Assembly: GCA_025463135.1 (NCBI GenBank)
Contig: JAOAPY010000047.1
Location: 1 to 64,000, forward strand
Length of the DNA stretch: 64,000 nt
Origin: Acidobacteriota bacterium
Lineage (GTDB): Bacteria > Acidobacteriota > Blastocatellia > Pyrinomonadales > Pyrinomonadaceae
Reading direction: 5' to 3'
Part shown: positions 1 to 64,000 of the stretch, in pieces
How the letters are laid out: the number at the start of each line of letters is the position of its first letter
Numbering within the stretch: position 1 is the stretch's first letter
Position numbers and translations under genes: made by a program
The notes under the pieces: model-generated
The model's database searches: none
What the model saw: only the letters and a program-made list of their open reading frames with translations
What the model was told of the DNA's origin: nothing

Positions 1-3000
1 CTATCTGTACTCGCACATAACGTCCGGTGCGATTTATGCCTAGCGAGGCAGGGCCGGCATAGTCAGTGTAATGATAATTGCTGACGCCCGATTGATTCAG
101 CGTCGTGTTTAGATCGGTGGAGGTAAAAGGACTGTTGGAAACGAACACATAAAAGTCGGTGCTCATCTCGTGACAACAATCGGTGCGGCCCCACACGGTT
201 ATGCTGTTGATGTTTTGTACACTCTGCAGATCCACCTGCCACCAGGAATTGAGGCCATAGTTTGTGGCCGAGGCTGATCCGCTGGAGAACCTTCCGTTGG
301 CGTCGCCATTAACGGCTTTGTCCGCGGTGCTGGTCGTACTGAAAGTAGTTGATTGCGTGGCCGGCTTGTTCAGGGCCACATTGATGTAGGGCTCAGCGGT
401 AACGAGCAGCTGCCCGTTGCGATAACCATACTCCTTCTGCGGTTGGGCCATCACCACCGCAGCGTCGTATTGCGGATATTCAGCCAGCAACTCACCGTCA
501 AACCCATACACCTGCCAAGTTATGTTGTGGTTTGGTCCGGCAAAGAGGCGGCGCACCCGGTGTCCATCACCATCGTAAATATACTGCGTGGGCAGGGCGG
601 CAAGGGGAGCCTCGGGGCAAAACCACCCGTCGCAAGGCGGGGGGTCCGGAGGAGTAATCTGGCAAAGGCGATTCTCCGCATCATAGACCAGGATTGAATC
701 TGAGATCTGACTGGTGGAATCCTGAGTCAGATTCCCGGCATAGTCGTAGATCTGAGGGGCATACCCCGCTGGAGCGTTCAGCCGATTATTCGAGGGGTTC
801 GCCGTATAAGCCGGGTGCGGTACGTTCGCCGTCGTAAGAGCTTGATCGATAGTGCGATTGCCCCAACGATCAAACTGATAGGCTTGCGTGAAAGTATTGG
901 CGCCGAGGCCGTTGAGTTTCTCGCTGGTTGAGGTCAGGCGGTTGAGCTTGTCATACGAAAAGTCATCCTGGAAATAGCTGCTGCCAGGAATGTATGTCTC
1001 CTGCCGCAGGAGATTGCCGTTGTTGTCGGCACCACTGCCGCCCTGGGCAAAGCTATTGCTGTAGTAGTTTACCAGCGCGCCGCGATCGCCGTTGGCGGGA
1101 TCGGTGCCGAACGGCACAGTACTTAGCCGCATGTCCCAGACTTGTCCGCGCTCGTTGGCGCGCTGCTTGTGATAGAGCGGTGTATCGGTGCCGAACTTCT
1201 CCTGTTGCACCGCACCTGACGCCATATACTGAAACTCATTGGCGTACGTGCGCATTACTCCTTCGCCGAGATTCCCCGTAAAGCTGGTAAGGCGACCTGC
1301 TTCGTCGTAAACATAGTTGACGGTGTGGGAGGAGGGATATGTTTGACTGAGTACGTGGCCAGCCAGGTTGTACGTGCGGCTGACGCTATACGACTGGCTC
1401 CAGGTACCACCGCTCCTGAATTGCTGCCGCTGAGTCAACGGCCGGCCCATGGCATCAAAGCCGTCAACCGTGGTGCGCGATCCAGTGTCGTCTCCGCTGG
1501 TTTCTGTTTGCCACAGCCTGCCTTTGCTGTTCGGGACATTGCTGGTCACGCCGTCGCGCCGGCCATCATAGTAGCGGTTGACTGTTGGGGTCTGCGCCGG
1601 ATCGTTGCTGTAAGTGACCGTGATATTGCGATTGAGCGCGTCATACGCATAGGTGGAAACCAAGCCGCGCGCATCCGTCCTGGTGGCCAGGTTTCCGTTG
1701 GCATCGTACGTGTAGGCCATAGCCCACTGGTTGTTCTGCGTTATCGGATCAGTCAGCGACGGGCTGAGGTTGGCATTGACATTTTGTTCAGGATTACGCG
1801 CGCGAATAAGCCGCGATAACGAGTCATACAGAAAGAATCGCTGCTGCGCGCCCTGCGTTACCTGATGAAGATTTCCTGCGACATCGTATTTGTAACTTGT
1901 GTGATACCCGGCGGTAACTTCCGCATGGCCAGGGAAGGAAATATTCTCGGTAGCGGAATCAGGAGTTGTGATTTCCCAAATGTCAGTCAGGTGTCCCAGC
2001 GCGTCGCTCTTGCTTAGCCGCTGCTTCCCGCTTTGATCCGTAACCAATACTGTCGTTCCTAAAGCGCCACTGGTGGTGGCGGCGTATGCAGTCGTTACCT
2101 GCGCGCCATCGGGTGTGGTAATGGAAATCACGCGGCCGAGCGCATCGAAGCTGCTCGTGGTCCAGGCTGGATTCTCACTCTTCCAGGGGCGAAAAGGATT
2201 CGAGACCTTGTATGGGCGGCCCATGGCATCGTATTGGGTCTGCACAGTAATGTAGTTCGTACCGCCTTCATATTGCCGTGCTTCGAACGTGCGTCCCAGG
2301 CCGTCATAACGAGTCTCTGCCTTCAATCCACTATCGTTGAAGGTGGTCAAGTCACTTTTCCCGGTCAGCAGATGATTGGCATCGTCGTAAATTATTGGCC
2401 CCTGGTTCTGCGCCGCGCTACCGGCCGCGCGCACTGTTCTGGTGGGGCGGTTTAACGGGTCGTTGTATTCCGCAGTTACAGTACTGTTATTCGCATCCGT
2501 GGTAGACACGACGCGGCCAGTACTGAGATCGTAATTCGTAGTTGTTGAAAACGCGACGTTTGATCCGTAAATGCCGCTCGGATCGGGCATTGCGGTCGTC
2601 GTCGTCGTGGGCAGCGCATACTGGTAGGTGCTCGAGTAATCAACCGATGATTGATTGCCCTTGGCATCCGTCATCGTACGCACATTGCCAAACTGATCGA
2701 AGCTGGTAAGTGTTTGCAGGTAGGTACTGGTCGTATTCAGCCAACGACTCATCGTTGTTGGGTTGCCTCGATAGGCAGTTTGCGGGTCGATCCAACTGGC
2801 CACGCTTCCCGGATTCATGAGTGAAGTTTGATCGTAACTGAGTGTACTCTGCGTCACGATGTTGTTGTCCCCATCCCTGACGCGTGTGGAGGTCGTTAAC
2901 CCCAACAGATTTCGTTCTCGATAAGCATCGCGCAGCGTCTGGCTAAGCGTGGAATCAAGCAGGAGATTGGTTGTCTCTTGGGTGCGCAGCAAAGTACCCA

Positions 3001-4711
3001 AAACAAAAAAGCTAATTGCCGCCGTCTGTGCGTTTGTTTGATCGACCGCCACCCAGTCGTACTCGTTAACGGAGGTCTCGATAGGCCCAATACTGAATTC
3101 AAAGCTAAGGTCGTAGTTGTGAACCGTCGTCTTTGCCAAGGCTGTTCCACCCGTATCGAGGATGATCTCCACCTGCCTGGCTACTCGCGGATTGCGGGTC
3201 GCGCCGCTATAACCTCCTGAGGTTGGGCCGCTCACCGTCCACTCAGTCAGATTGCGACGGAGCAGTTGTCCCGAGGGTGAATAGACACGATCGTCATAGG
3301 CGCGACCCGATCGCGTGTCGTCAAAACCGTAAGGAGTGCTGTGCGAAACATTGCCATCATAGGGATCGGGTTGCGAGTGCAGATACGATTTAGTGACAGT
3401 GCCGTCGGGCGCGGTCATTGTCGTTATATAAGGGTTGGCGTTGAAGGCCGTGAAGTCGACGCCGTATTGCCAATGAACCTCACTGCCCGCGGCGCCGTCG
3501 CTACTCACCCAACGATCGATGACGGCACGATTCGTTACTCCGAACGGCTGCTTCATGAAACTCATCGGCAGTATCTGAGCATACTGGTACCGCTCGTAGG
3601 CGCCATCAGGAAGATAGAATTTGTCCACCTCTCCCCACACGTCATATGTGAAACGATAGGACTCACCATTAGGCAACAGAATCTCCGAAAGCACTACGGG
3701 GTTGTATCGGCTGGAGGCACAGATGGGGTTCTGCGGATTGCTGCTTGAAAACAGACTCGGGGAAACCGTCTGAAAGCCGTTGTTATAGACGTCGCAGTTA
3801 TAATTTCCCGGGTAGTAAAGTTCCTGGTTGGGATCGGTGAGCACCGTTTCGTTAGTTTGCGGATCGCGCAAGTAACGCCAACGAAAAGTATAAGTGAGCG
3901 AGCCGCCACCCAGGCCGGGCAGATTGTATTGATGGTCGCCCACCGTGTTCACTGTCAAAGGAGAATTAAACGTGCGGCCCACCGTATCTACCCACTGGCC
4001 GTCATAGTTGAGCTTATTGCCGTTACGATCGAGATACTGATTCGCTTGCCCGCCATTGAAGATGTAGCGCGACCCGTCAGGCAAGAGCAATGTATTACTA
4101 TCGGATTCAAAGCGCAGCTGAGAACCGTCTATTGCATAGAACGGAGTATTGGGGCTGGCTCCTATGCGCGGCACGTCGTCCCGGCGCAGTTCATGCGATG
4201 ATCCGTCACCCATAATTACGCGCATCCGGGAGATGTACTGAATGTAATGCTCTAATCCTCCAGGCTGGCCAACGTTAACGCCAAAATAGCCGTCATAACC
4301 TTCGGCGGCAGCTTCGATGCGCGCCGGCGCCAGACTGGTGCTCCAGCCGGCTATGGACCGTTCATCATTGGTGGCGACATAGAGGGAATAGGTCGCTCCA
4401 TGCTGAGGTTGGAAATCACCATTTGCTTCCAACCGCATGGACTTTGATGAATAGGTGATCGAGACCGGCAAGTTGAGACCGGCCCGCCCCGGATAAGCTC
4501 CCAACGGAATTTGGATACTCAGCGCATGGGTGGCCGGATCGATGCGTGCGTCGCTGCGCAATGTCTGGTCCGGCGAGTTCTTCGTGTACTGCTGATTTTG
4601 CGCCAGCGCAGCCAACGGAGACCCTATAGTCAGTAAAGAAAACATAAACAGTTGCGAGAGAGGAATTCGAGGACGAGCTTTCGCCCTGGGGGAGAATCGA
4701 GGGTGTTGCAT
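1..4711 (-). CDS. RHS/YD-repeat secreted protein with C-terminal discoidin-like domain (3' end outside window)
   Basis: The minus-strand frame is open from the ATG at 4711 to the left edge (about 1570 codons). It starts with AGGAGC about 8 nt upstream and a signal peptide whose hydrophobic core (LFMFSLLTIGSPLAALA) is followed by AQNQ. The N-terminal 500 residues resemble RHS/SpvB-type shells. After them come many YD repeats (YVYDEAGRL, YDYAGNLTQD, YDGDGHRVRR, YDALNRNITV). The last 110 visible residues resemble an F5/8 type C (fucolectin-like) domain: NVALNKPATQS, SWWQVDLQS, ITVWGRTDCC. RHS proteins build a beta-cage that wraps a C-terminal cargo or acts as a cell-surface or wall polymer. Here a sugar-binding domain sits where a toxin tip is often found, but the true C-terminus is not visible. 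The role (adhesin, surface protein or toxin) is open. Confidence 0.9.
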   Translation of the reverse strand, partial: MQHPRFSPRAKARPRIPLSQLFMFSLLTIGSPLAALAQNQQYTKNSPDQTLRSDARIDPATHALSIQIPLGAYPGRAGLNLPVSITYSSKSMRLEANGDFQPQHGATYSLYVATNDERSIAGWSTSLAPARIEAAAEGYDGYFGVNVGQPGGLEHYIQYISRMRVIMGDGSSHELRRDDVPRIGASPNTPFYAIDGSQLRFESDSNTLLLPDGSRYIFNGGQANQYLDRNGNKLNYDGQWVDTVGRTFNSPLTVNTVGDHQYNLPGLGGGSLTYTFRWRYLRDPQTNETVLTDPNQELYYPGNYNCDVYNNGFQTVSPSLFSSSNPQNPICASSRYNPVVLSEILLPNGESYRFTYDVWGEVDKFYLPDGAYERYQYAQILPMSFMKQPFGVTNRAVIDRWVSSDGAAGSEVHWQYGVDFTAFNANPYITTMTAPDGTVTKSYLHSQPDPYDGNVSHSTPYGFDDTRSGRAYDDRVYSPSGQLLRRNLTEWTVSGPTSGGYSGATRNPRVARQVEIILDTGGTALAKTTVHNYDLSFEFSIGPIETSVNEYDWVAVDQTNAQTAAISFFVLGTLLRTQETTNLLLDSTLSQTLRDAYRERNLLGLTTSTRVRDGDNNIVTQSTLSYDQTSLMNPGSVASWIDPQTAYRGNPTTMSRWLNTTSTYLQTLTSFDQFGNVRTMTDAKGNQSSVDYSSTYQYALPTTTTTAMPDPSGIYGSNVAFSTTTNYDLSTGRVVSTTDANNSTVTAEYNDPLNRPTRTVRAAGSAAQNQGPIIYDDANHLLTGKSDLTTFNDSGLKAETRYDGLGRTFEARQYEGGTNYITVQTQYDAMGRPYKVSNPFRPWKSENPAWTTSSFDALGRVISITTPDGAQVTTAYAATTSGALGTTVLVTDQSGKQRLSKSDALGHLTDIWEITTPDSATENISFPGHAEVTAGYHTSYKYDVAGNLHQVTQGAQQRFFLYDSLSRLIRARNPEQNVNANLSPSLTDPITQNNQWAMAYTYDANGNLATRTDARGLVSTYAYDALNRNITVTYSNDPAQTPTVNRYYDGRRDGVTSNVPNSKGRLWQTETSGDDTGSRTTVDGFDAMGRPLTQRQQFRSGGTWSQSYSVSRTYNLAGHVLSQTYPSSHTVNYVYDEAGRLTSFTGNLGEGVMRTYANEFQYMASGAVQQEKFGTDTPLYHKQRANERGQVWDMRLSTVPFGTDPANGDRGALVNYYSNSFAQGGSGADNNGNLLRQETYIPGSSYFQDDFSYDKLNRLTSTSEKLNGLGANTFTQAYQFDRWGNRTIDQALTTANVPHPAYTANPSNNRLNAPAGYAPQIYDYAGNLTQDSTSQISDSILVYDAENRLCQITPPDPPPCDGWFCPEAPLAALPTQYIYDGDGHRVRRLFAGPNHNITWQVYGFDGELLAEYPQYDAAVVMAQPQKEYGYRNGQLLVTAEPYINVALNKPATQSTTFSTTSTADKAVNGDANGRFSSGSASATNYGLNSWWQVDLQSVQNINSITVWGRTDCCHEMSTDFYVFVSNSPFTSTDLNTTLNQSGVSNYHYTDYAGPASLGINRTGRYVRVQI

Positions 4712-5310
4712 TCTTATAGCTCCTGTGGTTAGAGGACGGGTGCTATTGCAATTTCAAATCCTCATGAATTCTTGTCAACGAAAACATGATCGGCAACGAG
4801 CGCTACCAAGAAGGAGGTTGCCACACTCTATAATTCACGGTTCTTAAACCGTATCATGTGGGAAATTCTCCCTTACGAGTCGGTTTGCATGAGATTCGGT
4901 GAAGTGAGAGGCAAGGGTCCTAGCTTAAATGTCGTTAACTGAAGAAGTCAACGCAATTTATGAGACTGTGGCCCAAGGCTCTCCAAACATGACGCAATGG
5001 CAACCCGTCTAGCTGGTCGGACTTGCCGTTTTCAATGTAAGAACCCTTTTAGTTCCCAAGGTACAAAAGACGCAACGTATCGTGAGTTCCCAATAGTCCC
5101 AATTTGTTGACGTCTCTAAGTAAATGAGAACTCTGAGATGCTACGCTTTTTGTCAATATCTAATGTCGGCATACTGTCGCATTGATTGTCGTCTGAACAT
5201 CGGAGACCTCAATTTTAGTTGAAGTTTTCTAGAAAAATCTCTAGAGTGTCAGTTTATCGACGGTCGGAATCCTTTCTCAATGTGTCCCTTGACCGCCTGG
5301 AGGACGGAAT
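4712..5310. other. Intergenic region between divergent genes
   Basis: About 600 bases separate the divergent RHS and TPR-HTH genes, so promoters for both should lie here. A short perfect inverted repeat (ACGGTT, 4-nt loop, AACCGT) occurs at 4837-4852 and could be an operator, but nothing confirms this. A GGAGG ribosome site sits just before 5311. I found no coding frame or RNA gene. Confidence 0.4.
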
Positions 5311-7122
5311 ATGTCTCACCTAATCAACGAATCAAGTCGGGGACGCCCAGCTAGTCGCGTCCGGAGTCGAGGATCCCAGACGGGACAGGAGCTTCAGCTT
5401 AAGTTAGCCGCGCTCAAGACAGCCATTACCGAGCATGAACGGAAGGAGTTGAAAGCGCCCATAGTCACTGAGAAGGATTTTGCCCTTAGGCTATCTCAAA
5501 TAAAGCGCGCGTATAAAGAGACGCGGTTTGATTCTTATTTGAAAACCGCTACCGAACATCTTTATGAGTATCTCAAGCGCATTGAAAAACAAGAAACCTA
5601 CGATTATTGGAAAGCACGCACCTTACTCTACGAGTTGAATGCCGTCTTCAACATAAGCAATGAGATCAATGAAAAAACGGTAAATGACGGCCAGACTATT
5701 CATGAAGAGCTGAGGTTGCGTTCGGTCAGATGGGAGAAAGGGAATGAACTTCTGCGCGAGGATCGCAAGATACTTCGAGAAAAAGTATTTTTATGCGCTT
5801 GCCGCGGCAATGAGCTGAAACGGTTGGGTGATACAAGCCTCGCACTTAATCTCTTTGAGTGGTTATTGGATTTTACAACCAACAAACTTAAGACAGAAAC
5901 GTTCCCCTGTTTCAGCACCAGGGCGATGATTTGTTATCACATGGGAGCCACGCTCCGAGCCATGGAACAACATAGACGTGCCGAAGCGATGTACACTCAA
6001 GCTTTGGATCTCTTATATGCTCGGGGAAAGAAATTTGGCCCTTCCGATCATCTGTATGTCTCGCGTAAACAGGCAATGGTTGTTGGTTTGGGATTTGGCT
6101 GGATAAACATGACCAAGGGATTTCTCGCTCGAGCCGAACATGCATTGACCACAGCCAGATCAATGCTGGCTCCTGTTGAAGATCCGCTGGTGTCTTCTTA
6201 TGTAGAACTACTCTACGGAACAATTCAAAGATGTAGGGCAGGAAGCAATAAGCGTAAGCTCGAAGCGGTGATTTCTCTACTCCAACAGACGCGACGCGGT
6301 TTCATGCATCATCCGCGATACCAGGCACGCACGTGCTGGGAACTGGCGCTCGCCAAAACGATGGTCGGTGATATTGCAGGAGCCCAGGTGGATTTACGAA
6401 CCGTGGCCGTTCACGCGGATCTTACGTCAAACCAAAAGTGGCAAGTAAATGTGCTGATTCTTCAAAGCCGTATCCACCAAAAGCAAGGAAGGATTAAGGA
6501 CGCATTCGCTCTCGCTGAGTTAGCAGTAGATAAGGCAAAATCCCCTGATTGCAAGACAATCTTGCCGCTGGTGGACGCATACATAACTCGAGGTGAAGCA
6601 TGCTTGGCGCTGGCTGCCACAAGTAAGTCAGAAACAGACTACTTGAATGCCTGTGGAAACTTTGAAAGCGCTTTGCAATGCATGTCGGAAAGAAAATCTA
6701 CAGAGGGAAAAGCTGACTATTTCTCGAATCCCAAGATTGGGGCTGTCTGTACCCTTCGGATTGCAGAGTGTTATGCGGGGCTGGGAAAGCATATGCAGGC
6801 CAAGAAACATTTCGCAACATGGTTACGCCTCGAGCCGCATGTCGAACACGAATGGGTGCGAGAATTAGGCGAGAGAGTCAGGACAGAGATTGAAAGGCTT
6901 TCAATGGATTTTATTATCTCAGCTTTCGACGTTCAGAAGTGGAGCTATTCCGAGAACGTCGCCAAATTGCGACGTTGGCTCCTGAGACAGGCCTTGCGTC
7001 AAACTAACCACAACTATTCAGAGGCCGCTAAACTCATTGGCGTGCAACGCACCACGCTTTATCAATGGCAAACCCAAGACGAAACCGGCAAACCACATCG
7101 TGCCCGAACATCTGAAAGCTAG
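5311..7122 (+). CDS. TPR-rich cytoplasmic protein with C-terminal Fis-type helix-turn-helix
   Basis: A 603-residue protein starting after a good GGAGG site. The middle (roughly 190-530) is made of helical TPR-like repeats, for example ALRAMEQHRRAEAMYTQALD and ALAKTMVGDIAGAQVDLRTV. Residues about 553-587 (QALRQTNHNYSEAA, then LIGVQRTTLYQW) match the DNA-binding helices found at the end of Fis and NtrC-type activators. There is no AAA+ sigma-54 interaction domain, receiver domain, membrane segment or signal peptide. It is probably a TPR-sensing transcription regulator, perhaps acting on the divergent RHS gene, but the target is inferred from position only. Alternative: a TPR scaffold whose HTH has another role. 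Confidence 0.8.
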   Translation: MSHLINESSRGRPASRVRSRGSQTGQELQLKLAALKTAITEHERKELKAPIVTEKDFALRLSQIKRAYKETRFDSYLKTATEHLYEYLKRIEKQETYDYWKARTLLYELNAVFNISNEINEKTVNDGQTIHEELRLRSVRWEKGNELLREDRKILREKVFLCACRGNELKRLGDTSLALNLFEWLLDFTTNKLKTETFPCFSTRAMICYHMGATLRAMEQHRRAEAMYTQALDLLYARGKKFGPSDHLYVSRKQAMVVGLGFGWINMTKGFLARAEHALTTARSMLAPVEDPLVSSYVELLYGTIQRCRAGSNKRKLEAVISLLQQTRRGFMHHPRYQARTCWELALAKTMVGDIAGAQVDLRTVAVHADLTSNQKWQVNVLILQSRIHQKQGRIKDAFALAELAVDKAKSPDCKTILPLVDAYITRGEACLALAATSKSETDYLNACGNFESALQCMSERKSTEGKADYFSNPKIGAVCTLRIAECYAGLGKHMQAKKHFATWLRLEPHVEHEWVRELGERVRTEIERLSMDFIISAFDVQKWSYSENVAKLRRWLLRQALRQTNHNYSEAAKLIGVQRTTLYQWQTQDETGKPHRARTSES

Positions 7123-7188
7123 AACCCCTTAGGGAAGCGTCTTGCCGAGTGACCTTTAGGCTAACCGAATTGTTTGATCGATAAAGGC

Positions 7189-7223
7189 GCTGGCAGTCAA
7201 CTACTATTTCGTTGACCGCCAGC
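7189..7223. terminator. Hairpin between convergent genes, likely bidirectional terminator
   Basis: GCTGGCAGTCAAC (7189-7201), a 9-nt loop, then GTTGACCGCCAGC (7211-7223): 12 of 13 positions pair. It is followed on the plus strand by TTTCCCTTT. It lies between the stop of the TPR-HTH gene and the stop of the convergent subtilase. Confidence 0.75.
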
Positions 7224-7278
7224 TTTCCCTTTGGTGCCCTTGCGTAGTTCACTCATCAAGCGAACCCTTCCCGTTTGT

Positions 7279-9441
7279 CTATTCGTTGCAGCAAGGTGGC
7301 CACCAACCACCACCATCACCTGGCGGATCCTCCGGCGGCGGCGGTGGCGCGACTTCAGTACAGAATGGAGCTCGATAGAAACGGTCCCGGTACTCACCGG
7401 AGGAAATGAAGGCGTTCACCATGTCCCAGGTGGTTTTGGTGCCGCTGTTGAGCTGACCCAACCAGAAGTTGTACCCGCTAAGATCTCCATCCGGGGCATC
7501 ATCCGGATTACGCCGCAGATATCCGAAGTACTGCATCAAGACATAGGCTGGGTTGTAGAACTTCTGCTGGTCGTTGGCTACTGCGTTGCTCAACGAAATC
7601 TTCTTAACCACGCTGCCGCGTGTCTCGGTGCCGTTATTCAGGCCGATGACCATCGCATCACGCATTGCGGGATCTGAGATGTTGGCCGTCGTGTACAACT
7701 TGTCAACGAAGTCCGCGTTAGACATCGAAATGGGATATTCGCTTTGAAATCGCGGGCGAGTAACCCATTCGTTGGCGTAATTGCTTTGGTTCGCGTCCAA
7801 CACTTGTTCCCAACCGGACTGACCGACAATAACGCCGGCGCCGACTTTTTTCTGGTCAGTGAAAAATTCCTCCATGCGAGGATTAGGTCCCACGAACTGC
7901 CCGCCCTCTCTTGTAAACGTCGAGAACGAGATTTTATTCACGCGGTAAACGTAATATCCCGTACCTAGAAACTCGATGGATTCGAAAAAGGCTTTTGAGC
8001 CGTTGATCCTTTTCACTTCAATACAACCTGGATCTCCGTTGCACGAGTCAATGGTACCGACCCAGAAGTCCCAACCGGATTGGTCCGGCTGGCGATTCAG
8101 AAAGTCGTAATAGTGTTGACGGATGAAAATTCTAGAGCTGTCTATCGGGTTGGAATCAGGTGGCGCAATAAAGTCGCAACCCATGTAGACGATCGCATTG
8201 GACGTGAACGAAGCGTTGTTCTTGATCGCCGATTGGACCTGATCAGGTTGGGCGCTGAAGTTGAAAGGGTCGAGCGAAAACTGCTCGAGGTAGAGCGCCA
8301 CCGCGCCCGTCACCACCGGCGCAGCGATGGAGGTTCCGAAGTTTCCGTCAAAACCGTAAGTAGTATTGTGCCCCGCGTTGCGCGCGAACCAGCCGCTATC
8401 GCCGGCCGGCGCATAGATATCCACAGTGCTGCCGAAACAGGAATAACTTGCTTTCACGTCAAGCGAGCCATCGGGAATACCCTTGGTCGCGCCCACATTG
8501 ATCACCCTGGCCATCCTGCCGGGACTAAAATTGGCACCGCTGCTATTGGTGTTACCTGCGCCCGACACGACTGTGATCCCGTTATTAATGAGGCTGGTGA
8601 CAGTGCTCTCAAGCGTGCTGACTCCGGATTGACCCGCGGGAAAAAGCACGTCGATGTTAACCACCGCGGGTCTCTTGTTGTGGCCCGTAACGTCGGATTG
8701 AATTTGCTGCAGGCCGGTAATTTCATCGCTGATCGTCCCGGCGCCCGTGGCATTGTCGGCAACGCGTACCGAATAAAGTAGACAGTTCTTGGCTACACCC
8801 CACGTCTTTGAACCGACCGCACTCGCGGTCAGCGTGCCGTGGTTGTCTTCACCGGTTGCATAACCGCCAATCGACGTGCTGGGTTGGAAATCCCACAATG
8901 CGGAAGCTCGTCCGCCAAAGTCGTTGTGCTGTATCCAGACTCCGGTGTCCACGATATAAACATGGACACCTGTCCCCGTTCGCGGATAGTTATACAAGGC
9001 ATCCAATCCGCTTCGCTGATCAATGCGGTCCAGGGGCTTGATCACACCACTCTCCCCGGGCCAGGATTGCTGACCGGTTATTTGAGTCCGACCATTTTCT
9101 TCAACAATCTTTACGAGAGGATTCAAGCTTAATTCTTTTGCCTGAGCCTCAGACATGTTCTTTACTGAGAAACCTCTGAAAACATCGGTGTAGAGATATT
9201 CGATCGTGCCGCCGTGCGCGCGCACGAGAGTCGAGGCCAGGTTAGAGACTTCTGTACGCGGCGTGTCATCTTTGAGCATCACTATGTATTGTCCGCGGAT
9301 CGCTTTCCTGACCTGATGGAACTTCGTTGGAGAAGTTCTTGTTAGTGGTTGTCGATTGTTGACCCGAGCCTGCCCGAAATAGGGCTGCGCCGTCAGAATC
9401 ATCATCGCCAGTGTGACAAGAGATGTGAGACTTCTTCTCAT
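7279..9441 (-). CDS. Secreted subtilisin-family (S8) serine protease with DUF4214-like repeats
   Basis: I chose the ATG at 9441 (720 aa) because AAGGAG lies 11 nt upstream; the in-frame TTG at 9450 is only 2 nt from that site. Order: signal peptide (LVTLAMMILTAQPYFGQA), inhibitor I9-type propeptide (GQYIVMLKDD to VKIVEENG, about 50-115), S8 catalytic domain. The triad is Asp165 (VYIVDTG), His201 (EDNHGTLTAS) and Ser371 (FGTSIAAPV), with Asn297 (SGAGN) for the oxyanion hole. The His motif is unusual: HGTLTASAVG replaces the common HGTHVAGT. After about residue 430 come DUF4214-like units (YYDFLNRQPDQSGWDFW, FGYLRRNPDDAPDGDLSGY) and a Pro/Gly-rich tail. DUF4214 is common in surface and calcium-dependent secreted proteins; its role here is unknown. 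It should act outside the cytoplasmic membrane on protein substrates. Confidence 0.93.
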   Translation of the reverse strand: MRRSLTSLVTLAMMILTAQPYFGQARVNNRQPLTRTSPTKFHQVRKAIRGQYIVMLKDDTPRTEVSNLASTLVRAHGGTIEYLYTDVFRGFSVKNMSEAQAKELSLNPLVKIVEENGRTQITGQQSWPGESGVIKPLDRIDQRSGLDALYNYPRTGTGVHVYIVDTGVWIQHNDFGGRASALWDFQPSTSIGGYATGEDNHGTLTASAVGSKTWGVAKNCLLYSVRVADNATGAGTISDEITGLQQIQSDVTGHNKRPAVVNIDVLFPAGQSGVSTLESTVTSLINNGITVVSGAGNTNSSGANFSPGRMARVINVGATKGIPDGSLDVKASYSCFGSTVDIYAPAGDSGWFARNAGHNTTYGFDGNFGTSIAAPVVTGAVALYLEQFSLDPFNFSAQPDQVQSAIKNNASFTSNAIVYMGCDFIAPPDSNPIDSSRIFIRQHYYDFLNRQPDQSGWDFWVGTIDSCNGDPGCIEVKRINGSKAFFESIEFLGTGYYVYRVNKISFSTFTREGGQFVGPNPRMEEFFTDQKKVGAGVIVGQSGWEQVLDANQSNYANEWVTRPRFQSEYPISMSNADFVDKLYTTANISDPAMRDAMVIGLNNGTETRGSVVKKISLSNAVANDQQKFYNPAYVLMQYFGYLRRNPDDAPDGDLSGYNFWLGQLNSGTKTTWDMVNAFISSGEYRDRFYRAPFCTEVAPPPPPEDPPGDGGGWWPPCCNE

Positions 9442-9865
9442 GTTGTTCAATTCTCCTTGGTTGCAGTTGGTGGTCGACTGCGCAGAAACAATGAAGTACG
9501 AAATTGAAGTGTTACCTATTTTATGCGGCCCGGTTGCGGACCTGCTTCTTCAAGGGTACTGCGCGCTGGAAGAGATCAATTCAGTGTTTGATGAATTCTC
9601 AGACTGCGCTGAACGGAGGTCATCAGCTGTTGAGTCGCTGTCTGAGGTTGTTGTTATGGAGGAGCCAAACTCGAAGGGGATCGAGGACTCTTACCCATTG
9701 ACCTTTAATTTGAGATTAGCCGAAATGCAGGTGAAGTATACGCGGCCACGGAAGCGGCATTGATTGCAAATGTCTTCTATTCTGATTCCATAACCTCATG
9801 GTCAAACAGTGGGAATAAGTGAATTGCGCGGGATTGCAACTAGCAAGCTAGTGCTGGCCTTTCGC
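9442..9865. other. Intergenic region, no supported gene
   Basis: This holds the promoter and leader of the subtilase (AAGGAGAA just upstream of its start) and the 3' flank of the small membrane protein gene. An open plus-strand frame runs through it but overlaps the subtilase start and lacks a ribosome site, so I did not call it. Confidence 0.4.
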
Positions 9866-10246
9866 TTATCTGGTTCTCAACTTTCCACCCAGCCAGGTGC
9901 AAGGCAGCGCAAGGATGATCAGTGCGATTGGGTACCAGGCTGGCCCCAGGTTAAGCGGGAGCGTGACTATCGCGCCGGCGGTGCCGGCCACAATCCCGAT
10001 TACGCCGAGGATCGATGCATGGAGCATTGGTCGGCTCGGAGCCAGCGCCGCGGTCAGATAGCCGCCGGCCACGGTAAAGAGACTGCGGTATATAGTTGCA
10101 GTCAACACCATCCAGGTAACGTGAAGTCCGAGGGCTGGTGGCGGAAAAATGCCGAGCTTTTCCAGCACCAGATCTGTGGCTGTATGTGTGACAACAATAA
10201 AGATCAGTCCCGCCACAACTGCTCCGATACTTTTTAGGATGTTCAT
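9866..10246 (-). CDS. Small integral membrane protein, unknown function
   Basis: 126 residues with four hydrophobic segments (about 5-25, 42-62, 72-96, 100-120), short polar loops and a basic C-terminus (GGKLRTR), so a four-helix inner-membrane protein. I do not recognise a named family. The ribosome site is weak (GAGG about 14 nt upstream). It lies 84 nt downstream of the NHL/M23 gene on the same strand and could be cotranscribed with it. Composition is like its neighbours. Confidence 0.75.
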   Translation of the reverse strand: MNILKSIGAVVAGLIFIVVTHTATDLVLEKLGIFPPPALGLHVTWMVLTATIYRSLFTVAGGYLTAALAPSRPMLHASILGVIGIVAGTAGAIVTLPLNLGPAWYPIALIILALPCTWLGGKLRTR

Positions 10247-10329
10247 AGTTTTTTACAGGCCTCAGTGGTTAGTGATAATTCTGCCCTTGTGAATTTTTCC
10301 TGGTCAAACCTTTCACCTGCGTTTTCGCG

Positions 10330-12453
10330 CTAGCGTACCGCGATCAAAACATCGCGGCCTTCCAGCGCTTCATTGCCTGAAAAGTCGGCGGCGATGATCC
10401 GCAGAATGTAATCACCCTTTGGTAATTCGGCAGTGTCCCATAGACCGCGTGCGGCGCGGCCATCCCGGACCGTGTTCGTTACTTCGTAAAGAAATCTGGT
10501 CGCTGTACTGCCATAGACAGTAATGCCGCTTTGCTCCGCATAGGTAATCTTCGGCGCTTCCCTGCCCCCCGGTAGACGATTGAATTCAATATTGGTGCGG
10601 GGAGTCGTGAATCCGATTGCGGTGCTGCCATCGGATTTAAGAACCTGGTAGCCCAGCCGGTAGAGTCCCAGCCGACGCCGACTGGAATTCATGTCGGTGC
10701 GATCAAACGCATCGACGACGATTCGCAACTTTCCCTGGACCAGCAAACGCCCGGCGCGTTTTTCTACGAGTCTGGCGCCGGCTTCATCAAACAGTTGAAT
10801 GCCATCGCGTTCAATTTGCGGCGCTACCTTATCGCTGAACCCTACCGGCCACAGCGAGAGCGGATTGATCTCGGCGCCAGGCGGACCGACTATCAAGTGC
10901 ACGTGGTACATGCGATTAATCGTGCCGAGCGCATCGCCAACTCGAAAGCGCGCACCGCGGCGGATTCGCAGGCGGTTAACCTTGCCGTCATCTCCGCGCA
11001 CTGGAATGAAGCGCTGATCTGCAAAGACTCGAGCCTCTTTGTCGCGGCCAACCTGGAGATGAATGTAAGAGATGATGCCCAACCTCAGTCCTTCGTTGAG
11101 CCCGGCGAAACCCCAGTTGGCTAGGGGACTAACAACCTTCTCTGAACGAATAACCCGGACCATTTCACCGTAGGCGCCAAAGACATCGAGACCGCTATGC
11201 AGGTGATCGCGACTATCTTTCGAGTCAAAACTGCCACGCACTTCACCAACGGTCGCTACCACCTCATGCGGAAGTTGCTGCGGATCAAGCGGCCACGGCA
11301 GAGATTGTTCAGCGAGCGTCGCGCTGGTCAGACGCGGCAGCGGTTCAGCGATCGGCGCCACGGCGTTAGCGTCGCCTGACTGGGCCAACCTGCGAACCAG
11401 ATAGTTACCGCTATCGGCAACGTAGAGATCGCCGCGTCGATCTCCTTTCGGAAATATCGCGATTCCGGTGGGTTGGCTAAAGCGCGCCGCTTCCAAGCCA
11501 TCCGCGTATCCGGGCCCATCACCGGCAACCACCCGGGCTGCACCGCCGGCTGCAATCTGAATGATGCGAGCACGATCGGTCTCGGTAACGTAGATGTATC
11601 CATCATGTGTGACCGTCAAACCTATCGGCTTCGAAATATCGCCGGGACTGATCTCGGCGGGAAACAATACCGGCAGCGTTGAAACTTTTCCGTCAGTCGC
11701 TATCATCCGCAAGCGATTGTTGCCCGTGTCGGCTACGATTAAGGTTCCGTCGGGCGCGACCGCGATTGCGCAAGGAGTATCAAAACGTGCGGCGCCCGCT
11801 TCACCGTCCACATCACCCGCCACACCGGCCCCGGCGATCGTGCTGACTTCTCCAGCCGCCGTTATCATCCGCAGACAATCATTGTAAGTATCGGCAACGT
11901 AGATGTTGCCGCGCGCGTCCAGGGCAATCCCAATGGGCGCATCAAAACGCGCTTGCGCCGCTGGGCCATCGCGGTATCCGGCGCTTCCCTCGCCCGCCAC
12001 TGTGGAAACGTCTCCCTGCGGCGTGATTTTGCGAATGCGATTGTTACCCGTGTCGGCAACGTAGACATTTCCCCTGCCGTCCACGACAAGACCGGAAGGC
12101 GAGTTGAAAGATGCACTCTGGCCGGCACCATCTGCATACCCCTCGGCGCCGCCGGCGAGCGTGGTGACGACCCCTGCGGGTGTGAGTTTTCGAATGCGAT
12201 TACTCTCGCCGGCGTCGGAGACATAAACCGTCCCATCAGGGCCAACCGCAATACCAAAAGGATCGGCGAAAGCGGCTTGCGCTCCTTGCGCCGCATCGCG
12301 AAACATCGGAGAGCCATCACCCGCAACTGTGTTCACATATGCGCGCCAACCAAAAGGCGTTGGTCGAGTCCGGCCCTCGCGCACACGATAGAGAATGAAA
12401 CTCGCCAGGGCACAGAGAACGACGAGCACCACGGCGATGATGAGTTTGCGCAT
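10330..12453 (-). CDS. NHL-repeat beta-propeller fused to M23-like peptidase domain, membrane-anchored
   Basis: 707 residues. An N-terminal signal anchor (residues 4-22) precedes at least six NHL repeats (about 45-355) with the pattern PxGIAVxPDGxxYVADTGNNRIRK. Residues about 385-530 look like an M23/lysostaphin-type metallopeptidase: H419-S-G-L-D423 and H517-V-H519 supply the HxxxD and HxH zinc ligands. The C-terminal 170 residues form beta-rich Ig-like material ending in ADFSGNEALEGRDVLIAVR. M23 enzymes cut peptidoglycan cross-links or related peptides. The NHL propeller would be a recognition or scaffold module in the periplasm or on the surface. Whether the peptidase is active is not shown; one conserved M23 motif upstream is hard to place. 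Confidence 0.85.
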   Translation of the reverse strand: MRKLIIAVVLVVLCALASFILYRVREGRTRPTPFGWRAYVNTVAGDGSPMFRDAAQGAQAAFADPFGIAVGPDGTVYVSDAGESNRIRKLTPAGVVTTLAGGAEGYADGAGQSASFNSPSGLVVDGRGNVYVADTGNNRIRKITPQGDVSTVAGEGSAGYRDGPAAQARFDAPIGIALDARGNIYVADTYNDCLRMITAAGEVSTIAGAGVAGDVDGEAGAARFDTPCAIAVAPDGTLIVADTGNNRLRMIATDGKVSTLPVLFPAEISPGDISKPIGLTVTHDGYIYVTETDRARIIQIAAGGAARVVAGDGPGYADGLEAARFSQPTGIAIFPKGDRRGDLYVADSGNYLVRRLAQSGDANAVAPIAEPLPRLTSATLAEQSLPWPLDPQQLPHEVVATVGEVRGSFDSKDSRDHLHSGLDVFGAYGEMVRVIRSEKVVSPLANWGFAGLNEGLRLGIISYIHLQVGRDKEARVFADQRFIPVRGDDGKVNRLRIRRGARFRVGDALGTINRMYHVHLIVGPPGAEINPLSLWPVGFSDKVAPQIERDGIQLFDEAGARLVEKRAGRLLVQGKLRIVVDAFDRTDMNSSRRRLGLYRLGYQVLKSDGSTAIGFTTPRTNIEFNRLPGGREAPKITYAEQSGITVYGSTATRFLYEVTNTVRDGRAARGLWDTAELPKGDYILRIIAADFSGNEALEGRDVLIAVR

Positions 12454-12638
12454 TGTTTCAGCCGAATGATGACAGGAGTCTAGAGTACCGACTTCAGTCG
12501 GACATTCTTGGCTTTGGTAACGAAACTATTAGTTTGCGACCGCGTTGAATGCCATCCATTCTCCGCAAACCCTGGGTCCCCGGCGCGCTGGGGTGGCCTT
12601 ACAGTTTGCGTTACAACTTTCAGTCGCTCGATCAGTAA
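12454..12638. repeat. Gap with a single REP copy and a second palindromic repeat
   Basis: 12480-12502 (GAGTACCGACTTCAGTCGG) is a single copy of the REP core seen around the RAYT gene at 45.6 kb. 12531-12620 carries TAGTTTGCG and CAGTTTGCGTTAC segments related to the repeat at 35022-35050. No gene. Confidence 0.6.
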
Positions 12639-12908
12639 TCAGTATTCCGCAAAGGCGTCGTCAGGATAGCAGTACAGCCAGCGCTCTCCCGGCTCGGCTG
12701 AGGCAATCACGGGATGGCCGGTTGCATGCGCATGCGCGGTCGCATGCCGGTTCGGTGAATCGTCGCAGCAGAGTGTTGCCCCGCACTGCTGACAAGTCCG
12801 CAAGTGCATCCACTCCGATCCGATTTTTATGCATTCCTCACACACTTGGCGTTTTGGGTGTTTGATGTTTGTAATTGCCTCAATATGGGAGCAGGTAGTC
12901 TCAGACAT
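12639..12908 (-). CDS. UBP-type zinc-finger protein
   Basis: 89 residues, with AAAGGAAA just upstream of the ATG. The Cys/His pattern (CSHI at 6, VCEECIKIG, LRTCQQCGATLCCDD, NRHATAHAHATGHPVI, RWLYCY) fits the ubiquitin-hydrolase-type zinc finger (ZnF UBP). Small stand-alone bacterial versions are common in soil bacteria. In eukaryotes this fold binds the C-terminus of ubiquitin. The bacterial ligand is not known, so no function is assigned beyond zinc binding and probable protein interaction. Confidence 0.9.
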   Translation of the reverse strand: MSETTCSHIEAITNIKHPKRQVCEECIKIGSEWMHLRTCQQCGATLCCDDSPNRHATAHAHATGHPVIASAEPGERWLYCYPDDAFAEY

Positions 12909-13228
12909 GATCGTTTCCTTTCGTTAGGTCGGGCTCCAGCATTGAAACGTTATCCTACAATCCTCACTCTACAATTGCCACAGCAACCGCAAATTGCCGG
13001 TTGTGCTCTCACCTTTTCTCCTGCCCGATCGAAAGCGCCCTCTTGAAAGGATCATCGACCTCGGCTTTGCCGCCGGATGTGAGGCAGCAACGGCGAACCT
13101 GGCATGCTCTCTGACGTCGAGGCAAATCTGCGCAGCGTTACGTTTCTCGGCGATTCAACACTCTCAGATGCAAGCGCGAACTCGCCATACGGCCTCGTGC
13201 AAATCTGTTTCCTAAGGAGAAAAAACTA
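12909..13228. other. Divergent promoter region
   Basis: It separates the minus-strand UBP gene from the plus-strand secreted protein at 13229. It contains the GCGTTACGTTT box described separately and a strong AAGGAG site before 13229. No coding frame is convincing. Confidence 0.5.
13135..13163 (+). promoter_or_regulatory. Shared two-box promoter-like motif, copy 1
   Basis: GCGTTACGTTT at 13135-13145, a 13-nt spacer, then CACTC at 13159-13163. The ATG at 13229 lies 83 nt after the first box. The same pair, at nearly the same distance, precedes three other plus-strand genes in this island. A role as an alternative-sigma promoter is inference. Confidence 0.6.
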
Positions 13229-14281
13229 ATGTCTCGCAAATTGAATTTGGTCGTAGCCGTATTGGCTATGTTGCTCGGATTGGCCGGCACCGCCAGCTCC
13301 CAAACGGGTGGGTGTAACTGTGCTAATGCGTCCCTCGTTGGTGATACCGTCGGAACACGGTTCAATCTCGGACCGGGACCGATAAATAGGGTCGTTGGAT
13401 CAGGGATTGAACTGCCCGGCGCAGGTCCTCTTCTCGGGGGAGCCGGTCCGTCCCCGCGGTGGAACATCGACTTCGGGAGTAACACCATCCGCATTGACTT
13501 CCTGCAACAACCCGCGACCTACGGCATGGGATCATACTTCACCTTCAGCAATCTCGACCCGCAACTTCCAGGTTGTCCGCCGGCATTCATCAGCGGCATA
13601 ACAGTTACCACTAATAAACCAGCAAACCAATTCAACGTCGTCGCCGCAGCGACGTTCGGGCCACACACTGTCACGATTCAAATAGCTCCGAGCGGCGGCA
13701 ATCTTAACTGGACACCGCCTGAGTTTATCCTGGTTAGGCTCAACTATGCTTGCGGGTCTACATCTACGGTACCCACCCTGGGGTGCTGCAACTGCCTCGG
13801 CGGAACAAACACGCTCAATCTAAGTACGATCAGTTCAAACAACTGGACTATAAACAATAACCCCGTAGCGTTTCCCGGATCGATCAACTCATATTGGAAC
13901 CTCAACCCAGCACCAGCCAGTTGGGTTTCGACAGTGGCGAGCGGTAGCACTGGTACCGTCCCGCCGGGCACCTATGACTACAAGTTGCAATTCGTGGTTC
14001 CCCATTGTGCGATTGAGCAAAGGGTAACTCTGTCCGGAAACTATGGCGGCGACGACGATATCTTCGTCTATCTGGATACCACAAACAACGCGAATTTGAT
14101 TTCGCAATGTACGTTAGGATGGTGTTTCAATACGCAAAACCCACCACCCCCAATTACTAACTATTCTGTCCCTCAGGGTCCCCATACCCTGATAGTCAGG
14201 GTCAAAAACAGCGGTGCCAACCCATCACCATCCGGGATGTTTATCAATGCGAAATTGACGGGTACCTGCGTAAGCCAATAA
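13229..14281 (+). CDS. Secreted beta-rich protein, unknown function
   Basis: 350 residues with AAGGAG upstream and a clear signal peptide (core VVAVLAMLLGLAGTASS, then QTGGC). The mature part is rich in Asn, Thr, Gly and Pro, has paired cysteines (CNCAN, CCNCLGG) and no membrane segment. The last 110 residues (from GGDDDIFVYLDTTN to GMFINAKLTG) look like a beta-sandwich. I do not recognise a catalytic motif. Its neighbours are another secreted protein and a secreted protease with the same promoter box and leader, so it is probably co-regulated cargo of the same export programme. Possible roles are surface layer, adhesin or matrix protein. Confidence 0.85.
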   Translation: MSRKLNLVVAVLAMLLGLAGTASSQTGGCNCANASLVGDTVGTRFNLGPGPINRVVGSGIELPGAGPLLGGAGPSPRWNIDFGSNTIRIDFLQQPATYGMGSYFTFSNLDPQLPGCPPAFISGITVTTNKPANQFNVVAAATFGPHTVTIQIAPSGGNLNWTPPEFILVRLNYACGSTSTVPTLGCCNCLGGTNTLNLSTISSNNWTINNNPVAFPGSINSYWNLNPAPASWVSTVASGSTGTVPPGTYDYKLQFVVPHCAIEQRVTLSGNYGGDDDIFVYLDTTNNANLISQCTLGWCFNTQNPPPPITNYSVPQGPHTLIVRVKNSGANPSPSGMFINAKLTGTCVSQ

Positions 14282-14313
14282 CAAATCTGGATGACCAAAA
14301 TTCCGCGCGGGAC

Positions 14314-14350
14314 GAGTCCCAGAGCCCTGCTGGCCTGGGACTCTTCTTTG
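14314..14350 (+). terminator. Rho-independent terminator after the 350-aa secreted protein
   Basis: GAGTCCCAG (14314-14322) pairs perfectly with CTGGGACTC (14335-14343) over a 12-nt loop and is followed by TTCTTT. It lies 33 nt after the stop codon. Confidence 0.8.
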
Positions 14351-14420
14351 CCAACCCCTCCTGACTGAAAGGGCTCTTTCGATCCCCCATCGGGCTGAGT
14401 GAGAAGCCCGGAAAGCGGCA

Positions 14421-14450
14421 GCGTTACGTTTCCTTGTCGAAAAGCCACTC
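14421..14450 (+). promoter_or_regulatory. Shared two-box promoter-like motif, copy 2
   Basis: GCGTTACGTTT at 14421-14431, a 14-nt spacer, then CACTC at 14446-14450. The ATG at 14512 is 80 nt beyond the first box. Confidence 0.6.
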
Positions 14451-14511
14451 GCAAATGAAAGTGCGAAATCAAGCAACGCCTTAAGTAATTCGGTTCCCAA
14501 GGAGAAAAGTC

Positions 14512-16539
14512 ATGGCAAGAAGAATGATAATAATGTGCGCGATCCTGGCAATGCCCTTTTGTACTGTCAATGCCCAAAACGCGGCGAAGAACTGGCTTTT
14601 CGGGCGAGGGGCCAGAGTCGATTTTAATACTACAGTTCCCACCACAACCGCGGTAACAACAACAATTAATACCATCGAGGGTTCCTCGGCGATCTCTGAT
14701 TCGTCTGGAAATCTCTTGTTTTATACCGACGGGATCACGGTCTGGGATAAGAGCAACAACCAAATGCCTAATGGCTTCGGCTTGAAAGGCAGCCCTTCGT
14801 CAACTCATTCCGCTTTGATTGTTCCTTGTAGTTGTAACAAGTATTTCATCTTCACGACTAGCGCGGCCGAGCCAACAAATAATTACAGTGACGGTTTACA
14901 GTATTCGGTGGTTGATATGAGCGCAAACAGCAATCTGGGTGACGTGATAACGAAGAATGTTCAACTGTTGGCCAAAGCGTCGGAAAAGGTAGCCGGCGTA
15001 AGCGATGGAGCCGGAGGATTTTGGCTCGTTGGGCATAAGATGCTGACCAATCAATTCTTTTCCTATCACATCGCCGCCGGCGACGACTGCAAATTGAATG
15101 CACAGTCCGCGATCATTTCCTCAGTGGGCGCTGTTTTCTCAGGAGGAACTGCTGATTTTGGTCAAGGTCAAATGAAATTTTCTCCTGACGGAACGATGAT
15201 CGCGGATGCAGGGTTGAATTATCAGACCTCACCCGCAAGTTTTGTCGAGCTATTTCAGTTCAACAAGAGCACGGGGGTGGTTAGCAATCTGGGAATTTCA
15301 ACGGCCCGCGATACTTCGACTGAAGGCTTTTACGGAGTTGAGTTCTCACCCGATTCCAAACATCTCTATGCAACGACGATGGTGACTAACAATTTCATTT
15401 ATCGCTATGACAACGTTGCCACAAATAAGCTATCCGCGATCAGCAGAACCACAATACATTCCTTTGGAAACAGTCAGTATTCGGTCGCGGCCTTACAACT
15501 GGCGCCGGACGGAAAGATCTACGTTGCAAGAAAGAACTTTGCCAGCCTGTATGTCTTGAGTGCCCCAAATACGGCAAACGGTGGATGGTCGACCATACCA
15601 TTTAACCTGGCGCCCGGTAGTCTCAGTATGCTTGGTCTACCGACAGTGGTTGCGGGAGAATTTTCGTGTGGACCAACCCCTGATGTTTGCTGCGACAAAA
15701 TGAGAGTGTCGCCATATCCGAATCCGCCTCTCAATCAAGATTACCGCACGTTTGAGATCTTTAATTTCAAGCAACCTACCTCGGCGATCTGCTCGATTGA
15801 CGTAGATATGCAGCCCGCTCCACCGACCACCTTCTGGCAAGGCGGTCAGGCTTTTCAGAATCTCAATGGAACCAGTGGCGGGCCACTAAGTGCGGTTAAC
15901 TTTGTCTATGCCTCGCTGCCCCCTGCTTACAGGCGGATTCCCACCTTGTCCCCCAATATGATGTCTGCATTATCAAATCCCATCACCTCCCCGGCGGTGA
16001 AGTTCAATCTCGGCTTTGATAATACACAAGCCTACAATGGCGTAACGAACTTGACCATCAACCATTGCGACGGCACAAAGTGTGTCCTGCAATATGCTCC
16101 CTGGATTGTGAATCCCGCCACGCCCGGCGGCGGCAGTCTGCCGTGGTCCATCGACATTCGTGAGTTGAGCGCTGAATTGTCCGAGATTACGCTGACTTAC
16201 CAGGCTGGAGGCAGGCAAAATTCATCGCCACAGAGCGCCGGCGCGCGATGGCTGGGGTTACGCTTGCTGAGCGACAGCGCGGAAGTCTATTCGATCGATG
16301 GACCAGGTGCCGGTGATGAACAAGGCAAGAAACTCAGGTTGAGTTCTTCTTCAAAGGCGGCCGACGCCGCTCTGTTTGAATTCAGCGGTTTGCTCAGTCT
16401 CAAGAATCTAGAACAAAACGGCAAAACGATTACGTTGCTCCTCAAAAGGAAAGGCGGGGAAAGAATTGACCCGAAGCAACTTCGTCTGACGCTCTACGAT
16501 GAAAATGCAAACCCGATCATGACGGGCTCGGCGCGTTAG
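14512..16539 (+). CDS. Secreted beta-propeller protein
   Basis: 675 residues, AAGGAG upstream, signal peptide MARRMIIMCAILAMPFCTVNAQ. The first 400 residues resemble the surface beta-propellers best known from Bacteroidota: NWLFGRGARVDFNT, TIEGSSAISDSSGNLLFYTD, GITVWDKSNNQMPNG, SPSSTHSALIVP, and later FSPDSKHLYA and LAPDGKIYVAR. The remainder is beta-rich without a recognised domain. The usual T9SS sorting tail of Bacteroidota is not visible at the C-terminus. Likely an exported or cell-surface protein with a binding role. It shares promoter box, ribosome-site style and 3' hairpin layout with its neighbours at 13229 and 16795. Confidence 0.85.
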   Translation: MARRMIIMCAILAMPFCTVNAQNAAKNWLFGRGARVDFNTTVPTTTAVTTTINTIEGSSAISDSSGNLLFYTDGITVWDKSNNQMPNGFGLKGSPSSTHSALIVPCSCNKYFIFTTSAAEPTNNYSDGLQYSVVDMSANSNLGDVITKNVQLLAKASEKVAGVSDGAGGFWLVGHKMLTNQFFSYHIAAGDDCKLNAQSAIISSVGAVFSGGTADFGQGQMKFSPDGTMIADAGLNYQTSPASFVELFQFNKSTGVVSNLGISTARDTSTEGFYGVEFSPDSKHLYATTMVTNNFIYRYDNVATNKLSAISRTTIHSFGNSQYSVAALQLAPDGKIYVARKNFASLYVLSAPNTANGGWSTIPFNLAPGSLSMLGLPTVVAGEFSCGPTPDVCCDKMRVSPYPNPPLNQDYRTFEIFNFKQPTSAICSIDVDMQPAPPTTFWQGGQAFQNLNGTSGGPLSAVNFVYASLPPAYRRIPTLSPNMMSALSNPITSPAVKFNLGFDNTQAYNGVTNLTINHCDGTKCVLQYAPWIVNPATPGGGSLPWSIDIRELSAELSEITLTYQAGGRQNSSPQSAGARWLGLRLLSDSAEVYSIDGPGAGDEQGKKLRLSSSSKAADAALFEFSGLLSLKNLEQNGKTITLLLKRKGGERIDPKQLRLTLYDENANPIMTGSAR

Positions 16540-16577
16540 CGACTCATAATTAGCACCTCCCGTAAGGGTAAAACCGA

Positions 16578-16617
16578 GTAGCCTGGGCCTTCACCGGCTC
16601 GGGCTACACGCGCTTTT
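16578..16617 (+). terminator. Hairpin after the beta-propeller gene
   Basis: GTAGCC (16578-16583) pairs with GGCTAC (16602-16607), followed by ACGCGCTTTTC. Its sequence resembles the hairpin at 19405-19435, sharing GGCCTTC and GGCTCGGGCT. Confidence 0.5.
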
Positions 16618-16702
16618 CGCAAGTGCTGCTCACGGTGTCGGGTTAGTAAACTCAACGCCTGTCCTCTAGTTTTTGTGCTCCACGCCACTGGTTGAAATCC
16701 GG

Positions 16703-16731
16703 CCGTTACGTTTTCAGGAAAAAACTCACTC
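16703..16731 (+). promoter_or_regulatory. Shared two-box promoter-like motif, copy 3
   Basis: CCGTTACGTTT at 16703-16713, a 13-nt spacer, then CACTC at 16727-16731. The ATG at 16795 is 81 nt after the first box. Confidence 0.6.
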
Positions 16732-16794
16732 ACCGATGCAGAGATTAAATCGATGCTACCTCATGAAGATCAATTCCAGAAGGAGATATGAAAA

Positions 16795-19302
16795 ATGTTA
16801 GTTAAAGTGATCCCCACCCTAAACTACCTCGCGGCGCTTCGCCGACAACAACAATTGCACTTCATCAGATCCTTACCGTTCACCGGTCTGAGCCTGCTCG
16901 TCATACTGGTGGTCGGCGTCGGATTGGTTGAACGGTCAGTTTCGGCTCAGCGTCAGGTCGATCAAGGAAAAGCCGATCAAGTGCAGTCCGCTCTCGTAAT
17001 CAACCAGGATACTCCGACCGTGATTCCCGGCCAATACATTGTTGTCTTCAAGTCGGGCACCTCCCGCGCCGATGTCCTCGCCGCAGAAACAACTGTCGAA
17101 AGGCTCGGAGGCAAAATCGGATTCAGATACACTTTGGCCCTAATCGGGTTCAGTGCCCAGATGCCAGCAACCGCATTGCAAACCCTGCATGCTATGAAGG
17201 GCGTGGACTATATCGAGGCCGATCAGAAGGTGTCGATTGACACGATCCAGACCGGCCCACCAATAGGTCTCGACCGCACCGATCGGCGATTACTCTCGCA
17301 GTTGGATAATGTCTATACCTACAGCGAAACGGGCGCAGGCGTGCACGCGTATGTCATCGACACGGGGATTCTGTTTTCACACAACGAATTCGGCGGTCGA
17401 GCCTCGTTCTCATTTGACGCATTCGGCGGCACTGGCCTGGACTGCAATGGTCACGGCACCCACGTGGCCGGAACGATCGGCGGGGCGACCTACGGCATTG
17501 CGAAACAGGTAACCCTTCACGCGGTGCGCGTCCTCGACTGCAGCGGAAGTGGATCAGAGTCCGGTGTGGCTGCCGGCGTAGATTGGGTGACAAGCAACAG
17601 GAACCCGACTCTTCCGGCCGTGGCCAACATGAGCCTTGGTGCGGGACCTGGAGTTCTCTTGCCGACGCTTAATACCGCTGTGACCAACTCAATAGCTTCG
17701 GGCGTGACCTATGTGATCGCGGCGGGAAACAGCAATGCTGATGCCTGCACTGTTTCGCCGGCGCGCGTACCAACAGCCATCACCGTCGGTGCAGTGGACC
17801 CGACCAACGACACCCGCGCTTATTTCTCGAACTGGGGCACGTGCGTCGATCTCTTCGGGCCGGGCGTTGGGATTCTGTCATCTTGGATCGGCAGCAATAC
17901 GGCCACAAACACGATTCCCGGCACGTCGATGGCAGCGCCACATGTGGCCGGCGTGGCAGCGCGTTACCTGCAAACTCACCCTGCGGCTAGCCCGGCGATG
18001 GTGTGGGGCGCGATTCACAATGCCGATGACATCTCGACTACTCCGGGATGGGCCGGCGTAATAAATCCCGGTCCAGGCTCACCAAACGAGTTACTGCACT
18101 GGGGATCGCTTAACGACGGGTACAACGATGGCGACCCGCACATCACCACGGTAGACGGCGTCCACTTCAACTTTCAGGGCGCTGGCGAGTTCATCTCTTT
18201 GCGCGATGCTGGTGGCTTGGAAATCCAGACGCGGCAGACACCTGTGGCGACAACATTCAATCCGGGACCGGACTCGTATGATGGTCTCGCGACCTGCGTG
18301 AGCCTTAACACAGCTGTTGCGGCTCGGGTGGGCACGCACCGGGTCACCTTCCAGCCTAATCTCAGCGGCACACCGGATCCCACCGGCCTACAGCTTCGCG
18401 TGGACGGCGTCGTGACGACGCTGGGCGCGAGCGGCCTCAATCTAGGGGGCGGCGGCCGCGTCGTAAGTTCGATCGGAGAGGGCATTGAGATCGACTTTCC
18501 TGACAAGACTGTGCTCATCGTGACGCCCGGTTGGTGGAAATCGCAAAGCAAGTGGTATCTCACCGTCGGTGTCTTTCACACTGAAGCCAGTCAGGGGATC
18601 ATGGGAGCCATCGCGCCTGGCAGTTGGTTGCCGGCGTTGCCGAACGGTACGTCGATGGGCCCTCTACCGTCATCCACGCATCAGCGGTTCATCGACCTGA
18701 ACCAGACGTTCGCAGATGCATGGCGTGTGACTAATCAGACGAGCTTGTTTGACTACGCGCGGGGTACGTCTTCTGCGACGTTTACGATTCGCAGTTGGCC
18801 TCAGGAAAACGGCTCCTGCGTGATCCCGGTAACCGCAGCGGTTAAGCCTATTGAGCCGAGGATTGCCCAGGAGTTATGCCGGGCGATCGTTGACAAGAAG
18901 ACGAATGCTGATTGTGTCTTTGATGTAACGGTGACAGGCGAGGCCGGGTTCGCGAAGACTTACATACTTAGCCAGCAAATTAAGGCAGGTTCCATCACGA
19001 CCACCGTGAACGACAATAAAGATTCCACGCAAGTCGGAGAACCGGTGACTTTCTCTGCGACTGTGACGCGGAACGCTTCAGGGGCCAGAGGCGAACCTAC
19101 CGGGTTTGTCCAGTTCATTATCGACGAGAGGAAAACAGGAGAGCCGATCAAACTCGACTCAACCGGCCGCGCTACCTGGACCACATCAAACCTCCAGGCT
19201 GGCAACCATCAGGTGGGAGCACAGTATACGCCCGGCAATGGCAGCGCCTTTCTGGGCGGCAGCAGCGTCGTGAAGTCCCATACTGTCACAGGGAAACGGT
19301 GA
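16795..19302 (+). CDS. Secreted subtilase (S8) with VWD-like and Ig-like C-terminal domains
   Basis: 835 residues, AGGAGATATG just upstream. A long signal segment (residues about 24-51, SLPFTGLSLLVILVVGVGLVERSVSA) leads to an I9-type propeptide (GQYIVVFKSG, about 79-148) and a complete proteinase K-like domain: Asp189 (AYVIDTG), His220 (NGHGTHVAGT), Asn312 (IAAGNSN) and Ser378 (GTSMAAPHVAG). From about residue 445, DPHITTVDGVHFNFQGAGEF is typical of a von Willebrand D-type domain. The last 95 residues form an Ig-like repeat (GEPVTFSATVT to GAQYTPG). It should be an active exported endoprotease. It carries the shared promoter box and lies just upstream of the sigma/CHAT pair, suggesting co-regulation. 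The triad is canonical, unlike the subtilase at 7279. Confidence 0.95.
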   Translation: MLVKVIPTLNYLAALRRQQQLHFIRSLPFTGLSLLVILVVGVGLVERSVSAQRQVDQGKADQVQSALVINQDTPTVIPGQYIVVFKSGTSRADVLAAETTVERLGGKIGFRYTLALIGFSAQMPATALQTLHAMKGVDYIEADQKVSIDTIQTGPPIGLDRTDRRLLSQLDNVYTYSETGAGVHAYVIDTGILFSHNEFGGRASFSFDAFGGTGLDCNGHGTHVAGTIGGATYGIAKQVTLHAVRVLDCSGSGSESGVAAGVDWVTSNRNPTLPAVANMSLGAGPGVLLPTLNTAVTNSIASGVTYVIAAGNSNADACTVSPARVPTAITVGAVDPTNDTRAYFSNWGTCVDLFGPGVGILSSWIGSNTATNTIPGTSMAAPHVAGVAARYLQTHPAASPAMVWGAIHNADDISTTPGWAGVINPGPGSPNELLHWGSLNDGYNDGDPHITTVDGVHFNFQGAGEFISLRDAGGLEIQTRQTPVATTFNPGPDSYDGLATCVSLNTAVAARVGTHRVTFQPNLSGTPDPTGLQLRVDGVVTTLGASGLNLGGGGRVVSSIGEGIEIDFPDKTVLIVTPGWWKSQSKWYLTVGVFHTEASQGIMGAIAPGSWLPALPNGTSMGPLPSSTHQRFIDLNQTFADAWRVTNQTSLFDYARGTSSATFTIRSWPQENGSCVIPVTAAVKPIEPRIAQELCRAIVDKKTNADCVFDVTVTGEAGFAKTYILSQQIKAGSITTTVNDNKDSTQVGEPVTFSATVTRNASGARGEPTGFVQFIIDERKTGEPIKLDSTGRATWTTSNLQAGNHQVGAQYTPGNGSAFLGGSSVVKSHTVTGKR

Positions 19303-19404
19303 GTCATCAAGAGAGGTATGCGAACGGGCGAGCAGGTTGCATTGGGTATTTCACACCTGTCCGCTTTCCCAGTAACTTCTCAAGAATTCCCACTTTAAAC
19401 TGGG

Positions 19405-19435
19405 GGAGCCCAGGCCTTCCACAGGCTCGGGCTCC
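19405..19435 (+). terminator. Hairpin after the second subtilase
   Basis: GGAGCCC (19405-19411) pairs with GGGCTCC (19429-19435) with partial pairing inside the loop. It closely resembles the 16578 hairpin in sequence. It separates the protease from the sigma-factor gene. Confidence 0.6.
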
Positions 19436-19481
19436 TTGCTCATTCCCGGCAAGAATTCTAACTGTCTATCCTTTTGTATTT

Positions 19482-19510
19482 GCGTTATTCTATCGCCGCA
19501 TTTTCCATCC
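19482..19510 (+). promoter_or_regulatory. Possible degenerate copy of the shared motif before the sigma gene
   Basis: GCGTTA at 19482-19487 matches the first half of the box, and CATCC lies at 19506-19510, where CACTC would be expected. The match is partial. If real, it would place the sigma factor under its own control. Confidence 0.25.
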
Positions 19511-19533
19511 CACAGGTACCAGGACCTCCACGA

Positions 19534-20088
19534 TTGTCAGACTCAAAGGGGAAAAAGGAAATAACTCGAGAAAGGTTTGCCGGCTTTCTCGAGTGGCTTA
19601 GTCCCGACAGCAATACTGCGGGAGAGGAATACGAGCGCTTGCGCTTTCGTTTGTGCACCTTTTTTGCGCAGCGCCAATGCGGTTTTCCGGATGAGTTGGC
19701 CGATGAAACCATCAATCGCGTGATCCTCAAGAGCTCAGCCGAGACAATTGAAAACAAAGTCGCCTATTTTTACGGTGTGGCCAAAAATGTCTATCGCGAG
19801 TCCCTGCGAAAAGAACGAACTCATCTGGATATCGATGAAATAGATATCGCTGCGAAGACTCCCGAGGAACCGAGTTTCTCGCGCGAATGTCTGGATAAGT
19901 GTCTGGAGCAGCTTTCACCGGAAACCCGCAGCCTCCTGCTCGATTATTTTTCGGAGGCAAAGCTGGCAAAGATTGAATTGCACCGGCGCCTCTCGGAGAG
20001 CCTGGATATGACCCAAACCGCACTACGGATGCGCATAATGCGCAGCAAGCAAAAGCTAAAGATTTGCGTTCAGGAATGCATGGGCTGA
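19534..20088 (+). CDS. Sigma-70 family (ECF-like) RNA polymerase sigma factor
   Basis: I place the start at a TTG (19534), giving LSDSKGKKEITRE and 184 aa. From memory of the family, acidobacterial relatives begin MSDSxxKKEIT; the frame is open to a TTG at 19474 as well. Region 2 features: FPDELADETINRVI and AYFYGVAKNVYRESLRKE. Region 4: CLEQLSPETRSLLLDYF followed by ALRMRIMRSKQKLK. It has no N-terminal region 1, so it is an alternative sigma. It is followed after 56 nt by a membrane protein with an anti-sigma-like N-terminus, the classic sigma/anti-sigma arrangement. The GTTACG-type boxes nearby are candidate targets. Which promoters it uses is inference. Confidence 0.88.
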   Translation: MSDSKGKKEITRERFAGFLEWLSPDSNTAGEEYERLRFRLCTFFAQRQCGFPDELADETINRVILKSSAETIENKVAYFYGVAKNVYRESLRKERTHLDIDEIDIAAKTPEEPSFSRECLDKCLEQLSPETRSLLLDYFSEAKLAKIELHRRLSESLDMTQTALRMRIMRSKQKLKICVQECMG

Positions 20089-20144
20089 CTTCCTGTTACA
20101 AAACGTCGAGGGCGGGACACACTTGATTAGCGGCGGTAAAAACA

Positions 20145-23100
20145 ATGGGTGAATCTCTCAAAAGTGAAAAAACGATCCGAGAGTATCTTCTGGGCCGGGT
20201 TTTGGATGAAACCAGGCTCGAAGGGCTCGAGGAGCTTTTGTTCACTGATGAAGACTTTTGCTCGCAGGTCGCCCTGGCTGAAGACGAATTGATCAATGAC
20301 TATGTATTCGGCCGCCTGGGCGACGACGACGCTGAGAGTTTTCGCGCGACGCTCGCAGGTAATTCCGAAAGACGCTTCAAACTCGAATTGACCCAGGCTT
20401 TGAGAGAAAAAGCGCTGGCCCGGAACGTGAAGTCAACAAAAGAAAGACCGCCCTTTTTCAGTTCCCTAATCCTGTTCTTTCGTCAGCCAGTCTATGCAGG
20501 CGCCTTTGCGGTGTTGCTGCTTGCCGTGGTGGCCCTGACCCTTTACTTCAGCCGCAGAGGCAATCCTGATGCAATGGCCGAGCTCCGCTCTGTCTACCAA
20601 ATGGCACGGCCAACCGAAACGCGTATTTCAGAATTCGGCTATGCGCCTTTATCACAATTGCGGGGAGCGCCCACACACGCGGACGCAAACCGTTTACGGC
20701 GCATTGAGAACAACTTGATCGAGGCCACCGAAAAGAACTCGAATGCTGATAGCCATCACGCGCTCGGTGTTTTTTATCTTACTCAACGACGATACGCGAT
20801 TGCTATCAAGGAGTTCGAAATTGCGTTGAAACTCGGCGACAACAGCGCCAGGACCCATAACGACCTGGGCGTCGCGCATTTCGAATTATCCAAGACAGTC
20901 GCGAAAGAAAAGAAGCTGGTGGAAGTGGCCCGGAGTCTGGAAGAGTTCACCAAAGCAACGGGACTCGACGGCAATCTGCTCGAGGCGCTCTTTAACAAGG
21001 CCCTGGCACTCGAGAGCCTGGGTTCGCCGCGCGAGGCGAAAGAATCCTGGATGCTTTACCTTAATAAGGATTCCTCATCGCCATGGGCTGACGAAGCGCG
21101 GAAGAACCTGGCCGGACTCGAAAGCGAGCAGACACTCTTCAAATCCGAAGAGCGCGTGCTGGCGGACTTCCTCACTGCCTATCGCAATCACGACTATGCG
21201 CGCGCCCAAAAAATCCACAATGAAACGAAGGGTCTGCTAAACAGCAGCGCGGTGCCGATGCAACTTTCACGGCGTTATTTGCTGGCCAGACAGCGTGGCA
21301 ACGAAACTGAAGCCACGGAAAGCATTGAAGCTCTGACCCATGTCGGCAATTTTGAGAGGACGCTAAACGGCGATTCTTTTTTTTTTGAACTAGCCAATTT
21401 TTACGCTCGTGTTCGCGCTAACCAGGTCGAACCCCTTTTGCAAGCACATGATCTTCTCGCCGCCGCCGTAGAGCTAAAGGGCGGGTTCGCAAAGGCAATC
21501 GCGGACTTTGAAAAGAGCAGAGATCTTTTCGCGCAGCTGGGCGACCTCTGTGACGCTGCCGTCGCTGAAAGTTGGGCCGTCCAGGTGCTATTGGAGATCG
21601 GCAGGATCGCAGAGGGCCGTGAGCGGCTCGAGGCGGCCATCAAAAACGCGGAGCGCAGGAAATTCAAAGTCCTGGAGCCCACAGCATATTATTGGTTTGC
21701 GATGGGTGCCTTTGGACAGGACCACCTTTCTGAATCCGACAAGAACCTCAAGATCGCGTTGCGCCTGGCCGAATCCGACCACAATGCTTTCGAAGTCCAG
21801 CACGCGCGGGAAGCGCTGGCAAGGGGCTACTCCGACCTGGGGGAATTGGGTGCAGCTCTCACTTATGCAAGTACGCTGCTTCCTGATGAGGGACTTTACT
21901 ACGTCAGCAAAAACCAATTCTTGCGCGATAAAGCAACGCTGGCGGTCCTGGCTCTGAAACTGGAGTTCTACGCGACCTCGTTAAGTCTGGCTCGCGAACA
22001 TCTGACTGTGGTCCAGATTAACTGGCCGCCGGCCAGCAGCCGCGTCGATGATTCTCTACGGCTCATGGTACGGGCTGCGTCCGCCAACCAGGATTATGCT
22101 GACGCCTTGAAATACGCCAACGAATCAATGCAAATTGCGCTGACGCGCGGCGACAGCGCCGAGAACACCCGCGTAACCGCTGAGATCCATCTGTTGCTTG
22201 CCAAAATAAAAAGCAAGACCAATGACTTTCGGGGAGCCCTGGCGGATTACGACAGAGCCTTCGATCTGTATCGTCGCTTGCCGGAGTTGACGCTTGGCTC
22301 ATATGAAATTCATAAGGGCAAGCTGCTTTGTTTTCAGCAACTCAACGAGCAGGAGAATTTTGCCGAAGAATTAAAGACCGTTTTAGCGCTATCCGAAGAG
22401 TATCGACACAATATTCGCGAAGATGATTCACGGCAGGCGTTCTTCGCCAACGAACAAGACGTTTTCGACGCGGCAATTGAGCACGCAATAGAGACCCAGG
22501 ACAGCCGGTCCGCATTCACCTTCTCCGAAGATTCGAAAGCCCGTTCGTTGTTGGATTTTGTTGAATCCGACAAGTCGATCGCCGAAGTTGAAAAGGATTT
22601 TGGCGCCGTATCGCAGCCCCTGACGCTGGCGGGAATCCAGGATCGCCTGCCGGACCAGGTACAGTTCGTGCAGTATGCGGTGCTCCCGCACAGCCTGGCG
22701 ATCTGGATCGTAACCAGGACGCGTTTTCAGTTGTTGATGAAACCGATAACGGCTGCGGAACTGGAAAACAGGATCGCTGCTTATCAAAGCCTGATTGTTC
22801 TTCAACAGCCGGCCGCTGATATCAGGCAGGCCGGACAGGAACTCTATCAACTTTTGATTCCACCGGACCTCAGCAGCGAAAAGCAACTGGGCTTGATTCC
22901 GGATAAGGCTCTGCATCAACTCTCGTTTGCCACGCTCGTTGCGCCTAACGGCAAGTATCTGCTCGAAGACTATGCGTTGTTCTATGCACCGAGCGCTTCT
23001 GTTCTGGTGCTCGCCACTGAAAATGCGCAGCGAAAGGAACGAGCCGGCAGCGAGAGTCTGCTAAGCATCGGCAATCCTGATTTTGATCGTGAACAGAACC

Positions 23101-23657
23101 CCAACCTGCCGGACCTGCGCTCTGCTGAGGACGAGGCCAGGGATGTTGCGGGCCACTACCAGAGTTCGCTCGAGCTGATCGGCGACGCGGCCACCAAAGA
23201 AAAATTCCTGCTCAATTTTACCGACGTGGATGTGGTCCACTTCGCCGGTCACTTCCTGCCCAATGGCCAATCGCCCGGGAATTCCAAATTACTTTTCGCC
23301 GGTGGCGATCTGCGCTCATCCGAGCTCAGCGCGTACAAATTGCCAAAGGCGAAACTGGTCGTGCTGTCCGCTTGCGAAACCGGATTCGAACGTTACAACA
23401 AGAGCGAAGGCGCCATCGGCATCGCACGTACACTGTTGGCCATGGGGGCGCCGCTGGTGGTCGCGAGTCAATGGCAAGTCGACTCGGAACCTACGAAAGA
23501 TTTGATGATCGCTTTCCATCGCAACCGCAAAGAAAAAGGACTGACTACAGGCGAGAGCTTGCGGCAGGCGCAGCTTGAGCTATTGAGCAAAGCCGAGACA
23601 AAGGCGCCTTTCTATTGGGCTGCTTTTTCGCTGTTCGGTGGCTACGCCAATTACTAA
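20145..23657 (+). CDS. Transmembrane anti-sigma-like / TPR / CHAT caspase-like protein
   Basis: 1170 residues. Residues 1-100 are a cytoplasmic helical domain (EKTIREYLLGRVLDE, LLFTDEDFCSQVALAEDELI, NDYVFGRLGDDDAESF) of the kind placed next to sigma factors in Acidobacteriota as a zinc-free anti-sigma. One membrane segment follows (about 116-135). A long region of TPRs (about 170-760) should be periplasmic if the N-terminus is inside. The C-terminal 350 residues are a CHAT domain, a caspase/separase-fold peptidase: His1036 (HFAGH) and Cys1077 (LSACETG), then GIARTLLAMGAPLVVASQW and FYWAAFSLFGGY. Both catalytic residues are present, so it is probably active. Likely role: sensing or proteolysis that frees the upstream sigma factor, or a downstream effector. 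The cleavage target is unknown. Confidence 0.9.
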   Translation: MGESLKSEKTIREYLLGRVLDETRLEGLEELLFTDEDFCSQVALAEDELINDYVFGRLGDDDAESFRATLAGNSERRFKLELTQALREKALARNVKSTKERPPFFSSLILFFRQPVYAGAFAVLLLAVVALTLYFSRRGNPDAMAELRSVYQMARPTETRISEFGYAPLSQLRGAPTHADANRLRRIENNLIEATEKNSNADSHHALGVFYLTQRRYAIAIKEFEIALKLGDNSARTHNDLGVAHFELSKTVAKEKKLVEVARSLEEFTKATGLDGNLLEALFNKALALESLGSPREAKESWMLYLNKDSSSPWADEARKNLAGLESEQTLFKSEERVLADFLTAYRNHDYARAQKIHNETKGLLNSSAVPMQLSRRYLLARQRGNETEATESIEALTHVGNFERTLNGDSFFFELANFYARVRANQVEPLLQAHDLLAAAVELKGGFAKAIADFEKSRDLFAQLGDLCDAAVAESWAVQVLLEIGRIAEGRERLEAAIKNAERRKFKVLEPTAYYWFAMGAFGQDHLSESDKNLKIALRLAESDHNAFEVQHAREALARGYSDLGELGAALTYASTLLPDEGLYYVSKNQFLRDKATLAVLALKLEFYATSLSLAREHLTVVQINWPPASSRVDDSLRLMVRAASANQDYADALKYANESMQIALTRGDSAENTRVTAEIHLLLAKIKSKTNDFRGALADYDRAFDLYRRLPELTLGSYEIHKGKLLCFQQLNEQENFAEELKTVLALSEEYRHNIREDDSRQAFFANEQDVFDAAIEHAIETQDSRSAFTFSEDSKARSLLDFVESDKSIAEVEKDFGAVSQPLTLAGIQDRLPDQVQFVQYAVLPHSLAIWIVTRTRFQLLMKPITAAELENRIAAYQSLIVLQQPAADIRQAGQELYQLLIPPDLSSEKQLGLIPDKALHQLSFATLVAPNGKYLLEDYALFYAPSASVLVLATENAQRKERAGSESLLSIGNPDFDREQNPNLPDLRSAEDEARDVAGHYQSSLELIGDAATKEKFLLNFTDVDVVHFAGHFLPNGQSPGNSKLLFAGGDLRSSELSAYKLPKAKLVVLSACETGFERYNKSEGAIGIARTLLAMGAPLVVASQWQVDSEPTKDLMIAFHRNRKEKGLTTGESLRQAQLELLSKAETKAPFYWAAFSLFGGYANY

Positions 23658-23741
23658 TTGTACGACAGGCTGCCAGCCTGTCGAGGTCTGGTTAACACGG
23701 TCCAGGCGCCGCATCTGCAGGCTGGCAGCCTGCAGTACAAC
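23657..23741. repeat. Pair of palindromic repeats between genes
   Basis: TTGTACGACAGGCTGCCAGC begins the left unit (inner palindrome GACAGGCTGCCAGCCTGTC). CTGCAGGCTGGCAGCC and TGCAGTACAA form the right unit. The ends TTGTAC and GTACAA are themselves inverted. A dispersed REP-like element. It begins at the CHAT stop codon and ends 3 nt before the next ATG. Confidence 0.7.
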
Positions 23742-23744
23742 ATT

Positions 23745-24578
23745 ATGAGCATCTGCCCCAAATGTAGTGCCTACTACGACGACCATTCTCTGGCGTTTTG
23801 TCTCGCTGACGGCGCGCCACTGGTCCAGGTGGATCCTGGCAGCCGGAGCTGGAACGAGGGCACCCGGTCCATTGAAGAGAACAAGAATTCGTTGAGAGGT
23901 CAGCAGCGCAAAAGAAAGTGGCGACGCATTTGGTCGAGTCTAGCCGTCGCGTTGGCAACTATCGTGCTGGCCTATGTCCTGGTGGCTCGGGGCTTCGTTG
24001 GAGTTGAGCAGGTTACCCCGTCCCGTTCACCTACGCCTCCGCCAGCTACTACTTCATCGGAGCCATGGCCTTCCCCGTTACCGATTCCTCTATCGATACC
24101 GGACCTGACGCCATCGCCTTCGCCAACCCGCGAAGTGCCACCGTCGCCATCGCCTACTCAAATCAAGATAACGCCACCGTCGCCATCCCCGACACAAACT
24201 AAGATAACGCCGCCATCGCCATCGCCTTTTGTGATCCATGAAACACCAACGCCACCTCCACCGGCGAGCCCGTCACCGCGTATTAGTCCGTCGCCGACTC
24301 CCTGTTCGGAAACCAGGGAGACCATGATCAGAAGATTCGGAGATATGTGGCGACGAAGGATTAGCGACGATCCACCTAAAGCCGCGCCGGGCGCTCAGGA
24401 AAAGCCCATCCTCGAGTGGATCGAATATCAAGTTTCATTCAAGGAGTGTAAAGCGGCTTTCATCACCGCGAAATATGAGTGGGTATTCAGGCCCAATGCG
24501 GTTTCAAGCGGAAGGAGAGTCTCCGGGGAAAAAAGGTTCGGTTGTTTTAAGGTTGTCGGTATCTGGGTTTGCAACTAG
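23745..24578 (+). CDS. Zinc-ribbon membrane protein with Pro/Ser-rich linker
   Basis: Start at 23745 (277 aa), not the earlier in-frame TTG at 23658, because the intervening codons are entirely palindromic repeat DNA. Residues 4-19 (CPKCSAYYDDHSLAFC) form a short zinc ribbon of the type seen at the N-terminus of many acidobacterial membrane proteins. A basic stretch leads to one membrane helix (about 65-87). A repetitive Pro/Ser/Thr linker (PPSPSPTQ units, about 95-190) joins a small C-terminal domain of about 85 residues with four cysteines (PCSETRE, KECKAAF, FGCFK, WVCN). The C-terminal domain is not one I recognise. The ribbon would be cytoplasmic and the rest outside. It follows the CHAT gene on the same strand, so a shared signalling role is possible but unproven. 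Confidence 0.8.
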   Translation: MSICPKCSAYYDDHSLAFCLADGAPLVQVDPGSRSWNEGTRSIEENKNSLRGQQRKRKWRRIWSSLAVALATIVLAYVLVARGFVGVEQVTPSRSPTPPPATTSSEPWPSPLPIPLSIPDLTPSPSPTREVPPSPSPTQIKITPPSPSPTQTKITPPSPSPFVIHETPTPPPPASPSPRISPSPTPCSETRETMIRRFGDMWRRRISDDPPKAAPGAQEKPILEWIEYQVSFKECKAAFITAKYEWVFRPNAVSSGRRVSGEKRFGCFKVVGIWVCN

Positions 24579-24660
24579 TTTCGTTTTACGATGTGGCATC
24601 TGCATCCTGCCGATGTCTGGCGTGGAATATTAACCGACGGGCGGTGGCTTGACTCTTAGC

Positions 24661-24690
24661 ACCCAGACGGGCGGGACGCCCGCGCCACGA
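24661..24690. repeat. Copy of a GC-rich dispersed palindrome
   Basis: ACGGGCGGGACGCCCGCGCC is the complement-oriented form of the GGCACGGGCGTCCCGCCCGTG units at 40.8 kb. It lies just upstream of motif copy 4. Confidence 0.55.
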
Positions 24691-24702
24691 AAAACTCGGG
24701 AG

Positions 24703-24731
24703 GCGTTACGTTTAAAGCGCAAAAGTCACCT
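24703..24731 (+). promoter_or_regulatory. Shared two-box promoter-like motif, copy 4
   Basis: GCGTTACGTTT at 24703-24713, a 13-nt spacer, then CACCT at 24727-24731. The ATG at 24773 is 59 nt after the first box, a shorter leader than in the other three copies. Confidence 0.55.
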
Positions 24732-24772
24732 TAGTCTGAAGGCTTTGATCACTTATTCACAGGAGAAACATC

Positions 24773-25624
24773 ATGTCTGTTAACGAAGGCTCTGCTACCG
24801 CACTTGTCAGATTCACCGGCCTCGGAATTATCTGCTTCAACAAAGATAAGCAACGCGGTGAGATCGCCGCCGTTCGCGATAGTAAACATACGCTGACTAT
24901 CAAACTCCAAAGGCCGGCTTTCCAGGAAGGCGCCGAGAATGACGTTATAGTCTACGAGGATATTGCAACCTATCAACAGCTTCCCGAGGAAGACGTGCAG
25001 ATTGAAATCAAGGCAAGTGGTGCCGCCGCGATCAAAGGCTATGAAATTTATCAAAGCGGCGACTTTGACAGGCTCAATTCTTCTGACCTCAATGACTTCC
25101 GTTGGATCGTCAACATGAATGCTCTACACGGCGACATGCCGCTAACCCCGGGCCAGGGCGAGCGCCATCCGCTGACGAAAATTTATATCGACAACGGGCT
25201 TTTCTACACCCACAAACTGGATACGAACCTGTATTTTGAAAAGGTGCAAAAGGACGCCACCGGCGCCACTACGCAACGCGAGATTTTTGGGAGCATTGCG
25301 GAGACCATCGGGGTCAAGCTCGAAGGCGACGAAGTGAGTTTTACTATTCGTATCGGCGGCAAGGAAGAAACCCATTCGCTCGAGCGAGTTGCCGGGCTGC
25401 CATTCAGAATCGAAATTGCCAACATGGATCACAGCGCTGATGCTGTCTACAGCGACATGCCTGACTACTATCGATACCTGTCCAGTGCCACCGGAACGCA
25501 ATTTGACCTCAGCCCGGTAGTCGAAGAGGGTGCCGGCGCTGCCGTGAGCGGCGGATCCATAAATATGCGTGAGTTCTGTCATCCAATCGGTGCGGATGAT
25601 TTGATGTCGATTGACGATCTCTGA
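24773..25624 (+). CDS. Soluble protein of unknown function, partner of the trypsin-like gene
   Basis: 283 residues, AGGAG 7 nt before the ATG. No signal peptide or membrane segment. It is acidic and mixed alpha/beta, with stretches such as RFTGLGIICFNKDKQRGEIA, TLTIKLQRPAFQEGAE and RFRIEIANMDHSADAVY-like strands toward the C-terminus. I do not recognise a family. It sits 7 nt from the protease gene at 25632 and carries the shared promoter box, so the two are very likely one transcript. It could be a cytoplasmic regulator, adaptor or substrate of that protease. No function is assigned. Confidence 0.8.
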   Translation: MSVNEGSATALVRFTGLGIICFNKDKQRGEIAAVRDSKHTLTIKLQRPAFQEGAENDVIVYEDIATYQQLPEEDVQIEIKASGAAAIKGYEIYQSGDFDRLNSSDLNDFRWIVNMNALHGDMPLTPGQGERHPLTKIYIDNGLFYTHKLDTNLYFEKVQKDATGATTQREIFGSIAETIGVKLEGDEVSFTIRIGGKEETHSLERVAGLPFRIEIANMDHSADAVYSDMPDYYRYLSSATGTQFDLSPVVEEGAGAAVSGGSINMREFCHPIGADDLMSIDDL

Positions 25625-25631
25625 GGGCTTT

Positions 25632-26906
25632 ATGATCCTCCTCATCTTCGCTAAACACTTCATGTGGTCCCGCCCGGATGGTCACGGCGGAACCATGACC
25701 TATTACTATTACGATTCAGTTACCTGGATCGTGGGCGCGTTGGCCCTTGCCTGGCTCGCCTGGTTTTTGATCAGCCGGTATCGACGCGCGCGGGCGCTGC
25801 GACGTCCGGCACGACGCATCAATTACCGATTGCTAAAGCGCCTTGTCAGGATCAAGAGTGAATTCAGTTCAATTAATCTGAGACCTGGTTTTTCCAGAAC
25901 AATCCACGCCATCGGTCTTGGTATGCTCGCCGCTACCGATGAATATTGCATCCAGGTTTTTATCAATGATGCGAATGCAGAGTTGTGGAATGGCGCGGGC
26001 GCCGCACCCTTGCCGGCCACCTTTCGCGGTGTTCCCGTGATTCTAATCGAAATGCCCAGCGCCGGTTTCTTGTCCGCTGCGGCTCCGCGAATGACTGCGG
26101 GGGAACCACCGTATCCCAACGGCATTCGCGAGCAGCAGGCAGTGATAATCGGCGGCATCAGCGGCGCCAACACTAACCTGACGGGGCAAAGCGGAACGAT
26201 TGGCTATTTCTGTAGGCGCAGGAGTAAGCTGGCGCGCCGCAAAGAAATTCATCTGCTCAGCAATTCACATGTCTTTGCCGATCTGCGCAAAACAACCATT
26301 GATAATAGTGATTTGATACTACAACCCAGTCCGGGTGAGCCGGCCGGCAATCGGCCCATCGGAACGCTGGTTAACTTTTCCGCTTTGAAGTTCGATGCCG
26401 ATATCAATGAACCCAATCACATCGACGCGGCCATAGCCAGGTTGTGGGGACCGCAACAGCACCAGCCCCTAATTCCTATGATTGGCGCCATCAAGGGCTA
26501 TGTTCCCAAGCGAGATGTTGCAATCGGCGAAGCGGCTCGCAAGTTCGGGAGAACCACTGGGTACACCGAAGGCCGCGTCTCTTCAATCTATCTGGATATT
26601 TGGATCCGGTATGATCGCACCGGGCAGTCGGCCTTTTTTCAGAACCAGTTCCTGATTGCACCAGCCGAGCCGGGCTTTACGAAATTTGTTTCCAAAGGCG
26701 ACAGCGGTTCGCTCGTGGTTGATGCCGAACAACATGCGCTCGGGTTGATTTTTGCTGGTATGTCCGAAGTGCCGGAAGGAACAAAGGCCGTCCCGAAGTT
26801 CGCGGTTGATCCTAATCGTGAAAAGCCACCGAGAATCGAAAGCTACGGCGTCGCCAATCCTATAAGTGAAGTTTTGGATCGGCTCAAAATCGATTTGCTG
26901 GTTTGA
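25632..26906 (+). CDS. Membrane-tethered trypsin-like serine protease
   Basis: I use the ATG at 25632 (424 aa), preceded by GAGGG; an in-frame TTG at 25611 would overlap the upstream stop. A transmembrane helix (TWIVGALALAWLAWFLIS, residues about 28-46) is followed by a basic stop-transfer stretch (RYRRARALRRPARR), so the protease body may be cytoplasmic, although topology is not certain. The catalytic domain of the chymotrypsin fold shows His in LLSNSHVFADL, Asp in NHIDAAIARLW and Ser in SKGDSGSLVVD, all in the right order. It appears complete and active. It is the last gene of the island that carries the promoter box. Possible roles are regulated intracellular proteolysis or conflict-type signalling. 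Confidence 0.85.
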   Translation: MILLIFAKHFMWSRPDGHGGTMTYYYYDSVTWIVGALALAWLAWFLISRYRRARALRRPARRINYRLLKRLVRIKSEFSSINLRPGFSRTIHAIGLGMLAATDEYCIQVFINDANAELWNGAGAAPLPATFRGVPVILIEMPSAGFLSAAAPRMTAGEPPYPNGIREQQAVIIGGISGANTNLTGQSGTIGYFCRRRSKLARRKEIHLLSNSHVFADLRKTTIDNSDLILQPSPGEPAGNRPIGTLVNFSALKFDADINEPNHIDAAIARLWGPQQHQPLIPMIGAIKGYVPKRDVAIGEAARKFGRTTGYTEGRVSSIYLDIWIRYDRTGQSAFFQNQFLIAPAEPGFTKFVSKGDSGSLVVDAEQHALGLIFAGMSEVPEGTKAVPKFAVDPNREKPPRIESYGVANPISEVLDRLKIDLLV

Positions 26907-26913
26907 TCGCCAA

Positions 26914-27882
26914 TCAGGAAAACCCAACGACGGAATGCGGAACATATGGTCCTTCCAATCCCGCAATCTCTTCTGAAGTGAGATTAAGCGTCAGGGACGC
27001 GACAGCATCGTCAAGGTGTTCCAACCTGGAAGCCCCAACAATCGGAGCTGTAACAAAGGGCTTTTGTACCATCCACGCCAGGGCCACCTGCGCACGCGGC
27101 ACGGCTATCTGCGACACCTGCTCGACTATACCGCGGTCGGCATCTTCAGTGACGGCATAAAGTGTCTTGCCAAATTCGTCCGTCTCCAGGCGATTGGTGA
27201 TCGCATTCCAATCACGGGTCAGTCGCCCACGCGCCAGGGGACTCCACGGCACAACGCCAACACCTTCAGCCGCACACAGAGGCATCATCTCGCGCTCTTC
27301 TTCGCGATTGAGTAGATTGTAGTGGTTCTGCATTGAGACGAAGCGCGTCCAGCCGTTCAACTCTGCGACATGTAAGGCCCTGGAGAACTGCCACGCATAC
27401 ATTGATGAGGCGCCAATGTAACGTGCCTTCCCTGCTTTGATGACATCGTGCAGTCCTTCGAGCGTTTCTTCAATTGGAGTCTCTTTGTCCCAACGATGAA
27501 TCTGATAGAGATCGACATAGTCGGTGCCGAGCCGACGCAAGCTCGCATCGATCTCAGTCATTATCGACTTGCGTGACAAGCCGCGGGCATTTGCACCCTG
27601 GCGTGTGGGGTAGAAAACTTTCGTGGCAATAACGACTTCTTCGCGCCGAGCAAAATCGCGCAAAGCACGCCCGACAATCTCTTCACTCGTGCCGTCTGAA
27701 TAAGTGTTCGCGGTGTCAAAGAAATTGATGCCCAGTTCCAGAGCCCGTTGGAAAAAGGGGCGGCTCTTTTCTTCGTCAAGGGTCCACGGATGTGTGCCTC
27801 GTTCAGGTATACCATAGGTCATACAGCCGAGACAGATACGCGACACTTTTAAACCGGTGCGGCCGAGTTTGACGTACTCCAT
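26914..27882 (-). CDS. Aldo/keto reductase
   Basis: 322 residues, AAAGGAA before the ATG. NADPH-dependent TIM-barrel oxidoreductase. The catalytic tetrad is visible: Asp56 (FFDTAN), Tyr61 (NTYSDGTSE), Lys88 (ATKVF) and His129 (YQIHRWD). GASRLEHLDDAV near the C-terminus is the cofactor-binding segment of the YajO/YghZ-like subfamily. It should reduce carbonyl compounds in the cytoplasm; the physiological substrate cannot be told. It converges with the trypsin-like gene, with only 7 nt between stops. Confidence 0.95.
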   Translation of the reverse strand: MEYVKLGRTGLKVSRICLGCMTYGIPERGTHPWTLDEEKSRPFFQRALELGINFFDTANTYSDGTSEEIVGRALRDFARREEVVIATKVFYPTRQGANARGLSRKSIMTEIDASLRRLGTDYVDLYQIHRWDKETPIEETLEGLHDVIKAGKARYIGASSMYAWQFSRALHVAELNGWTRFVSMQNHYNLLNREEEREMMPLCAAEGVGVVPWSPLARGRLTRDWNAITNRLETDEFGKTLYAVTEDADRGIVEQVSQIAVPRAQVALAWMVQKPFVTAPIVGASRLEHLDDAVASLTLNLTSEEIAGLEGPYVPHSVVGFS

Positions 27883-28019
27883 AGATGCTTTCCTTTCGCG
27901 TTATTGCGTGCTCATGCTACGGCGATGCCTCAGAAGGGTAACATGCCACGTCAATACTGATGCCACGGGCCTGCACTTGAACGCTCGACGGACGAGTCGG
28001 CCTACTAAGCGAACCCGCC

Positions 28020-28049
28020 TTGACACTGGCAAAACCACACTGTTAGAGT
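28020..28049 (+). promoter_or_regulatory. Sigma-70-type promoter for metK
   Basis: TTGACA at 28020-28025, an 18-nt spacer, then TAGAGT at 28044-28049. The metK start is about 60 nt downstream. I looked for SAM or SAH riboswitch cores in 27883-28107 and saw none. Confidence 0.55.
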
Positions 28050-28107
28050 ACGCGGTCTTTTGATCAATGCCATTTATCGGCTTTATCGCTGCTACTAAGG
28101 AGTTTGC

Positions 28108-29259
28108 TTGAGTACCGAATCCAGTTACTTATTCACGTCCGAATCAGTCACCGAAGGCCACCCAGACAAGATTGCAGACCAAATATCCGACGCCGTTCTC
28201 GATGCGGCGCTGACGGAGGATGCAACTGCGCGCGTGGCATGTGAAACGCTGGTAACTACCGGTCTGGTCGTCATTGCCGGCGAAATTACGACTTCCGCGC
28301 GCGTCGATTTCACCAAAGTTGCCCGAGACACCATCCGAGAGATCGGCTACACCCGAGCCAAGTTTGGTTTCGACTCGGAGACCTGCAGTGTGCTGTCGGC
28401 ACTCGATCGCCAGTCGCCCGATATCGCCATGGGCGTGGACACAGGCGGCGCCGGCGATCAGGGACTGATGTTCGGCTTCGCCTGCAATGAAACGCCGGAA
28501 TTAATGCCTTTGCCGATTCAGCTGGCACATTTGTTGTCACGACGCCTGGCCGAAGTGCGCAAGTCCGAGGATCTGCCCTACCTGCGACCCGACGGCAAGT
28601 CCCAGGTAACGGTTGAGTACCGGGACGGCCGACCTTTTCGCGTCGAAGCAGTAGTCATTTCATCGCAGCACGATCCGAATGTGACGAACGAGAAGCTGCG
28701 CTCTGAGATCGCCGAACACGTCATTCGCCAGACGGTTTCAGCTGAGCTGCTGGACGAGAACACCAAGTTCCACATCAATCCCACCGGCAGATTCGTTACT
28801 GGCGGCCCGCAGGGCGATGCCGGTCTAACGGGTCGGAAAATTATCGTCGACACCTATGGTGGTTATGCGCCGCACGGCGGCGGCGCCTTCTCGGGTAAGG
28901 ATCCGACGAAGGTCGATCGCTCGGCCGCTTATATGGCCCGGTATGTGGCCAAAAATATTGTGGCCGCAGGGCTCGCGGATCGCTGTCTGGTGCAGCTGGC
29001 GTATGCCATCGGAGTCGCCGAACCCGTGTCGGTGCTGGTTGATACCAAGGGCACGGGCCGCATTAGCGAACCTGCTTTGGTCAAGCTGGTACGTGAGCAT
29101 TTTTCGATGAATCCCAAGGGCATTATCGAAGCACTGAATCTGCGCCGACCAATTTATAAAGCGACCGCAGCGTATGGCCACTTTGGACGGAACGAGGATG
29201 GCTTTACGTGGGAAAAAACTGACAAGGCTGAGTCCCTGCGCGCCGCGGCCGGCGTTTAG
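28108..29259 (+). CDS. metK: S-adenosylmethionine synthetase
   Basis: 383 residues with a TTG start, supported by AAGGAG 5 nt upstream. It converts methionine and ATP to S-adenosylmethionine in the cytoplasm. Diagnostic motifs: [17 protein letters not shown] near the N-terminus, [12 protein letters not shown], and [19 protein letters not shown] toward the C-terminus. Length is normal. ahcY follows after 54 nt on the same strand, so the two make the SAM to S-adenosylhomocysteine arm of the methyl cycle, probably as one operon. Confidence 0.98.
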
Positions 29260-29298
29260 CTTTTAACGCCAGCTCCTGAAATCTCTAAATCAAACTGA

Positions 29299-30594
<1,296 letters not shown>

Positions 30595-30603
30595 GCAATC
30601 ACC

Positions 30604-32913
30604 TTAGGTTCGAATGCGAGCCAGAAAGTAAGTCCCGGCAGCAGCGAAAATAACCGGTGGCGCCCATCCCGCCACTGGTGGTGGCAGCAACCCGTGATTT
30701 CCCAGTTGCTGAAATCCGCCGCTCACTCCCCAATAAGCAAGACTCACCGCCACCGCCGAACACAACGCAATGACCGTCCCGCGCCTACCGAATGATAGGG
30801 CGAGCGGGATTCCCAAAAACGCCATGACCATCACGCTTAAGGGGCCGGAGTATTTGCGCTGCAGCGCCACGGCGAGGGCCGAAACGTCCATTCCTCGTCG
30901 CTTTGCTGACTTTAAGTAGTCGCTTAATCCTCGGCTGCTTAACTGCGAAGGCTTGTCAACGGTGGGTTTGAAGATCTGTGGGGCCTCAATTCCCCGCAGC
31001 TCCAGCTGCGCGTTTTGCTCTCGCGCTACTTCGAGTCCGCGTATCGTGATCGTCTCGGCCTTTTCCACTGTCAGTTCATTGCTGGTGCGCCAGCGGCCCT
31101 GCTCTCCCGTCGTCACCTTTTCCAGATGCACACCGCTGGAATCAAAATCATAGATCGCAAAGTCGCGCAGGGTCTGATGTTGCTCGTCGTACTCGTAAGA
31201 ATAAAGACGATTGCTATCGGCGGCACCCAGCCATTGCCGCCCTGTGCCCGTAATCGCCCGCGCCGCTCCTCCCCGAATCGCCGCACGCAGCGAGTCCTGA
31301 CGAACATTTGCCGGAGGCATCAGTTTTTCCTGGATTAGCCAAATGCCCGCCGCGGCAAGCAGCCCGAACAACAACCCCGGCAGCATCAGGCGATAGACGC
31401 TTTGCCCGCAGGCCCACCAGGCGATGGCCTCGCTACGTTTTGCCAACAAGGCGTACGTCACCAGGACGGCTATGAGCATCGTGGCAGGAAAGAGCTCCAC
31501 TGTTACCAGTGGCAAGAGAAAAAGCAGGTACTTGGCGACCATGCCAATGCCGGTCTTGTTGAGAGCGATAAAACGCCACAGTTCAAATAAGGTAAAGATG
31601 ATGAAGATTGATACCAGTGAGATAAAGCCAAGCACAAAACTAGTGAAGAGGGTCCGCAACATGCCGGAGTCAAGCAAGCTGGGAAATCCCCAGTGCCGAG
31701 CGCCGCTCAGGACTCGCTTGCGGCCCGTGCTGCCGATCTTTGCCTCAGTGTTTTTGGGGCGACTTCGCGCCAGAATTCCTGACAGGGGATGACGGTTGAC
31801 GCGAAGAAAAGCAAAGCTCAACAAGAGCATGAAGGCTGTCGCCATCCAGGCACCCACGAAGGGCGAGACCGTGCCCACCCTGGAGAGTGATTCTCCCAGA
31901 AGAAAAACCAGGTAGTAGGCGATAAGCATTCCCAGCGACAGCAGGACCCCGATTCCTCGTCCACCGCGGCGCACACGCAGACCGAGTGCTCCTCCCAACA
32001 AGGCAAAAACCAGCGGCGAAAAGGAAAAGGCCAGGCGCTTCTGCAGCATCCGCTGCGCATCGCGCATGTCACGAGGCTTGCCCGCGGCGGCAGCTTTTCT
32101 CAGATCGCTCCACTCCATCTCATCTGGTTCGGGCTCTGCCTGGTCCAGCTTGGTTAACAAAGCACTGCGCCCGGTATCGAAGGCGATTCTGAATTGCTCA
32201 GAACGCTCAGCCACATACTGTCCCGTCGCTGCAGTCGCGGGACCAGGAACCTGCGTTAACACCGCGTCGCGCAAGACCAATTCAGACTTGTCGGCGGAAG
32301 TATCAATTCGCCCTGAGCGGGCGGTGAGTATGCGGCTCGCACCATCCGGCAGTTGGTTAAATATAAAGACCCGTCCCCAGATTCCTTCCACCTTATTGCC
32401 GTCCCGCACGTAAATGACATATCCAGGTATCTCTGTGGTAAAAGTGCGGGGCTCAACCGGTGAATCGAGTTTGCGCAACGCGCCCAGTATCGCCGCCCGA
32501 CGCAGTCCACGCGCCGCCTGCGGGGCCTCTTTCATATTGATGTAGAGACTGCCGGCGGTGACTATCAAACCCAGGAAAAGGACAGGCCATAACATGGTCC
32601 AGGTTCCCACTCCGGCGGCGCGCATCGCTACTATCTCGCTGTCGCTGCCCATCCGAGCGAAACCAATCATTACCGCTGCCAAAAGCGCCATTGGAAGAGT
32701 AAAAACCAACACGTTGGGAATTAGCGCGGCTTCGATTTGTCCCAGCAGTGAAAATGGTAGTTGAGCATAAAGGGCGAGCTCAGCGAATCTTTCGGATTGC
32801 TGCGCCATGAGGATGGCAGTCAAGAGCGCAAGGGAAAGAATGAAATAGGGTAAGGCCGCCGCCAGGACGTACCTCGCGATCAGCTTTCGTTGGGAAAAGA
32901 ATTCGTTACTCAT
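30604..32913 (-). CDS. Fused LptF-LptG lipopolysaccharide export permease
   Basis: 769 residues, about twice the length of a single LptF or LptG. Residues about 1-375 hold one YjgP/YjgQ unit (N-terminal helices, periplasmic beta-jellyroll 145-275, three C-terminal helices including LAFSFSPLVFALLGGALGLR). Residues about 415-769 hold the second (helices from LFTSFVLGFISLVSIFIIF, jellyroll, then YSGPLSVMVMAFLGIPLALS). A charged linker of about 35 residues (SRPKNTEAKIGSTGRKR) joins them. LptF and LptG normally pair in the inner membrane with the LptB ATPase to push LPS to the outer membrane. This single chain would replace both. It implies a diderm cell with LPS. RecO is encoded upstream on the same strand. 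Confidence 0.93.
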   Translation of the reverse strand: MSNEFFSQRKLIARYVLAAALPYFILSLALLTAILMAQQSERFAELALYAQLPFSLLGQIEAALIPNVLVFTLPMALLAAVMIGFARMGSDSEIVAMRAAGVGTWTMLWPVLFLGLIVTAGSLYINMKEAPQAARGLRRAAILGALRKLDSPVEPRTFTTEIPGYVIYVRDGNKVEGIWGRVFIFNQLPDGASRILTARSGRIDTSADKSELVLRDAVLTQVPGPATAATGQYVAERSEQFRIAFDTGRSALLTKLDQAEPEPDEMEWSDLRKAAAAGKPRDMRDAQRMLQKRLAFSFSPLVFALLGGALGLRVRRGGRGIGVLLSLGMLIAYYLVFLLGESLSRVGTVSPFVGAWMATAFMLLLSFAFLRVNRHPLSGILARSRPKNTEAKIGSTGRKRVLSGARHWGFPSLLDSGMLRTLFTSFVLGFISLVSIFIIFTLFELWRFIALNKTGIGMVAKYLLFLLPLVTVELFPATMLIAVLVTYALLAKRSEAIAWWACGQSVYRLMLPGLLFGLLAAAGIWLIQEKLMPPANVRQDSLRAAIRGGAARAITGTGRQWLGAADSNRLYSYEYDEQHQTLRDFAIYDFDSSGVHLEKVTTGEQGRWRTSNELTVEKAETITIRGLEVAREQNAQLELRGIEAPQIFKPTVDKPSQLSSRGLSDYLKSAKRRGMDVSALAVALQRKYSGPLSVMVMAFLGIPLALSFGRRGTVIALCSAVAVSLAYWGVSGGFQQLGNHGLLPPPVAGWAPPVIFAAAGTYFLARIRT

Positions 32914-32938
32914 CTTAGCGTGAGCGATGCTTCATCTC

Positions 32939-33100
32939 ATTCATCGCCCGGTTTCAACCGGGCGATGAATGTGCCAGGTACTGAGTCACGTGGGTCGATT
33001 GTTTGACGCCGAAGGCGTCAGATCGCTCTCCACTCAAGCTCAAACGGCTCTTCGGCAAACGAACCCTTGGATGCGTCATGTATGTTGTTGCCGTTTCAAC
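32939..33100. repeat. Composite palindromic repeat (CCGGTTTCAACCGG family)
   Basis: 32939-32970 is a perfect hairpin: ATTCATCGCCCGG, loop TTTCAA, CCGGGCGATGAAT. A related segment (GCCGTTTCAACCGGGCGAGAA) occurs near 33079-33100, and an inner CGCCGAAGGCG palindrome lies near 33009. The same family appears at 36341-36483. Confidence 0.7.
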
Positions 33101-33139
33101 CGGGCGAGAATGAGAAGACATATCGACTCCAACGGCTGC

Positions 33140-33895
33140 TCAAATTCTTCCCGTCTGAAACGCGAGCCTAACCCGCGGATGCCGTTCCAGCACGCGCCCG
33201 ATCATGCGATGCGTCAGTTCTGCCAACTCATTTTGGATTGCGGCTGACAGACCGCGCGAATCCTGGGCGAAGATCTGCGGGCTTTGCACCTGTGTCGCAC
33301 AAAGGCGACCATAAGCTTTCCTCGACAAGACCTCGCCTCTTCCCTGAGCACACGAAGCACAAAGCAACTCAAGTTCTCGACTTAACAAGATGCCGCCTTC
33401 CTCGGTCAATGAGCGTCCACATTCCGCACAGCGGCGCAAATCCGGCAGGAAGCCTTCAAGGCGCAAGATCCACACCTCGAAATACCTCAGAATTGACTGC
33501 AAGTCTTGCGGGTCGGCGGCAATTGCTTCGAGGCAGGCATTGACCATGCGATAGAGCTTGTCATTGGTTTGATGCGGCGGCGAGAATTCAACCACCAGGT
33601 CGCCAATGTAGGCCAGTCCGGTCAGCACATCCGGATCGCGAAAGAGGTTAAAGTGCGACTTTACTATCTCAGCCTGTCGCATCGATCCGAGTTCCTGATT
33701 TTCCTTCTGGTAATACGTGAGGTTCACCAGCGTGAATGGTTCCAAGGCGGCGCCAAATCTGTTCTTGATTCTTCGTGAGCCTTTTGCAACTGCGCGCACC
33801 AGGCCGGAACTTCGCGTCAAACACACAACTATCTTATCTGCTTCCGCGAGGTTGTAACTCCTTAAGACGAGTGCTTCGGTTTCAGTAATTGCCAT
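33140..33895 (-). CDS. recO: DNA repair protein RecO
   Basis: 251 residues. An OB-fold N-terminus (TEALVLRSYNLAEADKIVV, GLVRAVAKGSRRIKNRFG) and a helical C-terminus with a four-cysteine zinc site (RRCAECGRS and LLCASCAQG). RecO works with RecR to load RecA on SSB-coated DNA in the RecF pathway. Length and motif order are normal. lptFG is 226 nt downstream, beyond a repeat element. Confidence 0.95.
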   Translation of the reverse strand: MAITETEALVLRSYNLAEADKIVVCLTRSSGLVRAVAKGSRRIKNRFGAALEPFTLVNLTYYQKENQELGSMRQAEIVKSHFNLFRDPDVLTGLAYIGDLVVEFSPPHQTNDKLYRMVNACLEAIAADPQDLQSILRYFEVWILRLEGFLPDLRRCAECGRSLTEEGGILLSRELELLCASCAQGRGEVLSRKAYGRLCATQVQSPQIFAQDSRGLSAAIQNELAELTHRMIGRVLERHPRVRLAFQTGRI

Positions 33896-34020
33896 TCATA
33901 CCCGGGACCTAGCCTGTGACTGACCTTGGGACTTAATCTGGAACCGCACGCATCCTGCATGCTTCCCCTCTCCCATCTTCCAACTCTCCCTGATCCAACT
34001 CAAGTTGCCATTCCCCACAC

Positions 34021-34191
34021 TCAAAACGGCAGAAAGTACAACACCCACCCCAATGCCAATCCAATCACCATGAACTCTCCGAACACCTTAAGCCCATAAG
34101 ACACGCGCTCCTTCGTAGTGTCCCGGGCCACCGTGCCAAAAACCGTTGCGGCAATAAAAGCGAACGCCGTCATAACCAGAAAATGTCTCAA
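34021..34191 (-). CDS. Small two-helix membrane protein, translationally coupled
   Basis: 56 residues read from the sequence: it starts LRHFLVMTAFAFIAATVF and ends GLALGWVLYFLPF. Two hydrophobic helices flank a short charged loop (ARDTTKERVSYG). The TTG start overlaps the stop of the upstream gene as TTGA, and GGGAGG lies 5 nt before it, so reinitiation is likely. I know no function. The overlap suggests it works with the upstream membrane protein, perhaps as a small subunit. Confidence 0.75.
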   Translation of the reverse strand: MRHFLVMTAFAFIAATVFGTVARDTTKERVSYGLKVFGEFMVIGLALGWVLYFLPF

Positions 34192-34616
34192 GGCTTCCTC
34201 CCTGCCGCAATATCAAAGGCATCGAGCATCGCCAGATAATTGAATAAACCGGCAATCAACAGGAAAGTATTCCCGTATTCATAGGTTGCCCGCGCCGCAT
34301 GAACCGGATCATCCGCCAGTCCCACCCCCAACAGCCAGCATACGATATAGAGCAGACCCGAGCCTAGGTTTGCAATGGTCGGTGGCACCTGCAGCAGATT
34401 TGCGAGTCCCTGTTCGCTTCCGGTCACACTGAACAGATGGCCACCCATCGACAAGCCCGCAACGAAGCAGACCCACACGGCGCCGCCCAGGATCAGAGCC
34501 CGCACCCATCGACCCTGCAACAGATGTCCTGCGCCGGGGAAGATCCATCCTGCGGTTCCCATTAGCCACGGCTGAATTGAGCTTTGCCCACCAGCCGGAA
34601 ATTCATTTTGCGTCAA
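34188..34616 (-). CDS. Small integral membrane protein (DUF6677-like)
   Basis: I prefer the TTG at 34616 (142 aa) because GGAGG lies 5 nt upstream; a GTG at 34628 would sit on that site. Four membrane helices. The start (WLMGTAGWIFPGAGHLLQGRW) and the C-terminal segment (NTFLLIAGLFNYLAMLDAFDI) resemble a membrane family common in Acidobacteriota, which I think is DUF6677. Function is unknown. Its stop overlaps the start of the 56-residue gene. Confidence 0.8.
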   Translation of the reverse strand: MTQNEFPAGGQSSIQPWLMGTAGWIFPGAGHLLQGRWVRALILGGAVWVCFVAGLSMGGHLFSVTGSEQGLANLLQVPPTIANLGSGLLYIVCWLLGVGLADDPVHAARATYEYGNTFLLIAGLFNYLAMLDAFDIAAGRKP

Positions 34617-34628
34617 GACCACCTCCAC

Positions 34629-35056
34629 GTCGTTATGACAAAAGTGCTCACTTGCTAATTATGTACGTCAACAGTCGGCATGGCGACTCTTAATGTCTTA
34701 CTTGCCTTTGACCACTCATCATGGCACAGGACAGTCAGGAAGGGGACCCTGTCCCCGCTCAACCCTCCCGACATTCAAGAGTGGTCAAGGAAGTGAAGCC
34801 CCGCTCAACTTTCCCAAATTCAAGGAAAGCACTCACCCTCTCAGCCCGCGCCTTTCTTAAAGTTTTCCTGTAACTCTCATTGAGTCTTCCCCATCTGGGA
34901 GCGGGGACAGGGGCCCCTTCCTGACTGTGGATTACCGACGTTGAGATTTTTCTCTCATTTTTAGCATTAACAGTCGGCATCGCGACCCTTAAGGTGTCAC
35001 GCCAGTAGTCTGCTCGCGTGACAGTCCGCAAACTAACAGTTTGCGTTACACCCGAA
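34629..35056. repeat. Repeat cluster: long inverted-end element plus short palindromes
   Basis: 34732-34927 is a 196-bp element whose ends are inverted: CAGTCAGGAAGGGGACCC at the left and GGCCCCTTCCTGACTG at the right. It is flanked by two copies of ACAGTCGGCAT (near 34671 and 34970) and followed by a CCGCAAACTAACAGTTTGCG palindrome at 35025-35044. No gene is supported. Confidence 0.7.
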
Positions 35057-36235
35057 CTAACGGTACAGCAAATATGGCTCGCGGATCTTCTTAAACTCCT
35101 CGAGTGGCGCGCGCCAACTTTCCTCGATCGTTTCCAGTGCGTCACCACGTTCGAAAGCCTCTCGCAGTTGGTTGGTCCCGGCAATCACATCAAACGGATT
35201 GCGATCGCAGACGTACTCATAAGGCGGTTCTTTCCAGCGAAACTCTTCCGGATACATTTCAAAAGCGGTCTTCACCATTGCCACGCCGACCACCACCGGC
35301 TCAAAGGTTTCTCTGTTCGTAACATGGACCTGAACACCGCCGCAACTGACGCGGGCATGTTTCTGGAAAGTCGGCTGAAACACACAACTGCGAAAGTAAA
35401 CACCCGGAAATCCAAAGGCATTCAGCCGCGCGGCGTATTGCTCAGGAATGATGTAAGGAGCGCCGATTAACTCAAACGGCCGGGTCGTCCCGCGGCCTTC
35501 TGATATCTGTGTTCCCTCAAAATGCACGGTCCCTGGAAAGACTACCGTGCTATCAACCGTAGGAATATTTGGCGATGGCATTACCCAGGGTGCGTCAGTC
35601 TCGTCCAGCCAATCTGCTCGCGACCAGCCGTCCAGTTTTATAACATCCAACTCACAGCCGATCTTAAAGTGATCATTGAACATTAGGGCGAGCTCAGCGA
35701 CGGTCATCCCATATCTTGTCGGCATCGGAAACTGGCCTACGAACGATGCATACTCCGGATCCAAAACATTCCCGGCCACAGCAGCCCCACCAATCGGATT
35801 CGGACGATCGCAAACAATTACCTTTTTGCCGAATCGCTGCGCCGCTCGCATACAGTTGGCCATGGTGTAGTTAAAGGTATAGATGCGACAACCAACGTCC
35901 TGCATGTCAAAGACCAGGATATCGACATCCTTCAGCATCTCTTCAGTCGGTTCCCTCGTCTCGCTATAGAGCGAAAAAACGGGCACCCCAGTGATACGGT
36001 CCAGGGCGTGCTCGGTTTCAATCATATTGTCCTGGAGGTCACCCCGGCTGCCGTGCTGTGGACCAAACAGCGCAGTAAGGTTAATGTCCGGATGAGCGTG
36101 AAAGAGATCCGCTGCGTTTTGAAAGTTGTGATCTACGGAAGCCTGGTTGCAGGCGAGGCCGACTCGCGCACCCTTTAACAAAGTGCTCTTCGCATTGAGC
36201 AGATTCTCGAGGCCAATTGTTACATGAGTTTTCAT
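35057..36235 (-). CDS. NamZ-like exo-beta-N-acetylmuramidase (DUF1343)
   Basis: 392 residues from the ATG at 36235; an earlier in-frame start gives an unlikely N-terminus. It matches DUF1343 (GH171): VGLACNQASVDH, LFGPQHGSRGDLQDNM, VFSLYSETREPTEEML, DILVFDMQDVGCRIYTFNYT, VCDRPNPIGG, and the strongly conserved MPSPNIPT and GTQISEGRGTTRPFELIGAP. The characterised member, NamZ, removes MurNAc from the non-reducing end of peptidoglycan fragments during wall recycling. No clear signal peptide is visible, so a cytoplasmic or unusual export location is possible. Confidence 0.9.
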   Translation of the reverse strand: MKTHVTIGLENLLNAKSTLLKGARVGLACNQASVDHNFQNAADLFHAHPDINLTALFGPQHGSRGDLQDNMIETEHALDRITGVPVFSLYSETREPTEEMLKDVDILVFDMQDVGCRIYTFNYTMANCMRAAQRFGKKVIVCDRPNPIGGAAVAGNVLDPEYASFVGQFPMPTRYGMTVAELALMFNDHFKIGCELDVIKLDGWSRADWLDETDAPWVMPSPNIPTVDSTVVFPGTVHFEGTQISEGRGTTRPFELIGAPYIIPEQYAARLNAFGFPGVYFRSCVFQPTFQKHARVSCGGVQVHVTNRETFEPVVVGVAMVKTAFEMYPEEFRWKEPPYEYVCDRNPFDVIAGTNQLREAFERGDALETIEESWRAPLEEFKKIREPYLLYR

Positions 36236-36569
36236 CCGTGAAAGTTTCCCTATCACTTTAAAAGTATCGCCTGAGCAGTTGGGCGTACCTGCACCGACGG
36301 CACAACCCAAGCGCCAGTAGCAAGGTCTTGATTTCATTCTCACCCGGTTTCAACCGGGTGACTGATGGTTGATTGATCTCTGAAACCGTTTTCAACGGTT
36401 TACCTTTCGTCCTGCGAATCCAAAACCTTTGAAAACGGTTCTTATCTCAAAAGACATTTAATTCACCCGCTTAGAACCGGGTGAGGTGAGATGTCTTTCG
36501 GTCTCTAAACATCTGCTCTACAAAACCCGCCATCTCTCAATTCAATCTCGCTAAGATCACCCAGCGTCC
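36236..36569. repeat. Composite palindromic repeat in the namZ-like/SDR gap
   Basis: CACCCGGTTTCAACCGGGTG at 36341-36360 and CACCCGCTTAGAACCGGGTG at 36464-36483 bracket inner units (AAACCGTTTTCAACGGTTT, GAAAACGGTT). Same family as 32939-32970. No gene. Confidence 0.7.
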
Positions 36570-37340
36570 CTAACCACATAAAACTGAGCCGCCGTTTACG
36601 TTGAGCACTTCTCCGGTGATATGCCGCGCCCATTCGCTGCAAAGGAAAATTATCGGCCAGGCAATGTCATCGGCGCTGGCTACTCGGCCGATGGGAATGG
36701 CGCTTTCAATGCTCCGTCGACTTGCGGCGTTAGCCAAAGCGTCGCCGCTCAATTCAGTATCGACCCACCCGGGGGCGACGGCATTCACCGTGATCCCGTA
36801 TGGGCCAAGTTCAGTCGACAGCGCTTTGGTAAATGAAATCTGGCCTCCCTTTGAGGCTGCGTAGTTCGAATAATGGGCTTCGCCGCGCTGGCCGGCGGTG
36901 GAACTGACCACCACAATCCTTCCGAAACGTTGCTCTTTCATTTGCGGAATGGCTTCGCGGCACACAGTCCAGGTCCCCTTCAAATTGATCGCCATGGTGC
37001 GGTCCCACATTTCTTCGGATATGTTCTCGACCGCTCCGCCTTCCCAGATACCGGCATTACAGATAAGGAGGTCGAGGCGCTTAAACCGCGCCAGGGTTTG
37101 CGCTACAAGATCGTGCGCGCCGCCGAGCGTGGACACGTCTGCTTTTACTGAAATAGCTTCGACGCCCATGCCACGAGCCAGACTCACCACTTCGTTGGCG
37201 GCGACTTCATCGCGCACATAGTTAATTACGACGTGGGCACCGAGCTGGGCCAGGCGTTCAGCCACGGCCCGGCCAATGCCACGGGAAGCGCCGGTGATCA
37301 CCGCCACGCGTCCCGCTAATTGAAGAGACTCAGAACTCAA
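36570..37340 (-). CDS. Short-chain dehydrogenase, FabG-like
   Basis: 256 residues, TTG start with GAGG 9 nt upstream. A Rossmann-fold NADPH enzyme: TGASRGIG (cofactor loop), NAG at LLICNAGIW, Ser147 in VVVSSTAG, Tyr160 and Lys164 in NYAASKGG, and NAVAPGWVDTELSG. It resembles 3-oxoacyl-ACP reductases, but with no fatty-acid genes beside it the substrate is uncertain. It stands between two repeat elements. Confidence 0.93.
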   Translation of the reverse strand: MSSESLQLAGRVAVITGASRGIGRAVAERLAQLGAHVVINYVRDEVAANEVVSLARGMGVEAISVKADVSTLGGAHDLVAQTLARFKRLDLLICNAGIWEGGAVENISEEMWDRTMAINLKGTWTVCREAIPQMKEQRFGRIVVVSSTAGQRGEAHYSNYAASKGGQISFTKALSTELGPYGITVNAVAPGWVDTELSGDALANAASRRSIESAIPIGRVASADDIAWPIIFLCSEWARHITGEVLNVNGGSVLCG

Positions 37341-37387
37341 TTTGTCTATCCTCTTGTTTGAGCGGGCGCTACGCGCTCAGCTCAAAT

Positions 37388-37505
37388 GTAGGGGCGGACC
37401 CGCGTGTCCGCCCTCTCAATAACCGCAACGTCCTGGCTTGTGCGAGTCTGTCGCAAGCTAACAGCTTGCTTTAAAAAACTGGGCGGACACACAGGTCCAC
37501 CCTAC
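37388..37505. repeat. 118-bp element with inverted ends (GTAGGGGCGGAC family)
   Basis: The left end GTAGGGGCGGACCCGCGTGT and the right end ACACACAGGTCCACCCTAC are inverted copies. A CAAGCTAACAGCTTG palindrome sits inside. A dispersed non-coding repeat. Confidence 0.7.
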
Positions 37506-37516
37506 CCTTTCGGACT

Positions 37517-38275
37517 CTATTTAGCAGCGGCATACGCTTCCCTGTCCTTCGCGGCAAAGGCGCGCGCTTCGGCTATGAAACGCTCGAATAGCGCCTGCGA
37601 AAAACCGTCCTGCTTCCACCCCAATTCCGGGTGCCACTGCACCGCGAGGGCAAATCGATCCGGCCGAGTGTCTTCGAGCGCTTCGACCAGACCATCAGCC
37701 GCCCACGCGGTCGCCAACAGATCGCGGCCGATTGTTTCAACGGCTTGATGATGATGGCTGTTCACCAGGGCCTGTTCAGCATTTCGCAGTGCCGCAACCA
37801 TGCTTTCCGGCAGCAAGCGAACTGCGTGTGAAGGCCGATCGCGCGGTGCTCCCTGCTGGTGCTTGATCGCCAAAGGCAAATCGGATGGTATGTCCTGAAT
37901 CAAAGTGCCGCCTCGATGAACATTCAGGACCTGCATGCCGAAACAGATCGCGAATAGAGGAATCGCGCGCCTCTCGATCTCTTCGAGCACCAACAGATCG
38001 GTTTCGTCTTTGACGGGATGAACACTGCCCAGGTTCGGGCGCGGCTCACGGCCATAACGGAGTGGATCAACGTCCGAGTCACTACCCGGCAACAGAATGC
38101 CATCAAGGACATTCATGATTGAGCCAATGTATTCGCTGTCCGGTATTAAGCTAAGGTGGACTGGGTCGCCGCCGGCGGCTGCCACCGCTTCACTGTAGTG
38201 ACGCGCCAGATAAAACCGATCTGTTTCCAGCTCGATGCGCATCGTGATGCCGATGCGGGGTCGATTCTTTTTCAT
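37517..38275 (-). CDS. Class I glutamine-amidotransferase-like hydrolase (peptidase C26, PuuD-like)
   Basis: 252 residues from the ATG at 38275 (a TTG two codons earlier is also possible). Catalytic Cys111 in FAICFGMQVLN, and His215 with Glu217 in VQWHPELGW. GILLPGSDSDVDP and GGTLIQDIP are typical of gamma-glutamyl-gamma-aminobutyrate hydrolases. It should cleave gamma-glutamyl amide bonds in the cytoplasm. The exact substrate is not fixed, since no puu genes are nearby. Confidence 0.9.
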   Translation of the reverse strand: MKKNRPRIGITMRIELETDRFYLARHYSEAVAAAGGDPVHLSLIPDSEYIGSIMNVLDGILLPGSDSDVDPLRYGREPRPNLGSVHPVKDETDLLVLEEIERRAIPLFAICFGMQVLNVHRGGTLIQDIPSDLPLAIKHQQGAPRDRPSHAVRLLPESMVAALRNAEQALVNSHHHQAVETIGRDLLATAWAADGLVEALEDTRPDRFALAVQWHPELGWKQDGFSQALFERFIAEARAFAAKDREAYAAAK

Positions 38276-38690
38276 CTGCAATTGCTCTTAGGGGTCAAAA
38301 TAACTTTCGCCAAACATCATAACTCAAAACCCGGTGTTTGCGCTTTTGGACTACCGTGAATTGACAGCTTGACTCTATCTTCAATGGCCGTTTTAACTCT
38401 TCAAGCTGAGTTAGGGCAGTCAGGAAGGGGACCCTGTCCCCGCTTCAACTTTCCCAGATATCAACCACCAAAATTACTATCAGGAATGACCATCTTGAAA
38501 GGCAGCACCTGGGAATCAATCTTAGCCATCTCGAGCGGGTACAGAGCGGGTCCCACGGCGCGGCAGCCGCGCTGGGGTGCTAGAGTTCCCTTCCCTGTTG
38601 TAGTTTCCCAATGTTGGATAACACTCCTGAACAATTACTGAACTGCTGAGCAAAATTACTGCATGGTACTTTTCTTTTCAGACTGCCGCC
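38276..38690. repeat. Intergenic region with one copy of the 20-bp GGGACCC repeat
   Basis: 38417-38445 carries CAGTCAGGAAGGGGACCC followed by TGTCCCCGC, the left arm of the elements at 34732 and 43624. A clear right arm is missing (only a weak TTCCCTTCCCTG near 38585). No gene. Confidence 0.55.
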
Positions 38691-38720
38691 TTGACTTACA
38701 TTCGCACGAATTCCTATAGT
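38691..38720 (+). promoter_or_regulatory. Strong sigma-70 promoter for hslV
   Basis: TTGACT at 38691-38696, an 18-nt spacer, then TATAGT at 38715-38720. Transcription would start around 38726-38728, only about 5-8 nt before the hslV ATG at 38733, so the leader would be nearly absent. Confidence 0.65.
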
Positions 38721-38732
38721 GCTCATACCGAA

Positions 38733-39281
38733 ATGTCGACTCGAAAAACTCCCATTGTTCGCAGCACAACTGTTCTGCTCGTACGTCGTGACGGCCATGT
38801 GGCGCTTGCCGGTGACGGTCAGGTAACGATGGGCGAAACAGTCATGAAGACGAGCGCGAAAAAAGTTCGCCGCCTTTACAACGATAAGATAATTGGGGGT
38901 TTTGCCGGCGCCACCGGCGATGCTTTCGCTCTCTTGACACGATTCGAAGCCAAGCTGGAACAGTATCACGGCAATCTCGAACGAGCTTCGATCGAATTGA
39001 GTAAGGAATGGCGCACCGACAAAGTCCTGCGTCACCTGGAAGCTCTGCTGATCGTCGCCGATGAGAAGAGTTCATTTCTGTTGTCCGGCAACGGCGACGT
39101 GATCGCACCCGACGATGGCGTGCTCGCCATCGGCTCCGGCGGATCCTATGCTTTAGCAGCCGCACGCGCCCTTCTGAAACATACGCAATTGTCGGCCAGC
39201 GAAATTGCCAGGGAAGCGCTTAACGTGGCCGGCGAAATTTGTATTTATTCAAATCTGAACATCATCGTTGAGGAGCTGTGA
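38733..39281 (+). CDS. hslV: ATP-dependent protease subunit HslV
   Basis: 182 residues from the ATG at 38733; the frame upstream overlaps the promoter. Proteasome-like N-terminal nucleophile protease. A short propeptide ([11 protein letters not shown]) precedes the catalytic Thr12 of [42 protein letters not shown] and [15 protein letters not shown] are diagnostic. Unlike E. coli HslV, the propeptide is 11 residues. It assembles as a double hexamer capped by HslU, encoded 87 nt downstream. No ribosome site is visible before the start. Confidence 0.97.
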
Positions 39282-39368
39282 TGCGGTTTGGAGTGCGTTG
39301 AACCTCAGGCGTTGTAGTCAAGAGGTGACAGGTCGCCGTACTCCAAAAAAAGAATGTGAATTGAACCA

Positions 39369-40802
39369 ATGGTCATCTACCTGGCAGGAGAAACAGAAGA
39401 AGAAGTCCGGCTCGACGAAATGACGCCGCGTCAGATCGTTGCCGAACTGGACAAGCATGTGGTGGGTCAGCGGAACGCCAAGCGCGCCGTGGCCGTCGCC
39501 CTGCGCAATCGTGTCCGCCGCCAAAAGCTGCCGGCCGAAATGGCCGTGGACGTGATGCCGAAAAATATCATCATGATTGGGTCAACGGGCGTCGGCAAAA
39601 CAGAGATAGCTCGTCGTCTGGCCCGCATGTCGAACTCTCCCTTCCTCAAGGTCGAGGCATCGAAATTTACTGAAGTCGGTTATGTCGGTCGCGATGTGGA
39701 AAGCATGATTCGCGATTTGACAGAGATTTCCGTTGAGATGACTCGTCAGGAAAAGGTCGCGGAAATTTCCGAAAAGGCCGAACTGAACGCCGAAGAAAGA
39801 ATCCTCGATATCCTGTTGCCCGCCCCCCGGTCACAAACTGGCTTCTATGATTTTGATTCCGGGAACGTGGGCGAACCAGAGGTCGCCCCGGACACCGAGG
39901 TTGCCGTGCGTGACGATCAGTTTCAACGAACGCGTGAGAAGCTGCGCACGCAATTGCGCGGCGGCAAACTCGACAACCGCCTGATCGACATGGAAATTCG
40001 CGAGAAGAGTTTTCCGGTGATCGAGCTGGCCGGTCCACAGGGTGTCGAAGAGATGGGCATCAACATGAAAGACATGCTCGGCAACCTCTTTCAGGGTCGC
40101 ACCAAGCGTCGCAAGATGCGCGTTGACGAGGCCATGGAATACCTGATTCAGGAAGAAGAAGAGCGTCTGATTGATATGGACACGGTGGCGCGCATGGCGA
40201 TCGAGCGCGTGGAAAGCTCGGGCATGATCTTCCTGGACGAGATCGACAAGATTGCCGGTCGCGAATCCGGTCATGGACCAGACGTCTCGCGCGAAGGCGT
40301 GCAGCGCGACATCCTGCCGATTGTCGAAGGCACGACGGTCAACACGCGCTATGGCATGGTGCGCACCGATCACATCCTGTTTATCGCCGCCGGCGCCTTT
40401 CACGTTTCCAAACCTTCCGATTTGATACCCGAGCTGCAGGGACGGTTTCCCATTCGCGTCGAGTTGGAATCCCTGACCATCGAAGATTTACGGCGGATAC
40501 TGACGGAACCAAAGACCGCGCTCATCAAACAATACCAGGCAATGATGGAAACCGAAGGCATCACTATCGATTTTACCGAAGACGCTATTGCCTCGGTCGC
40601 AAATTTTGCCGCGCAAGTGAATGACCAAACCGAAAACATCGGCGCGCGCCGGCTGCAAACCATCATGGAAAAACTTTTGGAAGAGATTAGTTTCGAAGGA
40701 CCCGATCTCGAACCAAAACATCAGGTGATCGACGCGGCCTACGTGGAAGGAATGCTCTCAGAAACTGTAAAGAACCAGGATCTCAGTCGCTATATTCTGT
40801 GA
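39369..40802 (+). CDS. hslU: ATP-dependent protease ATPase subunit HslU
   Basis: 477 residues; an ATG at 39420 ([12 protein letters not shown]) is an alternative start closer to most homologues. AAA+ unfoldase: Walker A GSTGVGKT, Walker B FLDEIDKI, pore motif GYVG ([12 protein letters not shown]), sensor region [12 protein letters not shown], and the conserved C-terminus (LSRYIL) that docks into HslV. An intermediate domain lies between about 125 and 235. It unfolds substrates for HslV. Confidence 0.98.
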
Positions 40803-40803
40803 C

Positions 40804-40910
40804 AGCGTGGCACGGGCGTGAGCGTGGCACGGGCGTCCCGCCCGTGGTTCGAGAAGTTAGTGTGGCACGGGCGTCCCGCCCGTGGTTCGAGAAGTTAAAG
40901 TGGCACCGGC
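40804..40910. repeat. Tandem GC-rich palindromes (GGCACGGGCGTCCCGCCCGTG family)
   Basis: Two full copies (about 40823-40858 and 40861-40897), each a palindrome followed by GGTTCGAGAAGTTA, with partial copies at both ends. It begins just after the hslU stop. A related copy lies at 24661-24690. Confidence 0.75.
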
Positions 40911-40955
40911 ATCCGCTACCTCCATTTCGCTATTGTGATTCTCTTTCCCACAAGC

Positions 40956-42122
40956 ATGACGCAACGAAGCGGAACCTGCTCGGCCGCCAACCAAACACGC
41001 GGACAAACCCGCCTGCTGAAAAACAAAGGCTGGGCGACAACTTCCCTGCTGCTGGGCTGCGTGCTACTTTTGCTTCCTCTTTCGACCGGTTGTGGCAAGC
41101 GACTGCCTCCCCTGCCGCCGGTTGAGCGAGTACAACAACGCACCGAGTTATTGTCAGGAGTCCAACGCGGAAATCAGGTGTTGCTGAGTTGGCCCGCGCC
41201 ATTGCGCAATGCTCCGAACAGCAGCGTGCAAAGCATCCGCCGCATCGACGTGTACCGGCTGGCGGAAAAACCAAGCGCACCCTTGCCGCTGACGGAAGAG
41301 GAATTTGCCGCGCGCTCGATTCTGATCGGGTCCGTCACTTACGAGACAATCAAGAACGCGAAAGGCGAGCTGACCTATACCGACACCCTGGAGTTAGCCG
41401 GCGAGCCCGCTCGGTTGCGGTACGCCGTGCGCTATGTCAACGAGTCGGGCCAGCGCGCCGCCTTCTCAAACTTTCTGTTGATCGAACCCGCGGCGCGCAT
41501 CGCGCAGGCGCCCACGATCTTGACCACTGGCAATGAGATTTCCGAAAACGGAATCAATCTAAACTGGCAGCCACCGGCAGCGAACATTGACGGCTCCGTG
41601 CCGGTGAACCTGCTTGGTTACAATGTCTATCGCCTGGACGAAACGCAGCCCGGCACTGTCCAGAGTCCGATCAACCCGGCATTAATAGCGGGCACACAAT
41701 TCACGGACAAGAATTTCAAGTTTGGCGACAACTATCGCTACGTTGTGCGGTCGGTTTCGCTGGGGACGGAAGGAGCCCAGGTCGAAAGTCTGAATTCGAA
41801 TGTGCTTTCAGTTTCGCCCCGAGACATTTTTAGACCTTCCCCGCCGGGTCCAGTGACAATTGCCGGCGCTCCCGGACGCTTATCAATTTTCTTTCCGGCC
41901 AATCCGGAAACCGATGTGGCCGGATACAACATTTACAGGTCGACCGATCCTAATCTTCCCATTGACAAGTGGACGAAACTGAACAGTGCGCTGTTGACCA
42001 GGACGACTTTCCTTGACAATAACGTGGAAACCGGCAAAACGTATTACTATTACATCACCGCTGTCGACCTGACGGGTAATGTTAGCAGCCCCTCGGAAGT
42101 GAAGTCGGAAACCGTTCCGTAA
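40956..42122 (+). CDS. Lipoprotein with fibronectin type III-like domains
   Basis: 388 residues from the ATG at 40956. A hydrophobic segment ends in the lipobox LSTGC (Cys46), so it is lipidated and exported, then a Pro-rich start (GKRLPPLPPVERV). Three FN3-like units follow: about 62-175, 185-285 and 300-388, with hallmark strands such as LLGYNVYRLDE, YRYVVRSVS, VAGYNIYRSTDPN and YYYYITAVDLTGN. Probably an outer-membrane or periplasmic binding or structural protein. It lies downstream of hslU on the same strand, beyond a repeat. Confidence 0.85.
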   Translation: MTQRSGTCSAANQTRGQTRLLKNKGWATTSLLLGCVLLLLPLSTGCGKRLPPLPPVERVQQRTELLSGVQRGNQVLLSWPAPLRNAPNSSVQSIRRIDVYRLAEKPSAPLPLTEEEFAARSILIGSVTYETIKNAKGELTYTDTLELAGEPARLRYAVRYVNESGQRAAFSNFLLIEPAARIAQAPTILTTGNEISENGINLNWQPPAANIDGSVPVNLLGYNVYRLDETQPGTVQSPINPALIAGTQFTDKNFKFGDNYRYVVRSVSLGTEGAQVESLNSNVLSVSPRDIFRPSPPGPVTIAGAPGRLSIFFPANPETDVAGYNIYRSTDPNLPIDKWTKLNSALLTRTTFLDNNVETGKTYYYYITAVDLTGNVSSPSEVKSETVP

Positions 42123-42127
42123 TTTGC

Positions 42128-42318
42128 GTCCGACAAACTTCAGTTTGTCGCTCGCGTTGGAAACTCGACGGCTAAGGCTGAAGCAAGTGTTGCGTTGGAT
42201 CGCGAGTCGCTGTTGCTCACTGGATCAAAATCAAACACAGCGCTTCAACCAAACGTTTTTGTCTGGTGGCGATTTGGATGAAACGTACACCCTCGACAAA
42301 CTTTGAAGTTTGTCGGAC
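42128..42318. repeat. 191-bp element with CGACAAACT/AGTTTGTCG palindromic ends
   Basis: GTCCGACAAACTTCAGTTTG at 42128 and the matching CTCGACAAACTTTGAAGTTT near 42293 bound the gap before the transaldolase gene. Each end is itself a palindrome and the two are inverted. No gene. Confidence 0.7.
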
Positions 42319-42336
42319 TTTTGCAGTGGAGGCTTT

Positions 42337-42987
42337 ATGAAATTCTTTCTCGATACCGCGAACCTCGATGAAATCCGCGAAGGCGCGTCACTCGGTCTGG
42401 CCGACGGCGTCACGACTAATCCGACCCTGATCTCCAAAGAAGGCGGCGTGGATTTCAAGCAGCACATTGCCGCCATCTGCGAGATCGTCCAGGGTCCAGT
42501 CTCGGCCGAAGTGACGAGTCTGGACACCGAGGGCATGGTTCGCGAAGGACGCGAATACGCGAAGATCGCGTCGAACGTCGTCGTCAAATGTCCCCTTACA
42601 CGAGAAGGCTTGAAAGCGACCGGCATCCTGGATGGCGAGGGCATCAAGGTGAATGTCACGCTCTGCTTTTCAGCGGCCCAGGCCATCCTCGCTGCTAAAG
42701 CCGGGGCGAGTTTCATCAGCCCGTTTCTCGGTCGCCTCGATGATATCGGCGAAAACGGGCTCGTGTTGTTGAGCGACATCATCGAGATTTACAGTAACTA
42801 TGGTTGGAAGACGGAAGTGCTGGCAGCCAGTCTGCGAAATCCGATTCACGTGATTGAAGCAGCGCGTCTGGGCGCCGACATTGCCACCATGCCTTTCAAA
42901 GTGATCGATCAACTCTTCAATCACCCGCTGACCGACAAAGGCCAGGCCCAGTTTCTCGCCGACTGGCACAAGAGCGGTCACCAATAG
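42337..42987 (+). CDS. Transaldolase / fructose-6-phosphate aldolase family (short type)
   Basis: 216 residues from the ATG at 42337 with GGAGG just upstream. A single-domain class I aldolase of the short transaldolase type: [28 protein letters not shown], Schiff-base Lys84 in [33 protein letters not shown] and [10 protein letters not shown]. It moves dihydroxyacetone units among sugar phosphates in the non-oxidative pentose phosphate pathway, or acts as a fructose-6-phosphate aldolase; sequence reading alone does not separate the two. Confidence 0.95.
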
Positions 42988-42998
42988 CGGCGCGCTAC

Positions 42999-43077
42999 GG
43001 GCGTTTAGTGTGCCGACTTCAGTCGGGGATTTGGAACGTGACAAAAGCCCGACTGAAGTCGGCACTCTAAACGCCTG
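42999..43077. repeat. REPIN, copy 1 (two inverted REPs)
   Basis: GCGTTTAGTGTGCCGACTTC begins the left arm, and GAAGTCGGCACTCTAAACGC is in the right arm. The arms are inverted around a 12-nt centre. It ends 6 nt before the ATG of the next gene, leaving no room for a normal ribosome site there. Confidence 0.8.
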
Positions 43078-43083
43078 TAACCC

Positions 43084-43566
43084 ATGATCAATCCTCAATC
43101 AATCACGGTCCAGGCATGCAAGTACGACGGCGCAGAGCATCGTCGCTGGCCGGCGGCCATTTTGCGGCAGGCAGGCCCGCTGCTCGTGCTCGAGGCGCAA
43201 TTTGCTGAAGAGATCCAACACGATCTGCTGGGCACGATTGCGGCGGGCACCACCAGCATCGAATACTACTGGCTCAATCGCTGGTACAACGTGTTTCGTT
43301 TCTCAGAGCCCGGCGGCGCGCTGCGCAGCTACTACTGCAACATAAACATCCCGCCCAAGTTTGATGGACAGGTCCTCAGTTACGTCGATTTGGATACCGA
43401 CATTTTGGTCCAACCCAACTTTTCTTATCGCGTGCTTGACCTGGAAGAGTTCGAGCAGAATGCCATTCACTACGGCTACTCAGATCAGGTCAAGCTTAAC
43501 GCGGCTCGCGCCCTGCGGGAACTAATCGATTTAATCGAGTCTCGCCGCTTCCCTTTCGGCGCTTGA
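43084..43566 (+). CDS. DUF402 domain protein
   Basis: 160 residues. The C-terminal 130 residues match DUF402: YYWLNRWYNVFRF, SYYCNINIPPKFDGQ, LSYVDLDTDILVQPNFSYRV, DLEEFEQN, and the ending SRRFPFGA. Some members (FomD, FAU-1/RNase AM C-terminus) are nucleotide or phosphonate phosphohydrolases that use the conserved aspartates. Substrate here is unknown. A REPIN directly abuts the start codon, and I see no Shine-Dalgarno sequence. Confidence 0.88.
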   Translation: MINPQSITVQACKYDGAEHRRWPAAILRQAGPLLVLEAQFAEEIQHDLLGTIAAGTTSIEYYWLNRWYNVFRFSEPGGALRSYYCNINIPPKFDGQVLSYVDLDTDILVQPNFSYRVLDLEEFEQNAIHYGYSDQVKLNAARALRELIDLIESRRFPFGA

Positions 43567-43862
43567 CGGGTAAACCTTTCAAGTAGTCCAGAACTCTCAG
43601 GCAAAAAGGCAGTCAGGGTAGAGCAGTCAGGAAGGGGACCCTGTCCCCGCTCAACCCTCCAGATATTCATGGAAAAGTGGACCTCGCAACCTCATGCCTC
43701 TCTTCTATGTTCTTGTGAAATTCCAGATTGGTCCTTTGCTCACTTGAGGCGGGGACAGGGTCCCCTTCCTGACTGCCCTGGTCCCGACTGGCCTTTGTGA
43801 ACCAAACTCTCTCCAAACTCCGGCCTTGACCGGAATCAATACTCTGTTAAGCTTCTCTCTCA
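43567..43862. repeat. 152-bp element with inverted ends (GGGACCC family)
   Basis: 43624-43775: left end CAGTCAGGAAGGGGACCC, right end GGGTCCCCTTCCTGACTG. Beyond the arms the sequence shares only CAACCCTCC and ATATTCA-like bits with the 34732 element. The pccB promoter may lie in the last 70 bases (TTGACC near 43824). Confidence 0.75.
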
Positions 43863-45431
43863 ATGACCTCCAAACAACAGCCAAAACAAACCAAAACCAA
43901 ACTCGAAGTCCTGCGCGAAAAGTCCAAACTCGCGGAGCAGGGCGGCGGCCCCGGCCGTGTTGAGAAGCAGCACGCGACCGGCAAGCTGACCGCGCGCGAA
44001 CGCATCGAATTCCTGCTCGACGATGACAGCTTCGAAGAATTTGACAAGTTCGTGGTCCATCGATCGCGCGACTTTGGTTTGGACCAGCAGCTATACCCGG
44101 GCGACGGCGTCATCACCGGTCACGGCCTGGTCCAGGGACGCAAGGTCTTTGTTTTCGCGCAGGACTTCACCGTCTTTGGCGGCTCTCTTTCCGAAACTCA
44201 CGCCGAAAAAATTTGCAAAGTGATGGACCTGGCCATGAAGGTGGGCGCGCCCATCATCGGGCTGAACGATTCCGGCGGCGCGCGCATTCAGGAAGGCGTC
44301 ATGAGTCTGGCCGGTTACGCCGATATCTTCCTGCGCAACACGCTGGCCAGCGGCGTCGTGCCGCAGATTAGTTGCATCCTTGGTCCCTGCGCGGGGGGCG
44401 CCGTCTACAGTCCGGCCATCACTGACTTTAACGTCATGGTCAAGGACACTTCGTACATGTTCATCACCGGACCCGACGTGATCAAGACGGTGACGCACGA
44501 GGACGTCACCAAAGAGGATCTGGGCGGCGCGCTTACGCACAATCGTTCCGGCGTGGCGCACTTTGCCGCCGACTCTGACGAACATGCGCTGCGCATCGTG
44601 CGCGAGCTGTTGTCGTTTATGCCTTCGAACAATCTCGACGATCCGCCGCGCACCAGCGCCGGCGATCCGGCCGATCGCGCCGAGATAAAACTCAACACGA
44701 TTGTTCCGGAAGCGTCGAACCAACCCTATGACATTCGCGAAGTACTGCACCTGGTGGTGGACGACGGATATTTTTTCGAGGTCCAACAGCTCTATGCGCC
44801 GAACATCTGCGTCGGCTTTGCGCGCCTCGGCGGGCGGTCGGTTGGCATTGTCGCGAATCAACCTGCTTATCTGGCGGGCGTGCTGGACATTGATGCTTCG
44901 ATCAAGGGCGCGCGCTTTGTGCGCTTCTGCGACTGCTTCAACATTCCCTTAATTACTTTTGAAGACGTGCCCGGCTTTCTTCCAGGTGTGGCCCAGGAGC
45001 ACGGTGGGATTATCCGTCACGGCGCGAAACTGCTTTACGCATTTGCGGAAGCGACCGTTCCCAAGATCACCGTGATCACGCGCAAGGCCTACGGCGGCGC
45101 TTATTGCGTCATGGCTTCCAAGCATATTCGCACGGACATCAATTTTGCGTGGCCTTCGGCAGAGATTGCAGTGATGGGACCTGAGGGAGCGGTGGGAATT
45201 CTCTATCGTCGCGAGATCGGCGAGGCAAAGGACAAAGAGGCCGCCCGGCGCGCGCGCATCGTGGAGTTGGAGGACAAGTTCGCCAACCCTTATGTCGCCG
45301 CTGAGCGTGGCTTCATCGATGAAGTCATCGAACCCGCCCAAACGAGGCCCAAATTAATTCGCGCGCTCTCCCTGCTGGAAAACAAGCGCGACACCAACCC
45401 ACCTCGGAAACACGGAAACATCCCGCTGTAG
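43863..45431 (+). CDS. pccB: Acyl-CoA (propionyl-CoA type) carboxylase beta subunit
   Basis: 522 residues. The carboxyltransferase half of a biotin-dependent carboxylase: crotonase-like fold with both CoA and biotin halves. Motifs: [87 protein letters not shown] and [15 protein letters not shown]. It likely converts propionyl-CoA to methylmalonyl-CoA. The alpha (biotin) subunit is not in the window. Length is typical. Confidence 0.95.
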
Positions 45432-45435
45432 AATC

Positions 45436-45511
45436 AGGCGCTTAGAGTACCGACTTCAGTCGGGTGTTTCTCTCCCCAACAAGCAATCTCGACTTAAGTT
45501 GGGAACGCCTC
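45436..45511. repeat. REPIN, copy 2, left flank of the RAYT gene
   Basis: The left arm CAGGCGCTTAGAGTACCGAC continues with TTCAGTCGGG. The right arm is degenerate (CGACTTAAGTTGGGAACGCC). It lies 97 nt before the transposase start. Confidence 0.75.
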
Positions 45512-45607
45512 TCCTCTTGAAATAGATCAAGCGAACTTGGTACTCTTAGCACCCACCTTAACCCGCCAGTTTACTCTCAGCTCGCACTTAACGGGACAAT
45601 TCTGCGT

Positions 45608-46210
45608 ATGTATGACTATCGCAAGATGACTCTGCAGCAGAAACGCGAAGCCGTTCAATATCGACGCTTGCGAGACCGGCCGTGGCATTCACCACCTCAT
45701 TGGGAGTTTCTGGGACAACGACAATTCATCATCTCCGCCACCTGTTACGAGCATAAGCCTGTCATCGGCTTGACTCCAGAAAGAACGGCAGAGTGTGAAG
45801 CCGGGTTGTTGGATATGTGTGCGCAGTTCGCGCAAACTACCTATGCATGGTGCGTTTTACCAAACCACTATCACCTGCTATTGCAGACTGATCGTCTCGC
45901 AGAGCTGCGTGCGGAAATCGGAAACTTTCACGGTCGTTCCTCATTCAAATGGAACGGCGAAGACGAATGTAGAGGACGACATGTTTGGTATCGCTGCTTT
46001 GACCGGGAAATAAAATCGCAAAGACATTTCTGGGCCACTTTAAACTACATCCATCACAACCCAGTTCTTCACGGCTACGTTAGAACATGGCAGGACTGGC
46101 CCTGGTCTAGCGCTGCGATTTTTTTAGAAAGGGTTGGACGTGAGAGGGCTTTGAAGATTTGGCGAAAGTATCCAATTCTGGATTACGGCAAAAAGTGGGA
46201 TGGTGATTAA
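45608..46210 (+). CDS. REP-associated tyrosine transposase (RAYT, Y1 HUH family)
   Basis: 200 residues, ATG start with a weak ribosome site. IS200/IS605-like single-strand transposase: HUH pair His87 and His89 in LPNHYHLLLQ, and the catalytic tyrosine Tyr147 in ATLNYIHHNPVLHGYV. WPWSSAAIFL and the C-terminal tail are typical of TnpA-REP. RAYTs are single-copy domesticated transposases thought to move REP/REPIN sequences. Consistent with that, REP arms with the core CCGACTTCAGTCGG lie on both sides in inverted orientation, and further copies lie at 12.5, 43.0 and 58.3 kb. All catalytic residues are intact. Confidence 0.95.
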   Translation: MYDYRKMTLQQKREAVQYRRLRDRPWHSPPHWEFLGQRQFIISATCYEHKPVIGLTPERTAECEAGLLDMCAQFAQTTYAWCVLPNHYHLLLQTDRLAELRAEIGNFHGRSSFKWNGEDECRGRHVWYRCFDREIKSQRHFWATLNYIHHNPVLHGYVRTWQDWPWSSAAIFLERVGRERALKIWRKYPILDYGKKWDGD

Positions 46211-46225
46211 GAATGGCTAAAATGA

Positions 46226-46292
46226 CTGGCCTTAGGCGGGATCTTTCCAAGGAAGTGAAATGCCCGACTGAAGTCGGTACTCTAAACGCCTG
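46226..46292. repeat. REPIN, copy 3, right flank of the RAYT gene
   Basis: A degenerate left arm (GGCCTTAGGCGGGATC) and a well-conserved right arm (CCCGACTGAAGTCGGTACTC then TAAACGCC). It ends 10 nt before the 3' end of the ABC-F gene. Confidence 0.7.
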
Positions 46293-46302
46293 TTTGCCAT
46301 CG

Positions 46303-48282
46303 TTAAGCCAGCTCAGCCCAGCGATTAAGATCCTTTTCCAGTTGCGCACTCAACTGCTCACGCTCGTCATACAATTGATGGACCAGGTATGCGTCACTCG
46401 CGTTTCTGGCTAACTCAACCTCGATCTCTGCCTGACGTCGCTCGCGTCCGGCAATCGCCGCCTCGAGCTCGCCCAACTCTTTCTGTTCCTTGAAAGTGAG
46501 TTTGCGTTTGGTCGACGACTCGCTTTCTACGACTGCGCGAATGGGCTTTGGTTTCACGGGAGCCGCCGCTTGTTCTTCATCCTGTCGCGTTTCCACAAAC
46601 GCCGTGTAATTTCCCGGGTACTGCCGTACTCGGCCCTCGCCCTCGAAACGAAAAATGTGCTCAACCGTGCGATCGAGAAAGTACCGATCGTGACTGACAA
46701 CGATCACGCAACCGGAAAAGTTGTCCAGGTACTCTTCCAACGTGATCAACGTTTGAATGTCCAAATCGTTGGTCGGTTCGTCGAGCAGTAAGACGTTCGG
46801 CGCTCCCATCAGCACTCGCAACAGATAAAGCCGCCGCTGCTCACCACCTGACAGCACATCAATCGGTGCATACTGCATCGGCCCGGTGAAGAGGAATTTT
46901 TCCAGCATTTGCGCGGCCGTAATAAATGTTCCATCCGCGGTTTCAATACGCTCAGCCCCCGATCGTATGTAGTCAATGGCGCGCTCGTCCTGCGGCAAGG
47001 CCCGGTTTTCCTGATCGTAATAGCCGAAGCGCACCGTCTGGCCCACTGCGAGTGAACCACTATCGGGCTGCACGCGACCCACGATGATTTCAAGCAGAGT
47101 AGTTTTGCCCGCGCCGTTCGGTCCGATAACACCAATCCGATCGCCGCGCTTCAGGATATAGTTGAAGCCTGCGAGTAGCGTTCGGTCGCCGTAAGCCTTG
47201 CTGACGTCATGAAGCTCCAGAATCTTTTTGCCGATGCGGCTGGTGGGGACAGAGATGTCCAGTTCGGCGCGGGCAGTCTCTTTCGGCTGCGCCATCAGGG
47301 CGGCGGCGCTATCCAGACGTGCTTTTGATTTTCTGGTGCGCGCCTTCGCGCCGCGTCGCAGCCACGCCAACTCGCGGCGTATGAGCATCTCGCGCTTTTG
47401 TCCTTCGGCTGCGCGCGAGAGCTCCTGCTCTTCTTTCCTTTCCAGGTAATAAGAGTAATTACCGTCGAAGGTCTGCACGGTGCTGCGATCGATTTCGAGG
47501 ATGCGTCCGGTCACGCGATCGAGGAAGTAGCGATCGTGCGTCACCAGCAGGAGGGCGCCGCGATAGCGGGCCAGGTAAGTCTCGAGCCAGGTGATCGTTT
47601 CCGCATCGAGATGGTTGGTCGGTTCATCGAGAATTAGCAGATCAGGATTCTCGATCAACGCGTGGGCCAGCGCGACCCTCTTTCGCTGCCCGCCGGAAAG
47701 CGTGCCCATCCGCGTCGTCGTGTCATGAATGCCGAGCCGGCTCAGAACGGTCCGCGCATTGGTCTCCAACTCCCACGCGCCGGTGGCCTCGAGCTCATGC
47801 GCCAGCTCTGAGACGCGGTCCAGGCGTCGCTGCTCGCTCTCTTTGCCGGCTTCCCTGCTACCCCTTCCGCCTTCTCCCTCTCTTCCCCCTTCTTCCTTTT
47901 CTCTCTTTTGCCGTTCCTGTCCATCGTGTTCATCCTGTCCATTTTCCTTATGCTCTCCCAGTTCCTGACACGCCAGCTCATAATCCAGCAGCAACTTCAT
48001 ACGCGCATCGCTGGCGGCAAAAACAGCCTCAAGCACTGTCTGCTCCGCATCGAAGGGCGGGTTCTGTGGCAGATACCCGACCGACACGCCCGCGGCAAAC
48101 ACGACGCGCCCCGAATCCGGCTGGAGTGTGCGGGCGATAAGACGCAGCAGCGTTGTCTTCCCCGAGCCATTAACACCGACCACGCCCACACGGTCCTCCG
48201 AATCCAGCCCCAGACTGACATTCTCAAACAGCGGCTTCAGCCCGTAGTTCTTGCTGACGCCTTCTATGGAAAGAATATGCAT
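46303..48282 (-). CDS. ABC-F family ATPase (Uup-like)
   Basis: 659 residues with two ABC cassettes and no membrane domain. Cassette 1: Walker A GVNGSGKTT, signature LSGGQRKRV, Walker B LLILDEPTNHLD. Cassette 2: GPNGAGKTT, LSGGEQRRL, VLLLDEPTNDLD. The linker and a C-terminal coiled coil (KLTFKEQKELGELEAAIAG to the end) suit Uup-like proteins, which bind DNA or ribosomes. ABC-F proteins act on ribosomes to ease stalled translation. Oddity: residues about 108-155 of cassette 1 are a highly charged low-complexity insert (EHKENGQDEHDGQERQKREK onward) encoded by a purine-rich tract, likely expanded repeat DNA. Confidence 0.95.
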   Translation of the reverse strand: MHILSIEGVSKNYGLKPLFENVSLGLDSEDRVGVVGVNGSGKTTLLRLIARTLQPDSGRVVFAAGVSVGYLPQNPPFDAEQTVLEAVFAASDARMKLLLDYELACQELGEHKENGQDEHDGQERQKREKEEGGREGEGGRGSREAGKESEQRRLDRVSELAHELEATGAWELETNARTVLSRLGIHDTTTRMGTLSGGQRKRVALAHALIENPDLLILDEPTNHLDAETITWLETYLARYRGALLLVTHDRYFLDRVTGRILEIDRSTVQTFDGNYSYYLERKEEQELSRAAEGQKREMLIRRELAWLRRGAKARTRKSKARLDSAAALMAQPKETARAELDISVPTSRIGKKILELHDVSKAYGDRTLLAGFNYILKRGDRIGVIGPNGAGKTTLLEIIVGRVQPDSGSLAVGQTVRFGYYDQENRALPQDERAIDYIRSGAERIETADGTFITAAQMLEKFLFTGPMQYAPIDVLSGGEQRRLYLLRVLMGAPNVLLLDEPTNDLDIQTLITLEEYLDNFSGCVIVVSHDRYFLDRTVEHIFRFEGEGRVRQYPGNYTAFVETRQDEEQAAAPVKPKPIRAVVESESSTKRKLTFKEQKELGELEAAIAGRERRQAEIEVELARNASDAYLVHQLYDEREQLSAQLEKDLNRWAELA

Positions 48283-48301
48283 ATGGCAAGACTAGATCTG
48301 A

Positions 48302-48655
48302 CTAAAGCGGAGGAACATCGACAGAATTCACAAAATCAACCAGACAGTTCAAACCATGCGAACATCTGGTTGTATTCCACGCGAGCTCACAACGTCGCTC
48401 GCTTATCAGGGCGAACTCGATCAGGTCGCCGGGAGAAGGGAATTCAGTAACGACGTCCTTGGTTTGTTCCCGAAACTTGCGTTTGACTTGTAAAGACGGA
48501 CCAAAGTTTATCAGCAAGCCGTCGTTTATGCCGGTTTTATTCAGCTCGATTCTCAAAGCATTCTCGTAAACCCTTTCGACAAAACCAGTGCCCAACGCGT
48601 TGTGAATTTTGTAAGCACAGCCGATGATTGTCCGAGATCGTTCGTTTCCATTCCA
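48302..48655 (-). pseudogene. Degraded GxxExxY-family gene
   Basis: The frame reads IIGCAYKIHNALGTGFVERV then YENALRIELNKTGI, the N-terminal signature of the GxxExxY family. It then jumps straight to NDGLLINFGPSLQVKRKF, which belongs near the family's C-terminus, so about 60-70 central residues are missing. The natural ATG (after GGAGG near 48655) is in another frame. Both defects point to a non-functional remnant. Intact members are small proteins of unknown, possibly nuclease-like function. Confidence 0.7.
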
Positions 48656-49150
48656 TCCTCCAGGCGAGCCGAGCAGAGTGAGCGAGCAAGCAGGTTGATA
48701 GAATTACGAGGGCGGGAGGCGCTTATTCTAATCGGAATTTAGGGAAGGGGAAAGCGGAAACATCGACAGGAGTCGAGAAATTGGTTCCCGCGGCTGGTCA
48801 GTTAGGTCAGATAAAACGTTAACACTAATGAAGCTCGAACTCCTGCCTATTCTGTAAATTCTGTCAACTTTTGGTTGCGCATCCGCGGGAGAGGTTGGCA
48901 GGCCGGCCGCAGAGTTCGCAGATTCAAAACAAAAGGACGCGTCCAGCCCTTCGACCAGAAACGCGTCCTGCTTGGGTTGACCGAGCCTAATTGTATTGGC
49001 CGGTTTGTGGTGTTCTGCCTATTCCGCTTCTACGTAATCTGCGCAAGCTGCGGATAACGCCCCGGCTCCCTTTCTCCGCGTCCGTTCTATTGCAGGAATT
49101 TCTTGACCGCCTCCTGCTCCTGCCGCCTGCTCCTGCCGCCTGCCTCCCGG
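48656..49150. other. Intergenic region with terminator, no gene
   Basis: It contains the terminator of the C25 protease gene (listed separately) and low-complexity purine-rich stretches near 48740-48780. I saw no coding frame with a ribosome site. Confidence 0.4.
48923..48968 (-). terminator. Rho-independent terminator of the C25 protease gene
   Basis: On the minus strand, GGACGCGT (from 48968) pairs with ACGCGTCC (to 48935) and is followed by TTTTGTTTTGAA. It lies about 180 nt beyond the stop codon at 49151. Confidence 0.7.
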
Positions 49151-52100
49151 TCACCGCAGACGCATCGCCGGGTCGCCAAACAGCATCCACGTGCGGCGCA
49201 CGTCCGTATCGTTCGTGGTTTGTTTCGCAGCCCGCGCCGCATCACCCAGTGTCGGTCCTGTGTTGGCGGTATATTTACCCAACAAACCGCGTCGGCCCAG
49301 GCGCGTTGACGCTCCCTGGCCGCCAAACAACTGCCGGTAGAACTCCTGATCGATCGTGTTCTGACCTTCAGGCCCGGTCATGCCGCTCGACGACCACACC
49401 GCCACCGCTCCTCCAGGCGTGCGCATCAACGCTTCTGACAGACTATCGTTGTACGCATTCTGGAAGTAGCCGTTCATGCACGTCATCATCACGAACAACG
49501 ACAAGCGGTTGTTGTTCGTCAGGTTCGGCGCATCATAGATCGACAGCAGCAAAGCTCCGGTCCAGGTGCCGTTACCACCGTGACCCATAAAGTTCACCAC
49601 ACTCGGTCCCTGATTCAGGCTGCTGATGATCTGATTGTGGATCGTTGTGTCATCCGCGCTGCTGCGATTGATCACCTGCTGAGGCATCGAGGCCGGCAAC
49701 AGGCTTTGCACCGCAGTGCTCGACGATTCAAAGTCATGGTCCGCCACCATCAACGCACCACGTTGTGGATCGGGCGTCGCATTCTCATAGTTAATAATCT
49801 TTGACACCATCAGGTCCGCATCGGCGCTCGTGCGCACAGGCAGCCGGCCTATAGCCAGATCCGCCATACCGTCGTTGTCAAAGTCCGCCAGCCAATCGTC
49901 ACTGGCCGTCTCCATCAGCGCCGTGTCCACCAATTTGGTCGGTACATAGTCCGTATTGCCCTGGCCCAGATAGTTCTTCGGGTCAAAGCTGGCGTCACCC
50001 GCAAACAGAACATAATGCGGTTGCCGCGTCCAGGTGCTGGTCGCCAGTTGCAGAAAGTCATGAACTGCCTGTGGCGTGTGCTGGCCATAGCTGAACTCGT
50101 CGTAAAGGTCTTCGACGTCCACTACCTTGACCACCATCCCCTGATTGCGTCGCAACTGGGCCAACGGCTCAACGTTCGTCTTAAAGTCGCGGCTGGTGAT
50201 GATCAGGTAATCAGCGCCGGCCGTTTGCGACCACCACGAAGATGGTTCGTTGCTCTTTACGATGTCCGGATGTCCACCCTGCCCATCGACAAACGCCAGC
50301 AGCGTATGCGTCTGGCGGAACGATGCGCCCTGCACCTGCATATCCGCGGCAAAGGTGCCGTCGGGCTGCGCCGATACCGCTACTGTCTGGGTGATCTCGA
50401 CCACGTTGCGCGGGTCGGTGATATCCAGCACGCGCACGTTCGCGCTGGTAAAGCCGCCGATGCGCCGCGTCTGTTCGTTGTCGATGCCCACCGACAGCAG
50501 GTTGTTGTCGGCCGCATAGGCATGCGCATAAGTCAGCCGCACCGAGTCGACCAAACTGGCATCGATACTGCCGTCCAGCGCTACGAACTGCACGGCGTTA
50601 TCGCCGTCGTGCACCAGCGCCGCCGGCACGCTGAAGGTATGGATCGGATGATCGGCGCCGGCAAAATCGACGATGCCCAGATCCGTGCCGTTGAAACTCA
50701 CGCGCACGTGATGTGATTGCAGTGAAAGACCGACGAGCGAAACTTCCAGTTCGGCGTCGCCGCCCGTGGCGTCCACATGGTTTACCGGCAACGTTTCAGA
50801 AACCGGCGTGCCCTGGACCACGTGACCAAAAATATTTCCGTCATCGCCGTTCAGGTAAGCCGAGTAATAGATCCAGCGGTCCTTGCGCTCGATCGTGTAT
50901 TGATAGTTCTGGGCGCCGGTGGGTGGCGGCAAGGGCTGCGGGTCGCGATAAACCAGGTCCTGGATGCGCGAGCCAAAGCTGTCGGGCCTGACCACCAGAT
51001 AATAAGTCTGGGCCGCTTCCGTGGTTGACTCCAGACCGTGACCATAGAACTCCAGGTAATCGCCCGCGGTGAAATGCACCTGGTCGCCCGATAGTTTGAT
51101 GGGCACTGCGCGTCCGTTTGCGTAAAGCTGCAACTGCGGCGCGTTGACGTTCGGATCCAGCCCAGCAGCCACCAACTCCGGCTGGCCAATGCGCTGCAAT
51201 CCGTTCGTACTCACCGCCAGCTTCACACCCGGCATTGCGGCGATCTGTCTCTGCGCTATCGTAGCGTCCGGATCAACCACGCGCGGGTTGCTAAAGGCGG
51301 CTTGCTGCGCCGCAAAGACCGCCGGCCAGCCGCGGAACATCGTGCCCGTGCCTGACGTGCGGTTTTGCAGTTCATTAAGCAGCGCCGATCGTTGTGGTCC
51401 ACCCTTCGGATTGGTGTAAGCGATGGACGGTGTGATTGGACCATGCAGCGTCCGCGTCCCATCCAAATCAACATCCTCCAACCAGTAAGTGACGGCCGAT
51501 TGCTGACTGCTGATTGCTGATTGCTGATTGCCTTCTGCCTTCTGCCCACTTCCTACTTCCTTCCGTCCCACGCGGTCGGTCCAGGCATAAGCCACTCCGC
51601 CATTCATCACCGTCTGTTGTCCGGTGGTCAGCGCCGAACCGGCAATCATTGAAGGAGTAATCTGCGTACGTCGGCCGTTCTGTTCGCGATAAACCACATA
51701 ACCCAGGTTGTGTGCTTCATAACCACTCTGCCACTGCAGCGTCACTTCCCCGTTATAGTTCGTCGCCGCGAACTTCATCAGCTTGACTGCTGTCGGTGCG
51801 TTTGGTTCAGCTACTGACCAGTTCGAGAAAGTGCTCACGGCACTCAACGTGGTCGCGGTATTCGTCGCATCATCAACGTCGTCGTTTCCGTTGTCAGGGA
51901 AAGTAAAACCGGAACCTGAGCCATTGGTGTCCTTAAAGATACGATAGTTGGCTTCCGTACTCGTTCCGGGGACATCGGCGTCAAGATACTTGAAGGACAC
52001 AACCGCGCTCGTTAGGCCGCTATTAGTAAGGCTCCAATATCTTGCGAGCGCCTTGCCTGTAAGGACCACGCCCGGCATTGTCGATTGGGTGGCACTAACG

Positions 52101-55100
52101 GTGAAGTCGCCCGATCCAGAGACCGATGACAGCGTCAATGGCGAGTAGCCATTCGCGGTTCCAACGTCAAACGTAAAACTGCTTGGAACGGTAGTCTTCT
52201 TAAGATTGCCGAGTACATGTCCGGACGTTCGGCTGACTGTCCCCGAGGGCCCGACAGTAAGAGTCTTTGAGTTGGTTGCAGCATCGACGTTCCCGCTCGT
52301 CAGGGTAAACGTACTGCTGACAGACACATCTCCGGTCAGCGTTACGCCGGAGGCGTTATTGATTGTTAGGTTGTTGACTGTCGCCGGCAATCCATTCCCG
52401 GTCACCTGTGCCGCGCTACCGTTGTAGGTGTAGTTGCCGCCAGTGCTGAACGTGCGAGTTCCAGCAACCTGGACATTGCCTGTGCCGCCAGTCGCAATAC
52501 CCGCTGCTGACCCAATGCCAAGCGTGCCGCCCGAGTTGAGCGTGAACGTTGCCGCGCCGGACACGGTAAACGTTCCCATGTTAAGAGTGCCGCCGCTATT
52601 AACGAGCACAAAGCTATTAACTGTGATGTTCCCACCCAGAGTGACCACGTCCGGACTATTGACCGTGATGCTGTCGTATGTGCCGGCAGCAAGCGTGGTA
52701 CTGCCACTAGACGAGAAGTTGACCGAGAATTCGTCCGCGCCGATGTCAGGCGTCGAGGTCGTACGAATACCAGGAGCATCAAAATCATCTGTAACGCCCG
52801 TGATCGAAGTTCCGGCGTTATTTACAGGCGAAGTCGCAGCGGTCGCCGGATTGATGTGGAGGTCTGTGGCCGATGTAAACAACGGATCGCCAACCTTCGC
52901 GTTCTGATCATGCGCTGGCGTTTCCGCTTTGAAGGCTGTAAGAGTGGTTACGTCTGAATACGGCACCGAAGTGCCGTTACCAAACAAAACCGTTTGCGTA
53001 TTGATGGCGTTGACAAAGTAGTCGCTGTAATCACTGCCGCCTGTGCCGAAGCTATACGTCGCTGATGGCTTAACAAAGGCATAGTGCTTAAGCGTCGAAG
53101 TGTTCGATGTTTGGTCAACGGAAATGGCATTGTTCTTAAACGTCAAATTGGTCGCGGTAGCCGAACTAATACGAACGCCGGCCTCGCTTTGGGTTGCTGT
53201 TGAGCTTGTGCCCGGATCAATGTCGCCAGTTAGCGAGATCGAGTTAAATACAACCTTATCACCATCGCCACTGGCAATACCGATACCGAGACCTTGGTCA
53301 CCGCTCGTACCGTCGGCGCGAACATTGTAAATCATATTGTTCGCGACTAGATTGTTCGTCGCCGTAATTCCCGAAGGACCTAAAACAATACCGACAGCCG
53401 AAAAGGTTTTTTCTTCAACGATGTCGTGAACCGAGTTTCTGGTTACTGTTGCACTGGTGATAGCTGTCGTTGTTGGTGTCCAGCCAAAGTCGCCTACCCC
53501 GATACCAACACGATCAGTTCCGCCTGCCGTATCCGTCGCCAGAATGCCAACGAAACGAACTTCGTTTCGCGTGATATTGATAGCATTCTGATGCTGCGCA
53601 ACGATGCCGCCTTTACTGATACGGCTGGTATCGAACGCTGTCGAACCGACAAGATTCCCGATAATCGTGTTGTTATCGTTGGCGTTGGCGACAGCCCCGC
53701 GGACATAGATTCCCCAACGAACTTTTGTAACGGCATTGTTATCAAAGGTGTTCGTATCGTTATCCGCGCCGTCGCTGGAAGTTGAAACCGTCGTACCGCT
53801 GGAAATGATTCCGAAAATATCAGTGGTCGAAGTGCTCGTATCGGCTCCGCCAATGATAGTCGCATTCTTGACCGTGTCGTTGGTTGCGCCAAGTCCAGTT
53901 CCTAAGCTGGAAAGCCAGATAACGGCGGTTCCGGTTGCGTTAGTGTTATTAATAGTCAAGCTGCGATCTGAGCCGCCCGTTGTTGAGCCGTCAATGGTCA
54001 CGTTGTCCGCGCCGTTGAGCTTAATCAACGCAGATGTCGCCGAGCCGGAAACAATTCTCGCCGCGCCCGATGGTTTTATAGTCAGCGTGAATCCCGCTGC
54101 AAACTGATTCAACGCAACAGCTCCCGTTTCACTCGTCAAATCAGAAGTGATGTTGACGGTGGTATTGCCGGTCACAGTGCCGTTGTTAATGTTGTCAAAC
54201 ACGCCGCCCGCGTTGGTCAGAGAAGTGTAGGCTTGGCCCGAACCGACGTTGACGGAGCCGTTGAAAACATCTGCTGCGTTGGTAATTGTCAAGACGGCTG
54301 TATTCGGTGTTCCGAGAGAAGCGGTAACCGCAGTCGAAAGCGCAAGATTGACGGTTTCGCTCGATTCCGGAACTCCGTCGTTGCAGATTGAAACGGTAAA
54401 GGTCTTCGATGCGGAATCGAGATCAGCCCAATTCAGCGTTCCTGAAGTGCTGATGTAGTCAACGCCCGCCGTGCAGGAAGCGCCGCCCGTAGCCGTGCCA
54501 TTGCTCGTGGCGTAATTAACTGAAGCTGCGCCATTCGAACCGCCCGTACGGGTTGCGGTGATGGTAGCCGTGACTCCGGTTTCGGTGACGCCGTAGGTCG
54601 CCGAACTGAACTGCACACTCCCGGGCGAAGTATAAAACTCATCCGCGCCGATGTCGGGATTGGTTGCGCCGTTGGGTCGTGTTTGCGCATCGATATCTGT
54701 TCCCGCCCATGTAATAGCCCCGGCAAAGAAAGAACCGGCGTTAACAGCGGGCGAACCTGTTGGTATGTGCAAATCAGTTGCCGAGAAGAATAGCGGGTCG
54801 GATGAGATCGAGTTAGCATCCTGGGTATATCCTGTTTGCCAAGCTGCTAATGTCGCTCTATCTGTGCTGCTACCAGTTCCAATGAAGCCATTGGTGGTGT
54901 TCGAAACATAAAGATCATTGTTATTGGATACAGAGCCAGTTCCACCAATAGACGTGTTGCTGGTGGAAACCCAAGTGAAGTGCTTCGATGTTGTTTGTGC
55001 CCCTGTGAAGTTTGCAAAGATATTATCCCGTACTTTGTTGACGGGCGTGGTTGACGCAATCTCAAAGCACGTACTGGATATATTGGGCGAGGCTGAACCG

Positions 55101-57508
55101 TCCAAGCGCACGCTGTTAAAATCAACATCGTATTCTTGGGAACTAGAGCCACTGGTGCCATTAACGTTAATGCCCTTGATTTGTCTTGTCGTAGAAGCCG
55201 CACCTGTGTAACCAGAGGTGATGCTATATATGAAGTTATTGTAAATTCGCGCGACGTTCGTTCCAGTTGTGTTATGAGTGGCACGAATGCCCGAAATGCC
55301 GGTAGTTGCACTGGTGCTGGAATTCCTGATGTCGTGAACCTTGTTGTTATAGACATCATTAGTTCCGATGAAGCCCTCCAGGAAAATCCCATCCGAGAGC
55401 ACACTGCTAGTGACTGTAACGTTTCTGACTTCAGCATTGAAGATTTTGACGCCGCTCTGGCTGGTTGCCCTGATACCATAAGACTGCAAGCTACCATTCC
55501 CAATGTCATTAGCTGTCGCCGCGCCGATAGTGGTAGCGCCGCCGCCGGTGATCCCGATTTCGCAATTAAGGTCAGGAAAAGCTGTTGAAGTTCCGTTGAG
55601 CAAGATTCCTTTATAAGCATTCTCAACCGTGATGTTGTAGTACTTGTTAGTTGAGTTCGCTCCACTAGCCGCAGTCGCGGCAATCGAAAGTGTTTGATTG
55701 ATACCGATCGAACCTGTGTTCGTTCGATCGAGCGTAATCTTGGAGTTCTTGATGGTATTGTTCTGCGCACCGTTGGTGGCTGAACTGTTGAAAACTAGGG
55801 CGCCATATTCGACCGTCGTATTGCCACCGGCAACGGCAACGTCAATACCGTCAAAAGTAATATAGTCGCCGCCCAGTATGCAGATTCCTGAGTCCTGTGT
55901 GCTTGCGCTACCCGGCGGTTGAATGATCGGGTTGGCGCCCGCGCCGCTCTTTTGGAATACAACCGGGGTCGCTAACGCGCCGCCCGTAATACACGTCCCG
56001 TTTTCCGGGAAAGTCGTTGCCGACGTAACGTTGAAAGTCACACCTGCCCCACCCACGCCGGCATTGACATCACTGATAGCCAAAGCAAAGGTCGGGTAAT
56101 CGCCGCCCGGACCAATCGTCTTTGTCCCAGAGACCGCCGCATTGGTAGTTACACTATTATCGAGAGGTGTGCTGCACACGCCTTCAGTACAAGCCAAAAC
56201 TCTGAAGAAATAGGTTGTGCTAGCTGTTAGTCCGGTAACAGTTATGCCGGTCGTATTGGCGCCGAAGATAGCGCCAAAAGCCTGATAGGTAGTTCCACCA
56301 TCTGTCGAAATCAAAACGTTGTAATTGATTTCGTTGGTTGCATTATCAGTCCAATTGAGCGTAACGAACGACGATCCGATGGTTGGAAAAGTCAGATTTG
56401 TTGCGGCGGCTGGAGTCGTGGCCGGCGGTGTGAAAGTAAGCTGTGTATTGGTGGCCGGAATGGTGGTCAGAGCATTCTGCGGTGTATTGCTGAAAGTCGC
56501 CGTGTTAGCGGTTTGCTGTGTCAGCAATTCGGCAGCGGTTGGCGTAGTTGAAACAGTAGAGGCGTTAAGGCCCGTACTATAGGTATATGTGGAAGTGCTG
56601 GCACTCATGGTGCCGTAGACGTACTCAATATGACCGTCGACCTCATAAAGTTTTGTTTGAAAATTAAGATCGGGACCAGCGTTACCGAAGGTTTCCAGTC
56701 CAATAAATTCGACCGTCAGTATTCTATTTGGCGACACTCCAGTGGTTAGGTATTTGATATTGCCGCTCAAAGTTCCAGCGGCCGGAACGGTTAAGTCATC
56801 CCACATCGGGGCTAAAACAAGAGGCGAAAAGTTGGTCGATACGCTCGATGAGGACAAGCCGACGTTTTCATAGTTATAGGGAGTCGACACTGTTCCACCA
56901 GTTGCAGTTGAAGATGTATTGAACGTTATGAAGCCATTCGTTGAAACGCGGAAATTTTGGTACGCACCGCCGTTGTAAAGAAATGGGAACCCGATGGGTT
57001 GGTTATTACTTAGGTTGTCATCGAGGCTGGTACCATTTCTCCAGGTCGTGACGCTCGTGCCAGTGCCTGATATTGAGCTAAAGGTGATGCCAGTCGTTCT
57101 CGTAACAGCATAGTTATTTACCGCTTGTGGATTGAATAGGCCATCCTTAAAGAGGCGCTTCAATTCGGTGGCGGCGGGGTCGAGACGTGCAAACGCAACT
57201 GGGCCGGTGTAAGGAATCTCCAAAGGGCCTTCGCCATTGGTGGCTGCGGGTTGTTGTTTCTTCGCTTCCTGGTTTTCCTGTTTCGCCCACGCCGCGCTGT
57301 CCTTCATATATGCGGTTGCGGTGAGAATAGTCGCGACGAAAGCGATTGCTATGAGAGTAACCAAGAGGCGCGCGCTGAGTTTGAAGTTGACGGGCCGAGC
57401 GGCGGCGCTTTTCCCGCGTCGTCTGATTCGCGTCAATCCATCAGGTATTGCGGTTTTGGAGGCAAAAGGTGAGGCATTGGAATGGGTACGATTCGACATG
57501 GGGCGCAT
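49151..57508 (-). CDS. Giant secreted gingipain-type (C25) cysteine peptidase
   Basis: 2785 residues, AAGGAG upstream. A positively charged N-terminus and one helix (about 45-68, LLVTLIAIAFVATILTATAY) direct export. Then an anchor-type beta domain (about 100-330), FN3 (about 365-455), two long right-handed beta-helix blocks with Calx-beta-like strands (SVNYATSNGTATGGASCTAG, SICNDGVPESSETVNLAL), an autotransporter-like repeat block, a further beta domain, and the C-terminal C25 peptidase from about 2400. His2643 (NFMGHGGNG) and Cys2677 (MMTCMNGYF) form the catalytic dyad. It is probably a surface or secreted protease with Arg/Lys-type or other specificity not readable here. Residues about 1983-2004 are encoded by heptanucleotide repeats. 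No T9SS tail is visible. Confidence 0.9.
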   Translation of the reverse strand: MRPMSNRTHSNASPFASKTAIPDGLTRIRRRGKSAAARPVNFKLSARLLVTLIAIAFVATILTATAYMKDSAAWAKQENQEAKKQQPAATNGEGPLEIPYTGPVAFARLDPAATELKRLFKDGLFNPQAVNNYAVTRTTGITFSSISGTGTSVTTWRNGTSLDDNLSNNQPIGFPFLYNGGAYQNFRVSTNGFITFNTSSTATGGTVSTPYNYENVGLSSSSVSTNFSPLVLAPMWDDLTVPAAGTLSGNIKYLTTGVSPNRILTVEFIGLETFGNAGPDLNFQTKLYEVDGHIEYVYGTMSASTSTYTYSTGLNASTVSTTPTAAELLTQQTANTATFSNTPQNALTTIPATNTQLTFTPPATTPAAATNLTFPTIGSSFVTLNWTDNATNEINYNVLISTDGGTTYQAFGAIFGANTTGITVTGLTASTTYFFRVLACTEGVCSTPLDNSVTTNAAVSGTKTIGPGGDYPTFALAISDVNAGVGGAGVTFNVTSATTFPENGTCITGGALATPVVFQKSGAGANPIIQPPGSASTQDSGICILGGDYITFDGIDVAVAGGNTTVEYGALVFNSSATNGAQNNTIKNSKITLDRTNTGSIGINQTLSIAATAASGANSTNKYYNITVENAYKGILLNGTSTAFPDLNCEIGITGGGATTIGAATANDIGNGSLQSYGIRATSQSGVKIFNAEVRNVTVTSSVLSDGIFLEGFIGTNDVYNNKVHDIRNSSTSATTGISGIRATHNTTGTNVARIYNNFIYSITSGYTGAASTTRQIKGINVNGTSGSSSQEYDVDFNSVRLDGSASPNISSTCFEIASTTPVNKVRDNIFANFTGAQTTSKHFTWVSTSNTSIGGTGSVSNNNDLYVSNTTNGFIGTGSSTDRATLAAWQTGYTQDANSISSDPLFFSATDLHIPTGSPAVNAGSFFAGAITWAGTDIDAQTRPNGATNPDIGADEFYTSPGSVQFSSATYGVTETGVTATITATRTGGSNGAASVNYATSNGTATGGASCTAGVDYISTSGTLNWADLDSASKTFTVSICNDGVPESSETVNLALSTAVTASLGTPNTAVLTITNAADVFNGSVNVGSGQAYTSLTNAGGVFDNINNGTVTGNTTVNITSDLTSETGAVALNQFAAGFTLTIKPSGAARIVSGSATSALIKLNGADNVTIDGSTTGGSDRSLTINNTNATGTAVIWLSSLGTGLGATNDTVKNATIIGGADTSTSTTDIFGIISSGTTVSTSSDGADNDTNTFDNNAVTKVRWGIYVRGAVANANDNNTIIGNLVGSTAFDTSRISKGGIVAQHQNAINITRNEVRFVGILATDTAGGTDRVGIGVGDFGWTPTTTAITSATVTRNSVHDIVEEKTFSAVGIVLGPSGITATNNLVANNMIYNVRADGTSGDQGLGIGIASGDGDKVVFNSISLTGDIDPGTSSTATQSEAGVRISSATATNLTFKNNAISVDQTSNTSTLKHYAFVKPSATYSFGTGGSDYSDYFVNAINTQTVLFGNGTSVPYSDVTTLTAFKAETPAHDQNAKVGDPLFTSATDLHINPATAATSPVNNAGTSITGVTDDFDAPGIRTTSTPDIGADEFSVNFSSSGSTTLAAGTYDSITVNSPDVVTLGGNITVNSFVLVNSGGTLNMGTFTVSGAATFTLNSGGTLGIGSAAGIATGGTGNVQVAGTRTFSTGGNYTYNGSAAQVTGNGLPATVNNLTINNASGVTLTGDVSVSSTFTLTSGNVDAATNSKTLTVGPSGTVSRTSGHVLGNLKKTTVPSSFTFDVGTANGYSPLTLSSVSGSGDFTVSATQSTMPGVVLTGKALARYWSLTNSGLTSAVVSFKYLDADVPGTSTEANYRIFKDTNGSGSGFTFPDNGNDDVDDATNTATTLSAVSTFSNWSVAEPNAPTAVKLMKFAATNYNGEVTLQWQSGYEAHNLGYVVYREQNGRRTQITPSMIAGSALTTGQQTVMNGGVAYAWTDRVGRKEVGSGQKAEGNQQSAISSQQSAVTYWLEDVDLDGTRTLHGPITPSIAYTNPKGGPQRSALLNELQNRTSGTGTMFRGWPAVFAAQQAAFSNPRVVDPDATIAQRQIAAMPGVKLAVSTNGLQRIGQPELVAAGLDPNVNAPQLQLYANGRAVPIKLSGDQVHFTAGDYLEFYGHGLESTTEAAQTYYLVVRPDSFGSRIQDLVYRDPQPLPPPTGAQNYQYTIERKDRWIYYSAYLNGDDGNIFGHVVQGTPVSETLPVNHVDATGGDAELEVSLVGLSLQSHHVRVSFNGTDLGIVDFAGADHPIHTFSVPAALVHDGDNAVQFVALDGSIDASLVDSVRLTYAHAYAADNNLLSVGIDNEQTRRIGGFTSANVRVLDITDPRNVVEITQTVAVSAQPDGTFAADMQVQGASFRQTHTLLAFVDGQGGHPDIVKSNEPSSWWSQTAGADYLIITSRDFKTNVEPLAQLRRNQGMVVKVVDVEDLYDEFSYGQHTPQAVHDFLQLATSTWTRQPHYVLFAGDASFDPKNYLGQGNTDYVPTKLVDTALMETASDDWLADFDNDGMADLAIGRLPVRTSADADLMVSKIINYENATPDPQRGALMVADHDFESSSTAVQSLLPASMPQQVINRSSADDTTIHNQIISSLNQGPSVVNFMGHGGNGTWTGALLLSIYDAPNLTNNNRLSLFVMMTCMNGYFQNAYNDSLSEALMRTPGGAVAVWSSSGMTGPEGQNTIDQEFYRQLFGGQGASTRLGRRGLLGKYTANTGPTLGDAARAAKQTTNDTDVRRTWMLFGDPAMRLR
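51498..51560. repeat. Nine heptanucleotide units inside the C25 gene
   Basis: Seven-base units in register: GATTGCT, GACTGCT, GATTGCT, GATTGCT, GATTGCC, TTCTGCC, TTCTGCC, CACTTCC, TACTTCC. 63 bp, so the reading frame is kept. It encodes the low-complexity segment QKAEGNQQSAISSQQSAV. Confidence 0.9.
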
Positions 57509-57574
57509 ATCAAAAACTCCTTAGGGCTATTGGGCAAACGCGTCGGCCAAATTGGGAGCCGCCGCGGAAAATCG

Positions 57575-57630
57575 AAATCAGAAAACAGAAGTCAGAAGTC
57601 AGAAGTGAGAGACCAGAAATCAGAGATCAG
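57575..57630. repeat. Eight heptanucleotide units upstream of the C25 gene
   Basis: Units: AAATCAG, AAAACAG, AAGTCAG, AAGTCAG, AAGTGAG, AGACCAG, AAATCAG, AGATCAG. Intergenic, between the C25 start and the stop of the nucleotidyltransferase. Confidence 0.9.
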
Positions 57631-57639
57631 AAGTTGGTG

Positions 57640-57735
57640 TCACGTCGCTAAAGCGACGGACCAAAATCCTTTGCTGTCCTGGACTCCCTGCCTTGAATCA
57701 CAGGGCTAAACTCAACTGCCGCTACGCGGCGAAAA
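57640..57735. repeat. Palindromic repeat overlapping the 3' end of the nucleotidyltransferase gene
   Basis: CGTCGCTAAAGCGACG (57646-57661), then CACAGGGCTAAACTC and GCCGCTACGCGGCGAAAACC. A partial copy of the second unit (GCGGCGGCAAAGCCGCGAAAACC) is at about 60175. The gene's last 25 or so codons and its stop lie inside this repeat. Confidence 0.65.
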
Positions 57736-58973
57736 CCTGTGTGCATCATTAGCGTCAATTGCGACGGCAGATTCACGCTGCGACGCAACAGGTCCGCGCA
57801 CTGATAGGGCGCGCGCGGAAAATTGTTCATGGGTGCGCGCATCCCGAACGTGGCGATCACCGGGCGGTCCCAACGCGCGCGGAATTCGCGAAACAACGTC
57901 TTGGGGTCGGTGAGGTGGTTGACCAATGTCACCAGGAGCGAGCGCGTTTCACTCGGCCCCCTGGCGCGACCCCACTGTCTGAGTACGGCAGGCGCGAGCC
58001 AGCGAGGAATTGCGAATTGCGAATTGCGAATTGCGAATTCGTTACTCGGAGCATTGACGTCTGCGCCGAGGAGTTGCTGTGCGAGGCCGATGGTGCAGGC
58101 GACCCAATCGGCGACTAACGGATCAGCACCTAAGCAACGCGCCCAATCAAAGTCCGGTCCGCGCGATTCCACTGCGAGTGCGATGTCACACAACCACAAA
58201 GGCCGCCACGCGCCGCTGCGCAGCAGGTGCAGGCACAGGATGCGCAGGTGATCTTCGGCGCCAAGGACACGTACTTTTTCTTCGCCCAGGCTGACGAGTT
58301 CCGAGCGTTCGAAAAGCGCGTCCCAACAGGTGTTTAGAGTACCGCCTTCAGGCGGGTTTTTTGGTAGGGAAGAGAAAAGCCCGACTGAAGTCGGTACTCT
58401 AAGCGCCTGTTGCCCAGAGCCGAACTTTGTGAAGCCGTCGTGCAGATCGACGTAGTGCCCGGCAATATTCTCCAGACATTTCAACGCGGCTTCGGCCCGT
58501 GCAAATTGATCCGGCCGCACGCACAGATCGATGTCGCCGTAGGGACGCAGCGCGCGATCCGGATAATGCCGCGCGATGGCCCAACCCTTGACCAGAATCG
58601 GTTCAATCCCTTCGGCGCGCAACAGTGAGAGAACATACTTGATCTCGCGTTCATGAATCAGCGCGTTCAAACGCGAGCGCCGATACGCATCATGCAACAG
58701 CTCCCCTGATGCTGAATCTGCCAGAGAGGAATTTCGTATGCGCCACCAACCGAGCGCCGCACTGCCCGAAGCGTAAAGCAAGCGCGTCACGTCGGCGAGT
58801 TGCGCCTCTGAAATTTCCGGATTGGACGGGGATTCGCGCCAGACGCCGGCCATGACGCGCGCTACCAGGGCGCCCGTGTCTACCTCCCGAAGAGTGCTGC
58901 CCGCGTAAGCAGGCCGATCACCCCAAGGGTTCTGATTTTCTCCTGGATTCCGATTAGCTGGAGCTAGGGGCAT
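57648..58973 (-). CDS. Nucleotidyltransferase family protein (NTP_transf_5-like) carrying repeat insertions
   Basis: I start at the ATG at 58973 (441 aa); an earlier in-frame start at 59108 would overlap the PqqD gene. Residues about 110-170 contain the fold's signature: ILVKGWAIARHYPD and RPYGDIDLCV, giving the GxxAxxxY and DxD metal site of the uncharacterised nucleotidyltransferase family often found with PqqD and lasso-type peptide genes. Three parts look non-native: residues about 188-216 (QALRVPTSVGLFSSLP...) encoded by a REPIN, 311-323 (NEFAIRNSQFAIP) by heptamers, and the last 27 by a palindrome. The frame survives all of them. It follows the PqqD gene by 67 nt, so they are likely cotranscribed. 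Confidence 0.85.
   Translation of the reverse strand: MPLAPANRNPGENQNPWGDRPAYAGSTLREVDTGALVARVMAGVWRESPSNPEISEAQLADVTRLLYASGSAALGWWRIRNSSLADSASGELLHDAYRRSRLNALIHEREIKYVLSLLRAEGIEPILVKGWAIARHYPDRALRPYGDIDLCVRPDQFARAEAALKCLENIAGHYVDLHDGFTKFGSGQQALRVPTSVGLFSSLPKNPPEGGTLNTCWDALFERSELVSLGEEKVRVLGAEDHLRILCLHLLRSGAWRPLWLCDIALAVESRGPDFDWARCLGADPLVADWVACTIGLAQQLLGADVNAPSNEFAIRNSQFAIPRWLAPAVLRQWGRARGPSETRSLLVTLVNHLTDPKTLFREFRARWDRPVIATFGMRAPMNNFPRAPYQCADLLRRSVNLPSQLTLMMHTGFRRVAAVEFSPVIQGRESRTAKDFGPSL
58007..58040. repeat. Heptanucleotide array inside the nucleotidyltransferase gene
   Basis: Four tandem GAATTGC units (58007-58034) and a partial fifth, in the coding frame of the minus-strand gene. Confidence 0.9.
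58327..58409. repeat. REPIN, copy 4, inside the nucleotidyltransferase gene
   Basis: Left arm CAGGTGTTTAGAGTACCGCC, centre with TTTTTTGGTAGGGAAGAG, right arm GACTGAAGTCGGTACTCTAA then GCGCCTG. Same family as the REPs flanking the RAYT gene, here in frame within coding sequence. Confidence 0.85.
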
Positions 58974-59040
58974 TAGCTTCTTAATCCGATAAGTATTCGC
59001 GAACGCGCTTTGCGCCGCAGGAATTTGTGTACAGCTTCCG

Positions 59041-59535
59041 TCAGGAGCAAACACCCACACAGAACGTACCGTTGCAGGTACATCCGGCACAGCACGTTTT
59101 GGAGGCACAAGGCTGGCCCGAGGTTGCGCAGGTTGCCGCGTCAGCCGGCGTCGGGGAAACGATGGAAGTTATCAGCGGCACCGCGACCACGGCCGCAACG
59201 CCAAGCGCGCGCACCATCTGGCGCCGCGACATGCCCGCCACTTGAGCGGGGAGCGTCAGCGGCTGTTCCAGTAAGTGGAGACTCTCCAGTTGTCGTAGTG
59301 CCAACCACACCGCGTCTTCAGGGCAGGGCGCCTGCAATTCTCTGCCTACCCGTCGTGCGATTTCGTGCGGCGAGGTGCGACCGTCGCACTGCTTCCAAAC
59401 CAAAGCGGCGGTTAGATTGAGACAGTGGGCCTGGTGCCGCTCGAGATCGTAGACCAGCACCTCGTCCGGCATTTCGTCAATCACCAGATCCTGCCGGCGC
59501 ATCCTGGGATAGACCCGCAGCGCGTTTTGTTTCAT
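59041..59535 (-). CDS. PqqD-like (RRE) domain fused to Tat-like segment and Cys-rich tail
   Basis: 164 residues, GGAGG 4 nt before the ATG. Residues 1-95 are a PqqD-type winged helix, the RiPP recognition element that binds leader peptides (VLVYDLERHQAHCLNLTAAL, VWKQCDGRTSPHEIARRV). At 103 an internal SRRQMVRALGVAAVVAVPLI looks exactly like a Tat signal, with an ADA-like cleavage end near 133. The last 31 residues hold eight cysteines (136, 143, 148, 149, 152, 154, 159, 163) in a knottin-like spacing. So leader-binding domain, export signal and a possible peptide product are on one chain. Either the tail is a mature cargo released after export, or it is an iron-sulfur or metal site. Not resolved. 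Confidence 0.82.
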   Translation of the reverse strand: MKQNALRVYPRMRRQDLVIDEMPDEVLVYDLERHQAHCLNLTAALVWKQCDGRTSPHEIARRVGRELQAPCPEDAVWLALRQLESLHLLEQPLTLPAQVAGMSRRQMVRALGVAAVVAVPLITSIVSPTPADAATCATSGQPCASKTCCAGCTCNGTFCVGVCS

Positions 59536-59857
59536 AGAGCCTCCGAAAGATTTCGAGAGCGAAATGTTGAACCAGGCCCCGCTAAATGGGCTTCGCAGTA
59601 TCCAATCATCCGGGGATGACGGAAAAAGCGAACATGGATTCTGAGTAACCTGGGTCGGTAACCGCTGCCGAAGTTCAACGAATGAACCCTGGGACGGAGG
59701 AGTTACCAGATGCGAGCCTGCAATGCCTGTAAAACGAATAGGAGTTTACTACTTTCGCGGAAGAATGGGAAAGGTGGATTCGAACTTGTCGGACGATTTT
59801 GCCGATTTGGTCGGAGACCACCAGTTCTATAGATCTGCTTGCGCGCAACTGAGCCTC
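59536..59857. other. Intergenic region, no supported gene
   Basis: It holds the promoter of the PqqD gene and the 3' flank of the small membrane protein. A minus-strand frame across 59703-60023 is a shadow of the small membrane gene. I saw no repeat, hairpin with U-tract or RNA gene. Confidence 0.4.
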
Positions 59858-60058
59858 TCAGCGCGCACTGGTTTGTCCCACGGCCCAACTGGCAATCGCT
59901 CCCAGAAACAGCACCGCGGCGAACGTCACCAGGCTGCGCACTTCGACATTGTGATTGAAACGAGTTGGCGGAAGCAGCCGCCACAGTACCGCCAGGACGA
60001 TGGCGATCATTCCGCCCACCCAAAACAGCAGCGAGAGCAAACGAGAGACTTGAGACAT
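59858..60058 (-). CDS. Small two-helix membrane protein
   Basis: 66 residues from the ATG at 60058, with GAGGAGG 11 nt upstream (a TTG eight codons earlier is possible). Two hydrophobic helices, LLFWVGGMIAIVLAVLWRLL and LVTFAAVLFLGAIASWAVG, joined by a polar loop (PPTRFNHNVEVRS). I do not recognise it. It lies between the peptide pair and the polysaccharide-type genes. Confidence 0.65.
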   Translation of the reverse strand: MSQVSRLLSLLFWVGGMIAIVLAVLWRLLPPTRFNHNVEVRSLVTFAAVLFLGAIASWAVGQTSAR

Positions 60059-60359
60059 GATAGTTGGGGCCTCCTCAGTCAAAAGATGCCGCGGCTTATA
60101 TCATGCGTGCTGTGGGATGGCAATGAGGAAGTGAGACAGATGAAGGATGACGTCGACGCGTGAGTGTTTGTGTGCGGCGGCAAAGCCGCGAAAACCTGAG
60201 GGGAGAGGGGTGACACGGAGACGGGGGACGGAACAACTCAAACTTCGTTTAGAAAGAGTCTTGTCCGCCGGACGCGCATGAGAGGTCCTTTCGCGTTTGA
60301 CCTATAGCGTGATCGGCGCACAGGTGCCCTTTCTAAACGGGTCCGTGTTTCTTAATGCG
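60059..60359. other. Intergenic region with repeat fragment
   Basis: About 60167-60200 carries a partial copy of the GCCGCG...GAAAACCTG repeat seen at 57720. No gene or terminator is clear. Confidence 0.35.
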
Positions 60360-61637
60360 TTACAGCTTTTGCAGGGAGAAGCTATCAAGCCAGAGGAGGC
60401 CGAAGATGGGACAGGGTGATTTACTGCAGGACTCGCGACGCAGCCCGATCTGGATCGCATTTGTCGCGGGACCAGTTTGGAAATCGAGATCGAAATTCTG
60501 CCAGTTGCTGTTTGGATGAGGCAAAGGCTGGGTGGTGCCCAATGGCACATTACCGGCAGCGTCGGTGACCGCGATCAGCGGCAGGCCGCCGCTTACAATC
60601 TCTTCGGTGCGGGCCACAAACTTTAGGTGATAATGAGTGTTGGGCGTCGCGATGACTAACTGCGTGATTAAAGGAGCCAATGGATCTGAATCGCCCCTGA
60701 ATTCAATACGCAGGCTCGACTTCCCTGCCTGCGCATTGGACGGATCAAGCGAGAGCACAGCGCCCTGGGCTTTTGTGACTGTTGCGTCAGCCCTCCAACC
60801 AAAGCCGGGCTCGTCCAAATCGCTCTCCTGTTCGAATCCGGGATCGCTCATTATCGCGCTGGCGGTTCCGCCTTGATCGGCTGGAGGATGGCCGATGGAC
60901 CAAACGGCATACGCATCCCCGAATCGTTTCGCGGTCAGAAGTTCAGCGATATAACGCCGACGGAAATCGTCGGCGGCACTGCCGGCCGCGCGCAGCATGG
61001 CAATGGTATCGCTGAGCTGATCATGTTTTTCAAAGTACTCAGCCAGCGTCAGGTAGGCAGCGGGAGAACTCGGCTGCACGGCTTGCATGACATACGGGAC
61101 TTTGCCACCTGATAACTGCCAGGCGAGATCGATGCCGGCCGGCAGCAGCGTGGGATTCGCGCCGGCCGCCACACGCAATTCAGCAAAGCCTTCTTCAACC
61201 TGTCCCGCGCGCACCAGCATATTCCCGAGTTGCCAGTGCGGTTGCGCGTAGTAGGGCGCGAGTTTCGTCGCTTCGCGAGCGGCAGTAATCGCCATAAGCG
61301 GCTGGCCGTTTAGTTCACGCCCCCGAGCCAGCGCCAACCAGAGGACATAATCGTCAGGTCGACGCACAATTGCTTCAACATATTCCGCGTCGGCCGCCGG
61401 GAGATCTCCGGCGGCTTCAAAGGTCGCCCCCAATAGATAATGCGCCTCGGGATCGCCGGGGCTGAGTCTGACTGCGGCCTTTGCCGCCGCCTGTTCATTG
61501 CTGGTTGCGGCATACGTGTACAGCAGACTGGCAAAACCTGCGCGCGCGGAGTGGTAGATCAGGAAAAGGAACAGGAGCAGCAAGCAGACAGAGACCGCGG
61601 GTGAAACGGCATGAGGTAATTTACCTGGTGTTGGCAT
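60360..61637 (-). CDS. TPR protein with C-terminal carbohydrate-binding-like domain
   Basis: 425 residues from the ATG at 61637; a GTG at 61679 is the alternative, and neither has a good ribosome site. One membrane helix (about 14-34, SVCLLLLFLFLIYHSARAG) is followed by TPRs (about 45-185, AVRLSPGDPEAHYLLGATFE, EAIVRRPDDYVLWLALARG) and, after a helical region, a beta-sandwich from about 275 (PGFEQESDLDEPGFGW, SLRIEFRGDS, YHLKFVARTEE) that resembles CBM-type jelly rolls. Such proteins occur in exopolysaccharide loci and would act in the periplasm as assembly or scaffold factors. It is placed with a FecR-like protein and a CapD epimerase. Confidence 0.8.
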   Translation of the reverse strand: MPTPGKLPHAVSPAVSVCLLLLFLFLIYHSARAGFASLLYTYAATSNEQAAAKAAVRLSPGDPEAHYLLGATFEAAGDLPAADAEYVEAIVRRPDDYVLWLALARGRELNGQPLMAITAAREATKLAPYYAQPHWQLGNMLVRAGQVEEGFAELRVAAGANPTLLPAGIDLAWQLSGGKVPYVMQAVQPSSPAAYLTLAEYFEKHDQLSDTIAMLRAAGSAADDFRRRYIAELLTAKRFGDAYAVWSIGHPPADQGGTASAIMSDPGFEQESDLDEPGFGWRADATVTKAQGAVLSLDPSNAQAGKSSLRIEFRGDSDPLAPLITQLVIATPNTHYHLKFVARTEEIVSGGLPLIAVTDAAGNVPLGTTQPLPHPNSNWQNFDLDFQTGPATNAIQIGLRRESCSKSPCPIFGLLWLDSFSLQKL

Positions 61638-61791
61638 CGAGGCTGGATATGAAGATACGGACTTGTTTAGATAGCGCACTGGTGCGCCGGGACGCGCCGG
61701 ACTTGCGCGCGGAGGCGGAATCTTACGCGCGGCGAGTGGACAAGTCCGCTTTCAAGACGGGGCTGACAAAAGAGGTAATCATGCACGCAAA

Positions 61792-61824
61792 GAAGGCGTG
61801 CTCCGTTTCCGGTAGCACGCCTTC
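61792..61824 (-). terminator. Strong hairpin after the FecR-like gene
   Basis: GAAGGCGTGCT (61792-61802) pairs perfectly over 11 bp with AGCACGCCTTC (61814-61824). On the minus strand it is followed by TTTGCG, a weak U-tract. It lies 24 nt after the FecR-like stop and could attenuate expression of the TPR gene. Confidence 0.65.
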
Positions 61825-61847
61825 AAGAGTTTCGCTGAAGATCGATA

Positions 61848-62471
61848 TTAAGGTGTGAGGGGACTGGGATTTCCACCATGCAGCACCACCGGCAGAATGA
61901 TCGCAGTGGCGCCACCAGCTATGACCGCTACAGTGGCAGCCGTTCCCAAACCAAACAGACCACCCGCGCCCGCACCGGCGACGGCACCGCCCGTCCGATC
62001 GGGACAAATCCGAATCGCGCCATCTTTTGTGCCATCGGTCTTGCCCGCCACACCTTTGGGCGTATCGACCTCTCCAGTCGTCCCCTTCTTTGTGTGCAGG
62101 GTGAGGCATCCTTCGGTGACCGTCACTTTCACGCTGCCGCTCTGAAACTCCAGGGTCAGCTTTGTCTTGGGAGAAATATCCAATGAACCCAGACTGCCAA
62201 GACTCACCGTGGCGCCGGTTCCGTCAGGCGTCTCGATGGCAGCGCCACTCATGATGGTCGCACCGCTGATGGCCGAGATCCCGTTGACGCTGATCTGTTT
62301 ATTTCCCCTGGTGGTGAGAATGCCGGTTGGTCCCTGCGGCAGCGGCGCCGCAGTGGCGTTGGGAACCACGGGAACTGGTCCCGCGAAACTCACGCCGACA
62401 TAGACCTGACTGATGGCAAAAACCAGCAACAGAGCGGTCGCCGCGGTAATGCGCTTTGAACTTGAACTCAT
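61848..62471 (-). CDS. FecR-like secreted/periplasmic protein
   Basis: 207 residues with a signal peptide (ATALLLVFAISQVYVGVSFAG). Residues about 50-140 form a FecR-type beta domain: GNKQISVNGISAISGATIMS, AAIETPDGTGATVSLGSLGS, LDISPKTKLTLEF. A Gly/Ala-rich hydrophobic stretch (about 160-195) may be a membrane anchor. FecR domains in polysaccharide loci are thought to bind surface polymers; the classical FecR is a sigma regulator, but no sigma gene is adjacent. Role uncertain. Confidence 0.8.
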   Translation of the reverse strand: MSSSSKRITAATALLLVFAISQVYVGVSFAGPVPVVPNATAAPLPQGPTGILTTRGNKQISVNGISAISGATIMSGAAIETPDGTGATVSLGSLGSLDISPKTKLTLEFQSGSVKVTVTEGCLTLHTKKGTTGEVDTPKGVAGKTDGTKDGAIRICPDRTGGAVAGAGAGGLFGLGTAATVAVIAGGATAIILPVVLHGGNPSPLTP

Positions 62472-62716
62472 ACCCTAAACTCCTGGCGATGGTGAAGAAA
62501 TCACATTCTTAAGTTCGCCATAACTTGCGGCGAGTATACGCTCCGAAATCTCTCCGGTCAACAAATTGAAGCAAAAGAAGTCCGACAGAATTAACAAGAT
62601 TCAAACAAAATCTAGCTAATTCCAAACGGATTCCGGCTCTTGTTAGTCACGTCAATCCTGTCGAGATGTTGGATCGCGATAGACTTCGCTGTCAGAATCG
62701 CAGACTGAAGCCGGCG

Positions 62717-64000
62717 CTACTGCGCGGCTCCGGCCGAATGCGCGATCGGCTTCTTCGATTTGCCGTTCAACTGGGCCTCAGGCAGCAACTCATCAAGAAA
62801 ACTGCGCAACGCTTGCTCGTCTCGATCACGGACGCATCCCTCGAGTCGCGTCAATGCCTGCTGCACTGCTACCGGCTCTATCCTCGATAACTTGTTAATA
62901 AAAATCTTCGGATGCGAGGTTGCGACCGTCTCTTCCGTCTCGAATTGCAATTCCTCATAAAGCTTTTCGCCGGGACGAATGCCGGTCTCGACGATCTTGA
63001 TGTCTTCATGCGGCTTAAACCCCGACAAGGTGATCAGTGTTTCCGCCAGATCCAAGATGCGCACCAGTTCACCCATATGCAGTATAAAGACTTCCCCTCC
63101 CTGACCGATGGCACTCGCCTGCAACACCAACTGGGCCGCCTCAGGTATGGTCATGAAGTATCGCTGCATGCGCTTATCGGTGATGGTGACCGGGCCACCC
63201 TTACGGATTTGCTGTTGGAAGATGGGAATGACCGAGCCGGCCGACCCAATCACATTGCCAAAGCGCACCGCCACATAGCGGGTTTCAAAACGACAATTCA
63301 GATCCTGCACAACCAGCTCAGCGACGCGTTTGGAAGCACCCATAATGGAAGCGGGTCGCACGGCTTTATCCGTGGAAACCAGAACGAAGACTCCCGTCTG
63401 GAACTCACCGGCCAGCTCACCCAGGAGACGAGTGCACAGAACATTGTTCCTGATTGCTTCAAAGGGATTGGACTCCATCAACGGCACGTGCTTATGCGCC
63501 GCGGCGTGAATCACCACCTGGGGCCGATAGAGATCAAACAGCGCACGCATCTTTACTTCGTCACCGATGTCGGCAACCTGGGCAACAATCGACGCGGCCG
63601 GATTCGCCTGGCTCAGTTCCTGATCTATTTCAAAGAGAGCAAACTCAGCTCGCTCAACCAACAGCAAACTGGTGGGAGAGAAACGAAGCACCTGGCGCGC
63701 CAGCTCTGAGCCTATGGAGCCCCCTGCACCGGTGACCATGACGGTCTTGCCGGCCAGTTCTCGACTGATGGACTGCACATCCAGCTGCACTGGCTCGCGG
63801 CCCAACAGATCTTCAATCTGTACGTCGCGAATCCGACTGATGCCGACCCGGCCATCGAGAATCTCGTACAGACCGGGAATAATCCGTACCTTGATCGGAA
63901 TCTGTTCACACAGCTTGACGATGCGATGAATGTCCTGCCGTGAAGCCTGCGCTATGGTGATGACCACGTGATCGATATCCATCGACTGGACCAGTCGCGC
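62717..64000 (-). CDS. CapD/FlaA1-type polysaccharide nucleotide-sugar epimerase/dehydratase (5' end outside window)
   Basis: The frame is open to the right edge, so the N-terminus (normally four membrane helices and a first Rossmann domain) is missing. Visible: end of the CoA-like domain (DHVVITIAQASRQDIHRI), then the SDR domain with VTGAGGSIGSELARQVL, ADIGDEVKMRALF, IHAAAHKHVPLMESNP, LVSTDKAVRPASIMGASKR (the Met replaces the usual Tyr, as in 4,6-dehydratases), RFGNVIGSAGSVIPIF and GIRPGEKLYEEL. It makes a modified UDP-sugar for surface polysaccharide or O-antigen. It opens the polysaccharide block that continues beyond the window. Confidence 0.95.
   Translation of the reverse strand, partial: ARLVQSMDIDHVVITIAQASRQDIHRIVKLCEQIPIKVRIIPGLYEILDGRVGISRIRDVQIEDLLGREPVQLDVQSISRELAGKTVMVTGAGGSIGSELARQVLRFSPTSLLLVERAEFALFEIDQELSQANPAASIVAQVADIGDEVKMRALFDLYRPQVVIHAAAHKHVPLMESNPFEAIRNNVLCTRLLGELAGEFQTGVFVLVSTDKAVRPASIMGASKRVAELVVQDLNCRFETRYVAVRFGNVIGSAGSVIPIFQQQIRKGGPVTITDKRMQRYFMTIPEAAQLVLQASAIGQGGEVFILHMGELVRILDLAETLITLSGFKPHEDIKIVETGIRPGEKLYEELQFETEETVATSHPKIFINKLSRIEPVAVQQALTRLEGCVRDRDEQALRSFLDELLPEAQLNGKSKKPIAHSAGAAQ

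Follow-up and report, generated by a model that had tools for sequence, protein, structure and literature searches.

A REPIN read in frame within an NTP_transf_5 nucleotidyltransferase gene of an acidobacterium

The window, i.e., the whole 64,000-nt stretch of DNA that was analyzed, contained a two-arm REPIN lying in frame within a gene for an NTP_transf_5 (PF14907) nucleotidyltransferase. Very probably, a non-autonomous REPIN inserted into this gene, its likely mover being a RAYT-like transposase, and the insertion survived because a net length that is a multiple of three, an open landing frame and a tolerant loop coincided.

The element was an unstranded 89-bp palindrome at 58324-58412, matched by the family profile at 58324-58413. 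Its inverted-repeat arms (58324-58361 and 58375-58412; 38 nt each) were 87% complementary and separated by a 13-nt spacer. As single-stranded DNA the inverted repeat had a folding energy of -28.6 kcal/mol (z -7.65 relative to 200 shuffled sequences) and the RNA hairpin of the element reached -46 kcal/mol (z -6.55). The element thus consisted of two inverted REPs able to form one hairpin, as expected of a REPIN. The net insertion covered 58326-58409 on the minus strand (84 nt, or 28 residues, QALRVPTSVGLFSSLPKNPPEGGTLNTC); its bounds represent the net difference from homologues and, because the nearest of these were only about half identical, they do not fix the exact joint or a target duplication. 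The coordinates of the earlier note, 58327-58409, were correct to within one base.

The host open reading frame (ORF; 57648-59108, minus strand, true start uncertain) encoded 486 residues, among them the insert-derived stretch QALRVPTSVGLFSSLPK. It had a single PF14907 match (residues 106-326, E 1.4e-30) that continued unbroken across the insert. The frame was open throughout the element, in agreement with the earlier note that a complete REPIN is read through here without a stop. Adjoining the nucleotidyltransferase gene, 59041-59535 (minus strand) encoded a small PqqD-domain protein that matched a TAT signal weakly and had a cysteine-rich tail, a neighbor that possibly hints at a peptide-modification context.

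A search of the family genomes with the host protein gave matches in 84 of 119 genomes (G000 included), and loci were obtained and aligned for 29 homologues among the 84; matches without loci stand outside the alignment. All 29 aligned homologues were without the 28 insert columns. The same genome also encodes a paralogue on contig 24, which likewise lacked the 28 residues, as did all three remote homologues (28-30% identity, with coordinates seemingly bridging the insert), which had no REP match either. Homologues with the same residues encoded by non-REP DNA were considered as well, and none occurred among the 29, the paralogue and the three remote sequences. A scan of genome contigs with the host protein as query detected no relative.

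The AlphaFold2 model of the host protein, built on a 29-sequence alignment, had a mean pLDDT of 81. The insert corresponded to residues 188-215, and pLDDT fell below 50 at 186-203 and 205-208, which took in no fewer than 20 of the insert's 28 residues. In model and alignment the insert came after the strand at 174-178, which bears the invariant D175, so that it was modeled mainly as a disordered loop behind a conserved strand. A modeled helix at 212-222 took in the last insert residues, and the loop is therefore not wholly disordered in the model. These features fit a largely disordered loop that the protein would tolerate. A Foldseek search of the PDB returned nothing at E <= 0.001; the best hit was 5uvd (E 0.0097), followed by MenT1, which is consistent with a nucleotidyltransferase fold and nothing beyond it.

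A RAYT-like REP-associated tyrosine transposase gene was located at 45608-46211 (plus strand). It scored 75.5 bits against NF047646 (E 3.9e-21; curated cut-off 80) and 26.8 bits against Y1_Tnp (above the cut-off of 23), and its translation contained NHYH and YIHHNP, similar to the HuH and tyrosine motifs listed in the accessible part of PMC6006769. REPs of the same family as the 58324-58412 element were found upstream (45433-45504, unstranded, profile positions 19-87 of 90) and downstream (46229-46294, unstranded, profile positions 24-87 of 90) of this gene, which bears out the RAYT association claimed before. A second, weak relative (31% identity) was located on contig 16. The REP foot was GTAC, sometimes GTTC, in the copies and so departed from GT[AG]G, the canonical REP foot according to the available text of PMC6006769, which also describes classes with other feet. 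The GTAC foot weakens only the claim to the canonical GTAG class.

Judged from these sequences, the product of the RAYT-like gene at 45.6-46.2 kb, or a related enzyme, probably moved the copy at 58324-58412 into the NTP_transf_5 gene. The net 84 nt, a multiple of three, would have kept the downstream frame, and the landing frame would by chance have been open through the element. The landing site would be a loop that directly follows the conserved strand and could tolerate 28 residues, most of them disordered. The insertion would then be nearly neutral, and the protein would presumably be made with the insert in place.

Copies of the family were numerous. The 18-nt core GTACCGACTTCAGTCGGG (<=3 mismatches) occurred seven times in the window vs 0.06 expected; a first-guess REP core had been discarded after a single match, below chance expectation. 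Window copies outside the host gene included a full-length REPIN at 42995-43080 and a single-arm partial copy at 12470-12515 (both unstranded profile matches). In the own genome the core occurred at least 56+58 times vs 2+4 for the reversed pattern. BLAST gave at least 72 matches, with palindromes counted on both strands and the figure resting on the best 40 of 100 candidates scored. A profile built from 23 copies and searched in the genome stretches fetched identified at least 81 element places, 51 of them full-length. These dispersed copies lay mainly outside genes: 80 of 81 were not inside a frame coding on both sides, and the copy at 58324-58412 was the only one open throughout with a coding signal on both sides. 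At 15 of the 81 places, an upstream coding frame terminated within the REP element, the repeat providing the stop codon.

Other repeats were also present in the window. A GAATTGC heptanucleotide array (4.7 copies, 58007-58039) was in frame in the host ORF as NEFAIRNSQFAIP, where homologues were shorter and different. Another heptanucleotide array (57569-57632) lay immediately downstream of the host ORF, and a third (51490-51531) was in frame in a 2785-residue ORF as QQSAISSQQSAV. A second palindromic repeat type, ending GCGAAAACCTG, was found at 57719-57739 and 60178-60198 (two matches vs 0.02 expected); the former overlapped the terminal part of the host ORF, which at this 3' end extended past most aligned homologues. 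A tandem array at 40804-40914 comprised 2.4 copies of a palindrome-containing, GC-rich 38-nt unit.

The REPIN family was matched in 10 of the 119 family genomes, G000 included. Three-frame peptides of the element were searched in the own genome, in eight relatives and in 11 genomes (in the last, among the matches listed), and 16 stretches with mostly long open frames from the eight relatives were examined. In three of the 16 (G114, G115, and G118) the REPIN lay inside an ORF of about 500 residues with a coding signal on both sides. G113 provided a weaker case, a diverged element (L126:1094-1168; 34.3 bits) read in frame within an ORF for a Ser/Thr kinase; the element directly followed the kinase domain and preceded the C-terminal part.

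The protein of about 500 residues was a Y-family polymerase relative, which we take to be ImuB-like. Its insert-free homologue L141 scored 22.6 against IMS_C (cut-off 20.7), and IMS or IMS_C scores were under the cut-off in L122 and L125. The ImuB-like search matched 52 of 119 family genomes, from which 30 loci were obtained and aligned. Five of the 30, from five closely related species (G114, G115, G116, G117, and G118), had an in-frame insert at one common loop: L134:2224-2403, L135:2152-2331, L136:2089-2268, L137:2200-2379, and L138:2086-2265. The other 25 loci had none, including those of G112 and G113, which belong to the same genus, and that of the window's own genome.

The inserts of G114, G115, and G118 belonged to the REPIN family of the window. 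The G116 insert was a different palindrome with perfect 18-nt arms, and its family had 22 matches in G116, 47 in G117, 87 in G118, 36 in G113, and none in G112 or G114 (both strands). The core of the G117 insert represented a third family (33+35 in G117, 55+53 in G116, 0 in controls); the whole G117 insert was not strongly folded (z -1.1), and repeat status is therefore claimed for its core only. In the G115 protein model, a low-confidence segment (258-280) was placed between strands at 244-255 and 281-290; with a mean pLDDT of 66 and a pTM of 0.42, the model serves for this strand-insert-strand layout only.

On a tree of the insert-free protein G114 was sister to G116 (100/100), and G117 was the weakly supported partner of G115 (82/73). 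The occurrence of the REPIN in three of these genomes required three changes on this tree, at least two of them forced by supported branches, and these changes may represent one gain and two losses. Because the tree was discordant with the REPIN carriers, either the one ImuB-like loop was hit repeatedly or inserts were exchanged or replaced.

These inserts raise the alternative that in this acidobacterial family the beta-hairpin loop of the ImuB-like translesion polymerase serves as a landing site, preferred or selected, for unrelated palindromic families, with the window insertion a stray product of the same repeat activity. We consider this reading unlikely, although selection may possibly act on the ImuB-like insert. 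Were it true, a repeat-coded loop or hairpin would alter mutagenic repair, and repeat populations would interact with the mutation machinery. Among 84 ImuB-like loci beyond the five close species, the loop had nine residues in 45, five residues in eight and was longer in the rest. Of 24 long loops, four of them from the close species, two matched flanking DNA elsewhere, vs 1 of 48 control segments, which gives no support to a repeat origin of the loops beyond the five close species. The Terriglobia ImuB-like loops (L197, L198, L202 and other loci of L183-L213) were long, reaching 96 residues, and diverse, and L198 and L202 matched the flanks of other loci. A search of open-licence papers for REPs or palindromes within imuB or within genes of Acidobacteriota did not turn up the ImuB-like loop case.

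A function of the window insert itself, in which the 28 residues or the mRNA or DNA hairpin had been co-opted to modify the enzyme or how its gene is expressed, is quite improbable. The strong RNA hairpin (-46 kcal/mol, z -6.55) would suit such a role. So would the likeness of the ImuB-like inserts of G114 and G115, whose DNA was 95.4% identical, compared with a maximum of 82.8% over 416 other 29-codon windows; dS was 0.05 in the insert (29 codons, few sites) vs 1.94 elsewhere. That likeness may instead stem from recent insertion or exchange, as the tree allows, and the window insert was unique to its own genome among the homologues examined, with low model confidence over its residues.

The earlier note had named evidence for a pseudogene as an observation that would refute its reading of an in-frame insertion. 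A host gene on its way out, with the open frame a passing accident, would accord with the heptanucleotide array at 58007-58039, with the repeat at 57719-57739 under the ORF end and with the contig 24 paralogue, which could take over. It is very improbable given the conservation of the protein, which retained 20 of 20 invariant columns and 38 of 39 columns conserved at >=90% (0.974); the columns were defined on the other 28 sequences of the alignment, whose own rows scored 0.814 to 1.0. The conserved domain was free of stops and frameshifts, and the coding-hexamer score, whose training set of 121 long ORFs from the fetched stretches included the host gene, was strongly positive on either side of the element (50 before, 29 after).

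The earlier note had also ascribed an intrinsically open frame to the element, a claim that the census of copies contradicts. The 51 full-length copies gave 102 strand readings, of which 23 were dropped with an unrecognized left arm, leaving 79. Of these 79, 21 were open in the RVPTSVG frame and 17 in each of the remaining two frames; the mean number of open frames per copy was 1.31 of six vs 1.66 for mononucleotide shuffles, so that the frame was open no more often than in shuffled sequence. The peptide QAFRVPTSVG could indeed be read at both 43.0 and 46.2 kb, but the 46.2-kb copy, said to be a REPIN like the other, covered profile positions 24-87 of 90 only and is not a whole two-arm element. 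The same peptide appears in other copies because the DNA itself is shared, and no second copy among the 81 was found inside a coding frame. That the family is selected as protein-coding, with a built-in open frame as in the Rickettsia palindromes, is hardly credible: other copies yield the same peptide and relatives hold more in-frame cases, but open frames were fewer than in shuffles, 1 of 81 copies lay in a coding frame, 15 of 81 ended the upstream one, and the relatives read the REPIN of the ImuB-like gene in a different frame (LEYRLQSG).

The REPIN insertion has parallels in known systems. Like the REPINs and RAYTs described in the available text of PMC3116915, the window family comprised an inverted REP pair with a predicted hairpin, many mainly extragenic copies and a REP-flanked RAYT-like gene; unlike those REPINs, it had longer outer arms, a GTAC foot and one copy translated within a gene. 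Enterobacterial repeat units, in the accessible part of PMC2759123, are likewise small mobile repeats with open frames inside genes, although they are MITE-like, 103-168 bp long and from other hosts. MITE fusions are treated in the part of PMC5896051 consulted.

The parallel drawn earlier with Rickettsia palindromic elements (RPE) holds in that a palindrome is tolerated in frame in the gene of a conserved protein, a likeness by description from the available portions of PMC3767692 and PMC10969869, which also mention in-frame palindromes at possible hotspots. It fails in scale: RPE are about 100-150 bp and often intragenic, and the accessible text of PMC10969869 puts the number of integrations into R. 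conorii metabolic genes at 44, whereas the window element added 84 nt and 1 of 81 copies was intragenic. Neither the frequent in-frame copies nor the above-chance open frame of the Rickettsia type was seen (1/81; 21/79, and 1.31 vs 1.66).

A close match was found in the intragenic REPs of PMC3733652 (2013). There, in the text available, most REPs are intergenic, over half of the intragenic ones are dimers or groups, and dimers wholly within ORFs mostly encode 20-30 residues; the window element was such a dimer, wholly within an ORF of more than 120 residues (28 residues in 486). That work concerns GTAG and CGTC families, unlike the GTAC foot found here, and its main text, as far as available, names no acidobacterial nucleotidyltransferase or imuB. 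It reports that intragenic REPs are frequent in repair genes, e.g., uvrA and DnaE2, and that two recB genes carry different REPs at nearly the same position, and the part seen leaves open whether REPs in DNA-repair genes are there by chance or favored. The ImuB-like loop series provides natural material on whether repair-gene REPs are chance survivors or favored. In-frame REP insertion is thus already known as a kind, and the window case is a well-documented further example, showing a mobile palindrome that would have turned into coding sequence where length, phase and a tolerant loop fitted.
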